A stretch of 64,000 bases of DNA from Bacteroidia bacterium (lineage in GTDB: Bacteria > Bacteroidota > Bacteroidia > J057). The stretch spans positions 248,001-312,000 of the forward strand of contig JALEFZ010000088.1 in assembly GCA_022760475.1 (NCBI GenBank), written 5' to 3'. How positions within the stretch are numbered: the first letter of the stretch is position 1; the number at the start of each line of letters is the position of its first letter. Shown piece by piece: positions 1 to 64,000 of the stretch. The position numbers were made by a program, and so were the translations under genes. The notes under the pieces are model-generated. The model made no database searches. It was given only the letters and a program-made list of their open reading frames with translations, and was not told the DNA's origin.

Positions 1-13
1 AAAAATAACTCGG

Positions 14-796
14 ATGAAGGATGGATGGAGAGTTTGGGTATTATGCTTTTTGATGGGACTGTCTACCTCATTTTCCCTGGGTCAAGACATGGCAGTGGAC
101 AGCACTACGCTTGATAGCATGGCAGTAGACTCAGGAGTCCAAAGGATTGTATATGTCTCCGACATGAGTTTTGGCAAATTGGCACCTTTGGAGGTCTTGA
201 TAGACCGGGCAATCGAGCACGCAGCCAGCTTGAATTTTCAGAATGAAATCCTTAGCGAACAGCGAATCAAATACAGAATTGAGCGTCGTCAATGGGCACA
301 GTTTCTCAGCCTACAGGCTCAGACATCCTATGGAACTGGCTCTGGTCTGACAGCCATTGACAATGGTACTGTGGTAGCCTCAAGGGTAACGAACCAAACC
401 AATTTGCTTTACAATGGAGGGGTGGCCTTGAAAATCAATCCTGAATACTGGCTTAACAGGAAGGATAACCTCAGGGTCCTGGAAGCTCAAATGGCTCAGA
501 CCAAGGCAACCAAACAAATGCTGATTCAACAGATCCGGGAGATTGTGGTGGAGCGCTATCAAGCTGTTATCAATAGCAATCGACTCGTCAGGCTACATGC
601 CCATGCACTGGAGAACAGCAGGATCGAACATGAGACTACCAAGTTATTTTACGAGAGAGGAGACATCACCATTTCTGAATTTGATGCTTCTCTCAGGTAT
701 TTGTCTGCAAATGAAGCCAAATATGAAAAGGCCAGGGGGGAGTATCACATGGCTTACAGGCTATTAAAAGAAATATGTGGAGGTAACCTGAACTAG
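14..796 (+). CDS. Short TolC-family outer-membrane factor (half-length)
   Basis: The 260-residue product has an N-terminal signal peptide ending near LGQ (residue 23). The mature part looks like a single OEP/TolC repeat: long amphipathic helices, a central stretch with alternating polar and hydrophobic residues likely to form outer-membrane strands, and the late helix containing ERGDITISEF, which resembles the RG-I/T-xxE signature of TolC proteins. Classical TolC proteins have two such repeats in roughly 420-480 residues, so this one has half. It lies 6 bp upstream of a Wzc/GNVR-like chain-length protein and two glycosyltransferases, so I infer a role in polysaccharide export rather than drug efflux. 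The reading frame is open to the window edge, but the signal peptide supports the ATG at 14. Confidence 0.6.
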   Translation: MKDGWRVWVLCFLMGLSTSFSLGQDMAVDSTTLDSMAVDSGVQRIVYVSDMSFGKLAPLEVLIDRAIEHAASLNFQNEILSEQRIKYRIERRQWAQFLSLQAQTSYGTGSGLTAIDNGTVVASRVTNQTNLLYNGGVALKINPEYWLNRKDNLRVLEAQMAQTKATKQMLIQQIREIVVERYQAVINSNRLVRLHAHALENSRIEHETTKLFYERGDITISEFDASLRYLSANEAKYEKARGEYHMAYRLLKEICGGNLN

Positions 797-802
797 TTTC
801 TC

Positions 803-3016
803 ATGAAAATCGCTGAAGTAATCCGTCTTATTGGGAAGAATTTTCCTTGGATCGCGTTTTGTGCGATCCTGTTGGCAGCTTTGGTGTTTAAGTTGACCGA
901 AAATGATAAGCCTGCCTATTCTTCTTCTACGCTCATAAATACAGGTTTTATTTCAGGCTATAGTCCGGAAAGGAATGCAGGAGGGAAAACCGACCAGGTA
1001 TATACCAATGCTGAAATAGAAAACCTCCTGAAACTGGCTGAAGCCTACGAAACCAAGCAGGAGATTGGTGTTCGCTTACTGGCAGAAATCTGCGTCAAGG
1101 GAGGAAAGGATAAAAAATTGATCAAGGAAAGAGGTTTAGATGAAATCAGGGAAGCACTGGGGCAGGATTTGATGGAGGAATTGACAGACATTACCTCCTA
1201 CCAAAAGACCCTTCAAAACTTGAAGAGGTACCGCGATAATGGAGAACGAAACAAGCTATACGAACTCCTTTATTCGTCAAATGACCTCGTAGGCGTCAAG
1301 CACCTCAAAGACCTGAAGGTAGAGCGCCAAGGACGAAGCGATGTTATCTCTGCCAAATATGCAACTTCCGATCCCGGAATATGCCAGCGGACATTGGAAA
1401 TTTTCATAGATATACTTTCCGAGAAACATCAAGACAACAAATACAGACAATCATCAGGGGTAGTGGATTACTTCCGGCAGGTAACAGATAATTCAGCCCT
1501 CCAACTTGAGCGAGCTGAATTGAAACTCAAGAACTTCCGGGAATCCAATAATGTCATCAACTACTACGAACAGACCCGATTCATTGCGCATAAGCGTGAG
1601 GACATCAAAGAAAAATACGATGAAGAACGTATGATTTTGGCTGCTGCTGATTCTGTCGTCAGGGCCTTGGAAGATGAAATGAGTGCCCGGATAGATCTGG
1701 GAACCCTGAATCAAAACATTGGTATCCTTAGGGATTCTTTATCGTTGTTGTCAGAGCAAATGGCTGTATATCAGCTCAGTGGATTGGATTCAGCTCAATC
1801 TCAAGCAGACTACTTGAGGGTAGAAGAATCCTATAACCGGCTGCGAAAGTCTGTATCCAAATACAATTTTGAGGTGGCGAGCATCCAAAGCACTCCTAAA
1901 GGGGCAGAATTGGAGAAAATCATAGAAAAGTGGTTGATGAACATCATCACCATGGAGGAAACCCGAGCAAAAATCAGGATTGTGAAGGAGAGGATGGAAT
2001 CTTTTGATGAAGTCTACGCGCAGTTTGCCCCCTTGGGATCAAACATCAAGAAGCTGGAGAGGGAAATTTATATCAAAGAAGAAGACTACCTTCAGAACCT
2101 GCATAGCCTTAACATGGCCATTTTACACCAGCAAAGCATGATGATGTCTACAGATTTGACCATCATCGACAAACCCATTTATCCTACAGATCCAGATCCA
2201 TCCCAAAGGGTAATGTTGGTTGCGGTGGCTTTCATCGCAGGCTGTACCCTTTCAACGGGCTTCATCTTTGGCCTGGCATACTTCGACAGATCCATAAAAT
2301 CTCCCGAAATCGCTTCAAAAGAGACAGGCCTGGAAGTATTGGGTGCGCTTCCCAAGTTTCCCCCAGAGAAGAAAAAGTCAAGGGTAGATTATACCTATTT
2401 GAAAGAGAGAACGATTGGTTTGATCCTTCAACAGCTCTACATGGATCTAAAGCTTACTGAAAAGCATAAGCGGCCTCTTAGAATCCTGATTTTGAGTATG
2501 CGGCAGGGGGAGGGTAAATCATTCCTCGGCGGCATGATGGTTAACAGACTCAGGAAGTATGGCAAGGAAGTAGTTTACCTCGCTCCAGAGAAAGAAACCA
2601 ATGATGAGGTGATGCAGGATGAAAATAATTTTATATATGCCATCCACCACAACCTCTATTCTGCCATGAAGGAAGAGGATTTGGTAGGTGAACCCATGGC
2701 GAATTGGAAGAGTGCGGATTTCCTCTTCACTGAGTTACCTCCATTGTTGGAACAAGCCTTTCCGGTAGAAATCCTGAAACAGGCAGACTACATCATTCAG
2801 ATATGCCGAGCCAACAGGGTTTGGTCAAACGCAGACAAAAAAATGCTCCTGAAGATTCAGGAGACAGGCACCCTTCCCATGACCTTGTTGCTCAATGGAA
2901 CCGAGAACTATCACCTGGAATCCATCATTGGTGAGATTCCAAGGAAGCGTTCGGTTTTTCGAAGGATGCTCAAAAGGTTCTTAACATTCGATTTTTATTC
3001 TAAAAAAAGTATTTGA
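803..3016 (+). CDS. Exopolysaccharide chain-length/export protein, Wzc/GNVR type, with degenerate BY-kinase domain
   Basis: The 737-residue inner-membrane protein has the polysaccharide co-polymerase layout: a TM segment at about residues 14-31, a long periplasmic coiled-coil region, a second TM at about 470-493 just after a Pro-rich PTDPDPSQR segment, then a cytoplasmic domain. The cytoplasmic domain has a BY-kinase-like Walker A (GEGKS at 569-573). Where Walker A' normally reads hhhDxDxR the sequence is VVYLAPEKE, and where Walker B normally ends in DxPP it is FTELPP. There is no C-terminal Tyr cluster. The protein probably controls chain length or export and may not autophosphorylate. Its TGA overlaps the next gene's ATG by one base, showing coupling to the downstream glycosyltransferase. 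Confidence 0.8.
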   Translation: MKIAEVIRLIGKNFPWIAFCAILLAALVFKLTENDKPAYSSSTLINTGFISGYSPERNAGGKTDQVYTNAEIENLLKLAEAYETKQEIGVRLLAEICVKGGKDKKLIKERGLDEIREALGQDLMEELTDITSYQKTLQNLKRYRDNGERNKLYELLYSSNDLVGVKHLKDLKVERQGRSDVISAKYATSDPGICQRTLEIFIDILSEKHQDNKYRQSSGVVDYFRQVTDNSALQLERAELKLKNFRESNNVINYYEQTRFIAHKREDIKEKYDEERMILAAADSVVRALEDEMSARIDLGTLNQNIGILRDSLSLLSEQMAVYQLSGLDSAQSQADYLRVEESYNRLRKSVSKYNFEVASIQSTPKGAELEKIIEKWLMNIITMEETRAKIRIVKERMESFDEVYAQFAPLGSNIKKLEREIYIKEEDYLQNLHSLNMAILHQQSMMMSTDLTIIDKPIYPTDPDPSQRVMLVAVAFIAGCTLSTGFIFGLAYFDRSIKSPEIASKETGLEVLGALPKFPPEKKKSRVDYTYLKERTIGLILQQLYMDLKLTEKHKRPLRILILSMRQGEGKSFLGGMMVNRLRKYGKEVVYLAPEKETNDEVMQDENNFIYAIHHNLYSAMKEEDLVGEPMANWKSADFLFTELPPLLEQAFPVEILKQADYIIQICRANRVWSNADKKMLLKIQETGTLPMTLLLNGTENYHLESIIGEIPRKRSVFRRMLKRFLTFDFYSKKSI

Positions 3017-4239
3017 TGGCAGTTTCCTCTTCCCAATCCCTGCTTGTGGTAGGCTTCCCTTCTTGGAAGGACGACTATGTAAAGTCGACGCTTTTGCTAT
3101 GCACAGAGTTAGCCAGGGATTTCAAACTGCTTTATGTGGAGTACCCTTATACCTGGAAGGATGTGGCCATGGGAATGATTGGGAAAAAAGAAAGGCCGGT
3201 AAATCGGATCATGGGTTGGGAGTCCAGGCTTAGAAAGGTGGAAACCTATCATGGAGCAACACTGCATGTGCTGACATTGCCCCCTATTCTTCCGATCAAT
3301 TGGATCAACAACAAGGAATTGTTCTATCGAATGGCAGAGCTCAATGCTAAAACAGCAAAGAGAAGCATTTTGAAAACGCTCTACACCCTGGATATGGAAT
3401 CTCCTATCATGGTCAATGCCTTCAATCCCTTTTTGGGTAAGGATCTTCAAGGGAAGTTGGGGGAAAGCCTCTCAATTTATTATTGCTACGATGAGATAGG
3501 ACATGCCAGGTGGGCAGGAAAGTATGGGAAAATGCTTGAAAATGAGCTTTTGCAAAAGGTAGATGGTCTGATTTGTAGCTCTGTACCCCTAATGGAAGAG
3601 CGTCAAAAAATTCAGCCCAATGCCTATGTAGTCAAGAATGGAGTCTATGTAGAGAATTTTACCAAAGCGATAAAACTGCGCAAAAATTCTCCCCATGAAA
3701 GCCTGACGATGGGGTATTGGGGTGCCATTGATGACCGAATGGATTTTGAGTTGCTGGACTACTGTTTGGCAGCCTTCCCTTCCAGCGAACTGCTCTTGGT
3801 TGGAGGCATCCATGATGCAGTAAAAGGGCATCCTTTATTGGAGCATCCCAGGGTGAATTGTGTCGGGTCGCAGCCTCCAAGTGAGATTTATTCCTTTGCT
3901 GCCAAAATGGACGTAGGGCTGATTCCTTTTGTCAAGAATGGGTTTACCAAAGGCATCTACCCCATGAAAATAAATGAGTACATGGCTGCAGGCATGCCTG
4001 TGGTCAGTACCAATTTTGGAGATCTGTCCGACTTTGATGACTCAGCTTGCGTGGCCAATAATGAAGAAGAATTTGTAGAAGGAATCAAAACCTTCTCCAT
4101 TCAAAATTCCCCTGAAGACATTCAAAAACGCCTTGAAATCGCACTCAGTAATTCTTGGCAAGAGCGAGGAAGGGCTTTTTCAAGTATTCTAAAATCCTTG
4201 AAAAAGCGTGAAAAGGAGTTGCTAAGCCAGGAGTTCTAA
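3016..4239 (+). CDS. GT-B glycosyltransferase, TuaH-like
   Basis: This 407-residue cytoplasmic enzyme resembles group 1 glycosyltransferases of the TuaH type. It has a YYCYDE motif near residues 154-159, followed by a segment in which the acceptor-domain helix LLQKVDGLICSS precedes a VKNGVYVENF turn, and a C-terminal nucleotide-sugar region with GIYPMKINEYMAAGMPVVST. I place the start at the ATG at 3016, which overlaps the upstream stop by one base (TGATG), and not at the TTG one codon earlier. It belongs to the exopolysaccharide operon and presumably adds one sugar to the lipid-linked repeat unit. Donor and acceptor cannot be read from sequence. Confidence 0.8.
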   Translation: MAVSSSQSLLVVGFPSWKDDYVKSTLLLCTELARDFKLLYVEYPYTWKDVAMGMIGKKERPVNRIMGWESRLRKVETYHGATLHVLTLPPILPINWINNKELFYRMAELNAKTAKRSILKTLYTLDMESPIMVNAFNPFLGKDLQGKLGESLSIYYCYDEIGHARWAGKYGKMLENELLQKVDGLICSSVPLMEERQKIQPNAYVVKNGVYVENFTKAIKLRKNSPHESLTMGYWGAIDDRMDFELLDYCLAAFPSSELLLVGGIHDAVKGHPLLEHPRVNCVGSQPPSEIYSFAAKMDVGLIPFVKNGFTKGIYPMKINEYMAAGMPVVSTNFGDLSDFDDSACVANNEEEFVEGIKTFSIQNSPEDIQKRLEIALSNSWQERGRAFSSILKSLKKREKELLSQEF

Positions 4240-4259
4240 CATCATTTAATGGAAGAATT

Positions 4260-5414
4260 ATGAAAATTGGAATAGAAGCCCAGCGAATTTTTAGGTCCCA
4301 TAAGCATGGAATGGATGTCGTGGTACTTGAATTGATCAAGCAGATTCAAACCCTGGATAAGGTAAACGAATACGTGGTATTTGTAAAAAATGGACCTGAT
4401 GACCAATGCCTAAAGGAAACTGAAAACGTAAAGATTCAGATAGTCGGTGGGCTTTCTTATCCCGACTGGGAGCAAGTTTCACTTCCACGCGAAGTCAAAA
4501 AAAGCGGCATAGATCTATTGCACATGACTTCCAATACTGCTCCGGTCAGAAAAACGCTACCTACACTGATTACCCTCCATGACATCATTTACCTGGAGAG
4601 GGTCAGCTTTTCTGGTACTGCCTATCAAAACTTTGGGAATCTCTACAGGAGATGGAACGTCCCAAGGGTGGTGAAGAAGGCAGATCGAATCATTACTGTT
4701 TCCAATTTTGAAAAGCATAACATCCTAAGGAGAATGCCGGAGCTCGAAGGGAAACTGGATGTCGTACTCAATGGAGTCAGCCCAATCTTTAGGCGTTTTT
4801 CCCCCAGCGACCTTGAGCTTCGCTTTGTACAGTCCAGTTATAACCTTCCCGATGAATTTATATTCTTCCTTGGAAACATGGCTCCCAAAAAGAACATGAA
4901 GGGAGTTTTAAAGGCTTATGCTGGATATCTCTCCAAAGCAGGACAAACTTTGCCACTCGTCATGGCAGAAACCAATGAAACTGAGCTAAAGGGAGTTTTA
5001 AAGGAATTGGATCTTCTTGAGATTGAGGACAAGATACAATTGATGGGCTATGTGCCGCAGAAGTTCCTGCCAGCCATGTATGCCTCCTGCAAAATATTCC
5101 TGTATCCCTCTCTTCGAGAAAGTTTCGGTATGCCCATAGTTGAAGCCATGGCTTGCGGAGCTCCCGTTATCACCTCGGATACTTCATCCATGCCAGAGGT
5201 CGCAGGGGGAGCAGCGCTGCTCGTAGATCCATTTAAACCGAAAGAAATACAGGCTGCACTCGAAAAAGTCCTTGCAAATGAGGGGCTTAGGGTAGACCTG
5301 ATAAACAAAGGTTTAGAGAATGCCGGACGTTTCAGCTGGACCCTGCATGCGGAAAAAGTAATCCAATTATATAAGGCCATTCTTGGAGAAAAGGTGCCCT
5401 CTACCATGACTTAA
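4260..5414 (+). CDS. GT4-family glycosyltransferase (mannosyltransferase-like)
   Basis: The 384-residue retaining GT-B enzyme has the N-terminal domain typical of WbaZ/MtfB-like transferases (MKIGIEAQRIFR, then LITLHDIIYLE) and a C-terminal GT4 domain. The donor-site EX7E motif is visible as E287 and E295 in ESFGMPIVEAMACG, with the FLGNMAPKKN segment before it. It starts 20 bp after the preceding glycosyltransferase and closes the operon running from position 14. GT4 enzymes of this type use GDP-mannose or related nucleotide sugars. The actual donor is not determinable here. Confidence 0.85.
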   Translation: MKIGIEAQRIFRSHKHGMDVVVLELIKQIQTLDKVNEYVVFVKNGPDDQCLKETENVKIQIVGGLSYPDWEQVSLPREVKKSGIDLLHMTSNTAPVRKTLPTLITLHDIIYLERVSFSGTAYQNFGNLYRRWNVPRVVKKADRIITVSNFEKHNILRRMPELEGKLDVVLNGVSPIFRRFSPSDLELRFVQSSYNLPDEFIFFLGNMAPKKNMKGVLKAYAGYLSKAGQTLPLVMAETNETELKGVLKELDLLEIEDKIQLMGYVPQKFLPAMYASCKIFLYPSLRESFGMPIVEAMACGAPVITSDTSSMPEVAGGAALLVDPFKPKEIQAALEKVLANEGLRVDLINKGLENAGRFSWTLHAEKVIQLYKAILGEKVPSTMT

Positions 5415-5441
5415 ATCCACCAACAGTGAAACACTACCAAA

Positions 5442-5463
5442 TATCGAAGCAACTGGTTCGATA
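5442..5463. promoter_or_regulatory. Inverted repeat between glycosyltransferase and LruC gene
   Basis: Two 7-base arms (5442-5448 and 5457-5463) are perfect reverse complements around an 8-base spacer. There is no strong T-run afterwards, so it could be a weak terminator for the polysaccharide operon or an operator for the LruC lipoprotein gene that starts 58 bp later. Confidence 0.3.
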
Positions 5464-5521
5464 ATCGAAATTTTATCCCATGTTTTTACTCAAATCTGCT
5501 TAATGCAGGAAAATTAAGAAA

Positions 5522-7546
5522 ATGCTACAGAAAATAATATTACCGCTCTTCCTAGTCTTAATGCTTTCTTCATGTGTACCAGACAGCATGAAGCCAACTC
5601 CCGGCTCTACCGATCTTGAGGTTGATGCCAATTTTGATTTTCAGACGACTCAAGAAGTTTCCTTGAACATGCAATTCAACGATGCCCAGGGAAATGCATT
5701 CACAAAAACTCCCGTAAAGGTATGGAACGGAAATCCCTTTAAAGGTGCTGATCTTATCTTTAAAGGATTTACTGATGATGAGGGGAACTTAAAAGCCAAT
5801 TTAATTTTGCCTATGCGAATTGAAGAGCTGGTAATAGATCCCGATCAGATGGGGCTTAAGAGAAATGTAAGAATCCCAATAGAGGGGTCTTCTGTTTCCT
5901 ACACCACCAGTGGATTCGACGATGAGAATGAAAACTATGAGCAGGAATACAATCCTGACGGAAGCGTGAAAAAGAGAGTAGCTGCTACCAACGCTGCTTC
6001 TTTGTCTTACATGGGAACTTACAACTCAAGCGGTGTACCCAATTATCTTGAGCCCACCAGAGATGTAATTGGATCTGATCTATTAAGTTTCATCAATTCC
6101 TCTTTACCCGAAGGCTTTCCTGTACCCACTTACCACCCAAGATACCTTGACAATACCAATAAGATTAACTTGGATATAGATAGCACAGCAGATGTTTGGA
6201 TTACTTTTGTCCATGAAGGTGCAGGCTGGAGAAACACGGTTGGTTTCTACACCTACCCTACGAATAATCCCCCTCAAATCGAAGATGACCTTAATTCATT
6301 GAACGTCATTTTCCCCAACTACTCATTTCAGGGAGGTGGTGGAGGATTGATTTCTGGAGATAAAGTGTATCTCGGAAGGCATGAGGCTGGTACCTCTATT
6401 GGGTTCTTCTTGATTGCAAATGCATGGGATGGCCAAAGTCAATCCGTAGGCAATGGTTATTACAGGATCTTCTCTAATAAAAACTTGAATCCAGAAACCG
6501 ATGTTACCAAACAACAGCACAACGTCCTTCTGTATGATGATGTGAATGAATTGTTCCTGATTGGTTTTGAAGACATTAACAGAGAGTCACCCAGTTGTGA
6601 TCAAGATTTCAACGATGCCGTATTTTACGTAACTGCCAACCCGATTACAGCAGTCAACACCCAGAATGTAGCACCCATCGACAAACCTGGTGATTCAGAC
6701 TCTGATGGGGTGTCAGATGTATACGATGATTTCCCAAATGATCCGAACCTGGCTTACAAGAACCATTATCCAAGCGCAAATACCTATGGCACCCTTGCCT
6801 TTGAAGACCTTTGGCCTAATACTGGAGATTACGACTTCAATGACTTGGTGGCTGATTACAAGTTCACCTACAGATTGAATCCTGTCAACGAAATTGTATC
6901 TATGGAGGCTGAGTTTGTGATCCAGGCAATAGGAGCCGGTTTCCACAATGGGTTTGGCTTCGAAACCAACTTAGCACCCAGCGATATTGCCTCAGTAACA
7001 GGAAATTTGATTCAGAAGAACTACATCAATTTGAACGCCAACGGCACTGAGTCAGGACAAAGTAAGGCCGTAATTATCGTTACAGACGATTGTTACAACA
7101 GCTTCGCCAAGAATGGAGGCTTCGTAAATACGGTTGCTGCCGACCCATACATTACTCCAGATACAATCCGCGTCAATATTGAGTTTTCAGGTACTAAAAC
7201 CTATGCACAGATTGGGTCTGCTCCATACAATCCATTCCTGATAATCAATGGCACACGTGGAAAAGAAGTGCATTTACCTGCTTACACACCCACAGATCTT
7301 GCAGATGCAACTTTATTTGGTACGGGAGAAGATGGCACCAACATCAGCCAAAGCATTTACTACAAATCACCCGGGAATCTTCCTTGGGGAATGAACCTGC
7401 CCGAAAAATTTGTCTACCCAGTTGAAGGAGAACACATCAGTGGTGCCCACTTGAAGTTCATCCCATGGGTAAACAGCTCAGGCTTCAGTTTCATGGATTG
7501 GTACCAGCCACAGACTGACTACAGAGACGAGAATAAGCTGTATTAA
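5522..7546 (+). CDS. LruC domain-containing surface lipoprotein
   Basis: The 674-residue protein begins with a lipoprotein signal peptide whose lipobox is LSSC, with lipidated Cys at residue 18. The middle (about residues 210-370) has the DUF4114-like pattern seen with LruC proteins, ending in DQDFNDAVFYV. At about residue 394 an acidic DSDSDGVSDVYDDFPND segment is the LruC calcium-loop-like hallmark, followed by the YPSANTYGTLAFEDLWP and GDYDFNDLV segments and a DUF4842-like C-terminal domain. Such proteins are anchored in the outer membrane of Bacteroidota and Leptospira and their function is unknown. It follows the polysaccharide genes but after a 107-bp gap containing an inverted repeat, so it is probably a separate unit. 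Confidence 0.85.
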   Translation: MLQKIILPLFLVLMLSSCVPDSMKPTPGSTDLEVDANFDFQTTQEVSLNMQFNDAQGNAFTKTPVKVWNGNPFKGADLIFKGFTDDEGNLKANLILPMRIEELVIDPDQMGLKRNVRIPIEGSSVSYTTSGFDDENENYEQEYNPDGSVKKRVAATNAASLSYMGTYNSSGVPNYLEPTRDVIGSDLLSFINSSLPEGFPVPTYHPRYLDNTNKINLDIDSTADVWITFVHEGAGWRNTVGFYTYPTNNPPQIEDDLNSLNVIFPNYSFQGGGGGLISGDKVYLGRHEAGTSIGFFLIANAWDGQSQSVGNGYYRIFSNKNLNPETDVTKQQHNVLLYDDVNELFLIGFEDINRESPSCDQDFNDAVFYVTANPITAVNTQNVAPIDKPGDSDSDGVSDVYDDFPNDPNLAYKNHYPSANTYGTLAFEDLWPNTGDYDFNDLVADYKFTYRLNPVNEIVSMEAEFVIQAIGAGFHNGFGFETNLAPSDIASVTGNLIQKNYINLNANGTESGQSKAVIIVTDDCYNSFAKNGGFVNTVAADPYITPDTIRVNIEFSGTKTYAQIGSAPYNPFLIINGTRGKEVHLPAYTPTDLADATLFGTGEDGTNISQSIYYKSPGNLPWGMNLPEKFVYPVEGEHISGAHLKFIPWVNSSGFSFMDWYQPQTDYRDENKLY

Positions 7547-7571
7547 ATTTACCCAAAATAACCCTGTTTTT

Positions 7572-7609
7572 AGGCTGGAGCTTCAGAGTTTCAGCCTTTA
7601 CCTTTTTTT
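7572..7609 (+). terminator. Rho-independent terminator of the LruC gene
   Basis: A 9-bp stem including G-U pairs (7572-7580 with 7589-7597) is followed by a T-rich tail at 7602-7609. It lies 26 bp after the LruC stop codon. Confidence 0.55.
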
Positions 7610-7855
7610 AATCTGACCGTTAATACCTGAAATCGACACTTTCCTACCCTTGATCGAATTAATCCCTCAGTCCTGGAAATGAAGGAGTATTTTTAAGAAG
7701 TAATTAGGGGATTACTATTGATTATTCGTGCAAGAAGGCGAATTGGGAAGTCCCAAAGCTCGTGCTTGGGAGTTGAATTGGAGTCGGCGTACCTGTTTTT
7801 TCCTATGGCTCCATTCATTTATCATTCTTTACACCACCCTTTTCGTGTAAGTTTT
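7610..7855 (+). other. Gene-free stretch, possible small RNA
   Basis: No convincing protein is encoded between the LruC terminator and a second plus-strand terminator at 7856-7890. The stretch holds two local hairpins: TTGGG/CCCAA arms at 7743-7747 and 7752-7756, and a 6-bp stem at 7829-7834 with 7845-7850. Two separate plus-strand terminators with only this DNA between them suggest an independent short transcript. No promoter could be identified with confidence. Confidence 0.3.
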
Positions 7856-7890
7856 GGGATACCTGCGACGGGTATCCCTTTTATTCTTTT
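7856..7890 (+). terminator. Strong plus-strand intrinsic terminator
   Basis: The arms 7856-7863 and 7871-7878 form a perfect 8-bp GC-rich stem with a 7-base loop, followed by TTTTATTCTTTT on the plus strand. It overlaps the 3' end of the convergent hpt gene and would protect hpt from antisense transcription. It is oriented for a plus-strand transcript although the nearest plus-strand gene ended 310 bp earlier. Confidence 0.65.
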
Positions 7891-8423
7891 AATTGGTAAA
7901 TGCTTCGCAACTCTCTTCCTTGTTGGGCATAGTCAAGCCCATAGCCCACTACAAATGCACCTGGTATTTCAAAGCCTATATAATCAGGGGGATAACTTCC
8001 TTTAAACTTCTCAGGCTTATAGAGTAAACTCACCAGTTTTATGGAGCTTGGGGCCAATTTCTGGACTTCATCAATGAAATATCCTACGGTATAGCCTGTT
8101 TCGACTATATCTTCAATCAGGATAATGTCTCGTCCTTCCACATCCACTTCGAGGCCCAGGAGTAGCTGTGCATCCTTGGAACTACTCATCGAATTGCCAT
8201 AGGTTGATATCCTGATAAACTGGATTTCAGGTTCAATGTGGAGATTTCTGACCAGGTCAGCGGCAAACATAAAGGCTCCATTCAAGACAACAATCATTAA
8301 TGGAGATTTACCGTGATAGTCCCTGTTTACTTCTGCTGCAACTTCAACAATGCGTTTTTGAATATCTATTTCTGATATGTAGGGTACGAACTCCTTATCC
8401 TTAATTTTTACTATTCCTTCCAT
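7881..8423 (-). CDS. hpt: Hypoxanthine phosphoribosyltransferase
   Basis: This 180-residue cytoplasmic enzyme converts hypoxanthine (and usually guanine) plus PRPP to IMP or GMP in purine salvage. The PRPP-binding loop is IEDIVETGYT (family consensus VEDIxDTGxT), the early LNGAFMFAADL segment forms the pyrophosphate-binding loop, and FVVGYGLDYAQ near the C-terminus is the conserved Mg/PPi-contact region. Length is normal for the family. It is transcribed divergently from a purF-type gene 417 bp away, which places purine salvage next to de novo synthesis. Confidence 0.92.
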   Translation of the reverse strand: MEGIVKIKDKEFVPYISEIDIQKRIVEVAAEVNRDYHGKSPLMIVVLNGAFMFAADLVRNLHIEPEIQFIRISTYGNSMSSSKDAQLLLGLEVDVEGRDIILIEDIVETGYTVGYFIDEVQKLAPSSIKLVSLLYKPEKFKGSYPPDYIGFEIPGAFVVGYGLDYAQQGRELRSIYQLKE

Positions 8424-8746
8424 ACTTTGAGGATGCTTTATTCGAAACTACCATAAATGATGCACAAAAGCACATCAGGAGAAACTGTTTCTTTGAGCTT
8501 TTGGACAATAAAGTGGCTGATTTTTTTTCATTGAATAATGGAAGAGAATGTAGGAAGTGCAGGGCTCATTAGGGAGGAATTTTCTTGCTTATGAGTGTCT
8601 TATTCAGGACAGACTAATATATCGAACTTTATTCATGGAATGGAGTTGACGGCTTAATGGGCTAAGATTTTTCTTAACTATCCACCATGATTGAAGGAAT
8701 GTGGAAATTTTAAGGCCTAAAACAAAAGTGAAAAATTGTTTTTTAT
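8424..8746. other. Divergent intergenic region hpt / purF
   Basis: The stretch is AT-rich with no supportable gene. It should contain both promoters. I could not find a clean TTG-N19-TAnnTTTG Bacteroidota promoter on either strand. Confidence 0.4.
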
Positions 8747-8766
8747 GTGACAATTCGGCTTGTCAC
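8747..8766. promoter_or_regulatory. Palindromic putative operator upstream of purF
   Basis: Two 7-base arms (8747-8753 and 8760-8766) are exact reverse complements around a 6-base spacer, 75 bp upstream of the purF start codon. The shape suits a dimeric transcription factor (half-site GTGACAA). It could also be an RNA hairpin in the leader. Which regulator would bind is unknown. Confidence 0.4.
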
Positions 8767-8840
8767 CTGTAGAGGTATTTTTCGTATCCAATTGTGAATG
8801 CTGTTATGTATCTTTACAGAATAAATCTATTTATAGAAAC

Positions 8841-10763
8841 GTGAGTGATATCATCAAGCATGAGTGTGGCATAGGCCTCATTCGTCTTTTTCACCCCCTC
8901 GAATACTATCAGGAAAAATATGGTACGGCACTTTGGGGATTGCGCAAGATGTACCTCCTGATGGAAAAGCAACGAAATCGTGGCCAGGATGGCGCAGGCC
9001 TTGGTGTGGTCAAACTGAATACCCTTCCAGGGCGTCCATACATGCACAGGCTTCGCGACAACAAGCACGATCCTTGGACGAGTCTCTTCAAAAAGGTTGA
9101 TAAAGAACTTTCTCAGGTTCAAAAAAGTTTCCCGGATAACCACCAGGAAGCCGAAATACTGAAACAAAACTTCAGTTGGGCAGGAGAGTTGATGTTGGGA
9201 CACCTCCGTTATGGAACTCATGGTTCTTATGGCAAGGAGGCTTGCCATCCGGTGATCCGCACCAGCGAATATCAGAATCGTAGCCTGGCCCTTGCCGGTA
9301 ACTTCAACCTTACAAATGTTAATTATCTATTCCAGAAGTTGGTCGAACTGGGGCAGCATCCCAAATTCATGACCGATACCGAGACGGTTCTGGAAAGGAT
9401 AGGGCACTTCCTGGATGTCGCCAATGAACATTTGTACAGCAAGTTCAAAAAAGAAGGCTATTCTCCTGCTGAGATTAGCCAGTTGATATCTGAAGACCTG
9501 AATCCCATCAAAATCATGAAGAATGCAGCCAAGTCCTGGGATGGCGGCTATGTCATTGGTGGAATGATTGGGAATGGTGATGGATTTGTCGTACGAGATC
9601 CCAATGGGATCAGGCCTTGTTACTATTTCTACAACGACGAATTCCTGGTGGCTGCTTCCGAGAGAGCAACCATCAGTACGGTATTTGGGCTTGAAGCTGA
9701 AGAAATTACCGAGCTGGATCCTGGACACATCCTAAGCGTAAAAGGGAGTTCTGGCAAGGTGAAGGTGAAACCATTTACTGAGCCCAAAGAAAAACTCAGC
9801 TGTTCCTTTGAAAGGATATATTTCTCTCGTGGGTCTGACGGTGAGATCTACAACGAAAGAAAAGAACTTGGAAATCAGATTGTTCCTCAGGTGTTGGATG
9901 CGATTGATGATGATTTGGAGAATGCGGTATTTACCTTCATCCCCAATACTTCTGAGTCAGCCTTCTTTGGAATGATGCAGGGGTTGGACGCTCATTTGAA
10001 TAAACAAAAAATAGAGTGGATCAAAGAATTGGGTGATACGGCCAGTGAGGAAGATTTACTCAGGATCATGAGCATGCACCCAAGGGCTGAAAAAGTCATC
10101 ATCAAGGATGTCAAGATGCGTACTTTTATCGCTGATGACAATTCTCGTGATGACCTTGTTGCTCACGTTTACGACATTACCACCCAGACAGTCAAGCAAG
10201 GAGAAGATTACCTGGTAGCAATAGACGACTCCATTGTAAGGGGAACTACCCTTAAGAAGTCGATTGTAAATATGCTGGATCGCCTCAAGCCCAAAAAGAT
10301 TGTTGTGGTCTCTTCTGCTCCTCAGATTCGTTATCCAGACTGCTATGGCATCGACATGTCTCAGATTGAGAAGTTGATCGCATTCCAGGCTGCGATCGAG
10401 TTGCACAAGGATCGAGGCCAGCAGGACACCATTGACAGGGTGTATCGCAAGATCATGGCCATGAAGGACGAGGGAAGGATGCACGAAAGAAATGTGGTCA
10501 AAGAGATCTACGATCCATTTACCGAAGAAGAGATTTCGGCCAAGATTTCACAGATGTTGCGCCCTACTACCCTTTCCTGCGAACTGGAGATCGTTTACTT
10601 GCCATTAGAGAAATTGTCCATAGCCATTCCTAACCATAGGGGAGATTGGTATTTTTCTGGAAACTATCCTACTCCTGGAGGGAATCGCGTGGTAAATCAG
10701 GCCTATCTGAATTTCTATGAAGGTAAAAATGAAAGGGCTTATCAGATGAGCCTTGGATTTTGA
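8841..10763 (+). CDS. purF: Amidophosphoribosyltransferase, long Bacteroidota form
   Basis: This enzyme makes 5-phosphoribosylamine from PRPP and glutamine, the first committed step of purine synthesis. I choose the GTG at 8841 because it gives a start of the form (M)SDIIKHECGIG, the form I recall for this long Bacteroidota family, and because upstream codons lie in a palindromic regulatory site. The N-terminal nucleophile glutaminase domain has its Cys at residue 9 and the QNRGQDGAG-like segment KQRNRGQDGAG. The PRPP loop is AIDDSIVRGTT in the second half. At 640 residues it is longer than the roughly 500-residue E. coli PurF. Substitution of canonical PurF versus a paralog role cannot be settled without the rest of the genome. 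Confidence 0.85.
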   Translation: MSDIIKHECGIGLIRLFHPLEYYQEKYGTALWGLRKMYLLMEKQRNRGQDGAGLGVVKLNTLPGRPYMHRLRDNKHDPWTSLFKKVDKELSQVQKSFPDNHQEAEILKQNFSWAGELMLGHLRYGTHGSYGKEACHPVIRTSEYQNRSLALAGNFNLTNVNYLFQKLVELGQHPKFMTDTETVLERIGHFLDVANEHLYSKFKKEGYSPAEISQLISEDLNPIKIMKNAAKSWDGGYVIGGMIGNGDGFVVRDPNGIRPCYYFYNDEFLVAASERATISTVFGLEAEEITELDPGHILSVKGSSGKVKVKPFTEPKEKLSCSFERIYFSRGSDGEIYNERKELGNQIVPQVLDAIDDDLENAVFTFIPNTSESAFFGMMQGLDAHLNKQKIEWIKELGDTASEEDLLRIMSMHPRAEKVIIKDVKMRTFIADDNSRDDLVAHVYDITTQTVKQGEDYLVAIDDSIVRGTTLKKSIVNMLDRLKPKKIVVVSSAPQIRYPDCYGIDMSQIEKLIAFQAAIELHKDRGQQDTIDRVYRKIMAMKDEGRMHERNVVKEIYDPFTEEEISAKISQMLRPTTLSCELEIVYLPLEKLSIAIPNHRGDWYFSGNYPTPGGNRVVNQAYLNFYEGKNERAYQMSLGF

Positions 10764-10811
10764 TAGATATGAACCAATTACTGCAGCAAATGCTGAAGTG
10801 ATTGTCCATAA

Positions 10812-10851
10812 ATCTCCGTAAGTGTCCATAATTCTTGATGCTTACGGAGAT
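10812..10851. terminator. Long hairpin between convergent purF and glycosyltransferase
   Basis: Perfect 11-bp arms at 10812-10822 and 10841-10851 enclose an 18-base loop, 48 bp after the purF stop. The T-tail is weak (CTACTTTCT), so termination strength is uncertain. Confidence 0.5.
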
Positions 10852-10873
10852 CTACTTTCTAGCCAAATGCAAT

Positions 10874-10902
10874 CCTTGAAAGTCTTCCTTTACCTTTCAA
10901 GG
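10874..10902. terminator. Second hairpin in the convergent spacer
   Basis: Perfect 9-bp arms at 10874-10882 and 10894-10902 with an 11-base loop, directly abutting the 3' end of the minus-strand glycosyltransferase. It probably acts on transcripts of that gene. Confidence 0.45.
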
Positions 10903-10904
10903 CT

Positions 10905-11849
10905 TCAAGCCCACTCATAATTTTTAAACGCAAACAACTGTTCACCTCCCCTGAGGTTATTTTCTACCCAGCTCAGCATGCGGTACTTTAGCTTTTCATG
11001 CTTGAAGAGTTTGCGATCCCTTGGATTACCTCCCTCCCAGCGAAGCTGATCTCCCCAGTCAAATCTTGAGATAAATTCCTCCATGACCGCAGGATGCGTA
11101 CCCTTGAATTGAGGGATTCTGCTCATGTCTCCATAATCAAAGTCAAGGGCTTCCCCCTCAAACCTTGCTTCAGCACCTGAAGTCCCATGGTGGATTGTGC
11201 TCAGTGCTTTCATCTTCTTCCGCATGAGTCGTGGCGGCCTTACCCATCCATAATGATAAACCTCAGCATTGGCCTTGGCGACCCTCAGCTTTCTGCTACC
11301 CTCCTTTTGCCTATAACTCTTGCCATCAAAATCCTCAATGTAGCGAAATGATTGGGCAGATTCCCAGGAGTGAATGTTGGGATTGTTCTTTACAATCCGG
11401 ATTTCACGCTGGTACCACCCATGCGATTGATGAACATGTCCATAGTCCCCCCAGAAATGCTTATAGTCAAAAAGTAGCCCTTCTACTTCTTCATTCTCCA
11501 AATGATCCTCACAACTTTTGACAATGCTGGGCAAGAATTTTTCGTGGATGACTTCATCTGCCTGTACGTAAAACAACCAATCCCCCGAACAGTGGTTCTT
11601 GGCTATGTCAGTTTGGTGGGCATTTTCCATGCCACGTGGATAGGCCTCCAGGTCCCAAACGGTATCAATAATTCTAATCTTATCTGACGGTATGGAAAGT
11701 ACCTGCTCTCGGGTCAGATCGTCCTCATCACAATCTCCAAGGGCAAGGACAAACTCATCCACAATGGGGAGGATGGACTGAATAGCCTCTTTCAAAGGGA
11801 AGTAAAGTTTGGATGTATTTTTCGCGAAGGAAAAACCACTGATCTTCAT
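10905..11849 (-). CDS. Family 2-like glycosyltransferase
   Basis: The 314-residue cytoplasmic protein has a GT-A-type N-terminal half: a nucleotide-binding beta strand (KISGFSFAKN), EFVLALGDCDEDD, and YVQADEVIHE at about residues 97-106, which takes the place of the DxD-type LDADE motif of Lgt/WaaE-like GT2 proteins. The C-terminal half has WVRPPRLMRKKMKAL and a His/Asp-rich tail similar to other GT2 proteins annotated in surface-sugar loci. It stands alone between purF and an S9 peptidase on the opposite strand. Substrate unknown. Confidence 0.75.
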   Translation of the reverse strand: MKISGFSFAKNTSKLYFPLKEAIQSILPIVDEFVLALGDCDEDDLTREQVLSIPSDKIRIIDTVWDLEAYPRGMENAHQTDIAKNHCSGDWLFYVQADEVIHEKFLPSIVKSCEDHLENEEVEGLLFDYKHFWGDYGHVHQSHGWYQREIRIVKNNPNIHSWESAQSFRYIEDFDGKSYRQKEGSRKLRVAKANAEVYHYGWVRPPRLMRKKMKALSTIHHGTSGAEARFEGEALDFDYGDMSRIPQFKGTHPAVMEEFISRFDWGDQLRWEGGNPRDRKLFKHEKLKYRMLSWVENNLRGGEQLFAFKNYEWA

Positions 11850-12041
11850 TTGGAGTTTTGTCGCAATATAGGGATTAACTGTTCAGATTGCTGAGTCCTT
11901 GAAATCATACCCAATAGGGTGGCGGTAAAATTCCTACTATGTGAGTCAAAAACAGCGATTGTTTGGCCAAACTTTAGCACTCAAGCCATTTTGAAATGAA
12001 GCAATAAATCTTAAAATTGATATACTTGCAATACCTACTAT

Positions 12042-14024
12042 ATGAACTACATCAAACTTTTATTCCTCATTCTCCTAATGGGCTTGATGGGCTGTAATAC
12101 CCAGTCAACTTCCAGCAAAAGTGACAAGGACTCCTTCACAGTATCCTTCAAGGATCGTGAGATAAACCTGACTCCTTATGTAGAAGGCTTTCCCTATTCG
12201 CGCTTCATGCCTGTTTTATCTGCCAACAAGCTGTTTTATATGCATCGTGGGCAGACGACAAAACTGATGATGCTCCCCCTCAATGACATTTCAGACCTTT
12301 CAAAAGGAAAGGTGATTTCCGATATCAATTTTGACAGCAGAAATGTATTTTCCATGCGCTACAATGAGGCCGATGGGCATCTCTACTGGTCTGGGGATGA
12401 AATCAATGATGAGGTCATAAACCTTTATCAACTGAATATAGACAATGGGGAAGTAAAGAAATTGACAGATGTTCCCTACATTTTTGGTTGGAGATGGAAT
12501 CCGCAAGGCAATAAGGTGGCTTATATCGCAAGGCTTGGTGATAAGGAAAACCGCCTTGGAGAACTGAGGGTTCTTGACCTGGAAAACGGGAAAGAAGAAA
12601 AAATAATCCAGGATAGACCAGAAATGCGTTTTACATGGGGATCTCCCTCATGGCATCCTGAAGGAAAGGGCGTTTTGGTGAATGGCTTGAAAGATGCTTC
12701 CAGAACTTATGGAAACCTTTTATATGTCGATTTTGCAAAGAAGGAAAGCAAACTATTGACCGATCAAAACAAGGCCCGTTATTTCCCGGCGGCTTATGAA
12801 GAATGGATTGACAACGATAGGTTTTTATATTTTTCAAATGAGGATGGCTTTACAAATGCCTATACCTACGACTGGAAAAAAGGTGAATCCAGGCAAATAA
12901 CAAGCTTTACCAAAAACCTTGGAAACCCAACCCTGATCGAAATCGAGGGTGAAAAGCGATTGTTTGCAACGACCTCCAATCCCATCGCTACAGAATTGTA
13001 TACCATTGACTTGGATGGGAAAATCATTGAAAGCATTCCTTCTGAAGTCAATATCGGTGTGCTGGATCATGAATATAATGAACTGATGATCTCGACGAGT
13101 TCAAATAAGTCTCTTTTTAGCATGCAGCAATTGACTGTAGAGGAGCACAGCTTTTCATTTAACAAGGTCCTCGACCTGCCCGAAAACTTGAAAAGCCAGT
13201 TGTATCAGTCTGAGGTAGAGCGCATAGAATACCCAACCTTTGACACAGACCCTAAGACCGGGGAAGCAAGAAAACTCCATGCCTATCTGTATAAACCGAA
13301 GAATCCATTGCCGAAGGATGAGCAAATGGTCATGATTCAATCCTTTTATGGAGGTGGAAACAACTTCAGCAATCGCTATCAGATCATGGCGGAGGCAGGA
13401 ATCTATGTGCTAAGCCCATCTCCAAGGGGAAGTTCCGGCTTTGGGAAGGAGTTTTTTGCCCTCAATGACAAGGATTTGGGAGGAAATGAAATCATAGATA
13501 TTTTCTACGCTGCCAAATACATCTCAGAAAAACTGGGCATCCCACCTAGCCGCATCGGTGTATTCGGTGGGAGCCATGGGGGCTATGCGACCATGAGGGT
13601 CCTGACCTTCCCTGGAGAAATCAATGGCAACAAAGCTGATTTTGACTGGGGATTTGGAATGAGCCATGCCGGATTCAGCGACATTGTCCATTTTTATGAA
13701 AACTGCAACATTCCTGACTGGGTAACATTGGAGGCAGGGGATCCAAAAACAGAAGGAGAAAAACTAAGAGATAGGTCCCCACTCTACCATGCAGATAAAA
13801 TGAAGGGGAAACTCTTGCTAACACATGGTACCAATGACTCTCGAGTGCCTATTGAAGGAAGTCGCTGGATGAGGGATAGCCTCATGAAATATGAAAAGGA
13901 TGTTACCTTGGTTGAATTTGAAGGTCAAGGCCATGGCATCAAAGGCCTGGAAAACACCAAAACCTTCTATCAGGCTTGGTTGGGCTTCCTTGAAAAAGTC
14001 GGGGAAAAGGACGAGAAGATGTGA
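12042..14024 (+). CDS. Lipid-anchored S9-family serine peptidase
   Basis: The 660-residue protein starts with a lipoprotein signal peptide (lipobox LMGC, Cys18). Residues about 40-400 form a beta-propeller of the DPP-IV/acyl-peptidase type, with repeats such as WNPQGNKVAYIARLG and WHPEGKGVLV. The C-terminal alpha/beta-hydrolase domain shows a complete triad: Ser511 in GGSHGG, Asp599 in HGTNDSRVP and His631 in GQGHG. These enzymes cleave short peptides, often after Pro or at blocked N-termini, here probably in the periplasm or at the surface. A strong terminator at 14070-14105 ends its transcript. Confidence 0.87.
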   Translation: MNYIKLLFLILLMGLMGCNTQSTSSKSDKDSFTVSFKDREINLTPYVEGFPYSRFMPVLSANKLFYMHRGQTTKLMMLPLNDISDLSKGKVISDINFDSRNVFSMRYNEADGHLYWSGDEINDEVINLYQLNIDNGEVKKLTDVPYIFGWRWNPQGNKVAYIARLGDKENRLGELRVLDLENGKEEKIIQDRPEMRFTWGSPSWHPEGKGVLVNGLKDASRTYGNLLYVDFAKKESKLLTDQNKARYFPAAYEEWIDNDRFLYFSNEDGFTNAYTYDWKKGESRQITSFTKNLGNPTLIEIEGEKRLFATTSNPIATELYTIDLDGKIIESIPSEVNIGVLDHEYNELMISTSSNKSLFSMQQLTVEEHSFSFNKVLDLPENLKSQLYQSEVERIEYPTFDTDPKTGEARKLHAYLYKPKNPLPKDEQMVMIQSFYGGGNNFSNRYQIMAEAGIYVLSPSPRGSSGFGKEFFALNDKDLGGNEIIDIFYAAKYISEKLGIPPSRIGVFGGSHGGYATMRVLTFPGEINGNKADFDWGFGMSHAGFSDIVHFYENCNIPDWVTLEAGDPKTEGEKLRDRSPLYHADKMKGKLLLTHGTNDSRVPIEGSRWMRDSLMKYEKDVTLVEFEGQGHGIKGLENTKTFYQAWLGFLEKVGEKDEKM

Positions 14025-14069
14025 TGTTAAGAAGAATGATTTGAAACGAGGCTGATAACAATGCCGTAC

Positions 14070-14105
14070 AACGGGTTGGTATACAATATACCATCCCGTT
14101 TTTTT
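14070..14105 (+). terminator. Intrinsic terminator directly abutting the next start codon
   Basis: A long stem with an internal T-T mismatch (14070-14075 with 14095-14100, and 14077-14083 with 14087-14093) and a 3-base loop is followed by an uninterrupted T-run at 14099-14105. The ATG of the next gene is the very next base (14106), so any leader for that gene must include this hairpin. Confidence 0.75.
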
Positions 14106-14888
14106 ATGAAAATATACCTGCTTTTGGCCTTTAGCATTTTGGGGACAGCCCTGTATGCCCAAAATAACCAGCAACTCCATGAAATTGGAGGGACTGATAG
14201 GCCTCTTCTCCATTACAGTGGCATGATAAGTCAGGATCTCTCAGGAAATGGTAAGCTCCAGATTAGGATACAATCTGACGATACAAGCAAAATTGCAAAG
14301 GATCACTTCAACAAATTAGTTTGGTTCAAGTTTATGAGTGGAAAAACACTCGTTCTTGAACAACTTCAGCCTGCTTCTGCTTTAGAAAAACTTAAGTATC
14401 AGAATCGCTATTACAGAGATTTCCTTTTTCGGCTAAACCCTGTGCAGGTCAAGCAGTTGAAAGAGCTTCCACTGCTTTATTTTCATCAAATGAAATTTGA
14501 AAAGGACAGCTTAAGAACGGATACAATTAGGCTAAAAGATCCTTGGACATTCTCTAAACCCTCATATAAATTTGCCAATTATTGGTCAAACAAGAACCTT
14601 GAGTTATTTGGCAATGTGGAGAAGGCTAAGGAGCCAGTATTGTTGCCGCGTTCAAATAGCATGCTTGAGATCAAAGTTGAAGGAGAAAAACAATTCCAAG
14701 CCAGATATTTATTAATTGTAAGCGAAGAGGGGAAAGTCCTTTTTGCAAAGGCTTTGGAAGGAGAAAGCAATAAAGCATGGAAAAATGAGTTGCTCTTGAT
14801 GGGTAAGGCCACACTCATGAAATTAAACTTCGTTAGTGGAGGGAGAGAGGAATTATTTATAGATGTAAATTTTTCTCCTGGGGAATGA
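14106..14888 (+). CDS. Exported protein of unknown function
   Basis: I do not recognise this 260-residue protein. It has a clear Sec signal peptide (hydrophobic core LLLAFSILGTAL, cleavage after YAQ near residue 20) and no lipobox. The rest is hydrophilic and mixed alpha/beta, without Cys or metal motifs, and it ends with beta-rich segments reminiscent of periplasmic sandwich domains. The ATG at 14106 is chosen because it gives the signal peptide; an upstream in-frame ATG at 14061 would translate through a terminator hairpin. How it is expressed behind that terminator is unclear. Confidence 0.6.
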   Translation: MKIYLLLAFSILGTALYAQNNQQLHEIGGTDRPLLHYSGMISQDLSGNGKLQIRIQSDDTSKIAKDHFNKLVWFKFMSGKTLVLEQLQPASALEKLKYQNRYYRDFLFRLNPVQVKQLKELPLLYFHQMKFEKDSLRTDTIRLKDPWTFSKPSYKFANYWSNKNLELFGNVEKAKEPVLLPRSNSMLEIKVEGEKQFQARYLLIVSEEGKVLFAKALEGESNKAWKNELLLMGKATLMKLNFVSGGREELFIDVNFSPGE

Positions 14889-15031
14889 GGAAAGAATGGA
14901 GTTGAAAAATGCCATTTTTTGTTGAGATTTTGTATTACTTGATTGATTTTCAGGCATTCATGTTGAGGATTCTTCGTGATATTTAATGTAGGAATAACCT
15001 GGAATCAAGTGGGAATATTTGGGAAACCCAT

Positions 15032-15039
15032 TAACTTTG
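15032..15039 (+). promoter_or_regulatory. Bacteroidota -7 element upstream of the epimerase
   Basis: TAACTTTG matches the Bacteroidota -7 consensus TAnnTTTG exactly and lies 37 bp before the start codon. A TTTG occurs upstream but at shorter than usual spacing, so the -33 element is not convincing. Confidence 0.45.
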
Positions 15040-15075
15040 ACACATAGATTCAGATCATTGTAACAAACTCTACCT

Positions 15076-16071
15076 ATGAAAATTCTGGTGACCGGCGGTG
15101 CCGGATTTATTGGCTCCACCTTAACAGCTTATCTTCTAAAAGAAGGCCACCAAGTAAAGGTACTAGACAATTTGTCGACTGGACGAATCGAAAACCTCAA
15201 CAATCTTATTGAAAGCCCTAATCTTGATTTCATTCAGGATACAGTAACCAATGCAGAAATCGTTGATGAGCTAGTCCAGTGGTGTGACCATGTATACCAC
15301 CTCGCAGCCCCTGTTGGTGTGAAGTACATCATGGATCATCCAGTAAGAACTGTACTAGACAATGTCCGTGGAATGGACATTATGCTTGAAGCTGTTAACC
15401 GCTACAAAAAACGTATTCTGGTAGCTTCCACCTCAGAAATCTATGGCAAGAGCCTCGATCTTTTGGACTACACAGGTGAGGCCAAACTGAAAGAAACCGA
15501 TTACCGCATTGAAGGTTCTACCAAAAACCACCGCTGGGCGTATGCCAATACCAAAGCTATGGACGAGTTCCTTGCATTTGCATACCACAAAGAGTTTGGG
15601 ACCGAGGTTGTGATCGCTAGATTCTTCAATACAGTTGGGCCCAAGCAGCTTTCAAACTATGGGATGGTGATTCCAAACTTTGTGAAGCGTGCTGTGGCAG
15701 GTGAAGATGTCGTAGTATTTGGTACCGGGAAGCAAAAGCGTTCATTCATGCATGTGAATGATGCTATTCGAGCCATCACAAGCTTGATGTTTACAGGGAA
15801 GGGGATTGGTGAGGAGTTCAATGTGGGCAATCCCATTGAAATTACCATGAATGACCTGGCTAAAAAGGTAGTTGAAAAGACGGGTAATCGATCAAAGATT
15901 ATTCACAAATCCTACCTGGAAGTGTACGGAAAAGGTTTTGAAGATATGAACCGCCGCACAGCAGATATCGACAAGCTACGTACTACCCTAAATTTTGAAT
16001 TAGAGTATGACCTTGACCGCATCCTAGACGATGTGATTTCCTATATGAAAGAAGAGGTTGTAGCTGAATAA
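15076..16071 (+). CDS. NAD-dependent NDP-sugar epimerase/dehydratase
   Basis: The 331-residue extended short-chain dehydrogenase has the Rossmann motif GGAGFIG at residues 7-13, the STSEIYG strand that supplies the catalytic Ser/Thr, and the YANTK (YxxxK) catalytic pair, then RFFNTVGP and FGTGKQKRSFMHVND, which contact the nucleotide sugar. The pattern is closest to UDP-glucuronate decarboxylases and UDP-glucose 4-epimerases. The exact reaction is not assignable. It would supply a sugar nucleotide for surface polysaccharides such as those made by the 0-5.4 kb locus. It appears monocistronic, with its own promoter-like element and a strong terminator. Confidence 0.85.
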   Translation: MKILVTGGAGFIGSTLTAYLLKEGHQVKVLDNLSTGRIENLNNLIESPNLDFIQDTVTNAEIVDELVQWCDHVYHLAAPVGVKYIMDHPVRTVLDNVRGMDIMLEAVNRYKKRILVASTSEIYGKSLDLLDYTGEAKLKETDYRIEGSTKNHRWAYANTKAMDEFLAFAYHKEFGTEVVIARFFNTVGPKQLSNYGMVIPNFVKRAVAGEDVVVFGTGKQKRSFMHVNDAIRAITSLMFTGKGIGEEFNVGNPIEITMNDLAKKVVEKTGNRSKIIHKSYLEVYGKGFEDMNRRTADIDKLRTTLNFELEYDLDRILDDVISYMKEEVVAE

Positions 16072-16090
16072 GGAATAAGTTGCTTAACAA

Positions 16091-16122
16091 AAAAAAGCTA
16101 GCCATCAGGCTAGCTTTTTTTA
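16091..16122. terminator. Bidirectional terminator between epimerase and sucA
   Basis: A perfect 7-bp stem (16097-16103 with 16108-16114, loop of 4) is flanked by an A-run on the left and a T-run on the right. It can terminate both the plus-strand epimerase and the minus-strand sucA transcripts. Confidence 0.85.
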
Positions 16123-16142
16123 TTTATAGGGTATTGAAGTTT

Positions 16143-18902
16143 TTAGACTTCAACGGTATCGCTATTTAGTTCAAAAGCTTCGTGAATAATCTGCTTTTGT
16201 TCTGCCTCGTGCTGCTTGTAATATCCCGTAGCAGGGGTTGAGGATGGCTTTCGGCCAATATATTTCATTTCTACTTCGGTTACCACTCGCAGGATATAGT
16301 TCCAAGGGCCCATGTTGCGTGGTTCTTCCTGAACCCAGCACCAATCTGCACCCTTATACTTGGCAATCATTTCGCGAAGCTGCTTGATTGGCAACGGATA
16401 GAGTTGTTCCATCCTCAAAATGGCAACATCCTTTCTCCCGGTAGTTTCTTGCTCCTCAAGCAAGTCGTAATAGATTTTACCTGAACAAATCAATACACGT
16501 TTTACGTCTTTGGCCTCAACTGCATGGTCATCTATCAACTCCATGAACCTGGTTCCAGGACCCATCTCTTCCAATTTGGAAACTGCCTTAGGATAGCGAA
16601 GAAGTTTCTTGGGGGTAAAGTAGATCAATGGGATACGGAAGTCCCGCTTCAACTGTCTTCTCAAAGAGTGGAAGAAGTTTGCAGGAGTAGTGATATTCAT
16701 AATCTGCATGTTCTTCCTCGCACAAATCTCGAGGTACCTTTCGAGGCGAGCGGAGGAGTGCTCCGGCCCTTGGCCTTCAAACCCATGTGGAAGATACATG
16801 ACGAGTCCACTCATTCTCTGCCACTTGGTCTCGGCACTTGAGATGTACTGGTCCATGACAATTTGACCACCATTAGCAAAGTCTCCAAATTGAGCCTCCC
16901 AAATGACAAGATTGTTGGGGTTCGAAATAGAGTATCCATATTCAAAGCCCAGAACACCATACTCCGAAAGAAGTGAGTTGTAGGCAATATATTTTTCCTG
17001 GTCGCCGGGGCGAATGTTGTTGAGTCCGATCCACTCATTTTCGGCATCAGTACTTAGCAATACAGAATGCCTGTGGGAGAAAGTTCCTCTGCGTACGTCC
17101 TGGCCACTCAGCCTGATAGGGTGTCCTTCCAAAAGAAGGCTTCCATAGGCCAAAAGTTCACCAAGTGCCCAGTCAAGTCTGTCTTCCGCAACCATTTTCA
17201 TTCGATCACCGAAGAGTTTGCGAATTTTCTTGTGGGCAGCAAAATTCTCAGGGATATCATGGATTTTTTGAGCAATCTCATTCAGCCTATCCATGTCAAT
17301 ACCAGTATTCATGGAATCCTGCATGAAATCATCATTTTCCACCCGTCTGATACCTTCCCACTCGCCTTTTAGGTAAGGGGCATATTCAAGAGATTTGGTC
17401 GCTCTGGATTGCTCAAGTTCACCCTGAAGTTCCTTTTTGAATTCTTTTTCCAACTCTTTGGCCATGGTCGCCTCGAATTCGTTGGAGTGCATCAACTTTT
17501 CGAAGTAGATTTTCCTTGGATCAGGATGTTTTTTGATGATGTCATATAGCAAAGGCTGTGTGAACGCGGGCTCATCAGCCTCGTTGTGGCCATGGCGGCG
17601 ATAACCCAGGAGGTCGATGAATACATCTTTGTGAAACTCCTGACGGAATTCCATCGCCAACTCAATGGCGAAGACAACGGCCTCTACATCGTCCCCATTG
17701 ACATGGAACACAGGAGATTGGGTTACCTTGGCAACGTCTGTACAATATGTACTTGAGCGTCCATCAAGATAGTTGGTCGTAAATCCAACCTGGTTGTTGG
17801 CGGCAATATGAATGGTTCCTCCTGTCTTATAGCCTTCTAGCATAGACATTTGAATCACCTCATATACGACTCCCTGACCTGCAAGTGCCGCATCACCATG
17901 AATCAGGATTGGGCACAATTTGCTATAATCTCCCTCAAAACGGCCATCAATTTTCGCTCTGGCGGCGCCCTGTACCACAGGATCTACTGCTTCAAGGTGA
18001 GAAGGGTTAGGCATAAGGCTCAAGTGAACCTGATTGCCACTTTCTGTATCGATATCCGCAGAATATCCAAGGTGATACTTTACATCTCCCTGGAAAACAC
18101 CATCGGTATATTCTTTTCCTTCAAATTCTGAGAAAATCTCGTCATACTCTTTTCGAAGGATATTTGTAAGCACATTTAGACGGCCACGGTGAGCCATTCC
18201 TATGACAAATTCCTGGATGCCAATGTCAGCTCCCTTTTCAATGATGGCATCCATGGCAGGAATCAGGGTTTCAAGTCCCTCCAAAGAGAAACGCTTCTGA
18301 CCTACATACTTGGTTCCCAGAAATTTTTCGAAGATTACCGCCTTATTTAGCATTTGAAGGAGGTGCTTTTTCTTCTCAACTGAAAAGTTGGGCGTATTTC
18401 TGGATGTCTCCATCTTGTCCTGGAGCCATTTTTTGATTTCAGGTTTGCGAACGTAGGTAAACTCTGCCCCGATTGACTGGCGATAGGTTTGCTCAAGTAA
18501 GTTAAGGATATCCTTGAGGGTGCTTGCCCCCAGGCCTACATCCTTGCCTGCTTGAAAGGTTGTACCCAGATCAGCTTCAGAAAGCCCAAAATTTTCCAGG
18601 TCTAGGGTAGGACTGTACTTTCGGCGTTCACGTACAGGATTGGTTTTGGTAAATAAATGTCCCCTGGTGCGGTAAGCATTGATGAGATTCAGGACATTAA
18701 TTTCTTTGGATGCAGCCTCACTGTTGGATGCTGCTACGGCGGCTCCCATGTCGCCATTTGTAGTATTCAGTGCAAAATCAAAACCAGCAAAAAACTGCTG
18801 CCATTCTTCACCGACAGATCCAGGATCTTGCTTAAAAGCCTGGTACATGCTGTCAATATAGGCGGGATTGCTGTTACTGAGGAAAGATAGCCTGTCAGCC
18901 AT
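16143..18902 (-). CDS. sucA: 2-oxoglutarate dehydrogenase E1 component
   Basis: The 919-residue thiamine-diphosphate enzyme decarboxylates 2-oxoglutarate in the TCA cycle and passes the succinyl group to the E2 lipoyl domain. Visible hallmarks are the N-terminal NPAYIDSMYQAF segment with EEWQQFF, the GMAHRGRLNVL motif, the TPP-binding IHGDAALAGQG and AANNQVGFTT stretch, and the C-terminal WEAQFGDFANGGQ region. Length is normal. No sucB (E2) neighbour is present: upstream is an S41 peptidase and downstream a bidirectional terminator, so E1 is encoded apart from its partner within this window. Confidence 0.95.
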   Translation of the reverse strand: MADRLSFLSNSNPAYIDSMYQAFKQDPGSVGEEWQQFFAGFDFALNTTNGDMGAAVAASNSEAASKEINVLNLINAYRTRGHLFTKTNPVRERRKYSPTLDLENFGLSEADLGTTFQAGKDVGLGASTLKDILNLLEQTYRQSIGAEFTYVRKPEIKKWLQDKMETSRNTPNFSVEKKKHLLQMLNKAVIFEKFLGTKYVGQKRFSLEGLETLIPAMDAIIEKGADIGIQEFVIGMAHRGRLNVLTNILRKEYDEIFSEFEGKEYTDGVFQGDVKYHLGYSADIDTESGNQVHLSLMPNPSHLEAVDPVVQGAARAKIDGRFEGDYSKLCPILIHGDAALAGQGVVYEVIQMSMLEGYKTGGTIHIAANNQVGFTTNYLDGRSSTYCTDVAKVTQSPVFHVNGDDVEAVVFAIELAMEFRQEFHKDVFIDLLGYRRHGHNEADEPAFTQPLLYDIIKKHPDPRKIYFEKLMHSNEFEATMAKELEKEFKKELQGELEQSRATKSLEYAPYLKGEWEGIRRVENDDFMQDSMNTGIDMDRLNEIAQKIHDIPENFAAHKKIRKLFGDRMKMVAEDRLDWALGELLAYGSLLLEGHPIRLSGQDVRRGTFSHRHSVLLSTDAENEWIGLNNIRPGDQEKYIAYNSLLSEYGVLGFEYGYSISNPNNLVIWEAQFGDFANGGQIVMDQYISSAETKWQRMSGLVMYLPHGFEGQGPEHSSARLERYLEICARKNMQIMNITTPANFFHSLRRQLKRDFRIPLIYFTPKKLLRYPKAVSKLEEMGPGTRFMELIDDHAVEAKDVKRVLICSGKIYYDLLEEQETTGRKDVAILRMEQLYPLPIKQLREMIAKYKGADWCWVQEEPRNMGPWNYILRVVTEVEMKYIGRKPSSTPATGYYKQHEAEQKQIIHEAFELNSDTVEV

Positions 18903-19142
18903 TATTGTGTGTTCCTTTTATTAAAAAAATCAGTCTTATACAATAGTTCTAACTTTTTACGGAAAGATCAAATGAAAGTAGCAAAAGATTTTAGAAAGTT
19001 CGACGATATTGATCAATTGAAAAAAGTAATTTTCCGATTTTTTGTTAGAGAGCTAATGCTTGTCTCAGCCTCAAGAAGAAACTACCCTAAATCCCTTGAA
19101 CCTGTTATCTTTATTCCACTTTAGACACCTCTTTTTCTATGT

Positions 19143-20819
19143 TTATGGTTTGGGATTCAGAATAAGGTCAACTGCATATTCCAGTACCTCATCTTTTCCT
19201 TCCCTTATGCCCTCAAGGCTAGGTTTGATCTCAAAATCAGGAATAATTCCAATTCGTTGTGTTTCTCTGCCATCAGGATAGTACACGCCAAGTCCTGTGA
19301 ATGCTGCCCTGATTCCTCCAGGCATGGTAATAGAGGTTACATTTCCATCTGCACCTGCGGTTTGGGAACCGACGGTAACTGAATTTGGGAAGGTTTGCAA
19401 GGCCATGACGGTGAACTCAGCATGACTTTGGGTGGACTCATCTTGCAGAATAAATACCTTGCCGAGATAGGGATTGCTATTTTTGCGCTTGCCCACCTTA
19501 TAAACTTCAGGATACCATTTTAATGTGCCTGGGTATAGTGGATCAGGATAGGTAAACTTGACAAAAGGCTCCTCATTGGGTAATAAGAGCCTGCAAACTT
19601 CATAAAGGGTCCCCTTTGGGTAGTTTCGAACATCAAAGATTATTGCCTGCGTTTCTTTGAGTTCTTTCATCATTTTCCTGGCCTCACCTTGTTCCAACCT
19701 GCCCATGTCAACATAACCAATGTTGTCATCCATCATTCGCCAATGTGCGACTTCTTCCCTGTTGTAATACTCTTTGTAATAAGAATAAAAACTGGAGTTA
19801 GGAGTACTGGCGACCTGAGCTCTTTTGATTCCTGAACTTCCTTCTACAACCATCTCAATCTTTTCAGTAGTAACGAAGGTCAGATAACTCATGATATTTC
19901 GAATGGTAGTTGGGGTATTAGATGCGATGCAGTGTGGCTCCAGCTCTTTTTGAAGGCTATCAATGGCTTTTCCATTAATTTCCAGGATAATATCTCCCAC
20001 GGTGAATGGACTTTGAGGAATCTCATTGTGCTGGATAAGTTCACTTATTACCACTTTTCCATCAATGAATCGGAGTCTAAAGGGAAGTCGGTAATTTCCA
20101 AATGCCTCTGACCAAATTTGGCTTGAATAGTTTGAGTGGCTATCTAGGATTTCCGCTGTCAAGAATCTTCCTGCATCATGGTAGGCTTTTGCATCCGCAG
20201 CCCCATAAAACTGGGGGACATAAGCTGTCAAGACATCATTCCAATCTTTGTCAATCAGGTATTTGTAAGGATAAAAATATTGGATGGCATTCCAGTATCG
20301 AAATAAGGCCAACATTCTGTATGGCATCGAAGGGTATACCATATTTATATAGGTCTTTTCATTTCTAAAATCAGGGGGACCACCAAATGGATTTTGATGG
20401 AATGCATAGTAGGGCTCACTTTGGATTCTATGATTTATGACGTTGAGCAGTTGTTGTTTCAAGCCGATGGTGAGCCATTTGGAATCATTCAGGAAATCAA
20501 GATCCAGGTTTCGAAGAAGGCTGTCTTGACTGGGTGCTGGTCTCTGGATAGATAGCCCGGTTGGTCCTGCCGCAGCAATCCAATGATCCATCAAATCCTG
20601 AATATCCTGCCGAGAAGGAAGGCTATCAAGTTTTTCGAGATCACTGACCAAAACAGAATCCCAGTCTATTTTACCCTGGGCGACCCTGGGATGGTAATAT
20701 TTTAGGAATCCCCATGTTTGGCAAAGGGGTTCCATAAAAGAAAGCTCTTCTTTACTTTGTGAATAAGAAAAATTTGCAAGGGAAAGCATACCCGCCAACA
20801 GCAGTAGAATGGGTTTCAT
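19143..20819 (-). CDS. Exported S41-family peptidase
   Basis: The 558-residue protein has a signal peptide (MKPILLLLAG core, cleavage after SYS-Q near residue 20). A helical N-terminal domain of the kind found in Bacteroidota S41 peptidases (LCQTWGFLKYYHP) is followed by a PDZ-like segment (FTVGDIILEINGKAID) and the C-terminal protease fold. The nucleophile lies in DESTQSHAEF near residue 463, with VGSQTAGADGNV after it. Such tail-specific proteases cut periplasmic substrates. The gene is upstream of sucA on the same strand but separated by 240 bp, so co-transcription is doubtful. Confidence 0.82.
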   Translation of the reverse strand: MKPILLLLAGMLSLANFSYSQSKEELSFMEPLCQTWGFLKYYHPRVAQGKIDWDSVLVSDLEKLDSLPSRQDIQDLMDHWIAAAGPTGLSIQRPAPSQDSLLRNLDLDFLNDSKWLTIGLKQQLLNVINHRIQSEPYYAFHQNPFGGPPDFRNEKTYINMVYPSMPYRMLALFRYWNAIQYFYPYKYLIDKDWNDVLTAYVPQFYGAADAKAYHDAGRFLTAEILDSHSNYSSQIWSEAFGNYRLPFRLRFIDGKVVISELIQHNEIPQSPFTVGDIILEINGKAIDSLQKELEPHCIASNTPTTIRNIMSYLTFVTTEKIEMVVEGSSGIKRAQVASTPNSSFYSYYKEYYNREEVAHWRMMDDNIGYVDMGRLEQGEARKMMKELKETQAIIFDVRNYPKGTLYEVCRLLLPNEEPFVKFTYPDPLYPGTLKWYPEVYKVGKRKNSNPYLGKVFILQDESTQSHAEFTVMALQTFPNSVTVGSQTAGADGNVTSITMPGGIRAAFTGLGVYYPDGRETQRIGIIPDFEIKPSLEGIREGKDEVLEYAVDLILNPKP

Positions 20820-20932
20820 GGAGGAAATGATTTTTAGTAGAAAACATTTTTAGCCGGGGGAAAGCTCTTGACTTATTTCTATTTTCGTAAAATTAGGTAT
20901 TTCATTTGAATTAGAATAATCTCAGAGATAAT

Positions 20933-21259
20933 ATGAAAATATTTTGGATCATTTGTGCCATTCTATTCTCTGCCATTCTTTTTATGTGGGGAGTGAATGC
21001 CTCTCAGCCTAAGGCCACACATCAGTTCGATCCAAATAAATGTACCCGATTTTGCCATGATAAAGGCTGTCCACATTTTGAAAGAAGAAAAAATAGCTTT
21101 CCTGACTGGGCTGTATCTCTTTATCAATCCAATATTTCTATGCTAAAAAACAATGTCTTTGGTTTGAGCTATCGGGAGGCTAATGTGCTGCTTTATGTGC
21201 TCCTCGTCCCAATTTTGAGTCTCACCCTGCTTTGGGGATTATTAAGGAAAAAGAAATGA
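20933..21259 (+). CDS. Small membrane protein, unknown family, copy 1
   Basis: The 108-residue protein has an N-terminal hydrophobic segment (residues 3-20), a short Cys/His-rich stretch CTRFCHDKGCPHF at about 37-49, and a C-terminal hydrophobic helix after the motif GLSYREANVLLYVLLVP. The C-terminal half matches the downstream protein (GISYEEFNFWLFLVLMP), so the two are paralogs. The Cys/His stretch could bind a metal or form disulfides outside the membrane. Function unknown. Its TGA overlaps the next gene's ATG (ATGA), indicating translational coupling. Confidence 0.6.
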   Translation: MKIFWIICAILFSAILFMWGVNASQPKATHQFDPNKCTRFCHDKGCPHFERRKNSFPDWAVSLYQSNISMLKNNVFGLSYREANVLLYVLLVPILSLTLLWGLLRKKK

Positions 21260-21444
21260 ACAAACTGCTTGAAAAAATATATTGGTTCTGCACAGATTTT
21301 TGCGTCAATGCATCAAATATCCTGGGCATCAGTTATGAGGAGTTTAATTTTTGGCTCTTTCTTGTGTTGATGCCCTTGGGCTTGTTGCTGTTGGTTATGT
21401 TAAATGTTTGGAAGTATTTGCTTAGGCCGATAAGTAAGTCTTGA
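21256..21444 (+). CDS. Small membrane protein, unknown family, copy 2
   Basis: The 62-residue product starts at the ATG overlapping the upstream stop by 4 bases. It has one amphipathic N-terminal helix with two Cys, the motif GISYEEFNFWLF and one strong membrane helix ending in basic residues. It lacks the extra N-terminal helix and Cys/His stretch of its upstream paralog. The shared G(L/I)SYxExN signature suggests a family of small membrane proteins of unknown role. Confidence 0.55.
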   Translation: MNKLLEKIYWFCTDFCVNASNILGISYEEFNFWLFLVLMPLGLLLLVMLNVWKYLLRPISKS

Positions 21445-21634
21445 TTTCGAGGGAGTTAACCTAATGTATAGGCCATGACCAAATCAGTTGTGTTAATAAT
21501 TTCATCAATTTGAAATAATCCCATAACTTAAGCCTTTGATCTTTATGTTGGTTAATTGGAACGATTGCTTAATGATCTCAAGAGTTTTAAATTTAATCCC
21601 CCAAAAATAAAGACACACAAGCTTTCCCTTAATC

Positions 21635-22618
21635 ATGAATAACAACCTCAGCCTTCTGTTAAGTTTGGCCCTTATAACCCTCCTCCAGGCCTGCGGCTCA
21701 AAACCTCAAGATCCCATCAGCCTCACGCCAGACTGGAATGTAGGGGATAGCATGCAATTTGAAGTGAGCATTATCCAGGCCCGCTATAACGGCTATAATC
21801 TTTTGGCGGCAGACACGCAAACCTACAGTTATGAAGCCAGGATTTTGGAAAAGGCAGTAGATCATTACCTCATCCAATGGGATGATAACAAGAGCCTTCC
21901 AAAAAAGATGTTGGAAAATTCAGGTAAAAAGATGGAAGAACTGATCAGTGAAGCAGAGGAATTTTTCAAACTGATTCCAGAAGATATGCTCCCTGTTTAC
22001 AGGACGGACCTGAACGGTACATTCCAAGGACTGGAGAACTTCGATACCCTTCAATCAATTTTTACTAAATTGATTGATCATACGCTGAAAAACTTCGAGA
22101 AGGAATACAATTTGTCCGCAGAGGATCAAAAAAGAATCGACCCTATATATAGTATCATGTCGTCCAGGGTGGGACTGGAAGAATTTATATTAAAAGATGC
22201 CCTATTGATTCATAAAGCCCTTGGAAAAACCTATACCCTCGGGGATACAATTTTTGACACCCATACATCAGCAGGAGATACGTGGGGCATTGCCTTAAGG
22301 CCTGACTCCAAAATTTATCTCAAAAGACTTGAACCTGAAAAAAAGGAAATGTTGATTCAGGAAGACTACATTACCCCTGGAAAACAAATTAAAGAGGCTT
22401 ATGAAAATTTCCTCGTCAAAACCGGTATTGAAGATTCTCTTGCAAATGCCATGGTAGAGCAGGCTGACATTGATTTCAATGGATCTGTTCAAAGCCTTTT
22501 CAAATACGAGTCTGCCACTCCCTTGAAGATCAGCATGTACAAGGAACTTAAGGTCAAAGGGCCTATGGGAGAATCCTCTTTGGTTGTCTCCCAAACCATT
22601 AGAAACAAGAATCCATAG
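21635..22618 (+). CDS. Lipoprotein of unknown function
   Basis: The 327-residue protein has a lipoprotein signal peptide with lipobox LQAC (Cys20). The mature part begins with a DWNVGDSMQFEV beta strand and continues as a mostly helical and beta mix without recognisable catalytic motifs. Similar openings occur in Bacteroidota periplasmic proteins that measure a 'system response' domain, but I cannot name a family. It stands alone; a structured intergenic segment follows at 22635-22682. Confidence 0.65.
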   Translation: MNNNLSLLLSLALITLLQACGSKPQDPISLTPDWNVGDSMQFEVSIIQARYNGYNLLAADTQTYSYEARILEKAVDHYLIQWDDNKSLPKKMLENSGKKMEELISEAEEFFKLIPEDMLPVYRTDLNGTFQGLENFDTLQSIFTKLIDHTLKNFEKEYNLSAEDQKRIDPIYSIMSSRVGLEEFILKDALLIHKALGKTYTLGDTIFDTHTSAGDTWGIALRPDSKIYLKRLEPEKKEMLIQEDYITPGKQIKEAYENFLVKTGIEDSLANAMVEQADIDFNGSVQSLFKYESATPLKISMYKELKVKGPMGESSLVVSQTIRNKNP

Positions 22619-22634
22619 CTGAATTTGTACTTCA

Positions 22635-22682
22635 CTTGATGAACAAGTCTTTTGACTTGGTAGGCGAGTCGACTACATCAAG
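22635..22682. other. Nested inverted repeats between lipoprotein and VWA genes
   Basis: An outer 7-bp pair (22635-22641 with 22676-22682) encloses a 6-bp hairpin with a TTTT loop (22644-22649 with 22654-22659) and an AGTCGACT self-complementary octamer. The folded form would be a multi-branched RNA. It could end the lipoprotein transcript or form part of the next gene's leader. Confidence 0.35.
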
Positions 22683-22743
22683 CCTATCTCTCTAACTTGG
22701 GAATAAGTTAAATCAGGGCACTTTGCCCCCAATACTTCTTCCC

Positions 22744-24105
22744 ATGAAAATGAAATTTTTGCTTGTCGCCATCCTCCTGGCTTCCCTAAGTCTCCCCGTC
22801 TGGGGACAGAAGGGCTTTTCTACCAGTTCGGTTCATCAAAACAGCTCCTTAGCCATTGCAAGCCCCGATCAGGTGGTGGTGAAAGAATACCTCAATTACC
22901 ATGATCATAATATCCCACGTCCGCGAAGAGGGGCTCCCCTGAGATTGAGCATGGATCATTACCGAGTGGATACAGAAAAACTCATCCTCCAGGTAGGTAT
23001 TGCTACGAAAGAAGAACATGGACAAAACAGCAGAAAGCCTGTGAATGTCTGCCTTGTGATTGACAAAAGTGGGTCCATGCATTATGAAAACAGAATGGGG
23101 AAAGTAAAGGCAGCCATCCAATCATTTGTAAAAGGCCTTGGGCCAGAGGATTTTATTTCGGTTGTGGCCTATGATGGCAGTGCCTTGGCTATTGTCTCTG
23201 GAATGAACGCCAGAAATGCGGATTGGATTGTGGGTATCGTCAATAACATTCAACCTGGAGGATCTACCAATATCCATGGCGGACTTATGCTGGGCTATAA
23301 AGTAGTGATGAAAAATTATTCTCCGGACTTTAGCAACAAGCTGATTTTGTTGACCGATGGCCTGGCAACCTCAGGAATTACCGTAGAAAGTGAGATCGTT
23401 CGTGCATCCGAAAGCTATAACCGCGAAGGGATTGACATTTCTACCATAGGAGTTGGCAATAATTTGAATCACAGTTTACTGAAGCAATTGGCGGACAAAG
23501 GCCGTGGAGCCAACCATTTTATTGGCGATGCTGAAAGTGATATGATCAAGGTGTTTGAGCAAGAATTGCAGAGCCTCATTGCACCGGTGGGGAAGGAGGT
23601 ATCCCTTGAAATAGAAATTCCCTTTGGATACGTATTGAGGGATATTTATGGCTATGAATATAGCTTCGTCGCAAAAAATACCGTGAAAGTTCCATTGAAA
23701 AACATCAATCAAGGGTTGACACAGGTGATCCAGTGCGAACTTCAAGCCATTAGACCAACATTAAGAGGTAGTACAGTTTCCTACTCCCAATTAACCTACC
23801 GCTCAACCGATGATTTTAAGGTAAATAAGGTGAGAACCGAGCATCCCTTCAGCAAGGCAATATTTTCCAATCCAGAGGTACCTAAGTCTTACCATATTGC
23901 CCAGATGGCCTTGGCCTTGAAACAAATGGCTACCCAGGTAGCAGAAAATCAACCTGAGAGAGCTGCCGTAGGGCTTGAAATCGCAATTGCCCAGGCCAAA
24001 GAAGACCTCATTGAAAGGTGGGACGCTGACCTGATGCGGGTAGAACAAATTCTCAACAAGGAATTAAAGAAAATCGAGCGCTTTAATGCCACTGCGAAAT
24101 ACTGA
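22744..24105 (+). CDS. Exported von Willebrand factor A domain protein
   Basis: The 453-residue protein has a signal peptide ending at VWGQ and a VWA domain with an intact MIDAS: DKSGS at about residues 107-111, a downstream Thr in GGSTN, and LLTDG. This resembles the YfbK/YP_ VWA family, with an N-terminal segment (EYLNYHDHNIPRPRRG) that in relatives precedes the VWA domain. The ATG at 22744 is chosen over an upstream TTG because it starts the signal peptide. A possible promoter has TTG at 22697-22699 and GCACTTTG at 22718-22725, one mismatch from consensus. Likely role: metal-dependent protein-protein interaction in the periplasm. Confidence 0.8.
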   Translation: MKMKFLLVAILLASLSLPVWGQKGFSTSSVHQNSSLAIASPDQVVVKEYLNYHDHNIPRPRRGAPLRLSMDHYRVDTEKLILQVGIATKEEHGQNSRKPVNVCLVIDKSGSMHYENRMGKVKAAIQSFVKGLGPEDFISVVAYDGSALAIVSGMNARNADWIVGIVNNIQPGGSTNIHGGLMLGYKVVMKNYSPDFSNKLILLTDGLATSGITVESEIVRASESYNREGIDISTIGVGNNLNHSLLKQLADKGRGANHFIGDAESDMIKVFEQELQSLIAPVGKEVSLEIEIPFGYVLRDIYGYEYSFVAKNTVKVPLKNINQGLTQVIQCELQAIRPTLRGSTVSYSQLTYRSTDDFKVNKVRTEHPFSKAIFSNPEVPKSYHIAQMALALKQMATQVAENQPERAAVGLEIAIAQAKEDLIERWDADLMRVEQILNKELKKIERFNATAKY

Positions 24106-24129
24106 CTCTTTTTCTCTCTTAGGTTTCCA

Positions 24130-24157
24130 GGGCTGGGTTGAGTAATCAATCCAGCCC
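24130..24157. terminator. Hairpin downstream of the VWA gene
   Basis: Twelve-base arms (24130-24141 and 24146-24157) pair with one G-U and a 4-base loop, 24 bp after the VWA stop. No T-run follows, so it may stabilise the 3' end rather than act alone as a terminator. Confidence 0.45.
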
Positions 24158-24239
24158 GCCTGATTGTTAAGGAGGTTTGACAAGGCTATTTTTCTTTGGT
24201 TAATTGTACGAAAGCAGTATCAATTCCTCCAGCTTCACC

Positions 24240-26297
24240 ATGCACCACTACTTTAAGTTTACCATAAGAATTTTCATCCTCGCCTTTTTCACTACAGGAA
24301 TGTGTTGGGCACAGGATCATGTCCTTTTAATGGATGAATTTATCAAGGCCAGACCTCATTGGAAGGTTCGCCAGGGCAAATATACCCTTGAAGAAGGCTG
24401 GATGAGCATGATAGAAAGCGATCTTACCCGAAGAAATGTACATGCCATTGAGCAATACCTGAATAATGCCGAAGATTTCTCTATTTCAACCTCCATTATT
24501 CCTCAGAAAAGCATGGGAGCCGCAAGTTATGGGATTGTGTTTGGAGGGAATGAAGATTTAAGCTCTTACTATGCCTTTGAGATAAATGCCGAAGGCTTTG
24601 CGAGAATTATGGATGTTCAGAATGGAAAAGAGAAGGTTTACCGCAGTTGGGCGAAAAATCGCAAAATCAAGGGCATTGGGGAAGAACACCAGCTTACTTT
24701 ACAAAAAATAGGCAAGGGGCTTTATTTTCGAGTAAATGAAAAGGAGTTATTCCGGATTGACCTGCCGCCGATTTATGGATTTTTTCAAGGATTGACCTCA
24801 TATGGCTCTTGTGAAATCAAGATTGATTATTATGAAATTGTTCACCCTCCGGTTCGCTTTTTACAATTGGGGGGGACCTGGCCTGATGCTGTGAGGCTCC
24901 ACCTGGATACTACAGTAAATACATCCATGGATGAAACCCATCCTTTAGGCGACCCTCGCCGAGCCAGGTTTTACTTCAGCCGAGAGGAAAATATCTACGA
25001 AACCCATTTGTCTGATTCAGGCTGGGTCGCTGGCATGCCTTTGGAGCCAGGATTTAACAATGTGAAGTTCAACCGCATTTCGAGTTTTTCAGAAGGGGGC
25101 AATAAGATGATCCTGGGAAATGATTATGGTGAAAATGCCCAAAAGCTGGGTTTTTCCATAAGAGAGAAGGACAATTGGGGGAAAATTACCCAACTGAGCA
25201 GCCCTCCGATTATTCCAGAGACCGATACTCCGATTGACTGGTTTCTATCCAAGGATGAAAAGACCCTTCTTTTTAGCGCGGATCTTCCTGGAGGCTATGG
25301 CAATACCGACATTTATGCCTGCTTTTGGGAGGAGGACTCCTGGTCAAAACCAGTGAACCTTGGCCCCGCCATCAATACCTTCGCAGAAGAATATAGCCCC
25401 TATCTCAAAGAGGATGGGAAGACGCTTTTCTTTGGGTCTAATGGCAAGGCAGGCTATGGAGGAGGAGATCTATACAAAAGCTCAAGGCAATCAAATACCT
25501 GGAGAAAGTGGAGTTATCCCGAAAATCTGGGGGGGGGGATCAATTCACCTGGCTGGGATAGAGACTTCTTCCCGCATCCCATGGAACTACGAACTTATTA
25601 CATGGCTAGTCAGGATAGTTTTGGAGGAAATTATGACATCTACAAGGTCAAAATACCCTTCGACCTGGAAGCACAGCCGGTCCTAAAAGTATTCGGAGAT
25701 GTGTATTTGGAGGGTACGGACACAGAACTTGAAGCCCATGTTCAGGCATGGCGCATAGGTGCTGGAATTGCCAAAGAGGCAGAGGCAGATACCGAATATG
25801 GTCGTTATGGGATGCTCCTCGAATTGGGACAGGCCTATCAAATCTATGCCTTGAAACTGGGTTACTACCCCATCATTGATACCATTGATGCAAGGGCTTT
25901 TTCCAGTTACCGAGAAATAAGGAAAGACCTTTACCTGAAAAAACTGGAGCCTGGAGTCATCGTTACCCTTCAGCAATTATTTTTTGTAAGGGGAAAAGCA
26001 GAGTTGCTGCCAGAATCTTATCCCGAACTCAATCGGCTCCTTCAGTTGATGCAGACTAGGCCACGGCTAAAAATTGAAATTCATGGACATACCGATAACA
26101 TCGGCAGCCCCAACCAACTAAAAAGATTATCTGAGCAACGTGCAGCCAGGGTAATGGAGTACTTGATCAATAACCGCATATCCCCAGGGAGGTTGTCAAG
26201 TAAGGGCTTTGGGGCAGATAGGCCTATCGCTCCTAATGAAAACCCAATCACCAGGGCACTGAATCGACGTGTTGAATTCCTGATCCTTAGTCAATAA
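24240..26297 (+). CDS. OmpA-family protein with PD40 repeats (PorE-like architecture)
   Basis: The 685-residue protein has a signal peptide (cleavage after CWA near residue 23). Residues about 25-210 resemble a concanavalin-like sandwich, 330-480 carry PD40/WD40-like repeats (LLFSADLPGGYGNTDIY, LFFGSNGKAGYGGGDLY), 485-570 look like a carboxypeptidase regulatory domain, and 576-685 are an OmpA peptidoglycan-binding domain with HGHTDNIGS and LSEQRAARVMEYL. PorE of the type IX system has a related layout, but this one has no TPR region, so identity is uncertain. A G10 tract lies in the PD40 region. It ends 9 bp from the convergent symporter gene. Confidence 0.8.
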   Translation: MHHYFKFTIRIFILAFFTTGMCWAQDHVLLMDEFIKARPHWKVRQGKYTLEEGWMSMIESDLTRRNVHAIEQYLNNAEDFSISTSIIPQKSMGAASYGIVFGGNEDLSSYYAFEINAEGFARIMDVQNGKEKVYRSWAKNRKIKGIGEEHQLTLQKIGKGLYFRVNEKELFRIDLPPIYGFFQGLTSYGSCEIKIDYYEIVHPPVRFLQLGGTWPDAVRLHLDTTVNTSMDETHPLGDPRRARFYFSREENIYETHLSDSGWVAGMPLEPGFNNVKFNRISSFSEGGNKMILGNDYGENAQKLGFSIREKDNWGKITQLSSPPIIPETDTPIDWFLSKDEKTLLFSADLPGGYGNTDIYACFWEEDSWSKPVNLGPAINTFAEEYSPYLKEDGKTLFFGSNGKAGYGGGDLYKSSRQSNTWRKWSYPENLGGGINSPGWDRDFFPHPMELRTYYMASQDSFGGNYDIYKVKIPFDLEAQPVLKVFGDVYLEGTDTELEAHVQAWRIGAGIAKEAEADTEYGRYGMLLELGQAYQIYALKLGYYPIIDTIDARAFSSYREIRKDLYLKKLEPGVIVTLQQLFFVRGKAELLPESYPELNRLLQLMQTRPRLKIEIHGHTDNIGSPNQLKRLSEQRAARVMEYLINNRISPGRLSSKGFGADRPIAPNENPITRALNRRVEFLILSQ
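25529..25538 (+). repeat. Homopolymeric G10 tract inside the OmpA-family gene
   Basis: Ten consecutive G residues encode part of the LGGGI segment. The reading frame is open as given. A one-base slip would truncate the protein before its OmpA domain. A shorter G7 tract lies at 24869-24875 in the same gene. Confidence 0.9.
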
Positions 26298-26306
26298 TCT
26301 CAATTT

Positions 26307-27833
26307 CTATTGCTTGTTGTCTTTCTTGGAAATTAACAGCAAGCCCAGGAATGTTAATAATCCATTGACAATGACTATCTCAAATCCAAAGGTATAACCT
26401 ATGGATGGGCTGAAATAATTTATTACGTAGCTCAAAATTGGCGCAACGAATGCAACAAGAGGGACAAAGAAATCATTAACCTTATAGTCGGTATAAATTC
26501 CGAAAGCATACATTCCCAACAATGGTCCATAGGTGTAGCCAGCAGCTTTAAAAATCCCCCAAATTACAGCTCCTTCCTCCAGATAATTGAATATCATGAT
26601 GACAATGAATAATAAGGACGAAAAGCCTATATGAACAATTTGTCTGATCCTGATTTTAGCCTCTTCGTTATCTCGATCTTCAAAATCCAAAAGGTCTACA
26701 CAAAATGAGGTAGTCAATGCGGTAAGTGCCGAGTCAGCACTTGAGTATGCCGCTGCAATCACTCCTAGTATGAAAACAATTCCAGCCAGTGGCCCAAGGT
26801 AATTGAGTGCAAGCATGGGAAAGAGTTCGTCTGTCTTGCTACATTCCATGATGCCCGTGACTGGATCTTTGATCATAATACCTGAACAGTCTACCCCTTC
26901 AGCTGGAAATTCGACAAGACCCATCTGGGAACCATAGACATAAAGCAGCGTCCCCAGAGAAAGGAAGAGGATATTGGCAAATACCAGGGCGATAGAGAAC
27001 CACATCATGTTCTTCTGAGCATCTTTTAAGGTTCTGATGGTCAGGTTTTTTTGCATCATATCCTGGTCGAGGCCTGTCATGACTATGGCCATTGCCGCCC
27101 CACTAAAAAACTGCTTGAAGAAGTTGTTTCCCGGTGCAAAATCCCATTCCCAAACCTTTGTCAAAGATGAGTCCGAATAAGTAGAAATTAGTTCTTGCAA
27201 CTCTGTCCCCAGTTGGTTCCAGATCAGATATACCGTAAGACCTGCTGACAACAGCATAAACAAAGTCTGCAAAGTATCTGTCCATACCACTGTTTTGATT
27301 CCACCCCTGAAGGTGTAGAGGTAAATAAGCGCAATGGAGATTAGTACCGTCCCTTGAAATGGCAAGCCAAACTGATCAAAAATAGCCAGTTGAAGAACAA
27401 GTGCAATCAGGTATAAACGAAGACTTGCCCCAATCACCCTGGATATGAGGAAGAGTATGGCTCCGGTTTTATAGGAAAACTCTCCAAATCGACTTTTGAG
27501 ATAACCGTAAATGGAAATCAGTTTTAAGCGGTAGTAGAGAGGCATCAAGACCAAAGCGATTACTGCATACCCAAGCAGGTAGCCCAAGACCATTTGAAAA
27601 TATAGCCAGCCACTAGTCCCTACGGCACCCGGCACAGAAATGAAGGTAACGCCCGAGAGGGTAGCCCCAATCATCCCAAAAGCCACTACATACCATGGGG
27701 AGTTTTTGTTCCCTGCAAAAAAGGTATTTCCGTCAGCATTTCTTCCTGTGAAGTAGGAGATCAAAAAAAGGATACCAAAATATCCTAAAATAACTACCAG
27801 GGCTGTTGTCGCGTCCATAAGCAATTCATTCAA
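26307..27833 (-). CDS. Sodium:solute symporter (SSS family)
   Basis: The 508-residue inner-membrane transporter has about 13 hydrophobic segments and the SSS hallmarks: the N-terminal AGNKNSPWYVVAFGMIGATLSG segment with the first sodium-site region, SVPGAVGTSGWLYFQ, YTFRGGIKTVVWTD, and MTGLDQDMMQKNL. Substrate (sugar, nucleoside, sialic acid or amino acid) cannot be inferred from neighbours. It lies 56 bp downstream of the DUF2851 gene on the same strand, so the two may be co-transcribed. An alternative start is the Met at residue 6. Confidence 0.88.
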   Translation of the reverse strand: MNELLMDATTALVVILGYFGILFLISYFTGRNADGNTFFAGNKNSPWYVVAFGMIGATLSGVTFISVPGAVGTSGWLYFQMVLGYLLGYAVIALVLMPLYYRLKLISIYGYLKSRFGEFSYKTGAILFLISRVIGASLRLYLIALVLQLAIFDQFGLPFQGTVLISIALIYLYTFRGGIKTVVWTDTLQTLFMLLSAGLTVYLIWNQLGTELQELISTYSDSSLTKVWEWDFAPGNNFFKQFFSGAAMAIVMTGLDQDMMQKNLTIRTLKDAQKNMMWFSIALVFANILFLSLGTLLYVYGSQMGLVEFPAEGVDCSGIMIKDPVTGIMECSKTDELFPMLALNYLGPLAGIVFILGVIAAAYSSADSALTALTTSFCVDLLDFEDRDNEEAKIRIRQIVHIGFSSLLFIVIMIFNYLEEGAVIWGIFKAAGYTYGPLLGMYAFGIYTDYKVNDFFVPLVAFVAPILSYVINYFSPSIGYTFGFEIVIVNGLLTFLGLLLISKKDNKQ

Positions 27834-27889
27834 AGAGGAAATTTACAAGGATTCAAGGAATTCTCTTAGTGGCTTTATGAGTTTTTGCC

Positions 27890-29179
27890 CTAGGGTTTAA
27901 TGATTCTTTGGCCAATTTCACATTCCAAACATCTTTTTTCCAGGCAAAAAGACTTCGCCAATCTGATGATACCTTGTGAGTGGATGGCATTTTCGTTCGG
28001 AAAGCCTTGCCCAGCCCACTTTCGAGTGATCCGATTATTTTCAGGTGAAAGGGCTGCCAATTGATTCACACTTGCTTCGATGATTGCTCGCCTTCCATGA
28101 TGCTTTAAGTACAAAAAGGAGAGTGGGCCCAGTACGTTTACCAATAGCCTTTCTTTCAACTGAATGCCTATCCTTCTTGGCTGTTCTTTCCCCTTTTCCT
28201 CACCAAAACGGATATGTGATTCCCAATAGTTACCTGCCTTGATTTCAAGTGCGAATAGGTCATCCCAATTTTCAGGAAAGAGCAAGTCTTCAATGGCTGA
28301 AAACTGGTGGATGAGATTGGCGAGTTGTGAGATTCTGATGGTAGGAAAAGAAGCCGGATGCATCCTCAAAAACTTGATGGGAGGTAGAGCTACTGCCTTT
28401 AGCTTATGCTTTATCTTCAGGAAACTCCACTCATTTTTTAATACTATTCGATAATCATCAGCCTTATCACCTTCAAGCAAACCGAGGGCTCCAAAGAAAA
28501 GCGCTTCAAGCTGTAAAACTTGATTGGCATACTGCTTGACTAGCCTGAAGGGCAAAAAATCGGCCATTTGAGCAAAACTTCCTCCGTTGACGCTCCCTCC
28601 CAGGCATTTTGCAAGAGCTTCCCATAAGATCTGAGACCAATTTTGTTGTTTATCCTTAAGCTGATGGTTAAAAACTTCAACTTTGGATCGAAATCTTGCA
28701 ATCCCATGCCTTTCCAGCATTGCCTTTTTATCTGTATTACTTACCTGCTCCAGGTAGAAATTGCAAGGGATTTTGTTGTCGGAAAGACGCAACTGGTCAT
28801 ATTTATGCCATAATGTTTCTTTAATATGTGGCTTTAGGACAAGTTCAGGTATTTCTGTCCCATCCTGCCTAAGTGCAGGGACATTATTACTCTCAAAAAC
28901 CACATGAAGGATACATGAATTGTAATGAGGATCAAGGTGATGCCGATGTCGATACCAATCCTGGCTATGGAGATGGATCTCTACCTGTCCATGGTGAAAA
29001 ACCTCATCAATTTGAATTTTTGCGTTCAAAAAGTCAGGGCCCTGATTCAGGTTCAGGATTCCAGGCTTCAGGATTTGTAAATCTTGATTGTCAGAGCTTA
29101 GCAATCCCTTCGGTGGCAGGTAACGCTTCTCCCATACATAATGAAGAAAGCCCTCCGAAGGTGGGTATAATTGTTTCAT
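27890..29179 (-). CDS. DUF2851 family protein
   Basis: The 429-residue cytoplasmic protein matches the DUF2851 family, which is widespread in Bacteroidota. The start reads SEGFLHYVWEKRYL, followed by GPDFLNAKIQID, GQVEIHLHSQDW and HPHYNSCILHVVF-type segments. The GPDF...VEIHL pattern resembles a nuclease-like core. The C-terminus carries a Cys-rich CLEKRCLECEIG motif. No function is established. It is followed 56 bp later by the symporter gene. Confidence 0.85.
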   Translation of the reverse strand: MKQLYPPSEGFLHYVWEKRYLPPKGLLSSDNQDLQILKPGILNLNQGPDFLNAKIQIDEVFHHGQVEIHLHSQDWYRHRHHLDPHYNSCILHVVFESNNVPALRQDGTEIPELVLKPHIKETLWHKYDQLRLSDNKIPCNFYLEQVSNTDKKAMLERHGIARFRSKVEVFNHQLKDKQQNWSQILWEALAKCLGGSVNGGSFAQMADFLPFRLVKQYANQVLQLEALFFGALGLLEGDKADDYRIVLKNEWSFLKIKHKLKAVALPPIKFLRMHPASFPTIRISQLANLIHQFSAIEDLLFPENWDDLFALEIKAGNYWESHIRFGEEKGKEQPRRIGIQLKERLLVNVLGPLSFLYLKHHGRRAIIEASVNQLAALSPENNRITRKWAGQGFPNENAIHSQGIIRLAKSFCLEKRCLECEIGQRIIKP

Positions 29180-29446
29180 GATGTTGTGCTGTTGAACTAA
29201 ATACGTTTCAGAATTATAATTATTGAAATTTCATTCAGGAAAAGTTTTTATGGCTGATATACCTTACCTGACATCTTGCATTTTAATTTCAACTAAACAC
29301 TACCTTTTCTTCGTTTTATTCGTAACTAAACTAAGGATCAGATATTACCTGAAAAGCTAACACCTATCACTTTTACCAATTATAAACTGAAATTTTCAGA
29401 TGTAATTTTTATTGTCTAAAAGGAAGCAATCCCTCGTTACCAATCA

Positions 29447-31717
29447 ATGAAAAACCTAATACAAATCATATCAGCTATACGATTTTCTTTGCCTGTACGT
29501 CTTGTTGTCAGGCAAATCCGTCATCATAAAACGGTTTTATTGTTTTGGTTGGTCTTAATTGGGTTTCTGTCTGGGGCAATAGGTAAAAACCTTGGGGTGG
29601 CCTTCCTTTTTCTGGAGCCGGAGTACATGGGGGAGGAGAGTTTCTGGAGTCTCTTTCTAGTCGGTTCCGCCCTTGGAATGTTTCTGTTTGCCTATTCCAT
29701 TATCATTTATATCAATGAAAGTTACCGCTTTCATTTTCTTGCCTTCACCAATCATCCCTTTTTTACCCTTGCCTTCAATAACTTCATCATTCCTTCGATC
29801 TTCATCATATGGTATTATTATGACTTCATTTCCTACCACAATAGCCTGCACGGAGGATTTAACTTTGAAGTATTTGATAAAATATTGGGACTGACAACAG
29901 GAATCTTCTTCGTATTCTTGATATCTGCCACCTATTTCTTTGCCAATCGAACCATAGTTCACCGCTACAGCCGAAAACTGGAGAAGGGCATTGCTCAAAG
30001 TAGCAAACACAATCGGAAGGTGATCATCAGTAAGGCAAAGGAAAGTTTCAAAGACAAACAACGAGCTGACAGCTATTTAGTCCCTTTTCGTGCATTCAAA
30101 GTTAATAGCGAAATGTATGGAGACTTCCGCCAGGTCATCAAGGTCTTGAATCAGCACCATGGAAAACTGCTATTGTTTCAGGTTTTTGTATTCCTGATGA
30201 TCGCAGTTTTGGGATTTTTGGAAGGAAATGTCTGGTTTCAAATACCAGCTGGAGCTACCGTATTGTTGATTTTCTCTCTTGGTCTCATGGTCATGGGGGC
30301 ATTGAGGTTTTGGTTCCGTCAGTCCAGTATCCTCACTGTGGCTGTTGCCATGGTCATTTTTCTTGCCTACAACGAAATGGATCTGTTTAAGACCGAAAAT
30401 CAGGCATTTGGAATGAACTACGAAACCGAAGAGGCACTTTATACCCACGAAGCCCTTCATCAGCTACAAAAGCAGGAGTATCACATCCAGGATAAACAAG
30501 CTGCCATCCGCCAATTGGACAATTGGAAAGCTGCCTATCAGGCAAAATATGGGACAGAGGAAAAACCAAGAGCAGTATTGGTAACTGCATCAGGGGGTGG
30601 TCTGAGATCTGCATTCTGGACCTTTCGAGTTTTACAATGCCTCGACAGCATATCTCATGGAAGAATGACTGACGAAATGAGGTTTATGTCAGGCGCTTCA
30701 GGAGGAACTTTCGGCTTGGCCTACTTCCGTGAGCTTTACATGAGAAGACAAATGGGGGAAATTGATTCATTGATGAACCCCAGGTTTCAGGAAAATATCT
30801 CCCAGGATATCCTCAACAGGATTATTTTCAAGAAATTTACAGACTTGATTTTACCCAACAGGAAGGTGTCTTTCGGCAACAACAAATATGACTGGGAGAC
30901 TGGTTATTCCTTTGACCAACAGATATCCCAGAACCTACCAGAACTCGCCCAAAGGAGATTGGGAGATTACGCTGAATATGAAGAACTTGGGAAGATACCC
31001 CTATTGGTGTTATCTCCCACTATCCTCAATCAGGGCAGGCAATTGTTTATTTCTTCTTCCCCCATTTCTTATCTGACCAAGCCCAATCAGGTTTCCAATC
31101 AATTTGAGACAAGGTCTAAGGGCATTGAGTTTCGCAGGATGTTCAAGGATCAGGAAGCAGATTCCTTGTGGATGATTACAGCTTTAAGGATGAATGCGAC
31201 CTTCCCACTGGTATTGCCTGTGGTAGAACTGCCCAGCAAACCACGCATGGAAATCATGGATGCAGGAGCCATTGACAACTATGGGACTACCACGGCCATG
31301 AAGTATCTGTTTGAAATGAAGGAATGGTTTGCTGAAAATACCTCCAGCATCGTCTATGTACAGATTCGTGATAATGTAAGGGAGGACCCCATCAAAAAGA
31401 ACTCAAAGAAAGATATCCTGAATGAGTTTCTAACTCCGCTTGGTGGAGGGGTGTATTCGATGGCTCAGGCCAAGGATTTGGGGAGTGATTTCCTCCTGGA
31501 ATTTTTAGATGAGTGGTATCCTGGAATCATTGAGGTAGTACCTGTGGTTTATCCCAAGGAGATTGAGCGAGACCCTGCATCACTCAGTTGGCATTTGACC
31601 CTGAGAGAAAAAAGGAACATAGAGAAGAGTCTATTTCTGACCTATAATCAGCAATCATTTTTGGCGGTTTCAGAGCTTTATAAATCTCACCTGTTGGCCA
31701 AAATTAAAAAAGACTAG
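29447..31717 (+). CDS. Membrane-anchored patatin-like phospholipase
   Basis: The 756-residue protein has about five to six transmembrane helices between residues 25 and 305, then a cytoplasmic patatin domain. The oxyanion loop is SGGGLRS, the nucleophile is Ser418 in GASGG and the dyad Asp is Asp605 in DAGAIDN. Patatins hydrolyse phospholipid acyl esters. The membrane-domain fusion suggests a role in remodelling inner-membrane lipids. The gene stands alone with 267 bp of AT-rich DNA upstream. Confidence 0.85.
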   Translation: MKNLIQIISAIRFSLPVRLVVRQIRHHKTVLLFWLVLIGFLSGAIGKNLGVAFLFLEPEYMGEESFWSLFLVGSALGMFLFAYSIIIYINESYRFHFLAFTNHPFFTLAFNNFIIPSIFIIWYYYDFISYHNSLHGGFNFEVFDKILGLTTGIFFVFLISATYFFANRTIVHRYSRKLEKGIAQSSKHNRKVIISKAKESFKDKQRADSYLVPFRAFKVNSEMYGDFRQVIKVLNQHHGKLLLFQVFVFLMIAVLGFLEGNVWFQIPAGATVLLIFSLGLMVMGALRFWFRQSSILTVAVAMVIFLAYNEMDLFKTENQAFGMNYETEEALYTHEALHQLQKQEYHIQDKQAAIRQLDNWKAAYQAKYGTEEKPRAVLVTASGGGLRSAFWTFRVLQCLDSISHGRMTDEMRFMSGASGGTFGLAYFRELYMRRQMGEIDSLMNPRFQENISQDILNRIIFKKFTDLILPNRKVSFGNNKYDWETGYSFDQQISQNLPELAQRRLGDYAEYEELGKIPLLVLSPTILNQGRQLFISSSPISYLTKPNQVSNQFETRSKGIEFRRMFKDQEADSLWMITALRMNATFPLVLPVVELPSKPRMEIMDAGAIDNYGTTTAMKYLFEMKEWFAENTSSIVYVQIRDNVREDPIKKNSKKDILNEFLTPLGGGVYSMAQAKDLGSDFLLEFLDEWYPGIIEVVPVVYPKEIERDPASLSWHLTLREKRNIEKSLFLTYNQQSFLAVSELYKSHLLAKIKKD

Positions 31718-32087
31718 AAAGACTTCTTCGAAAGAAATTTGAAGAGGCAAGTCCCTAAGTGAAAAGTTTAGCTTTGTTTCTTCTCGGGTTATATACTGGT
31801 TCGCATGATGATTTAACAATCCAATGTTTTTCTATATATAAAGGTTTCTATACTTTAAAACCCATGGGGCCATGGGGTGGTTTTATTGTGTAAAAAAGAC
31901 ACTTACAAACCTCAAAAGGCCTTTTAGGTATCAAAATGAGGCTAAAAGCGAGTCTATCTAAAGTTAAATATTGATATTTTTCCATATTTTGAATTTCCCC
32001 ATTTTTGTAGGATGGAAGTTTTTTTTGTCTTATATTGATTTTAATCACTTTTCTTTTCGATCATAACAGCAAGAACGCTGTAGCTTA
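31718..32087. other. AT-rich spacer before the cox region
   Basis: No supportable gene is present. An imperfect inverted repeat around 31857-31884 (AAAACCCATGG pairing with CCATGGGG...GGTTTT, with a bulge, followed by TTTTATTG) may end the patatin transcript. Promoters for the cox cluster probably lie in the rest, but no consensus element stands out. Confidence 0.4.
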
Positions 32088-32567
32088 ATGAGAAGGACTT
32101 ATACTACTTGCAAATGCGCCAAAAAGGGGCCTGGGAAACGTATATCTTCACTTTTCCCAACGGTAGGTGGCTTTATATTAGCCATTTTGCCGAAATGTCC
32201 TTTTTGTGTCCTTGCATATACCAGCGCCCTCAGTCTGTGTGGCAGTACCCAACTTCATTACCCTGTTTGGGCATCCTGGATTTCCCTCTCATTTGCTTTG
32301 CTTACCCTCTTTTTTGTTTTGTACAACTACAAAGGCACAAAGACTATTCTTTCTGCTTCCATTGTCAGCATCGGTTGCCTTCTAATCGTGTGGGCAGAAC
32401 TCAATACGGGTTCTTTATATGACTATTATGCTGGGACTTCGCTGGTTTTGTTGGGGGTATGGATCAATGGAAGTTTGTTTCATTTTCTGAAGAAGGGGAT
32501 GGCCTTTTTTCACAAGAGTTTAGGAATAAAAAAAATCATCAGGCCTCTAGAGCCGGGTGATACTTGA
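32088..32567 (+). CDS. Small Cys-rich membrane protein upstream of cox genes
   Basis: The 159-residue protein has about four transmembrane segments. Cysteines lie at 8 and 10 (CxC), 37 and 40 (PKCPFC at the start of the first helix) and 51 (SLCG). The CPFC-in-membrane arrangement recalls small MerC/MerT-like metal-handling membrane proteins, but I do not recognise a named family. It ends 22 bp before coxM on the same strand and could be the first gene of the operon. Copper handling for the Mo-Cu enzyme is a speculation from location and Cys content only. Confidence 0.6.
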   Translation: MRRTYTTCKCAKKGPGKRISSLFPTVGGFILAILPKCPFCVLAYTSALSLCGSTQLHYPVWASWISLSFALLTLFFVLYNYKGTKTILSASIVSIGCLLIVWAELNTGSLYDYYAGTSLVLLGVWINGSLFHFLKKGMAFFHKSLGIKKIIRPLEPGDT

Positions 32568-32589
32568 ATAATTTTTAACCAATAATCAC

Positions 32590-33465
32590 ATGATACCAGC
32601 TCCATTTGACTATTCAGCACCGGGGAGTCTGGAAGAAGCTATTAGCCTTTTGAAGGAACATGGCGATGACGCCAAAATCCTGGCTGGAGGCCATAGCTTG
32701 ATTCCCATGATGAAACTCAGGCTTGCTGAACCAGAGCATCTGATAGACATCAACAACATTCCCGGATTGTCCTACGTGAAGGAAGAGGACGGAAAATTGA
32801 AAATTGGCGCACTAACCACAGAAACAGAATTGGAATATTCTGCTGCTGCTGAAGGAAGGTTCCCCATTTTCAAAGATGTAAGTAAGCTAATTGCAGACCC
32901 CCAAGTTCGAAACCTGGGTACCATAGGAGGTAACATCGCTCATGGAGATGCTGCAAATGACCACCCTGCTGTGATGATGGCCTTGAATGCAGAAGTTGAG
33001 ATCACAGGAGAAAATGGAGCCCGAATGGTTGGAATCGATGATTTCTTCTTTGGTTTCTACATGACTGCTGTGCAGCCAAATGAGATCCTTACTGGGATTC
33101 AGTTTCCCCTTCCACCCAAGGGAACGGGAAATGCCTACCACAAATTGGAAAGGAAGGTGGGAGACTACGCCACTGCCGGAGTAGCCGTCCAGATTTCTGT
33201 AGATTCCAATAATGTGTGCACAAATGTAGGTATTGGCCTGACCAATGTTAATCCCAAGCCTCTAAGAGCCAAAAGGTCTGAAGATCATTTGAAAGGCAAA
33301 GTCCTCAGCCCGGACTTGATCCAGGAAGCTGCCCAAATGGCTTCTGAAGATTGTAGCCCTTCGCCTGACTTAAGGGGAAGTGAGGAATACAAGCGTGCCA
33401 TGGTGGGGGTATTGACCAAGCGCATGATCAACAAAGCCCTCGAAAGAGCGAAAGCTGACTACTAA
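32590..33465 (+). CDS. coxM: Aerobic CO dehydrogenase medium subunit (FAD-binding)
   Basis: The 291-residue flavoprotein passes electrons from the iron-sulfur subunit to the acceptor. The two FAD-binding motifs are AGGHSLIPM at residues 32-40 and [16 protein letters not shown] beginning at about 111, both typical of CoxM (CutM) proteins. The C-terminal CO-dehydrogenase flavoprotein domain is complete. It opens a tight run of co-directional genes in the order M-S-L, which is the order of form I carbon monoxide dehydrogenases; form II relatives are commonly S-L-M. Confidence 0.9.
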
Positions 33466-33499
33466 TCATTGGACAACACTACTATTCAAAAGAAATTTT

Positions 33500-34000
33500 A
33501 TGAAAAATATAACCGTCAAAATCAACGGGGAAGAGAAAACCCTTGACATAGAGCCCAGGCTCTTGCTGGTTCATTTGATCAGAGAGAATCTGAGCATGAC
33601 AGGTACACATATTGGTTGTGATACTTCTAGTTGCGGGGCATGTACTGTATTGCTGGATGGTAAATCTGTGAAATCTTGTACTGTTCTGGCAGTTCAGGCC
33701 CATGGAAAAGAAATTACCACCATTGAAGGCATCGCTGCACCTGGTGAAATGCACCCCCTCCAAGAGGGTTTCAAGGAGAATCACGGTCTTCACTGCGGTT
33801 TTTGTACACCGGGCATGATCATGCGAGGGATGGAACTCCTCGAAAGAAACCCCAATCCTACAGAAGATGAAATTCGTTGGGGTATCTCCGGCAACCTATG
33901 CCGTTGCACAGGCTACAACAACATCGTAAAGGCTATTCAGTATGCCGGTGCCAAAATGCGCGGTGATGAATTGCCTGATACAGAGCCTGAATTTGTATAA
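33500..34000 (+). CDS. coxS: Aerobic CO dehydrogenase small subunit (2x [2Fe-2S])
   Basis: This 166-residue subunit carries two clusters. The plant-type ferredoxin cluster ligands are Cys40, Cys45, Cys48 and Cys60 (CDTSSCGAC). The proximal cluster ligands are Cys99, Cys102, Cys134 and Cys136 (CGFC and CRC). All eight are present, so the electron path from molybdenum to FAD is intact. The gene starts 34 bp after coxM and ends 33 bp before coxL. Confidence 0.93.
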
Positions 34001-34033
34001 TTTTTTTCACTGAAGCATTAAGATCTATTCAAT

Positions 34034-36415
34034 ATGGATGATAAGCATAAAATACAGTGTAAAACCTCCAAGGCCATCAGTGGAATGGGCCATTCCATGA
34101 AACGTAAGGAGGATGCACGATTTGTAAAAGGAGCCGGAAACTATGTAGATGATGTAAAGCTACCCGGCATGCTTTATATGGACATTGTGAGAAGTCCATT
34201 TGCTTACGCAAAAATCAAAAAAATCCACACAGAAGAAGCCCTTAAAATCCCTGGTGTAGTTGCGATTGTTACAGGCAAAGACCTGGAGCAATATAACCTG
34301 CACTGGATGCCTACCTTGATGTCAGATACCCAGATGGTGCTTCCTACAGATACTGTGATGTATCAGGCTCAGGAAGTTGCAGCAGTAATTGCGACAAGCA
34401 GGTATGCAGCCAGAGATGGCCGAGAAGCTGTAATGGTGGATTATGAGCCGATGAAGCCAGTCATTGATCCTTTCAAGGCACTTGAACCAGATGCCCCTGT
34501 TTTGAGAACAGATAAGGAAGGCCAAGACAGCAATCATATTTGGCACTGGGAAGCAGGCGATAAGGAAAAAACCGAAAAGATATTCAACGAAGCTGACGTA
34601 GTGGTTAAGGAACAAATGCACATTCCCCGGATCCACGTAGCTTCTATTGAAACCTGCGGTTGTGTAGCCGATTACAACAAGGTTGAAAATCACCTTACAA
34701 TGTACATGACTACGCAGGCTCCCCACGCCATTCGAACCGTAATTGCCCTTGTGGCAGGCCATGTAGGTCTGACGGAAGAAAAGGTCAGGGTTATATCTCC
34801 CGACATCGGTGGTGGATTCGGTGGTAAAGTACCTGTTTATCCAGGTTACGTGATTGCCATTGCAGTTTCCTTCCTCGTAGGAAAGCCCATCAAGTGGATC
34901 GAGGACAGAAGTGAAAACCTTCAGGCAGACTCATTTGCCCGAGACTATCATATTACAGCTGAAATGGCTGCTACCAAGGAAGGGAAAATCCTGGGTACAC
35001 GTTTCAAAATTCTAGCTGACCACGGCTATACAGATGCCGCTGCAAACCCTTCCAAATACCCGACTGGACTGTTCTCAATCGGAACAGGTTCATATAACTA
35101 TGACACTGCCTTTATGGAGGCAGATGCCATCTACACCAACAAGCCACCCGGAGGAGTTGCTTACCGCTGTTCATTCCGTGTAACGGAAGCCGTACATGCC
35201 ATCGAGCGGATTACTGACCGACTGGCACAGGAAATCGGTAAAGACCCAGCCCTCTTACGTCTGGAAAACTTCATCAAAAAGGAAGAGTTCCCATGGAAGT
35301 CTCCTACAGGATGGGAGTATGACAGTGGAGACTACGAAGCTGGCTTACTGAAAGCGATGGAAGTCATCAATTACGACGAACTCCGAGTTGAGCAAGCTGA
35401 AAAGAGAGCCAAAGGTGAACTCATGGGTATTGGTATTTCAACCTTTACCGAGATTGTAGGTGCTGGTCCATCCAAGGACTTTGACATCTTGGGGATCAAG
35501 ATGTTTGACAGTGCCGAGATCCGCGTACACCCCACAGGCAAAGCCATAGCAAGATTTGGAACCAAATCTCAGGGACAGGGTCATGAAACGACCTACGCTC
35601 AGATCATCGCTGAAGAACTAGGAATTCCAGCTGAACACATTCAGGTGGAAGAAGGAGATACAGATACGGCACCATATGGTCTCGGAACATATGCCAGCCG
35701 TAGTACACCTACTGCAGGTGCCGCTGCTGCCATGGCTGCAAGAAAACTAAGAGATAAGGCCAAGAAAATCGCAGCTCACCTACTAGAGGTATCTGAAGAT
35801 GAACTTGAGTGGGAGCCTGGGAAATTTTTCGTAAAAGGGGCTCCGGAAAAGGCCAAAACCATCCAGGAGATTGTCTTCGCCGCTTACACCAACCACCCTC
35901 AGGGGATGGAGGCAGGCTTCGAAGCAACCCATTACTATGATCCTCCGAATCTGACTTTCCCTTCAGGTGCATATATCTGTGTAGTAGACATTGATAATGA
36001 AACCGGAGAAATCAAAATTCGTCGATTTGTAGCGATAGATGACTGTGGACACATCATCAACCCGATGATTGTACAGGGACAGGTTCATGGTGGATTGACA
36101 CAGGGAATGGCTCCAGCCATGTACGAGGAGTTGATCTACGATGAAGAAGGAAACATTCTTAATGGTACATTTATGGACTATCTGGTACCTACTGCGGTGG
36201 AATCACCAAATTGGGAAACAGGCCATACCATTACACCTTCTCCCCACCACCCAATCGGTGCAAAGGGAGTAGGGGAGTCTCCAACTGTAGGCGCACCTCC
36301 TGCCATTGCCAATGCCATCGTAGATGCATTGTCTCACCTTGGCGTTACCCACATTGATATTCCAATTACTCCACATAAGGTATGGAAAATCCTTAGAGAA
36401 AAAGGAGTAGCATAA
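34034..36415 (+). CDS. coxL: Form I aerobic CO dehydrogenase large subunit (Mo-Cu active site)
   Basis: The 793-residue subunit holds the molybdopterin cytosine dinucleotide cofactor. The active-site loop reads AYRCSFR (residues 376-382), with Cys379 as the expected copper ligand; this loop distinguishes form I enzymes from form II homologues, which have AYRGAGR. GGGFGGK at 259-265 and Glu748 in GVGESP match the cofactor-contact glycine loop and the base Glu next to molybdenum. The enzyme oxidises CO with water to CO2 and feeds electrons through CoxS and CoxM. Length and all signature regions are intact, so it is expected to be active. Confidence 0.93.
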   Translation: MDDKHKIQCKTSKAISGMGHSMKRKEDARFVKGAGNYVDDVKLPGMLYMDIVRSPFAYAKIKKIHTEEALKIPGVVAIVTGKDLEQYNLHWMPTLMSDTQMVLPTDTVMYQAQEVAAVIATSRYAARDGREAVMVDYEPMKPVIDPFKALEPDAPVLRTDKEGQDSNHIWHWEAGDKEKTEKIFNEADVVVKEQMHIPRIHVASIETCGCVADYNKVENHLTMYMTTQAPHAIRTVIALVAGHVGLTEEKVRVISPDIGGGFGGKVPVYPGYVIAIAVSFLVGKPIKWIEDRSENLQADSFARDYHITAEMAATKEGKILGTRFKILADHGYTDAAANPSKYPTGLFSIGTGSYNYDTAFMEADAIYTNKPPGGVAYRCSFRVTEAVHAIERITDRLAQEIGKDPALLRLENFIKKEEFPWKSPTGWEYDSGDYEAGLLKAMEVINYDELRVEQAEKRAKGELMGIGISTFTEIVGAGPSKDFDILGIKMFDSAEIRVHPTGKAIARFGTKSQGQGHETTYAQIIAEELGIPAEHIQVEEGDTDTAPYGLGTYASRSTPTAGAAAAMAARKLRDKAKKIAAHLLEVSEDELEWEPGKFFVKGAPEKAKTIQEIVFAAYTNHPQGMEAGFEATHYYDPPNLTFPSGAYICVVDIDNETGEIKIRRFVAIDDCGHIINPMIVQGQVHGGLTQGMAPAMYEELIYDEEGNILNGTFMDYLVPTAVESPNWETGHTITPSPHHPIGAKGVGESPTVGAPPAIANAIVDALSHLGVTHIDIPITPHKVWKILREKGVA

Positions 36416-36524
36416 TTCCAATTGACATTTCAAATAGGTATAGAGCATGGCTCTGTACCTATTTTCCTGTTGTGGCTCAACAGTTTTTTCGAAAAAACAG
36501 CCAAAAAAAATTAACGAATTTCTA

Positions 36525-37163
36525 ATGAAAGCAAACATTGAGAAGACTTTCGAAATAGACCAGCCCGTCGAAAAGGTTTGGGCTTTTCTAAGCGATATTG
36601 AGAAAGTTGTTACCTGTGTACCCGGAGCCCAATTGACCGAAAAGGTAGATGACTCCAACTACAAGGGGAAGGTTTCCCTAAAATTTGGTCCTGTAGCAGC
36701 TGCATATGATGGTGCCATCACCATTGATACCATGGATGCGAATAGTCACAACATGGTACTTTCTGGTACAGGAATGGATTCAAAGGGAAAAGGAAGTGCG
36801 GGGATGACACTCAACAGCAGCCTTACTTCCAAAGACCCCAAGCTCACAGAGGTAGGGTACAACATGGATGTGACTGTGACGGGTAAGTTGGCCCAGTTTG
36901 GATCACGCTTGATCGTAGACGTATCTGACCAATTGGCAGATCAGTTTATCGCTAAGTTCAAGGCTGCCCTTGCCGAGGAAGCTGCTCAGGAAGCTGCCCA
37001 TGAAAACGTTGCTGCTGAAGCAGGTGGAGGTTCAGCCACTGCTACTGCTACTACGGCGCCTCCCAAGCCCAAAGCCGCTGCTGAGGAAAACTCACTAAGT
37101 GTCTTTGCTATTCTGGGAGGACTGATCAAAAGATTTTTTGCCAGGCTGTTTGGCCGTTCGTAA
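36525..37163 (+). CDS. coxG: CoxG, SRPBCC-family CO dehydrogenase partner
   Basis: The 212-residue protein has an N-terminal SRPBCC lipid-binding fold (IEKTFEIDQPVEKVWAFLSD, then VVTCVPGA and KVSLKFGPV), an Ala/Pro-rich linker at about 150-185 and a hydrophobic/basic C-terminal tail (LGGLIKRFFARLFGRS). In characterised organisms CoxG is needed to attach CO dehydrogenase to the membrane, and work on the mycobacterial enzyme proposes that it hands quinone to the enzyme. The tail here fits membrane association. I choose the ATG at 36525 since it matches the family N-terminus. It lies between coxL and coxD. Confidence 0.87.
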   Translation: MKANIEKTFEIDQPVEKVWAFLSDIEKVVTCVPGAQLTEKVDDSNYKGKVSLKFGPVAAAYDGAITIDTMDANSHNMVLSGTGMDSKGKGSAGMTLNSSLTSKDPKLTEVGYNMDVTVTGKLAQFGSRLIVDVSDQLADQFIAKFKAALAEEAAQEAAHENVAAEAGGGSATATATTAPPKPKAAAEENSLSVFAILGGLIKRFFARLFGRS

Positions 37164-37181
37164 GAATTAAACATATCATAA

Positions 37182-38087
37182 GTGGGAGAATTGAACCTTG
37201 GGGTATTTGATAGCCCGGAAAGTGTGATCGCTGCCTGCGACTCTTGTGGGTACCTGGCTGATGATGAATTGGCTACTGCCTTGTTTTTGGCCTATAAACT
37301 TGGTAAACCTCTTTTGCTAGAGGGGCATCCAGGTGTGGGGAAAACCGAGGTCGCAAATGTCCTTGCCAAAGCCCTTGATACCAATCTGATTAGGCTCCAG
37401 TGTTATGAGGGCCTTGATGTGAATTCTGCAGTTTATGAGTGGAATTATCAAAAGCAACTCCTCTCTATCAGAATCGCGCAAAATGGGAATGGGCATACTG
37501 GAAATTTGGAAAAACATATTTTCGGGAAGGACTTTCTGTTGAAAAGGCCTTTGCTGCAATCCATTACCCAGGAAAAATCTCCTGTTTTGCTAATTGACGA
37601 AGTTGATCGGGCGGATGAGGAATTCGAGGCATTTCTCCTGGAATTGCTCTCCGCTTATCAAATAAGTATCCCTGAAATGGGAACCATCGAGGCCAGTAAG
37701 AAACCTATCGTTATCCTTACCTCCAATCGAACCCGGGAGTTGAGCGATGCCTTAAAACGACGTTGCCTCTATATTTGGAATGACTTTCCTGATTTTGAAA
37801 AAGAAATGAACATTGTCAAAAAGCACCATCCCCACATTGAGGAGAGCTTGGTCAGACAAGTCATTCATGCAATCCAATACCTAAGAGAACAAAAACTTAC
37901 CAAGTACCCAGGCATTTCTGAATCCATAGACTGGGCATCGGCTTTGCTTGCCATCGGAACCCAAAAGCTGGATCGAAAAAGCATCGAAAAAACCCTCAGT
38001 TGTGTGCTGAAGGCAGTAGATGATGTAGATAAAATGAAAAATGGGGAGTTGGAAAGGATGTTGGGAGAGCTAGCAACTGTCATTTAA
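37182..38087 (+). CDS. coxD: CoxD, MoxR-type AAA+ ATPase
   Basis: The 301-residue ATPase has Walker A GHPGVGKT at residues 48-55, Walker B LLIDEVD ending near residue 142, and the sensor segment ILTSNRTRELSDALKRRC. In Oligotropha, CoxD is implicated in sulfuration of the molybdenum centre. It starts at a GTG 18 bp after coxG and overlaps coxE by one base (TAATG), so ATPase and VWA partner are translated together, as is usual for MoxR-VWA chaperone pairs. Confidence 0.9.
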   Translation: MGELNLGVFDSPESVIAACDSCGYLADDELATALFLAYKLGKPLLLEGHPGVGKTEVANVLAKALDTNLIRLQCYEGLDVNSAVYEWNYQKQLLSIRIAQNGNGHTGNLEKHIFGKDFLLKRPLLQSITQEKSPVLLIDEVDRADEEFEAFLLELLSAYQISIPEMGTIEASKKPIVILTSNRTRELSDALKRRCLYIWNDFPDFEKEMNIVKKHHPHIEESLVRQVIHAIQYLREQKLTKYPGISESIDWASALLAIGTQKLDRKSIEKTLSCVLKAVDDVDKMKNGELERMLGELATVI

Positions 38088-39232
38088 TGCAGGATCAACA
38101 ACGAGCAGAAGATTTTACAACTTATTCGGAGGCCATCATTGGCTTTGTTCAATGGCTCAGGCTTCAGGGGATGGGTGTAGGGATACATGAGTCCCAACAA
38201 GCCCTTATGGCAGCAGAATTTGGCTGTATCAAAGAAAAAGCATTACTCAAAAATGCCTTCAGGCTTATATTCTGTACCTCTCCTTCAGATAGACAACAGT
38301 TTGATTCACTTTTTGAGTTTTTCTGGGGAAGAGAAAAAATAGCCGTTAAAGGAAAAACAACTTATAAGAACCAATCCAACATTAAGAAAAAATCTCCTGC
38401 CTCTCTTGTATGGATGGGCATGGGCAATGGAAGTGAAGATCAAAAAGAGGATGCAAAAAAGGTATCAGGAGCCAATCAGGTAGCACGATTAAGGAAAACA
38501 GATTTTACCAGACTCACTGAAATGGAAAGCGAGGAACTGGAGGAAATCGCACAGAAGCTCTGGAAGCAAATGAGCCTTCGGATGAAGCGAAAAATGAAGG
38601 CTTCTGCCAATCATGGGAGGATAGACCTTAGAAATACCCTTCGAAGGAGTCTGAATTATGGTGGTGAATTGATTGAATTAAGGAAAAAATCTCCCAAAGC
38701 ACGTAGGAAAAAGTTGGTTGTGTTATTGGACGTTAGCGGTTCTATGGACACCTACAGTTTTTTTCTGCTTCGATTCATCTGTGCCTTAAGGGTTCACTTT
38801 GCAAAAATTGAGGCCTTCCTTTTCAGCACCCATTTGATCAGAATAACTGAGTATTTGCACACCCAAAATCTGGAAACTACTTTAAAGTTAATGTCCTTAA
38901 GGACAGACAATTGGTCCAGTGGGACAAGGATAGGGGAGAGCCTAAAACAATTCAACGATTCTTTTGCAAGAGAGATCCTTCATGGACATTCTACCGTCAT
39001 CATCTTGAGTGATGGACTGGATACCGGGGAACCGGACTTGGTTGAGGAGGAGATCAAAAAGATAAAACTCAGAACAAGGCAACTCATTTGGCTGAATCCC
39101 CTGAAGGGAACTATGGGCTACGAACCCATTCAAAAAGGAATGGCAGCCGCCCTCCCCCAGTTGGACCATTTTAGGTCAGCCAATACCCTTGACAGTATTT
39201 TAGAACTAGAGAAACTTTTGATAAATGTCTGA
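38087..39232 (+). CDS. coxE: CoxE, VWA-domain maturation protein
   Basis: The 381-residue cytoplasmic protein has a C-terminal VWA domain with MIDAS DVSGSM at residues 215-220 and ILSDGLDTG further on. The N-terminal part (FVQWLRLQGMGVGIHESQQAL) is the typical CoxE helical domain, joined by a basic linker. It is the partner of CoxD; CoxE and CoxF are reported to act in copper insertion in Oligotropha. It overlaps coxF by 8 bases. Confidence 0.9.
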   Translation: MQDQQRAEDFTTYSEAIIGFVQWLRLQGMGVGIHESQQALMAAEFGCIKEKALLKNAFRLIFCTSPSDRQQFDSLFEFFWGREKIAVKGKTTYKNQSNIKKKSPASLVWMGMGNGSEDQKEDAKKVSGANQVARLRKTDFTRLTEMESEELEEIAQKLWKQMSLRMKRKMKASANHGRIDLRNTLRRSLNYGGELIELRKKSPKARRKKLVVLLDVSGSMDTYSFFLLRFICALRVHFAKIEAFLFSTHLIRITEYLHTQNLETTLKLMSLRTDNWSSGTRIGESLKQFNDSFAREILHGHSTVIILSDGLDTGEPDLVEEEIKKIKLRTRQLIWLNPLKGTMGYEPIQKGMAAALPQLDHFRSANTLDSILELEKLLINV

Positions 39233-40211
39233 CGAATTTTTTAATAAAGCACTGAAGCTCTCAGGAGAAAAGGAACCCTATGCAATTGCCATGGTGGTAA
39301 ATAGGCAGATTCCTTCCTCGGGGAAACCGGGTGATAAGGCGATCATTCGAAAGAATGGTCAGATTGAAGGTTGGATTGGAGGGGGATGCACAAGGGGAAT
39401 CGTCTTGAAGGAAGCCCAGGAGGCCATTTTGGAAGGAAGTCCCAGACTGGTGAAAATCAAGCCAAACGGAGAATCTACGAGTACAAAAGGTGTGAAGGAA
39501 TACCCCATGACCTGCCACAGTGGGGGTAGTGTTGAAATCTATATCGAACCTGTTTTGCCCAAACCTCATATCCTGATTCTGGGGAAATCCCATATTGCCA
39601 TGGCGTTGGCCAAGATTACCCATGCCATGGGTTATACCATGGATGTCGTAGCCAAGGGAGCTGAATCCTATGCCTTTCCACAAGTTTCTACCATTGGGGA
39701 AGATTATTACAAACTGGATGAAATTGTGTCAGCCAATACCTTCATCGTAGTGTGTACCCAAGGCGAAAATGATGAAGATGCCCTGGAGAACGCCATTCGT
39801 ACTGGAGCTTCCTATATATCGTTTGTTGCAAGCAGGAGAAAAGCCAATGCAATCTTTAACCAAATGCGTCAGCGCGGACTGACCTTTGATCACTTGAAAA
39901 AAATCAAAACACCTGCAGGATTGGATATCAATGCCAAATATCCTGAAGAGGTTGCTGTGAGCATACTTGCAGAAATTATCAAGGAGATTAGGTCTGATCA
40001 GGAAAGCCCATCTGATTCTCAAAGTGCTGAGGGGAAAAAGACAGCTTTGGAAGGCAATGAAAATATTTTCATTAATCCTGTTTGTGGCATTCCTGTAGAA
40101 AAAAGTTCAGCTAAGCATGTCATCAGTTATAAGGAGAAGGACTACTACTTCTGTTGTGATGGGTGCAAGGTATCTTTTGAAAAAGAACCTGAAAAATATG
40201 CCTTGGCATAG
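39225..40211 (+). CDS. coxF: CoxF, XdhC/CoxI-family protein fused to a YHS domain
   Basis: The 328-residue protein has an N-terminal CoxI/XdhC segment with GWIGGGCTRG, a Rossmann-like XdhC domain at about 115-240 (PHILILGKSHIAMALAKI) and a variable linker. It ends in a YHS domain at about 283-327 with Cys287 (NPVCGIPVE) and Cys310, Cys311 and Cys314 (FCCDGC). XdhC-type proteins prepare or load the molybdenum cofactor, and YHS domains are found with metal transporters and oxygenases. The fusion suggests delivery of copper to the Mo-Cu site, which is an inference. It is the last gene of the cox run. Confidence 0.85.
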   Translation: MSDEFFNKALKLSGEKEPYAIAMVVNRQIPSSGKPGDKAIIRKNGQIEGWIGGGCTRGIVLKEAQEAILEGSPRLVKIKPNGESTSTKGVKEYPMTCHSGGSVEIYIEPVLPKPHILILGKSHIAMALAKITHAMGYTMDVVAKGAESYAFPQVSTIGEDYYKLDEIVSANTFIVVCTQGENDEDALENAIRTGASYISFVASRRKANAIFNQMRQRGLTFDHLKKIKTPAGLDINAKYPEEVAVSILAEIIKEIRSDQESPSDSQSAEGKKTALEGNENIFINPVCGIPVEKSSAKHVISYKEKDYYFCCDGCKVSFEKEPEKYALA

Positions 40212-40603
40212 ATGTGTGGCGAATGATTTTTCATCCCCTGGAATTACTCAATTTCAGTAAAGCTGATTCCTGGAAATTTTTTGAACACCTATTCGCCAAA
40301 AATCCAGGAAAAGCAATAAAAATTGTAACGAAATACTTGCCACTTTAGGCTTCGGCATCTTACCACCCTGTCAGGGTTATAACCCTGACAGGGTGGTATC
40401 GGATCGTCCCAACGAGCCAGCCTGTAACAAACAGCCTATTGATTTCAAGGGGATCAAAATCATGGCTTGATTGGGTTCAGTTTGCCCATTTTCTCCATCA
40501 AATTCTCAGTTTTCAACACGCTTTTTCAATGTAGTTTAACTATTGGGACGGGAATTGCGTAAATTACATTTGAATATGTGTATCTTTAGGTAAAGTCAAG
40601 CGT
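40212..40603. other. Spacer after the cox cluster containing a palindromic repeat
   Basis: No gene is supportable in these 392 bp. The notable content is the 38-bp palindrome at 40361-40398. A weak TATCTTTA at 40581-40588, 15 bp before the antitoxin start, could be a promoter element. Confidence 0.5.
40361..40398. repeat. Perfect 38-bp palindrome, copy 1 of a dispersed repeat
   Basis: The 19-base arms 40361-40379 and 40380-40398 are exact reverse complements with no spacer. The core unit CCCTG(T/A)CAGGG occurs twice, joined by TTATAA, and each unit is itself self-complementary. The same core occurs at 63770-63799 and in half form at 59041-59057. There is no T-run, so it is not a standard terminator, though a cruciform or RNA hairpin is likely. 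Confidence 0.9.
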
Positions 40604-40912
40604 ATGGAAAGTGTAGAAGTAACCAAGGACCTTGAAGGAAACATTACTGGAATCAAACTCTTGGTAGAGGACAATCCACAATTAGCTCAGGAGGTATACA
40701 AACTCCTTCGTACCCTCAAGAATGCCAACGATATAAGAAGGTCTATAAGAAATAAGGCCATCAGCCAAGAGGTAAAACCCACAGAACCTCTCACGTTTTC
40801 CACTTTCTCCAACCTCATCGATGAAGCTAAAGCCAGTGGTCAAATCTCCAAGGAGGAGTTCCTGATTCAAAACCCAATATGGCGGAAAGAAAGATTGTCT
40901 TCACAAAGCTAG
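40604..40912 (+). CDS. Putative antitoxin of a RelE/ParE-type pair
   Basis: The 102-residue protein has an N-terminal beta-rich segment (VTKDLEGNITGIKLLV) and a Lys-rich helical region, and its 3' end overlaps the toxin gene by 34 bases. I do not recognise a named DNA-binding fold. The role is assigned from the arrangement: a small acidic/basic protein directly upstream of and overlapping a RelE-like toxin. The C-terminal LIDEAKASGQISKEEFL region would wrap the toxin in known pairs. Confidence 0.6.
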   Translation: MESVEVTKDLEGNITGIKLLVEDNPQLAQEVYKLLRTLKNANDIRRSIRNKAISQEVKPTEPLTFSTFSNLIDEAKASGQISKEEFLIQNPIWRKERLSSQS

Positions 40913-41181
40913 CCACCGAGCAAATTACAGCCATCCATGAATCCTTACTTGCAAAAGGAGCCATCCATGATGCTGAAGATTTTATGGATGATTTTCTGGA
41001 CGTGGCTTTCTCCGAAATACCTGCATTTTCAGACAAATATCCAGTTGTAGAGGGAGTCAGTTCCCAAGAAGGGGATTATAGGATAGCTTCCTTATACAAT
41101 GATTTCAGGATCATATTCCAAACCCTTAAGGACAAAGTTCTGATTTTGCTGATCTTGCATGAGGGAGAATTGCCCTTTTGA
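40879..41181 (+). CDS. RelE/ParE-family toxin
   Basis: The 100-residue protein has the family fold signature: an N-terminal helix pair (FTKLATEQITAIHESL), then the beta hairpin YRIASLYNDFRIIFQ and the terminal strand VLILLILHEGE. RelE toxins cleave ribosome-bound mRNA and ParE toxins poison gyrase; which applies is not clear. No obvious disruption is present. It is translationally linked to the antitoxin gene upstream. Confidence 0.72.
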   Translation: MAERKIVFTKLATEQITAIHESLLAKGAIHDAEDFMDDFLDVAFSEIPAFSDKYPVVEGVSSQEGDYRIASLYNDFRIIFQTLKDKVLILLILHEGELPF

Positions 41182-41319
41182 GGAGGAATAAAATTTTTTC
41201 ATCCAAATTCCGACATGTATAGGGAAAAGCCCTTCAAAGCCTAAATTTTAAGTAAGAATTCACTATTTTTAAAAAACTGGCCTTCCACTATTTCGTTTAA
41301 CAAGAAGGAAGTGTAGCAT

Positions 41320-42249
41320 ATGAATACTAAAAAAGTATTGTGGTTTCTGATTCTTGCCCTGATTTTGGGTTGGCTATCTCTTTGGTTGCCAACACTATTT
41401 ATGGCCGAAGGGGATATGCTAAGGCCAATGGTGCAATTGTTAGGCTATGTGTGGTCACCTGCCTTGGCAGTACTGATCATCCAACGATTGATCTACAAAG
41501 AGTCCATGGCTCGCTATGGATGGAATCGGAAGTACTTTAGTTTTCGCTGGATTGGCCTGACGATGATCATGCCAATTTTGCTGTGTTTGGCTACACTTGG
41601 GTTGATTCTAGTACTTGGGAACTTGGTTCATATACCCGGTTTTGGTGAAGTAATCCTCGATAGCTATCACAGCTTTGAGTTTTATTGCATGAACCCAGCC
41701 ATTGATTTTATGTGGAATGAGTTCGGAATCGCTATGCCTAGTGATATTTTTGGTTTGCTCATGACCATCCTGGTTGTTGGTTTAATCGCTGGTACTACCT
41801 TTGGGCTACTTTTGACCACAGGTCAGGAAGTCGGTTGGAGAGGATTCATGCTGGCTGAGACCCGTAAGCTGGGATTCATAGGTTCCAATTTTGTTATTGG
41901 TGGCCTCTGGGGGCTATGGCAGATACCTATGGCATTATATCTCGATGGAAATGCCTTCCTCAATCCGGAAATAGTCTACGAGTTTTTAGCCTTGATTGGA
42001 TATAGCATCGCCATTTCCTTCCCATTGGCATGGTTGGCGGTTAAGACAAGGAGTATTTATGCTCCGGCAACATTTATTGCAGTATTCAACAACATTGGAG
42101 GCTTGTGTCTATTCTTTCTCTATGGAGGCAATCCACTCATTGCCTCACCGACAGGCTTGGCGGGAATGGCAATCCTGCTGCTTATCACCCTGTTGATCAT
42201 TCGCTTTGACAAGAAATTCGTGGAAGATTATCCTCACCACTTCTTTTAA
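41320..42249 (+). CDS. CPBP-family membrane protein lacking consensus catalytic residues
   Basis: The 309-residue protein has about eight membrane helices and the CPBP/Rce1-like core. Motif 1 reads QEVGWRGF where active members usually have EExxxR, motif 2 reads WGLWQIP where the consensus is WGLWHxP, and the third region reads FNNIGG where a His-containing HxxxN is expected. The fold is recognisable but the putative metal and catalytic residues appear replaced, so it may have a non-proteolytic role. It stands alone between the toxin-antitoxin pair and the MOSC gene. Confidence 0.75.
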   Translation: MNTKKVLWFLILALILGWLSLWLPTLFMAEGDMLRPMVQLLGYVWSPALAVLIIQRLIYKESMARYGWNRKYFSFRWIGLTMIMPILLCLATLGLILVLGNLVHIPGFGEVILDSYHSFEFYCMNPAIDFMWNEFGIAMPSDIFGLLMTILVVGLIAGTTFGLLLTTGQEVGWRGFMLAETRKLGFIGSNFVIGGLWGLWQIPMALYLDGNAFLNPEIVYEFLALIGYSIAISFPLAWLAVKTRSIYAPATFIAVFNNIGGLCLFFLYGGNPLIASPTGLAGMAILLLITLLIIRFDKKFVEDYPHHFF

Positions 42250-42292
42250 ATCCCAGTTTTGACTTCATTTGCCTAAATCAACATCTGGGCAA

Positions 42293-43114
42293 ATGAAAAT
42301 CACTCAACTACATATTTATCCCATTAAATCCCTTGGAGGCATCAGCCTTCAAGAGTCATCACTATCCGATAGAGGGCTTTGGCTTGACCGCAGATTCATG
42401 TTGGTAGATGAAGAAGGGATATTCCTAACCCAAAGAAACTTCCCTGAGTTGGCCTTGTTGGCGCTCTCTCTGCAAGGCCAGAAGTTGACGGTTTCCCATA
42501 AGCTACGCAAAATCCCGCCTTTGCACATTCCTGTCCAGCCTGGTTATGAGCGTACAAGCGAACTAGATGTAGTGGTGTGGGATGATATAATGCCTGCCCT
42601 ACATCTTTCTGAAGTTTATGATAAATGGTTTTCTGATGTCTTGAATAGCCCAGTTCGTTTGGTTTATATGCCGGACGGAAGCCATAGACCCGTAAAGGAA
42701 AAATACTCAAGAAACAACAACCTAAACAGTTTTTCAGATGCCATGCCCATTCTCATTATAGGTGAGGATTCCTTGAAAGACCTGAATGATCGATTAGATA
42801 GTGCCGTACCTATGGATCGCTTTCGCCCCAATATTGTTTTTGAAGGGGGAGGTGCCTTTGCTGAAGATGGCTTTCATGAAATCCACATTGGGAAAAGCCT
42901 TTTCTGGGGAATGAAGCATTGTGCGCGTTGTAACATGACTACCATTGATCAAAAAACTGCAGAGGTAGGAAAAGAACCTCTTAAAACCCTCAGCAAATAC
43001 AGAAGGCTGAACAACAAGGTTTTATTCGGAATGAACCTCCTTAGCGAAAGTGAGGGGAGCATTCGAGTTGGGGATGACTTGAAGGTTATTAGTCATCGAG
43101 AAAAGCCTTTTTAG
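42293..43114 (+). CDS. MOSC-domain molybdenum cofactor-binding protein (YcbX/mARC-like)
   Basis: The 273-residue protein starts with the MOSC_N beta-barrel (LHIYPIKSLGG, then RGLWLDRRFMLVD), followed by a MOSC domain with the putative Mo-ligand Cys in KHCARCNMTTID, about residue 213. Related YcbX and mARC enzymes reduce N-hydroxylated compounds and bind sulfurated molybdenum cofactor. The ATG at 42293 is chosen because the domain begins there; an upstream TTG would add an unmatched segment. Its closeness to the molybdenum CO dehydrogenase may be coincidental. Confidence 0.85.
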   Translation: MKITQLHIYPIKSLGGISLQESSLSDRGLWLDRRFMLVDEEGIFLTQRNFPELALLALSLQGQKLTVSHKLRKIPPLHIPVQPGYERTSELDVVVWDDIMPALHLSEVYDKWFSDVLNSPVRLVYMPDGSHRPVKEKYSRNNNLNSFSDAMPILIIGEDSLKDLNDRLDSAVPMDRFRPNIVFEGGGAFAEDGFHEIHIGKSLFWGMKHCARCNMTTIDQKTAEVGKEPLKTLSKYRRLNNKVLFGMNLLSESEGSIRVGDDLKVISHREKPF

Positions 43115-43266
43115 CAATTTTTCCTGTTCACTCCTATTATTCCTGTGTTCATTCTTTTACAGCATTGACTCACTCCTATGGCTTCCAACCTGTGGTGACT
43201 TTCAGGGTATACCTGTTTGAATCCTCAAACGAGAAAACCTTAACAACAAACAATAAATACATAGTC

Positions 43267-43911
43267 ATGAGTCGTGCTTTTTTTATTTTTTCAGTAACCC
43301 TGGCTCTACTCTTCGGAGGTGCCGCAAATGCTCAGGTCTTTAAAATTGGTGCCAAAGCCGGTATCAGTACTTCAGGAATTTCAAGTGATGACCTTTCTAT
43401 CAGAAGTACGGATGACCTACAGGATTTGAAAATCTCATTACAGAATAGCTCTCCAGAATACCAATTGGGGCTTTTCACAAGGCTGAATCTTGCAGGGCTA
43501 TATGTACAGCCCGAATTGATGTTCACGACTTCCTCAGTAGAGTACCTACTTGAAGACTTTAGAGATGGAACATCTGATCCTCTTTATGAGCAGTATTTCG
43601 GACTTGAGATGCCTATCATGGCAGGGATCAAGCTTGGACCTTTCCGTGCCAATGCAGGGCCTGTATTCAGAACCAACCTAGGAAGCGTTTCCGAAATTAC
43701 TCAGTTGAGTGGATATGGAAGGAAATTCAGAGAATCTCAGATGGGAATTCAGGCGGGATTTGGTTTCGACCTTGGAAAGAAGCTGATTCTGGATTTCAGA
43801 TATGAGGTTGACCTCAGCGAGACAAGAGATGAGATCACTATCTTTGATCAGACACACGAATTGTCCAAGCATGGCGGTCAATTGTCCGTAGGACTGGGAT
43901 ATTCTTTCTAA
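43267..43911 (+). CDS. Outer-membrane beta-barrel protein (porin-like)
   Basis: The 214-residue protein has a signal peptide (cleavage after ANA near residue 20) and a mature part with the alternating pattern of an eight-stranded barrel, ending in an aromatic residue (LSVGLGYSF), as BAM substrates do. It fits the Bacteroidota outer-membrane beta-barrel family that begins FKIGAKAG. The ATG at 43267 is supported by the signal peptide. A strong terminator follows immediately. Confidence 0.85.
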   Translation: MSRAFFIFSVTLALLFGGAANAQVFKIGAKAGISTSGISSDDLSIRSTDDLQDLKISLQNSSPEYQLGLFTRLNLAGLYVQPELMFTTSSVEYLLEDFRDGTSDPLYEQYFGLEMPIMAGIKLGPFRANAGPVFRTNLGSVSEITQLSGYGRKFRESQMGIQAGFGFDLGKKLILDFRYEVDLSETRDEITIFDQTHELSKHGGQLSVGLGYSF

Positions 43912-43933
43912 AAAATATTGTAAGTCAGTGTTA

Positions 43934-43965
43934 GGGAGAGCTTCTTAGGAGGCTCTCCCTTTTTT
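43934..43965 (+). terminator. Intrinsic terminator after the beta-barrel gene
   Basis: An 11-bp stem with one G-U (43934-43944 with 43949-43959), a 4-base loop and a T6 tail, 22 bp after the stop codon. Confidence 0.85.
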
Positions 43966-44060
43966 GTTGGAAGCTTGGAAGTGACCTCAGATTGATGAAG
44001 ACGTATAAATTTAGTATTATATGTTAAACAATCATTTAATCTATCTAACCAACACCAACT

Positions 44061-44480
44061 ATGATTAAGGAATTTCGCGAGTTTATCATGCGCGGCAATG
44101 TCCTGGACCTTGCTGTGGCTGTAATCATCGGAGGAGCCTTCGGTAAAATTGTTTCTTCCCTGGTGAAAGACATCATCATGCCTTTCATTGGATATGTAAC
44201 AGGAGGCGTGAATTTTACAGATTTAAAATATGTGCTCAAAGAAGCCGTTATGGAAGGAGACGCTGTAAAAGAAGCTGCGGTAACGATCAACTATGGAACA
44301 TTTGTCCAGTTTATCGTTGATTTCGTTCTGGTAGCATTTGTGCTGTTCTTGATCATCAAGACATTCAACAAACTCCAGAAGAAGCAAGAAGAAGAAGTTG
44401 CTGCCGCACCTCCGGCGCCATCCAAGGAAGAGACCCTGTTAGGAGAGATCAGGGACATTCTAAAAGCCCAAAACTCCTAA
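44061..44480 (+). CDS. mscL: Large-conductance mechanosensitive channel
   Basis: The 139-residue protein is a complete MscL. It begins [23 protein letters not shown], the signature first helix that lines the pore, followed by the periplasmic loop, second helix ([20 protein letters not shown]) and a charged C-terminal bundle ending EIRDILKAQ. It opens on hypo-osmotic shock to release solutes. It is monocistronic, with hairpins on both sides. Confidence 0.95.
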
Positions 44481-44510
44481 TTAAAAGGTATTTTTGTAAT
44501 GGAATATTTG

Positions 44511-44543
44511 TTAGCCACTTATTCATAAGTGGCTAATTTCATT
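44511..44543 (+). terminator. Hairpin terminator after mscL
   Basis: Perfect 11-bp arms at 44511-44521 and 44526-44536 with a TTCA loop, followed by a T-rich tail, 30 bp after the mscL stop. Confidence 0.75.
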
Positions 44544-44592
44544 TATATTGAAATATAATTGACATATTAGCGTTACAGGAAAAAGTCCATAC

Positions 44593-45273
44593 ATGAAATC
44601 CCTGGTTACCCTGATCTTGCTCACCCTTTTTTCCTTCTCTTTAACTTTTGCGCAATTAAACTACGGTGAATCCACTTTTGGAATTTACGGAGTCTCCTTT
44701 TCCCTCGGTTTCGGCGGTGGAGAAGTTGACCTCGGTGGAAACATCATTGTCCGAACTCCCGAATTCATTGGAGGGAATCCGATGGATACCCAGATTGGTG
44801 GAGTCCTGGGGTGGGACAGTAAGTTTAAGTTCAATGGCGCCAGAGCTACTGCAGGATTTACCTCACAGGTAGAAGGAGGTGGCGTAGGTACTGGCCTTTC
44901 TTTGCATATCCACTATGTTCAAGAAGTAGGAAAGGAAGCCTATGTTCCGCTTACCCTAGGCGTACACCCTGGCTTGATCGGAAGAAATACCTATACAGGT
45001 AGAGTCAGCTATAGTTTCATGCTTTGGAACGGATATGAGTACGACGATTCTGATCAAGGGCTGTGGAGAAAAGACAATTTTGATATCCGTCCAGGACTGG
45101 ATGTCGGTGGTGGGGTAGCCCTTAGCTTTGGAGAAGGACTGATTACACCAGTAGCTGTATTTGATGCCAATATTCTACACCTTAATGTAGCCAGAACAAA
45201 AACTGGAGAATTATTGCCTACCAAACTTAGAACTGCCTTACATCTAAGGGCAGGATATGTAACGACATTTTAA
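44593..45273 (+). CDS. Outer-membrane beta-barrel protein of unknown function
   Basis: The 226-residue protein has a signal peptide (TLFSFSLTFAQ, cleavage near residue 20) and a Gly-rich, alternating-hydrophobic mature sequence with a C-terminal LHLRAGYVTTF strand, consistent with a small barrel. No family is recognised. It is unlike the 43267 barrel and the two 47.7-50.3 kb proteins in sequence. Confidence 0.6.
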   Translation: MKSLVTLILLTLFSFSLTFAQLNYGESTFGIYGVSFSLGFGGGEVDLGGNIIVRTPEFIGGNPMDTQIGGVLGWDSKFKFNGARATAGFTSQVEGGGVGTGLSLHIHYVQEVGKEAYVPLTLGVHPGLIGRNTYTGRVSYSFMLWNGYEYDDSDQGLWRKDNFDIRPGLDVGGGVALSFGEGLITPVAVFDANILHLNVARTKTGELLPTKLRTALHLRAGYVTTF

Positions 45274-45594
45274 GCAAAATTTAACTTTTGTTTATAAGCC
45301 TGTCTCTGAACAAAGGGATAGGCTTAGGTGTATTAGGAATGGAAGTTTATCAAAAAAGGCAGAATGAAGCCTCCTTTTGTTGATTTCCGGATCTTTCAAC
45401 TGTTGATCTTTTGGAGTTCTGATCTAAGGCTGTTTTTGCTATATTTGGAAAATTTTACCACTTGAACGACCTCAGAACTGTTTATATGATTGACTTGGCA
45501 TAATAATTTTCGACTAATGAGAACAAAATTTTTCTCTTTCAAGTTATTATCCCACTAATCAACGACACCTTAGGGTAATCCAAAACCACTTATC
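45274..45594. other. Spacer before dxs with a hairpin
   Basis: A 10-bp stem with one G-U (45295-45304 with 45317-45326, loop of 12) follows the barrel gene by 21 bp and probably marks its transcript end, though there is no T-run. The remaining DNA up to dxs is AT-rich, without a gene, and presumably contains the dxs promoter. Confidence 0.4.
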
Positions 45595-47511
45595 ATGAAG
45601 AAAATCGAGCCCGGGCCCTTATTGGCACAAGTCAACAATCCCTCAGATTTGAAGAAGCTTTCCCAAGAGGATCTATACCAGTTTTGTCAGGAGTTGAGGG
45701 ACTTTATTATTTCCAGTGTTTCTGTGAATGGAGGCCATTTCGGTGCTAGCCTTGGGGTCGTTGAATTGACCACAGCTATCCATTATGTGTTCAATACCCC
45801 ACACGATCAATTGGTATGGGACGTTGGGCACCAGGCATATGGACACAAAATTATTACAGAAAGAAGAGAGAATTTCCATACAAACCGGGTGTATAAAGGC
45901 CTTTCAGGTTTTCCAAAGAGAAGTGAGTCCGAGTATGACACATTTGGAGTAGGACACTCTTCTACTTCAATCTCCGCTGCGGTAGGTATGGCTGTAGCCT
46001 CAGGCTACAACAAGGACAATAGAAATGTTATCGCCGTAATAGGGGATGGCGCCATGACGGGTGGGCTTGCATTTGAAGCCCTCAACCATGGTGGCTGGGA
46101 AAAAGCAAACATGCTCGTGGTCTTGAATGACAACAATATGTCTATTGACCCGAATGTAGGAGCCCTGAAAGATTACCTCACAGATATTACGACTTCACAT
46201 ACCTACAACAAACTTCGCGATGAGAGTTGGAAGTTGTTGGGGAAACTGAAGAATATAGGGCCTAAAGCCCAAAAACTGGCCGGAAAGATCGAGCTTGCGC
46301 TTACTGCTGCTTCCAAGCCAGGAATGTTATTCGAAGCCCTTGGTTTCAGGTACTTCGGTCCTGTAGACGGGCATGACATCAACCACCTGGTTAGGCTGAT
46401 GGATGACCTCAAGGATATCCCTGGACCTAAATTGCTTCACTGCATTACCGTAAAAGGTAAAGGCTATGAACTGGCGGAAAAGAATCAGACCAAGTGGCAT
46501 GCACCTGGACTATTCGATAAACTGACAGGAGAAATTCTAAAGCCAAAGATTGACAAGCCACAGCCACCCAAATATCAGGATGTCTTCGGGCACTCAATCA
46601 TTGAGCTAGCCAAGCAAGACGAGAAGGTAATGGGAGTTACCCCGGCTATGCCAAGTGGATGTTCACTTAAATATATGCTGGCAGAAATGCCGGATAGGTC
46701 TTTTGACGTTGGTATCGCTGAGCAGCATGCAGTTACCTTTTCTGCTGGTTTGGCAACTCAAGGCTTGAAGCCCTTCTGTAATATTTACTCTACCTTTATG
46801 CAGCGTGCTTATGACCAGGTCATTCACGACGTTGCTATTCAAAAACTACCCGTGATTTTCTGTTTGGATAGAGCAGGGCTTGCAGGAGCAGATGGTGCTA
46901 CACACCAGGGAGCTTTTGACTTGGCTTATTTCAGGTGTATTCCTGAAATGGTTGTCTCAGCACCGATGAATGAATCAGAGTTGAGAAACTTGATGTTCAC
47001 GGCTACCAAGTGGGAAAAAGGGCCATTTTCAATTCGTTATCCAAGAGGTCGAGGTGTGATGGTAGATTGGCAAACACCCTTCGAGCAGATTGAGGTAGGC
47101 ACAGGCCGTAAACTAAATGACGGAGAGGATGTTGCTATCCTCACTATTGGTCATCCTGGAAACTTTGCACAAGATGCCATCAAGGAATTGGAAAGTGAAG
47201 GCATTTATCCAGCTCATTATGACATGAGGTTTGTGAAGCCTTTAGATGAAGCCATGCTAGAAGAAATTTTCAGCAAGTTTAAAAAGGTAATCACAGTAGA
47301 AGATGGAGCCATCCAGGGAGGGTTCGGGTCAGCAGTGATAGAGTGGATGGTCGATCACGGATACGCCTCGAAAGTGGTTAGACTGGGTGTGCCAGATAGA
47401 TTTATTGATCACGGAACACAAAAGCAACTCTGGAAAGAGTGTGGATACGACTCGGATGCGATTATTGAAGCTGTAAAAGATATGGTTACAGCCAAGGTGG
47501 TTGCTGGATAA
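45595..47511 (+). CDS. dxs: 1-deoxy-D-xylulose-5-phosphate synthase
   Basis: The 638-residue TPP enzyme joins pyruvate and glyceraldehyde 3-phosphate in the first step of the MEP isoprenoid pathway. Seen in order: the HFGASLGVVELT segment, the Mg/TPP site VIGDGAMTGGLAFEALN with NDNNMSID, FGHSIIELA, the catalytic DVGIAEQHAVTFSAG with its Glu, and DRAGLAGADGATHQG. Length is normal. It is monocistronic, ending in a good terminator. Confidence 0.95.
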   Translation: MKKIEPGPLLAQVNNPSDLKKLSQEDLYQFCQELRDFIISSVSVNGGHFGASLGVVELTTAIHYVFNTPHDQLVWDVGHQAYGHKIITERRENFHTNRVYKGLSGFPKRSESEYDTFGVGHSSTSISAAVGMAVASGYNKDNRNVIAVIGDGAMTGGLAFEALNHGGWEKANMLVVLNDNNMSIDPNVGALKDYLTDITTSHTYNKLRDESWKLLGKLKNIGPKAQKLAGKIELALTAASKPGMLFEALGFRYFGPVDGHDINHLVRLMDDLKDIPGPKLLHCITVKGKGYELAEKNQTKWHAPGLFDKLTGEILKPKIDKPQPPKYQDVFGHSIIELAKQDEKVMGVTPAMPSGCSLKYMLAEMPDRSFDVGIAEQHAVTFSAGLATQGLKPFCNIYSTFMQRAYDQVIHDVAIQKLPVIFCLDRAGLAGADGATHQGAFDLAYFRCIPEMVVSAPMNESELRNLMFTATKWEKGPFSIRYPRGRGVMVDWQTPFEQIEVGTGRKLNDGEDVAILTIGHPGNFAQDAIKELESEGIYPAHYDMRFVKPLDEAMLEEIFSKFKKVITVEDGAIQGGFGSAVIEWMVDHGYASKVVRLGVPDRFIDHGTQKQLWKECGYDSDAIIEAVKDMVTAKVVAG

Positions 47512-47539
47512 GTTGCTGGCAAAGAATAATTTATGATGA

Positions 47540-47568
47540 AGGTAGAACCATTTGGTTCTGCCTTTTTT
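47540..47568 (+). terminator. Intrinsic terminator of dxs
   Basis: A 10-bp stem with one G-U (47540-47549 with 47554-47563), a 4-base loop and a T-rich tail, 28 bp after the dxs stop. Confidence 0.85.
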
Positions 47569-47712
47569 ATTTGAGGCCTTGAGATAGTGCCCTTTTTTAG
47601 TCATTGAAATGGAATATGCTAAGGGTTTAATTTGGTGTGAAGCTGCTGGGCAAATTTACTTACACAAAAGAAAGCTTATATTTAATCCAGACTAAACCCT
47701 ATATCCTCATCC

Positions 47713-48978
47713 ATGGCACACAAAGGCAAACTGCTGATATCCATATTCATACTATTTGCCCTGTCTACCTGTTGGGCTCAAAAGCCGCTCATTATTCACC
47801 CCCTACTTGGTGAAACAATCGATTTTAAAGAGCGGAAAAAAAATGGTCTAGACAAAGTATTAAAACTTCCTATTCCTGTATGGCATTCATTGGCTGCATA
47901 TGTAGGTGAGGACGGAAAAACTTATCTACGTTCTCTGGAGGATTCCTCCTTAAACGCTTTTTTTCTTTCTGAGGATGACCTTTTCAAACTAATGATGAGT
48001 GTTGAGGAAAATAATGGACCTATTCTGGTTAGAATTGACCAACTCAAGAAGAAACTGGAAAGCCAGGATAGCGTACTGGTCATCTTGAAACTTAAGGGAG
48101 ATGTGGTAAGCCAAACCAATGTCATTGGCTTCAATGACAATCATATAATTCTCAGTGAGGGACCTGTTGAACAGCTTGAGTTACCTTTGGAGGACCTTCA
48201 GAAAATTCTGATTTATGGTCAGGATTTTCGTATCAGGGAATTTAAGTCAGGGTATAACTTTACCAGAGACAGGTTATTTTATACGAATACCGCCCTTTTG
48301 TTAGGGAAAAATGAGCTGACCTATCAAAACCTAATGCTTTTAGGCCAAAGATTTAGGTATGGATTGAACAATAAGATTTCCATTAGTCTGGGCTTTGACC
48401 CAATAACTCATATAGCCTCTATAGCTGATCGCTATTATTATGGCATTGTGGAGGCCAGTGTGATGGCAGGAGGGAAATTGCCGGGTACCAAGTGGCGATT
48501 AGCCGGGGAAGCGAGAGTCATCGTAATTGGGTATGACGCAAATTTTTTCGCCCTCAGTGCAGTTGCAACTAGAGGAACAGTCGATGAAAACATCAGCCTG
48601 AGGCTTTTTGCTACTACCCCCAATTATTCCTATACAAGTATAATGGGAGCATCTTTTGGCTTAACAAAAAAATTGAATTCGAGGTGGAGGCTGGTTTCGG
48701 AGAACATTGTCCTGGGCAATAAAAGTAAATGGGAAAATTTTAATCCCAATAGGGACAGGATTTTATATAATTGGCTCATCGTACCCTCGATTGGTACTCG
48801 ATATATCAAAGGGCGACATTCTTTTGATATGGCAGCCGTGGTCTGGAGTGCTTTATCTTTGGGAATAATCAGGGAGCATTTACCCCCCTATGAAGTTCGC
48901 TCTAGCGATTTTACCATGGATAGTTTTGCCCTGTTTCCTATTTTTACATATAGTTATTGGATTAATCCTCGTTTGTAG
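47713..48978 (+). CDS. Exported outer-membrane protein, tandem paralog A
   Basis: The 421-residue protein has a signal peptide (ending CWAQ near residue 23) followed by IHPLLGETID. Residues 25-175 form a domain with charged helices. The C-terminal half is Gly- and aromatic-rich with alternating hydrophobicity and ends in an aromatic-containing strand (TYSYWINPRL), consistent with a barrel. The same plan, including IHPL-G, a ELxYxN segment near the start of the barrel and YGxxNxIS, appears in the next protein. No family is recognised. It has 201 bp of upstream spacer. Confidence 0.6.
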   Translation: MAHKGKLLISIFILFALSTCWAQKPLIIHPLLGETIDFKERKKNGLDKVLKLPIPVWHSLAAYVGEDGKTYLRSLEDSSLNAFFLSEDDLFKLMMSVEENNGPILVRIDQLKKKLESQDSVLVILKLKGDVVSQTNVIGFNDNHIILSEGPVEQLELPLEDLQKILIYGQDFRIREFKSGYNFTRDRLFYTNTALLLGKNELTYQNLMLLGQRFRYGLNNKISISLGFDPITHIASIADRYYYGIVEASVMAGGKLPGTKWRLAGEARVIVIGYDANFFALSAVATRGTVDENISLRLFATTPNYSYTSIMGASFGLTKKLNSRWRLVSENIVLGNKSKWENFNPNRDRILYNWLIVPSIGTRYIKGRHSFDMAAVVWSALSLGIIREHLPPYEVRSSDFTMDSFALFPIFTYSYWINPRL

Positions 48979-49024
48979 ACCAGATTATCCCAATCCTGTA
49001 TAAAATCTTCACTCTCTAAACACC

Positions 49025-50353
49025 ATGAAATCAAGTTTGACCTATTTGCTGATTGTGCTTTCACTTTTCTGTGTAAGAGGAGTCAGTGCCCAGGATGCGC
49101 CTCTTAAGATTCATCCCCTGGTCGGTGATGAGTTGGATCAAGAAGAAATTGCCCGATATAAGATTGGGAACCTCCTGGATATTTTCTGGAATAAGCTCAC
49201 CATTGTTCAGATCTATCTCAATGGCCCTGATAGCCTTAAGGTGGTTTCTTCTAGTAAGTACAGTGGTACCATTCAAAGTGAGTATGCTGTTGAGAGAGAT
49301 TTTATCAGCAAGATTCGGAAGACTATTTTGAGGATAGATAAGCGGCTTATTGAGGACATTACCAAATTGGGTACAAAATTAGGAAATGGAGATTCTATTT
49401 TTGTGATCGCCAAAACTCATTATGGCTATGAATCAGGAGGTCGAGCCCTAAAGCTGGAAAACGATACTTTATTCCTGGATTCTGACATGGAAATTGCCTT
49501 AGAGGATCTGGCTGCCATTAAAATATCAAATGGGGGAAGTTTTGATCCATATGGAAAGTTTAACTTCAATGAGCCAAGTAACTCTCGATATTTCTTTGGC
49601 CCAAATGCAATTGGAATGGAAAAAGGGGAGTTGGTTTACAAAAATACCCTTATCACCATCAGTTCCATGTACTATGGGATAAGCAACAACATAAGCGTTG
49701 GGGCTGGAATAGAATCTGCAAGTCTGATTTTTAACTTCCTGGATGGGATTGGAGAGGATAAGTTTCAAAACTTCCAAACCTATGTCTACAGCGAAGCCAA
49801 AATCTCTAAGGAACTTCAACCTGGTGTTCACCTTGCAGGAGGAGTGATTTATGGTGGAGGCCTTGGGCCAAGAGCCGTAATGGGTGCCTTTGGCATGGCA
49901 TATATCGCAAATACCTTTGGCAACAAGGATCTGAATGTCAGTACACGTCTCTTTATCCCATTAAATTTCGCAGCCAACAACTCATCTTCATCTACCTTTC
50001 AGGGGTCTACTGCCATAGAGACCATTGACAGAAGTTTCAATTTCCCTCCATTAAGTTTGTCATTTCTCAAACGCATGACTCCTAACCTTTACCTGGTTAC
50101 CGAAAATTTTTACTATAGCCTCAGCGACGATCGGATTCTTCAGGATGAATTTGGAATCATTACAAATGAGAAATCCAACAGCCAAAACTACCTTGTTTCA
50201 ATTGGAGCCAGGATTGTAAACAAGCGCACAAGTTGGGAACTTGGAATGATGGTATGGGGACAAGGAACAGTTACCCGAAATGAAATCATTACTTCTCGTT
50301 CGAGTACAGCTATTCCAATTCCCTTTTTCAGCATGAACTATCGCCTGAGATAG
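49025..50353 (+). CDS. Exported outer-membrane protein, tandem paralog B
   Basis: The 442-residue protein is the paralog of the preceding gene: signal peptide ending SAQ, then IHPLVGDELD, an N-terminal charged domain with DKRLIEDITKLG, then GELVYKN, YGISNNISVGAG and a C-terminal barrel-like half ending FSMNYRLR. It starts 46 bp after paralog A and the two are probably co-expressed. A lipoprotein gene follows 53 bp later. The function is unknown; a role as a pair of related surface proteins is an inference. Confidence 0.6.
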   Translation: MKSSLTYLLIVLSLFCVRGVSAQDAPLKIHPLVGDELDQEEIARYKIGNLLDIFWNKLTIVQIYLNGPDSLKVVSSSKYSGTIQSEYAVERDFISKIRKTILRIDKRLIEDITKLGTKLGNGDSIFVIAKTHYGYESGGRALKLENDTLFLDSDMEIALEDLAAIKISNGGSFDPYGKFNFNEPSNSRYFFGPNAIGMEKGELVYKNTLITISSMYYGISNNISVGAGIESASLIFNFLDGIGEDKFQNFQTYVYSEAKISKELQPGVHLAGGVIYGGGLGPRAVMGAFGMAYIANTFGNKDLNVSTRLFIPLNFAANNSSSSTFQGSTAIETIDRSFNFPPLSLSFLKRMTPNLYLVTENFYYSLSDDRILQDEFGIITNEKSNSQNYLVSIGARIVNKRTSWELGMMVWGQGTVTRNEIITSRSSTAIPIPFFSMNYRLR

Positions 50354-50406
50354 AGGTACATAGCATTTCCCAAATAGATCACGTCTGTCAGGAAAAAGAT
50401 CAACCC

Positions 50407-50910
50407 ATGAAATTTAGATTTCTTGTAGCCGTTTTTACAGTCTCTACCGTTTTATTCGCTTCTTGTGGAAGAGAAGGTATCAGGCCTTCCAATTGTCGAG
50501 AAGGGGAGTGTGTCTATTTCTTCGAAGAAGGCAAGCAACTTGCCATTGACTCGATTGCTTTTGGGACAGAATTTGTAAATACAGAAGCTGGGCCAGACCT
50601 TGTTTTTACCTATGAATATGAAAAAGATGAAGATCCTAGAATTGCAGATGCAGGATATACCGAATGGATTAGGCTACAACTCCCAAATGATGTTATCTCA
50701 TTTAGCTTCAAAGGTGAACAACTAAAGGATCTCCCACTTTACCTCAGCTATTCCTGTTTTTGCCTATTAGATATCGGAAGACCTGATCGCGGTAGCTTTT
50801 CAGGGACGCTTTTGGATAATGGAAAATGGGAACTTGAAATGGACGTTGTTTTCAAGGGAGACAGTATTGAATGGAGCCGCAGTTTTTCAGAAACTTTTGA
50901 GAAGTTGTGA
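50407..50910 (+). CDS. Small lipoprotein
   Basis: The 167-residue protein has a lipoprotein signal peptide with lipobox FASC (Cys20). The mature part contains paired Cys (PSNCREGEC and SYSCFCLL) and beta-strand-rich sequence. No family is recognised. It starts 53 bp after paralog B and may be part of the same transcript. Confidence 0.6.
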   Translation: MKFRFLVAVFTVSTVLFASCGREGIRPSNCREGECVYFFEEGKQLAIDSIAFGTEFVNTEAGPDLVFTYEYEKDEDPRIADAGYTEWIRLQLPNDVISFSFKGEQLKDLPLYLSYSCFCLLDIGRPDRGSFSGTLLDNGKWELEMDVVFKGDSIEWSRSFSETFEKL

Positions 50911-51018
50911 TTGGCAGTTTCATTTTAGAATGTTCAACTGCTGGCCAGAATTCATCCCTTAAATTTATAAGGGATAATTCCAGGCCAAAAAGATAAGTCT
51001 CGAACAGGTCTTAAAACC

Positions 51019-51924
51019 TTATTTCCTGGGATGATACAGTTGGAATACCTCACGAAGGTATTCCGTATCCATATGCAGGTAGATTTCTGTGGTGGTAATG
51101 GATTCATGCCCCAGCATTTCCTGAATGGCCCTTAAGTCTGCACCACCTTCTACCAGGTGTGTCGCAAAGGAATGCCTGAAAGTGTGAGGGCTGATATTTT
51201 TATTGATGCCTGCAGCCAGGGCAGCCTCCTTGACGATATTGAAAATCATGACTCGGCTAAGGGCTTTGCCTCGTCGGTTGAGGAAAACGAAGTCCTCATT
51301 TCCAGGCTGAATCTTTTGCTTGTTTCGAACCTCAATCTCATACTTTTCAATCCATTCAAGCGCAGGCCTTCCGATGGGTACCAAGCGCTCTTTGCTACCC
51401 TTTCCTAGTATCTGTACGAAGCCTTCCTTCCTGTAAATCCGTGAAAGTTGCAGGGAGATTAACTCTGAAACCCGAAGGCCACAGCTGTACAAAACTTCTA
51501 ATAAAGCTCTGTTTCTCAAACCCAATGGCGTGTCAACATCCATCACTGAGAATAGCTTTTCTATCTCTTCATAATTGAGTACTACAGGGAGCTTTTGGCT
51601 GAGTCGTGGCAATTCAAGCAGGGAAGAAGGATCTCCTTCCACCAGTTCGTCCCTCAACAAGAAATTGTGAAAAGATCGGATGGAAGATATGTTTCGTGCA
51701 AGGGAACGTTCCGTGAGGAAGCAGTCCTGGATCAGGTAAACTACAAACTCCCGGAGGTATTCCAAAGTAACCTGATCCGGGCTACTCAGTTCAAGGATTT
51801 CTTCTGCATAAAAGCTGTACCTGGCCAGATCTCTCATATAGGCCTTTCTAGAAAGTTCAGCTAGGCCCTTTTCAATACCCAGGTAAATTTCATATTCTTT
51901 TAAGGCATTATCCCAGGAGATCAT
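51019..51924 (-). CDS. xerD: Tyrosine recombinase XerC/XerD family
   Basis: The 301-residue recombinase has an N-terminal SAM-like domain and a C-terminal catalytic domain with the Arg of [38 protein letters not shown] and the nucleophile Tyr in TTEIYLHM near residue 287. It resolves chromosome dimers at dif with FtsK. No phage or integron signs flank it, so it is a housekeeping gene, not a mobile integrase. It lies 32 bp downstream of nuoJ. Confidence 0.9.
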
Positions 51925-51956
51925 GTGGAAGGCTTAATGATTAGGCTAATGATTGA

Positions 51957-52490
51957 TTAGGTGGTAGGTGATTTTCTGGAAGCCCTTCTTGCCAAGAATG
52001 CTGCTCCTACCAGGGCGAGGAGGAGCAAGACCGACATAAACTCGAAGGGCAACAGGTATGTTGAAAGGTTCAAGGCACCAATCTGCTCTACATTGGGTGG
52101 AAGCTCGCCTGTCTTGTCGCTGTTTTCGATCCATCCAGGAAGATTGTTGTGAAACCCTCTCCAGAGGTAGATCAGACCAAGAAAGATCGTACCTCCCAGC
52201 ATAATGGAAGGTAGAAGATTTTCGACGGGACTTTCTGCTTCTGGAGATCCTTCTCTTTGGGTCAGCATGATCCCAAACATGATGATGACCAAAATTCCTC
52301 CTACGTAGACAATCAATTGAGCCACTGCCAGGAATTCAGCTCCCAGAAATACATACATCGCAGCTACTCCCAGTAGCACCGTAAACAAAAGGAAAGCTGC
52401 CTGTATCAACTTCTTCGTCAGAAGCATCCAGACAAGGCCTACGGCCATGATTCCTAAAAAGGCATAAAATGCAATGAGTGTCTCAAGCAT
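51957..52490 (-). CDS. nuoJ: NADH-quinone oxidoreductase subunit J
   Basis: The 177-residue membrane protein has five hydrophobic segments and the NuoJ signature AEFLAVAQLIVYVGGILVIIMFGIML, which includes the third-helix pi-bulge region. A polar loop follows and the last helix is SVLLLLALVGAAFLAR. It is a subunit of complex I's membrane arm. In most genomes it is flanked by nuoI and nuoK; here neither is in the window, since xerD lies downstream and a SUKH gene lies divergently upstream. Confidence 0.9.
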   Translation of the reverse strand: MLETLIAFYAFLGIMAVGLVWMLLTKKLIQAAFLLFTVLLGVAAMYVFLGAEFLAVAQLIVYVGGILVIIMFGIMLTQREGSPEAESPVENLLPSIMLGGTIFLGLIYLWRGFHNNLPGWIENSDKTGELPPNVEQIGALNLSTYLLPFEFMSVLLLLALVGAAFLARRASRKSPTT

Positions 52491-52584
52491 TGGATAAAGT
52501 TAGGGATTTTTGTGTAATGGAATCCTTCAGAAGAAAATCATTTATAGCACAGCAATATATCCTTTCTAACTATTAACTTTAGAT

Positions 52585-53391
52585 ATGCTACAATCAATGG
52601 ATACAAGGATTGAAATTCTGAAGCAGGAGGTGAGTGCTATAAATGAATTCCTCGAATCCGGGGTTTATATGGAAAATTCCACGCTGAACTCACCCTTCCT
52701 TCCGCCAGTTTCATTGGAGAAGGTAACCCAATTTGAAAAAAAGCATACTATCCAACTTCCGGATGCTTATAGAAGGTTCATTACGGAGGTAGCTGATGGG
52801 GGAATAGGGCTTCTTTCTCTATTTACCCAAAAAGATGAGATGGAACCCACCAGGGTTTGGGCTCGCTTGGAAAAAGAATTTCCTTACTCCGAAAAGGTAA
52901 ACTTGTACGATGAGTTGGGACGATTACCCTTGAAGAATAATGATTATGATGTTTTTAAAAATATCTACAAAAATACGCCTGAGTTCTTCTCTGACTTTCT
53001 TGACTTAAAGGCTTTTAAAGAGGACTTCAAAAGTAAATACGCAGCCTTACATAGCAGGCAATTGGCTTTGTTTGAAGGCGAATACTTCTTTCAGGGAGAG
53101 CATTTTTACAAAGAGTTGTATGAAAAGATTGTAGATCAATACCCATTTTTACCCTTTCACTATAATGGAATCCTTGTGGTAAATGACTATGGTTGTGCGA
53201 TTTATGCTTGCCTTGTGGTAAGTGGGAAGGCAAGGGGAGAAATTTGGGAAATAGACATGAATGGACCAGATTTTAGCCCAAACTTTAGAAGTGACGGAAA
53301 AAGAATGATTAGCTACCTGGATTTAGTAGAGAATACCATTCAATTCTTAAAGAATCATGTAAACAGGGGCTGGGAGAAGTATGAATTCTAG
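52585..53391 (+). CDS. SMI1/KNR4 (SUKH) family protein
   Basis: The 268-residue cytoplasmic protein has the SUKH fold pattern: FEKKHTIQLPDAYRRFITEVADGGIGL near residues 49-75, and FHYNGILVVNDYGCAIYACLVV further on, followed by GEIWEIDMNG. SUKH proteins often serve as immunity proteins against contact-dependent or polymorphic toxins, but standalone copies also occur. No toxin gene is adjacent. An alternative start is Met5. It is divergent from nuoJ. Confidence 0.8.
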   Translation: MLQSMDTRIEILKQEVSAINEFLESGVYMENSTLNSPFLPPVSLEKVTQFEKKHTIQLPDAYRRFITEVADGGIGLLSLFTQKDEMEPTRVWARLEKEFPYSEKVNLYDELGRLPLKNNDYDVFKNIYKNTPEFFSDFLDLKAFKEDFKSKYAALHSRQLALFEGEYFFQGEHFYKELYEKIVDQYPFLPFHYNGILVVNDYGCAIYACLVVSGKARGEIWEIDMNGPDFSPNFRSDGKRMISYLDLVENTIQFLKNHVNRGWEKYEF

Positions 53392-53463
53392 TTGACATCT
53401 CAGCTTTTTATCCAAACACCTAATGGGTAAAATTTCGTATGTTATCCTAAAGGACTCAGACAA

Positions 53464-55794
53464 ATGCAAACCATAGATTTAACCCAAAAACCTCAAGACC
53501 TCAACCCCAACATCCTGGCTTTTTTGCCTGTCTTGTACATGGCATGGTCAGACGAAGTACTCACCCCCGGGGAAATCAGGCTGATAGAACAAAAAATCGC
53601 ACGCTTGGAAGGCATCGATGAAGATGAACGCGGATGGTTGCAGTCCAAACTTGATCCCCAAAATCCCCCCACTCCACAGGAATTCAAACGTTGGCTCCAC
53701 ATCGTGGAGGAGGGCCTTCCACAACTGCCTGAGCAAAGTAAGGTAGACCTGATGGTATTAAGTAAGGCCATTGCTACCCTTGGCGTCTCGTTTTCAGAAG
53801 AAAAATACAAAGGAATAGAGGCTGAGGAAGCCTTACGTGAAATCGAAGAGGCTGCTGGCTGGAAATCCGATGAGGCCATCAAGGACATTTTCCTTGATAA
53901 CCAAACTTCAAAAAAAGTCGAGCCTTACGAAATTCAATTTGATCCGAGGATACTGGAAGAAATACTGGACGGACCTTATCGTGAAATTCGCCAAAGAATG
54001 AGGGCCTTACTTTCTGACCCATTTTTCTCCTACGAAAAAATCAGCAGGGTAAAGGAAGAGTACCGAGAGCTTGTTCTGGAATGGCTGAAAGAATTGGCGA
54101 GCAGAGGGTTGGGTTCGCTTGCATTTCCTGAGGCCTACGGCGGTAAAAATGACATGGGAGCCTACATTGCTGTTTTTGAAATGCTTGGGCATCATGACAT
54201 GAGTCTTCAGGTGAAATTCGGGGTTCAATTCGGTTTGTTTGCGGGAAGCATTCTGGGATTAGGGACTGAAAGTCATCACAAGACATACTTGCCCGGGGCT
54301 GGAACTGTGAACATTCCAGGTTGCTTCGCCATGACAGAGGCTGGACATGGTTCCAATGTCCGAGACCTTGAAACAACTGCTACCTACGATCCTGAGGCTG
54401 GAGAATTTATCATTCACACTCCCCATTATCATGCGCATAAAGAGTACATAGGCAATGCCGCTGCTCACGCAAGATTGGCGGTAGTATTTGCCCAACTACA
54501 TACACAAGGAGAATCTTTTGGCGTACATGCCTTTGTTGTTCCTGTTAGAGATGAGGACTGTAAGGTGCTCCCTGGCGTTACCATTGGAGATACTGGGCAG
54601 AAATTGGGGTTAAATGGTGTGGACAACGGCAGGCTTTGGTTCAATCAGGTAAGGATTCCAAGGAAGAATTTATTGGATCGTTTTGGGCAGGTCAGAGAAG
54701 ATGGTACCTATTTCAGTCCAATTCCTAGTGAAGGAAGGCGTTTCTTTACGATGTTGAGTACACTTGTAGGGGGAAGAGTCGCCGTTCCGGTTGGTGGCTT
54801 GAGTGCTGCCAAGTCAGGCCTCTCTATTGCTTTGAGGTACGCAGCCAAGCGAAGGCAATTTGGCCGAGCAGGAGAAGAGGAGATGCCAATTCTGGAGTAT
54901 CCTACCCATCAATTAAGGCTGATTCCGAGGCTTGCCAAGACCTATGCCTTACATTTTGGCCATCGCTTCATGATAGACAAATACATCAATCATACCGAAG
55001 AGGAAGCAAGGGAGATTGAGGCCCTGGCCGCAGGTTTAAAAGCGGTTTCAACCTGGCATACCACAGATACCCTGCAGGAATGTCGAGAGGCAACAGGAGG
55101 GCAGGGCTACCTGGCTGTAAACCGTTTTGCGGATATGAAGGCCGACTCAGATATTTACACCACCTTTGAAGGAGATAATTATGTGTTGCTTCAGTTGGTG
55201 GCCAAGTCTCAATTGTCAAATTTCAGGGCAGGATTCCGCTCGCTAAACTTTTTTGGTATCCTAAATACCCTGGCCAATAGGGCCGCCCAGACATTGGTAG
55301 ATAAGAACCCTCTTGCCAAATCAAAGGCTAATCCCGAATACCTTCGCAGTGCCGACTTCCAATTAGAAGCCTTCAAAGATCGTGAAAATGACATAGTTTG
55401 GAAGACTGCCAGGGAGATGAAGCGTTTGATAGATGGAGGAATGGATTCCTTTGATGCCTTCCTGGAGGTGCAACCTGCCTTATTGGAGATGGCCAAGGCC
55501 TACATCCATCGGGTAGTGATAGAACAATTTATTTTGGCTGTTCAGGCGGTGGATGATCCTGCCACAAAAGCCATACTTGACAAACTCAGGGCACTTTATG
55601 GCTTGAGTGAATTGGCTGAAAGTAGAGGCTGGTACCTTGAAGAAGGTTATTTTGATGGAGGTAAGGCGAAGGCGATAAAAGAGGAAGTCATTGTTTTATG
55701 TAAGGAAATCAAACCCCAGGTTGTAGGGCTGGTAGATGCTTTTGGCATCCCTGATGCCTTGTTGGCTGCCCCAATCATATTGGGAGTGAAATAA
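53464..55794 (+). CDS. Acyl-CoA dehydrogenase/oxidase-like protein with N-terminal TerB-like domain
   Basis: The 776-residue flavoprotein has an extra N-terminal domain of about 130 residues whose LPVLYMAWSDEVLTPGEI segment resembles TerB-like domains. The ACAD core follows: CFAMTEAGHGSNVRDLETTA at about 283-302 resembles the peroxisomal acyl-CoA oxidase motif more than bacterial FadE. GLNGVDNGRLWFNQVRIPR and the C-terminal helical domain complete it. It presumably introduces the first double bond into acyl-CoAs, passing electrons to oxygen or to an electron-transfer flavoprotein; which is undetermined. It is monocistronic by spacing. Confidence 0.82.
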   Translation: MQTIDLTQKPQDLNPNILAFLPVLYMAWSDEVLTPGEIRLIEQKIARLEGIDEDERGWLQSKLDPQNPPTPQEFKRWLHIVEEGLPQLPEQSKVDLMVLSKAIATLGVSFSEEKYKGIEAEEALREIEEAAGWKSDEAIKDIFLDNQTSKKVEPYEIQFDPRILEEILDGPYREIRQRMRALLSDPFFSYEKISRVKEEYRELVLEWLKELASRGLGSLAFPEAYGGKNDMGAYIAVFEMLGHHDMSLQVKFGVQFGLFAGSILGLGTESHHKTYLPGAGTVNIPGCFAMTEAGHGSNVRDLETTATYDPEAGEFIIHTPHYHAHKEYIGNAAAHARLAVVFAQLHTQGESFGVHAFVVPVRDEDCKVLPGVTIGDTGQKLGLNGVDNGRLWFNQVRIPRKNLLDRFGQVREDGTYFSPIPSEGRRFFTMLSTLVGGRVAVPVGGLSAAKSGLSIALRYAAKRRQFGRAGEEEMPILEYPTHQLRLIPRLAKTYALHFGHRFMIDKYINHTEEEAREIEALAAGLKAVSTWHTTDTLQECREATGGQGYLAVNRFADMKADSDIYTTFEGDNYVLLQLVAKSQLSNFRAGFRSLNFFGILNTLANRAAQTLVDKNPLAKSKANPEYLRSADFQLEAFKDRENDIVWKTAREMKRLIDGGMDSFDAFLEVQPALLEMAKAYIHRVVIEQFILAVQAVDDPATKAILDKLRALYGLSELAESRGWYLEEGYFDGGKAKAIKEEVIVLCKEIKPQVVGLVDAFGIPDALLAAPIILGVK

Positions 55795-55885
55795 AAAGCC
55801 AAATAAATTTATTCAATCCAATAATCTGTCAGATTTAGAATTGTCAATTGTTCGTACATTCTTTAATTTGGTAGAAAGTACCCCT

Positions 55886-58234
55886 ATGGCTAAGTATTTT
55901 CCTTTTCAATATAAAGTTGTTTCGATATTATGGATTTTATTTTTTCTAACTAGTCAAAGCTATTCTCAGGATCCAACTGATGATAGCACCAAATACAACT
56001 TCATTCTACAAGAAGCTACTCAATTAAGTTCCAAAAACTTCATTGAGAAATCTGACTCTTTGTTGAAAGTTGTATGGCCATTTTTCGAAGAGAATAAGGA
56101 TTACCAGACCCAGATTGAAATTTTAAACATTGAGGCGAGCAATCATCTTCGGTCTAATCGATTGCAGGAGGGCTTATCTTCCTTGGGAAAAGCTTTGAAA
56201 ATATGCCAGGACCATAAACTCGGAGAACAGGAAATTAGTGTAAGGGCAAATATGTCCAACCTTTATTTTAATGCTCGCCAACCTCAAAAATCCCTTGAAC
56301 AATCGAAATTGGCTATCGAGTTGATGGAGGATCATGAGGTCAGTCCTTCATTGAGGGCCAAAGTTTTTTACAGCACAGCAGGTGTAAAAATGGTATCTGG
56401 CGAATTTGGCGAGGCTAAATCATACTTGAGAGAGGCCAATAAAGCCTGGAAGGAAGGAGAGGAATGGAGGGCCTACGCTGTTGGCATAAATGGAATGGGG
56501 GTGATTTGCAGAAATCTAGGTCAACTTGATTCTGCCAAAATATTCTATGAAATGTCTGAGCAGATTTTTCTAGAACATTCTCTTGGAATGGCTCATCTTT
56601 TATTTGATCCTGTTCACAATCAAGCTACACTTGCCCTTCAACAAGGCCAACTGGAAGCAAGCCTTTCATTAAGTAGGAGGGCAATGGAATTTGCCCGAGA
56701 AGTGGATAATCCCTCATGGCAGGCGGTTATCTATAGGGAGCTCGGAGAAATATATGGCCAAATGGCAGACCTTGAGCAATCAGAACTTTCTTTAAAGAAG
56801 TCAATTGAAATCCTTGAAAAATTAAATCGACCCAGAGAACTGGGAAAAACATACCAGTTTTATTCGGTCTTGAATAAAAGACAAGAAAATTGGGATGAAG
56901 CACTCAAATGGCTTAATAAATCATCAAAAGTGTTCAATTATAATCCCCAAGAACAATTTGTCCCTTATGCATCCTTTATTGAAAAAAGGGCAGTGATATA
57001 TTTGAAAAAAGGCCAACATGAATCTGCACTCAAAGATTTACGTGAGGGATGGGAGCTTTCAAATAAACTCAATTTTCCCTTATGGCAGGTCGCCTTTTCT
57101 ACTGGATTGGCTGAAGTATTTGAAAGCCAATCTCAATATGATTCTGCACAACATTACGCATTAAATTCTGTCCGTATTGCCGACGAAAAAGGATATATCC
57201 TTGAGAAAAATGGAGCTTATGATGTGTTATTTGCTGTCCTGCCCAAAGTAGGAGCTTATGAAAAGGCTTTCCAGTTGAGCCAACAACAAATGGCAGAAAA
57301 AGACAGCATTTTTGAGGCAGATTTACAAAAAACCTTATCAAAAGAGCGGGTCAAACAAAACCTTGAATTTGCTAAGGAAAATCAAGAAAGAGCGGAAGCC
57401 AACGCTGCCCTTCTTCAAACACGAAATAATTTATTTCTGGGATTAATCGCAGCGCTGGCAGTAATATTGATTGGAGGTGGCTACTTTTTCCTTCGCTTGC
57501 GGCAGAATTCCAAACAAATATCTAGTCAAAATCAAGAGTTGACCTACTTGAATCAAACCAAAGACCACTTCTTTGGCATCATTGCCCATGATTTGCGAAG
57601 TCCATTGGTAGCTTTTGAAGGTTTGGGAAAACAAATCAACCATTATTTGGGAAGAAAGAGTTATGACAAGATCCAGCAATTGGGAGGAAGGGTGGATGAA
57701 ATTTCTCAACGACTGAATGTTCTTCTGGACAACCTGCTTAATTGGGCATTGCTTCAGACGGGAACTATTCCCTATCATCCTGAAAAGGTGAGATTCAGTG
57801 AGGTCGTAGAGGATATTTTTGAGGTATTCCAACATAATGCTGATGCCAAACGTATTCAATTGGTATCAGAAGTAGATCCAACGATAGAGCTTTATGCAGA
57901 TGGAAATGCGTTGAATGCAATTCTACGCAACCTCATAGGCAATGCCCTGAAATTCACCCCTGAAGAGGGGAGGGTAAGTGTCGGCTCCGAAATCAAAAAT
58001 GGCAAGGCCTATATTTCGGTCAATGATACGGGTACAGGAATTTCAGCGGAGAAAATGGAAAAACTCTTTTCCTTGGACAGGAAAAGTGAAAAAGGTACTT
58101 CCGGCGAAAAGGGTACAGGCTTGGGGCTAATTTTGACCAAGGATTTGGTTGAACTAAACAAGGGGGATTTAGAAATAAGGAGCAAGGTAGGTGAAGGGTC
58201 TTCATTTATTTTTGATTTACCTCTAGTCGCTTAA
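55886..58234 (+). CDS. TPR-containing sensor histidine kinase
   Basis: The 782-residue protein has a signal peptide (WILFFLTSQSYSQ), six or more TPR motifs in the periplasm (about 60-440), a coiled linker, a TM at about 512-530, then HisKA with His568 in IIAHDLRSP and HATPase_c with NLIGNALKFTPEEG (N box), NDTGTGIS (G1) and GTGLGL (G2). Periplasmic TPRs would bind a protein or peptide signal. The ATG at 55886 gives the signal peptide; an upstream TTG at 55841 does not. The response regulator gene follows after 9 bp. Confidence 0.87.
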   Translation: MAKYFPFQYKVVSILWILFFLTSQSYSQDPTDDSTKYNFILQEATQLSSKNFIEKSDSLLKVVWPFFEENKDYQTQIEILNIEASNHLRSNRLQEGLSSLGKALKICQDHKLGEQEISVRANMSNLYFNARQPQKSLEQSKLAIELMEDHEVSPSLRAKVFYSTAGVKMVSGEFGEAKSYLREANKAWKEGEEWRAYAVGINGMGVICRNLGQLDSAKIFYEMSEQIFLEHSLGMAHLLFDPVHNQATLALQQGQLEASLSLSRRAMEFAREVDNPSWQAVIYRELGEIYGQMADLEQSELSLKKSIEILEKLNRPRELGKTYQFYSVLNKRQENWDEALKWLNKSSKVFNYNPQEQFVPYASFIEKRAVIYLKKGQHESALKDLREGWELSNKLNFPLWQVAFSTGLAEVFESQSQYDSAQHYALNSVRIADEKGYILEKNGAYDVLFAVLPKVGAYEKAFQLSQQQMAEKDSIFEADLQKTLSKERVKQNLEFAKENQERAEANAALLQTRNNLFLGLIAALAVILIGGGYFFLRLRQNSKQISSQNQELTYLNQTKDHFFGIIAHDLRSPLVAFEGLGKQINHYLGRKSYDKIQQLGGRVDEISQRLNVLLDNLLNWALLQTGTIPYHPEKVRFSEVVEDIFEVFQHNADAKRIQLVSEVDPTIELYADGNALNAILRNLIGNALKFTPEEGRVSVGSEIKNGKAYISVNDTGTGISAEKMEKLFSLDRKSEKGTSGEKGTGLGLILTKDLVELNKGDLEIRSKVGEGSSFIFDLPLVA

Positions 58235-58243
58235 ATTTGTTTT

Positions 58244-58984
58244 ATGGCCAAGATAAGTATCCTCATTGTTGAAGATGAGCCTTTATACGCTGACTTACTT
58301 CAAATTCAGGTTGAAGAGATGGGGTATGAACCTTCAGGAATTGCGGACAATGCCCTTGATGGCATGAGCCTTTTTCATGAAAAACAGCCTGACTTGATCC
58401 TGATGGATATAAACCTTGCTGATGGCGGCAATGGAATTACACTTGCTACCAAGATCCAGTCGATCAGACCTACACCCATCATTTTTATTACCTCCTTGGT
58501 TGATGATGACACCTTTCAAAAAGCCGCCAAAACCCTTCCTGTAGCCTATCTTGAAAAACCTGTTCGTGTCAGGAAATTGCAGCGTACCATTGAATTGGTG
58601 GTATCTCGCCTTGGTTTGGGTAATGAGGACAACAACAAGGATTGGGGAAAGGATTTACTCATTCAGGACCGATTTTTTGTCAAGGTTCGAAATCGATTGG
58701 AAAAAGTAGAGGTCAAAAGCATTGATTATGTCGAGGTGGAGAACAGGTATTGTTCCCTCTTTACGGATCACAGGAAATATGTGGTCCGAATGGCTTTACA
58801 AGACCTCGCTAATAAGTTGCCACAGCATCTATTCATGCAGACTCATCGAAGTTTCATGGTCAACCTTGAGAAAGTGAACTCGCTTGATCTTGGGGAGGGC
58901 TTACTTTATGTAGGTGAGAAGGGAGTTCCCTTAGGTAAGACCTACAAAGACTCTGTGATGAAAAGGCTGAATTATTTGGCTTGA
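58244..58984 (+). CDS. LytTR-family response regulator
   Basis: The 246-residue regulator has a receiver domain with acidic residues in ILIVEDEP and the phospho-acceptor Asp in LILMDINLADG (about residue 50), Lys in EKPVRVRKL, and a C-terminal LytTR DNA-binding domain (IDYVEVENRYC, FMQTHRSFMVNLEKV). It is 9 bp after the kinase gene and surely its partner. The set of regulated genes cannot be inferred from the neighbours. Confidence 0.93.
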   Translation: MAKISILIVEDEPLYADLLQIQVEEMGYEPSGIADNALDGMSLFHEKQPDLILMDINLADGGNGITLATKIQSIRPTPIIFITSLVDDDTFQKAAKTLPVAYLEKPVRVRKLQRTIELVVSRLGLGNEDNNKDWGKDLLIQDRFFVKVRNRLEKVEVKSIDYVEVENRYCSLFTDHRKYVVRMALQDLANKLPQHLFMQTHRSFMVNLEKVNSLDLGEGLLYVGEKGVPLGKTYKDSVMKRLNYLA

Positions 58985-59040
58985 AAAATTTTTATAATGT
59001 GAGATGGGCTTTATTTGGAAATATGATTATTGTTTATTTT

Positions 59041-59057
59041 TAACCCTGTCAGGGTTA
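59041..59057. repeat. Half copy of the dispersed palindromic repeat
   Basis: A 17-base sequence, self-complementary apart from its central base, has the same CCCTGTCAGGG core and flanking TTA as the full copies at 40361-40398 and 63770-63799, without the second unit. It lies between the response regulator and ankyrin genes. Confidence 0.8.
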
Positions 59058-59104
59058 TCCGTATTTGACCAACAAAGTTTAAAAAGACTCAAAAAATTGA
59101 CATC

Positions 59105-59404
59105 ATGGGAGGAGATTGGAAAGAAATGTTTCAAGCAGCCTTCACAGGCGATCTCGAATTGGTAAAGTTTCATATCAAAATGGGAGTGGATCCCAATTAT
59201 CAGCATCCGGAGTTCTTGACAACGGCTTTGATCGAAGCCGCACAATATGGGCAGGCGGAGATTGTAGCTTATCTACTCGAAAATGGAGCTGATCCCAGCA
59301 TTAAATCCGTTTTTGGAGGAGATACAGCACTTTCTGTTGCCAAAGCATTTAAGAAAAAGGAGGTCATCAAAGTGCTTGAAGCCCATTCCAGGAAAAAAGA
59401 TTGA
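59105..59404 (+). CDS. Small ankyrin-repeat protein
   Basis: The 99-residue cytoplasmic protein contains about two and a half ankyrin repeats (FTGDLELVKFHIKMGVDPN, AAQYGQAEIVAYLLENGADP, then a degenerate copy). Such short proteins mediate protein-protein contacts. No neighbour suggests a partner. It starts 120 bp after the response regulator and has its own spacer. Confidence 0.75.
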   Translation: MGGDWKEMFQAAFTGDLELVKFHIKMGVDPNYQHPEFLTTALIEAAQYGQAEIVAYLLENGADPSIKSVFGGDTALSVAKAFKKKEVIKVLEAHSRKKD

Positions 59405-59510
59405 ACTTTTTCCAAGAAAAAGGTACAGGATTTGATAAGCAATATTTCCAAAACCCAAAGGATGAATTTGGGGACATTTTGACTTATCATTCTTTACCAT
59501 TTCTCTTAAC

Positions 59511-62500
59511 ATGAAAAGACTCCTCCTGGCTACCGCATTCCTGCTGGCTTCCATGATTCTAGAGGCCCAGGTCAATCTCCTTTCAGAAGATTTTTCCGGT
59601 ACCACTGGTACCACCCCACCCACCGGATGGATACAAGACGTAATCACCGGAGACCCAAATGTAGATTTGTGGTCATTTGCAAATCCTGGTATGCGTGCAC
59701 TGACAGCCCCCTTCAGTAGCCCCGTAGCGATTTTCGACAGCGATAATTATTCCAACAACAGCCAAGCCGAAGATGTAGCACTTGAATCTCCCCAATTCAG
59801 TACACTCGGCCAAAACACTGTTTTTCTGGAGTTTGATCATTATTTCCGAGCATTGATGCCTTCCGCTTACCATGTAGAGGTATTTAATGGGAGCTCCTGG
59901 GTAAGTGTCCTGAGTGGGACGGCAGAGACTGCGAATCCAGAGCATGAATTGATCAATGTTTCAGCACAAATAGCCAACATCCCAAACGCTGCCATCCGTT
60001 TTCGTTATGAAGGAAACTATACTTGGTATTGGATCATTGATAATATCTCAGTCTTCTCGGCAGGTAATACAGACATTAGGGTTTCTGCCATAGACAGCCT
60101 GAATAGCAGTTGCTCCTTTGCTACCAATGAAAAAGTGAGTGTGCAAATTGAGAATTTAGGGACTTCTGCACAGTCCTCCTTTGATCTCGCTTTTTCCCTC
60201 AATGGAGCAGCGGCTGTCATCGAAAGCTATAATGGACCTGCCATTTTACCAGGAGCTACAGGAACATACACTTTTAGCAATACAATCGACCTAAGCCTTG
60301 CAGGAACTTATAATTTGAAGGCATATACCATCCTCACAGGAGATGCCAATAACTCGAACGATACCACCTCCAACGGATTCCAAAACCTGGGTTCGACCCC
60401 TAATTCCTTGCCATATTTTGAGAATTTTGACTCTTTTACCACAGGAACTACAGGAGTATTAGTTAATGGTTGGACAAATGTTGGAGACTATGACTGGTGG
60501 GCCAATTCAGGAACGACTCCTACAAGTACTACAGGACCTTCCGGGGACAATACTTCGGGAACCGGGATCTACTTGTATACGGAAGCGACTTCTCAAGCTT
60601 CGGGAGATCACTTTATTTTAAGGTCTCCCTGTATTGATTTGAGCGCGAATGCTTTCCTGAGCTATCACTATCATATGTTTGGGCCAGATATGGGCAGCCT
60701 GGAAGTATTTGTTGTGGCAAATGGAGTCAGAACAAGGATTGATTCTATTGGTGGCCAGCAGCAGAGCAATAATTCTGACCTATGGAGGGAATCAATCATT
60801 GATTTAGCCTCATTTAATGGTGAGACCATTCTATTGGAATTCCAAGCGACTATTGGTGGAGGCTTCGACAGTGATTTTGCCATAGATGATGTGTCTGTCT
60901 TTATACCCAGCGGGAAGGATTTGGCAATAACTTCACGTCTAATCCCTCAGGATAGTGTAGATTGCTTTACCGCTATGGAGACGGTTGCCATCGCAATCAC
61001 AAACAATGGTGCTGATACCCTGGATTTCTCCATCGATTCAGTCCTTTTGAATTTAATCCTGGCGGGATCGAATACCGGGGCTTACCCCATGAACCTCAAC
61101 TCAGGGAAATTGGCTCCCCTTCAGCAAATGCAACTTGATTTTACCGGAGTTGACTTATCTAATCCAGGAATTACCTCATTGAGGACTGGATTTGCCCTGG
61201 CAGGAGACGTTCAGCCTACAAATGACAGCATCAGATTTGAACTTCAAACAATACCTCCATTTGCCATCCCATTTTTTGAAAACTTTGACGGATTTACAGT
61301 GGATACATTTGGCGTATTCCCGACTGGATGGAGAAATCTTACAACTGCCTCAAGAATCTGGTTTGCCAATAATGGCAATACCATTACGCCTCAGACGGGT
61401 CCAAATGGTGATCATACCACTGGAAATGGAGTGTATTTGTATACAGAGGCTACTTTACCCGCCATTGAAGGTGATATTTTTAGGCTTCAAAGTCCTTGTG
61501 TAGACCTTAGCAGTGCTTCTATCCCCGAGCTTTCCTACTACTATCACATGTTTGGGGCGGGAATTGGTAGGTTAGATGTCTTCCTTTTGGCTAATGGGAT
61601 AGCAACTCAAATCGATTCAATTGTAGGGCAGCAACAGAGTAGCAGTTTTGATCCATTTGACAAAAGGATAGTGGATCTGAGCAGCTTTAGTGGAATAATC
61701 AGAATAGAGTTCCGAGCAACTCGAGGACCTTCTGTCTTGGGAGACATTGCCATTGATGACATTGTGATCAGAGATGCAAGCAGGCCAGATTTGGCTTTGG
61801 TTAATGCCTTTAATGCCAATGGTCCTTTTGATTTTGGTTGCTTTAGCAATTCTGAAGCCTTTTCAGTAGAGGTTAAAAATAATGGAGATACCCTGGACCT
61901 TGCCATGAATCCAGCCAAGATTCTCATAAAAGGAAATGGGGCCAATAGTATCCTTGATTCGATTATCCTTAATGCAGGTTTTTTCCTGGCAGGCGAAAGC
62001 AGAACATTGACTTTCAATAACCTTAATCTTGGGATAGCAGGAAATACTGATTTACAGTTTACTGTAAGTACAAGCATTGATCCTGTTCGGGGGAATGATA
62101 GCCTGAAATTGAATGTGCTTACTCAAGGCCAAGTGTCTGCCTTTCCTTACTCAGAAAACTTTGACAATGGAAATGGAGGCTTTGCAGCAGGAGGTGAGCG
62201 TTCTTCATGGGCATTGGGTATGCCAGATAAAACAGTAATCAGAGGTACCACTTCTGGTAGCGCTGCGTGGACGACGGGCGGATTGGGAACATCAAGCTAT
62301 AATATAAATGAAAACTCTGCAGTCTACAGTCCATGTTTTGACTTTAGAAATGCACCAGGAAATCTTCATGTATTATTTTCTTATTGGATCAATGCTGAAA
62401 CCAATTTTGATGGGGCAGTCATGCAAACTTCGATCGATTCCGGTCAGACCTGGCAGAATGTCGGAATGAATGGAGATCCCAACAATTGGTATAACAGCAA

Positions 62501-63680
62501 CAGTATCTCAGCCAACCCCGGTGGACAGTCAGAAGGCTGGACAGGGAATGGAGCTATGGGAAGTGCTTCCTACCTAAAAGCCACTCATCAGTTAACACCA
62601 AATCTAATTGGTCAAGCTGATGTTCGTTTTCGATTGGCCTTTGCTGCTGATAGTGCCATTCAGTTTGACGGCTTTGCCTTCGATGATTTTGTCTTGGCAT
62701 CTCCACCTGTTGTCGATCTAGGAAATGATTTTGCTACTTTTTGTAATGGAAGTAGCCTGGATGCAGGAAATTCAGGCAGCTCATACCTTTGGTCAACCGG
62801 GGATACAACTCAAGTTCTTGAAATAAAAAATGATAGCAGCCTAACTTTTGAAGACAGCCTGATTTTCGTAAAGGTGACCAATGAGTTTGGCCTTAGTACA
62901 ACAGATTCCATCATCATTGACATCGCCACAGGCTCTGCGGCTACGGTTTCAGGCTTTCAGCTTACTGATGCGGCTTGTTTCAACGACTCTACGGGGAATA
63001 TAGACATAGAGGTTTCGGGTGCTGCAGGCCCCTTTACTTTCCTTTGGAGCAATGGGGCTACAACTGAAGATTTATCAGATGTACCTGTGGGGACCTATTC
63101 TGTATTCATTACGGATAGCTTGGGCTGTAGCTTTGAATCGGCAGACTTTGAAGTTGCTTTTGTAGACTCATTACCTGAGATTCCACGAATTTCACAGGTG
63201 GGATTAATTGGTTCTAATGTAAGTTTTGAAACGGATATGATAGATGGAGGAGGCTACCTGTGGGACTTCGGAGACAATTCCACGCCTTCAACAGAACAGA
63301 ATCCTACCCATTTGTATGTCAATAATGGCATCTATGTAGTTACCCTCACGGTGATAAATGACTGTGGAAGCACGCTTGCAAAAGATACTGTTTTTATGGG
63401 GACTGTTGGTTTGGAGACTGCTCTTCAACCAGACTTAAAAGTATTTCCTAATCCTAATAGGGGACAGTTTTCCATAAAGTTGGAGAATATCAACTCAAGC
63501 CCCTTGGCTCTTAGGCTTAGAAGCATGAATGGTGCGATTGTTCACCAACAGGAGTTGCCGCGTCCGTCTTTGGATAAGCCTATGGTGGTATCTATGTCCA
63601 AGTTTATTGCCTCTGGTGTTTACATTTTGGAGATACTTCAAGAGGGAAGGGTGTATCGTGAGCGAATTAGAATTCGATGA
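59511..63680 (+). CDS. Large T9SS-secreted multi-domain surface protein
   Basis: The 1389-residue protein has a Sec signal peptide ending EAQ (residue 20). It carries four MAM/jelly-roll-like domains starting near residues 25, 303, 589 and 881, each opening with an (E/D)(N/D)F(D/S) motif and two of them nearly parallel in sequence (ESIIDL...IDDVSVF and DKRIVDL...IDDIVI). Next come a SprB-type repeat at about 1155-1215, a PKD domain at about 1225-1290 (YLWDFGDNS) and a type A sorting domain at about 1310-1389 beginning VFPNPNRGQF. It is exported by the type IX system, cleaved at the C-terminal domain and attached to the surface. No enzymatic domain is visible; adhesion is likely. Confidence 0.88.
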   Translation: MKRLLLATAFLLASMILEAQVNLLSEDFSGTTGTTPPTGWIQDVITGDPNVDLWSFANPGMRALTAPFSSPVAIFDSDNYSNNSQAEDVALESPQFSTLGQNTVFLEFDHYFRALMPSAYHVEVFNGSSWVSVLSGTAETANPEHELINVSAQIANIPNAAIRFRYEGNYTWYWIIDNISVFSAGNTDIRVSAIDSLNSSCSFATNEKVSVQIENLGTSAQSSFDLAFSLNGAAAVIESYNGPAILPGATGTYTFSNTIDLSLAGTYNLKAYTILTGDANNSNDTTSNGFQNLGSTPNSLPYFENFDSFTTGTTGVLVNGWTNVGDYDWWANSGTTPTSTTGPSGDNTSGTGIYLYTEATSQASGDHFILRSPCIDLSANAFLSYHYHMFGPDMGSLEVFVVANGVRTRIDSIGGQQQSNNSDLWRESIIDLASFNGETILLEFQATIGGGFDSDFAIDDVSVFIPSGKDLAITSRLIPQDSVDCFTAMETVAIAITNNGADTLDFSIDSVLLNLILAGSNTGAYPMNLNSGKLAPLQQMQLDFTGVDLSNPGITSLRTGFALAGDVQPTNDSIRFELQTIPPFAIPFFENFDGFTVDTFGVFPTGWRNLTTASRIWFANNGNTITPQTGPNGDHTTGNGVYLYTEATLPAIEGDIFRLQSPCVDLSSASIPELSYYYHMFGAGIGRLDVFLLANGIATQIDSIVGQQQSSSFDPFDKRIVDLSSFSGIIRIEFRATRGPSVLGDIAIDDIVIRDASRPDLALVNAFNANGPFDFGCFSNSEAFSVEVKNNGDTLDLAMNPAKILIKGNGANSILDSIILNAGFFLAGESRTLTFNNLNLGIAGNTDLQFTVSTSIDPVRGNDSLKLNVLTQGQVSAFPYSENFDNGNGGFAAGGERSSWALGMPDKTVIRGTTSGSAAWTTGGLGTSSYNINENSAVYSPCFDFRNAPGNLHVLFSYWINAETNFDGAVMQTSIDSGQTWQNVGMNGDPNNWYNSNSISANPGGQSEGWTGNGAMGSASYLKATHQLTPNLIGQADVRFRLAFAADSAIQFDGFAFDDFVLASPPVVDLGNDFATFCNGSSLDAGNSGSSYLWSTGDTTQVLEIKNDSSLTFEDSLIFVKVTNEFGLSTTDSIIIDIATGSAATVSGFQLTDAACFNDSTGNIDIEVSGAAGPFTFLWSNGATTEDLSDVPVGTYSVFITDSLGCSFESADFEVAFVDSLPEIPRISQVGLIGSNVSFETDMIDGGGYLWDFGDNSTPSTEQNPTHLYVNNGIYVVTLTVINDCGSTLAKDTVFMGTVGLETALQPDLKVFPNPNRGQFSIKLENINSSPLALRLRSMNGAIVHQQELPRPSLDKPMVVSMSKFIASGVYILEILQEGRVYRERIRIR

Positions 63681-63769
63681 GGTTATGATTATTTACATTT
63701 TGGAGATATGTCAAGATGAAATACCCTATCGTTAGGTGAATTCGGATTCAAGTAGGCTTTAAGACAACC

Positions 63770-63799
63770 ACCCTGTCAGGGTTATAACCCTGACAGGGT
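63770..63799. repeat. Dispersed palindromic repeat, copy 2
   Basis: Arms 63770-63784 and 63785-63799 are exact reverse complements, 15 bases each, with no spacer. The core equals that of the 40361-40398 copy. It lies in the convergent space between the T9SS protein gene and the DtxR-type gene. Confidence 0.9.
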
Positions 63800-63815
63800 T
63801 CCATTTATTTAGCCC

Positions 63816-64000
63816 CTACAATTCCACCACAAGTATCTGCTTGGATACCTTTTCCGAGATGTGTAGTTCCTTGCCTCCTTCCAAGCTCAAGGTCATGGAT
63901 TGATCGTAGGAGAGCTTAGACTTGACCTCCAGTTGAGTCCCAATACGTAGTCCACTGGCATCTAGGTATTGCAGAAAATCTGAAGAGTCATCGGTCACCC
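63816..64000 (-). CDS. C-terminal part of a DtxR/MntR-family metalloregulator (partial)
   Basis: About 61 residues are visible at the end of a minus-strand gene that runs out of the window, so the N-terminal winged-helix is missing. The segment TDDSSDFLQYLDASGLRIG and the SH3/FeoA-like strand pattern ending HISEKVSKQILV match the C-terminal domain of DtxR-type regulators of iron or manganese. Only the tail is seen, so the metal is unknown. Confidence 0.65.
   Translation of the reverse strand, partial: VTDDSSDFLQYLDASGLRIGTQLEVKSKLSYDQSMTLSLEGGKELHISEKVSKQILVVEL

Follow-up and report, generated by a model that had tools for sequence, protein, structure and literature searches.

We describe a CoxF maturation protein that carries a C-terminal YHS domain, and we found that this fusion is restricted to loci of the form I, Mo-Cu CO dehydrogenase (CODH), that the metal-ligand residues of its YHS domain are conserved, and that in one lineage an HMA domain stands in place of YHS. 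The fusion came to attention in a 64,000-nucleotide stretch of a Bacteroidia bacterium genome (contig JALEFZ010000088.1, positions 248,001 to 312,000; hereafter the window). The interpretation that we consider probable is that CoxF-YHS is a copper-inserting maturation factor of form I CODH, its YHS domain binding copper and passing it on, with both binding and transfer being inferred. The involvement of CoxF in copper insertion and the YHS domain as a probable copper module were already known separately. In Oligotropha, coxE and coxF mutants produce a CODH that has Mo-SH and lacks Cu (PMC4240915), in line with an earlier note on this DNA, which said that CoxE and CoxF are reported to act in copper insertion there.

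In the window, coxF-YHS occupies 39225..40211 on the forward strand (ATG start, 328 aa), and the reading of this ORF as an XdhC protein fused to YHS, made in the earlier note from the letters alone, is confirmed by three Pfam domains scoring above their curated cut-offs: XdhC_CoxI at residues 15-77 (56.9 bits), the Rossmann domain XdhC_C at residues 117-251 (97 bits), and YHS at residues 283-326 (40071..40202, forward strand; PF04945, 53 bits against a cut-off of 30.3). Membership in the XdhC/CoxI family follows from both XdhC domains passing the gathering score and from a fold match to 2we8; identity as CoxF follows from the neighbourhood, the gene lying in one cluster with form I coxMSL and coxD/coxE; and membership in the YHS family follows from the PF04945 score together with the ligand set D/C-x2-C ... 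C-x3-C (N284 replacing D; C287, C310 and C314). The four cysteines listed in the note, Cys287, 310, 311 and 314, are all present, and the gene is the last of its cluster, as the note had it, the order being coxM-S-L-G-D-E-F. All of these genes lie on the forward strand: coxM (FAD subunit, 32590..33465) and coxS ([2Fe-2S] subunit, 33500..34000), both recognized by domain and family profile matches; coxL (34034..36415; TIGR02416, 1227.9 bits against a cut-off of 991), the form I Mo-Cu large subunit, in which AYRCSFR is the form I loop containing the Cu-ligand Cys; coxG (36525..37163; PF06240, 79.9 bits), for which the likely start, MKANIEKTF, was inferred from the sequence, the ORF being listed from 36447; coxD (37182..38087), a MoxR-type AAA+ ATPase matching AAA_5, with MadB as its nearest NCBIfam family, below the cut-off; and coxE (VWA_CoxE, 38087..39232; PF05762, 185 bits), the 3' end of which overlaps the start of coxF by 8 bases (ATGTCTGA). 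The sole other XdhC copy of this genome is on a different contig and lacks YHS. About 150 bp past coxF there is a 38-bp perfect palindrome with the core ACCCTGTCAGGGTTATAACCCTGACAGGGT (window 40361-40398), of which a near-copy is found at 63767-63802 and a half-copy at 59043, far above chance.

The earlier note knew of no description of such a fusion in this pathway; it is not a rarity but is common outside Alphaproteobacteria, and most of the lineages sampled have it. Across all long loci we found 150 CoxF-YHS ORFs, 147 of them distinct, in Bacteroidota, Chloroflexota, Gemmatimonadota, Acidobacteriota, Deinococcus, Burkholderiaceae, haloarchaea and others, a recurrence by which coxF-YHS can be neither a chance event nor an assembly artefact. 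A first draw of 149 relatives had the fusion in two genomes of the same family, G005, in a form I cox cluster, and G001, at a contig end; the remaining XdhC relatives of that draw were without YHS, and their enzyme neighbours, where detected, were non-form-I molybdoenzymes. A tblastn search against plasmids returned full-length fusions in Thermomicrobium roseum, Paraburkholderia, two Caballeronia, Deinococcus and Natronorubrum, and the five of these loci that were opened all adjoin form I coxL. When genome contigs were scanned for form I CoxL, 80 clusters spread over many phyla came up, with CoxF fused to YHS in 60; the complete CoxF proteins without YHS among them include those of L106 and L063. 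Homology searches with 26 fusions as queries yielded about 80 further fusions in 201 Chloroflexota and 298 Gemmatimonadota genomes, the latter being the phylum draw of G152 (which contains the Gemmatimonadota genome G151), and most of the neighbourhoods of these fusions were read. The sampling is biased to relatives of the starting fusions, many loci are from draft genomes, and Actinobacteria and most Proteobacteria were covered through plasmids only.

The co-occurrence of XdhC-YHS with form I CoxL, which the earlier note had proposed as a check, holds in 126 of the 150 fused ORFs, which have a form I CoxL no more than 12 kb away; another 6 have a partial CoxL, and 18 have none in the stretch. 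The 126 consist of 60 picked via CoxL, 65 picked via homology to the fusion, and the window, and since the link to CoxL exists by construction in the 80 scanned loci, it is the homology-selected set that provides the fair test. The 18 without CoxL lie at contig ends or in operons split by sdhAB and other genes, with CoxL 18 kb away in G529 and about 11 kb away in L267 and L287; in a few draft genomes bearing the fusion (e.g. G547 and G601), form I CoxL was not found at E<=1e-200. In one Gemmatimonadota group (L232 and L249, from G529 and G601, and relatives), coxMSL is many kb from coxF-YHS and coxD, which are flanked by a mocA-like gene on one side and sdhAB on the other. For none of the 150 fusions was a non-copper (non-form-I) relative found as the only CoxL-type neighbour, and the outcome that would have refuted the copper idea, a fusion located mainly beside non-copper enzymes, did not materialize. 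YHS was found on none of the 72 other XdhC proteins of the examined loci, and no stand-alone YHS genes were found when sought in loci L020-L123. The CoxF of G475, a member of a YHS-bearing subclade, has lost both YHS and C97; no form I CoxL was found in that genome, and its nearest CoxL-like enzyme has RGAGR.

The strongest new argument comes from the exchange of the YHS domain for another metal-binding domain. In an independent CoxL search, six of 296 genomes of the same phylum had form I CoxL, namely the window's own, four of the genus g131, and G815. At five form I loci (L305-L309, from G815, G653, G657, G691 and G699), CoxF carries HMA instead of YHS, in the same C-terminal slot after the XdhC part; the four proteins scanned with PF00403 scored 40-45 bits (cut-off 24.8), the motif (G/A)MSCAHC (MxCxxC) is present in all five, and the nearest solved structures are those of ATP7B, CopA and CopZ. 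In these HMA chaperones and Cu-ATPase N-domains the HMA domain is free or on an ATPase, whereas on CoxF it is fused to XdhC and takes the place that YHS has in the window protein, which itself has no HMA. Among 395 surveyed genomes of the phylum, eight CoxF proteins were counted, five with HMA and three with YHS. Because two unrelated metal-binding domains share one slot, the slot would seem to require that a transition metal be bound, and the metal that this enzyme needs is copper. The presence of YHS and HMA only on the CoxF of a copper enzyme thus strongly supports a role as a putative copper-delivery module, as far as sequence evidence can do so without copper-binding data. It likewise supports the suggestion of the earlier note that a metal-binding domain on CoxF would be a plausible direct copper donor, with binding and transfer both inferred.

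Delivery is not the only role by which such a domain could serve a copper enzyme. The YHS or HMA domain might instead be a copper sensor or gate, whereby Cu binding switches CoxF and licenses maturation while the metal of the enzyme arrives another way, and two facts keep this unlikely alternative in consideration: Oligotropha inserts Cu without YHS, and the sole biochemically tested YHS fusion found is an adenylyl cyclase that its YHS domain renders specifically Cu-responsive (PMC4626032). That cyclase, from Mycobacterium phlei, is like CoxF-YHS in having a C-terminal YHS with D, C, C, C ligands on an effector protein (PMC4626032), but its YHS is the sensor of a cyclase and its partner domain is unrelated. 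Against a gate, the tail of CoxF sits on a protein already implicated in Cu insertion. HMA domains, moreover, are primarily carriers or donors, and it is these that take the same slot.

The residues of the YHS domain itself also argue for a bound metal. Among 148 unique YHS domains compared, C287 and C310 are each present in 147 and C314 in all, while C311 is present in only 110, and residue 284 is Asp in 113 domains and Asn in 32. D/N284, C287, C310 and C314 make up the canonical YHS ligand set and agree with the D, C, C, C ligands of YHS/TRASH domains (PMC4626032), C311 being an extra, variable Cys; the four-Cys metal site originally envisaged therefore stands as to C287, C310 and C314, but C311 is not a conserved ligand. 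N284 is always paired with C311 (32/32), a pairing apparently limited to Bacteroidota, which cannot count as independent evidence. In three Chloroflexota loci, L111, L115 and L122, CoxF bears two YHS domains in tandem (two PF04945 stretches in L115). It could be argued that YHS is a structural, Zn-type domain or a docking module for CoxL or CoxE, with no copper role, as the TRASH-like L24e and the YHS-like modules of diiron hydroxylases are structural parts and the domain is dispensable in Alphaproteobacteria. We regard this as quite improbable, given that the Cys ligands are near-invariant while the rest of the domain varies, that HMA can take the place of YHS, and that in the loci examined the fusion has no association with non-Cu enzymes. 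In a structural comparison, Foldseek with the isolated YHS model (pLDDT 92.5) returned YHS-like modules of methane monooxygenase and phenol hydroxylase and L24e-like chains, all weak, with no E-value under 0.001. The whole-protein fold search was discarded as a source of information on YHS, as the Rossmann domain fills its match list. Some observations count against the copper reading. The CoxF proteins of L106 and L241 have only short Cys tails (GHCCHD at the end of the former; KDPACGC, all that is left of YHS, in the latter), and the Deinococcus YHS lacks C287 and falls just below the Pfam cut-off. YHS/TRASH domains bind Cd and Zn too, and Zn or Hg can be the cargo of HMA domains.

The AlphaFold2 model of the window CoxF (pLDDT 91.3) consists of an XdhC fold and a confidently predicted, separate YHS domain, with a low-confidence linker at residues ~260-280. 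Its XdhC part (residues 1-257) matches 2we8 (Z 19.3), 2we7 and 3on5, and this fold is shared with XdhC-family maturation factors such as R. capsulatus XdhC and the Rv0376c homologue 2we8, which, unlike the window CoxF, have no metal-binding tail and serve non-copper enzymes. Within the XdhC part, C55 and C97 are invariant in 56 fusions; both are also found in a general XdhC (L002) and hence are not copper-specific. The CoxF of Oligotropha (Afipia) carboxidovorans resembles the window protein in its coxMSL-D-E-F neighbourhood and in its XdhC_CoxI and XdhC_C domains (37% identity over residues 17-266), but it has no C-terminal YHS or HMA. It is needed for the Cu of CODH (PMC4240915), a requirement shown for the Oligotropha protein alone and inferred for the window CoxF. 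The Cu motif proposed for it, M107CPSHGTM (PMC4240915), falls on the general XdhC Cys position (C97 in the window CoxF), which is found also outside cox loci. That the Oligotropha protein nevertheless serves a copper enzyme implies that the domain is not an obligatory donor everywhere. Neither YHS nor HMA was found on the alphaproteobacterial CoxF proteins of Oligotropha, Rhizobium and Marivivens, the sequences of which end after the XdhC part. Right after coxF in Marivivens (L042, 9791-9913) there is a 40-aa ORF that ends in KFPCC and could be a separate Cys tail. In the tree, 84 CoxF-type rows, among them the window CoxF, split from 4 general XdhC proteins with a support of 100, and a single clade of YHS-type CoxF was not rejected (AU p 0.84). 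The alphaproteobacterial branch is unresolved, and a loss of YHS in Alphaproteobacteria is therefore not proven.

Paralogues of CoxF without YHS branch outside the YHS-type CoxF in this tree. Two loci, L063 (14487-19942) and L067 (14050-18153), have a second, CoxF-like XdhC without YHS beside mocA-like, SufS, SufU and further CoxD genes (named by eye), and the second cluster of L063 also has CoxE, CoxS and a truncated CoxL-like gene. The position of this paralogue beside SufS/SufU suggests, by inference only, that one XdhC protein can serve sulfuration and another copper insertion. XdhC proteins have been linked to Mo sulfuration (PMC4240915), and a CC pair occurs in many YHS domains of the set, so the cargo of the YHS cysteines could conceivably be sulfur or persulfide for that reaction rather than copper. 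We hold this to be very improbable: the XdhC beside SufS/SufU in L063 and L067 is a separate protein without YHS, the other XdhC proteins of the examined loci likewise have no YHS, and in one lineage HMA replaces it.

Under the copper-insertion reading that we favour, CoxF would dock on the apoenzyme through its XdhC part, and the YHS domain would bind one copper ion through C287, C310 and C314, the fourth ligand being D/N284 or, in domains with Asn at 284, C311, and would keep it beside the sulfurated Mo site. CoxD/CoxE would then aid the transfer of the copper, in the form of Cu(I), to the Mo-S/Cys(AYRCSFR) site. Copper binding, the oxidation state, the transfer and the docking geometry are all inferences. 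A protein that works in a comparable manner is CCS, the copper chaperone of Cu,Zn-SOD, in which a target-recognition domain and a copper-binding module serve one enzyme; however, its partner domain is not homologous, and CoxF is no member of that family.

At the head of the window operon, directly upstream of coxM, lies a gene for a small MerC-like membrane protein of 159 aa with CxC and LPKCPFC (32088..32567, forward strand), to which no Pfam or NCBIfam name was assigned; PF03203 MerC weakly matches 11 of 28 members of this family (best 3.9e-5). Where the upstream sequence of non-flavobacterial Bacteroidota form I loci is readable, most have a homologue ahead of coxM, while at flavobacterial cox loci the homologue is divergently oriented and a few kb off; the gene is kept at the cox loci of Saprospiraceae, Chitinophagaceae and Flammeovirgaceae and near those of Flavobacteriaceae. 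It was not found in any of the five HMA-type genomes, and only 4 of 296 genomes of the phylum have matches, 3 of which are weak and in genomes without form I CoxL, which makes the protein lineage-specific. It is a candidate metal transporter of the operon, and to assign it to copper supply is a guess. We can only tentatively put forth a wider scheme, which is somewhat less likely to be right than wrong, in which form I CODH has a dedicated, modular copper delivery in most lineages outside Alphaproteobacteria. It would comprise a MerC-like importer (in Bacteroidota), a CoxF whose Cu domain is exchangeable (YHS, tandem YHS or HMA) and gives Cu(I) to the sulfurated Mo, and a separate YHS-free CoxF paralogue that, with SufS/SufU, carries out the sulfuration.

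The fusion is widespread and apparently undescribed. Public records label it 'XdhC family protein', and a literature search, which left most subscription journals outside its coverage, found no paper joining YHS or HMA with CoxF/XdhC, in agreement with the earlier note, which knew of no description. Aerobic CO dehydrogenase accounts for much of the biological removal of CO, and the route by which copper gets to its unique Mo-S-Cu site is unresolved; the published copper model leans on two features, a phytase-like motif and an XdhC cysteine found in the family at large. The recurrence of CoxF-YHS and the HMA swap point to what physically carries the copper and to a small number of Cys residues, with which copper loading becomes directly testable, and they suggest taking the copper step to organisms other than Oligotropha, such as Thermomicrobium roseum with its YHS fusion.
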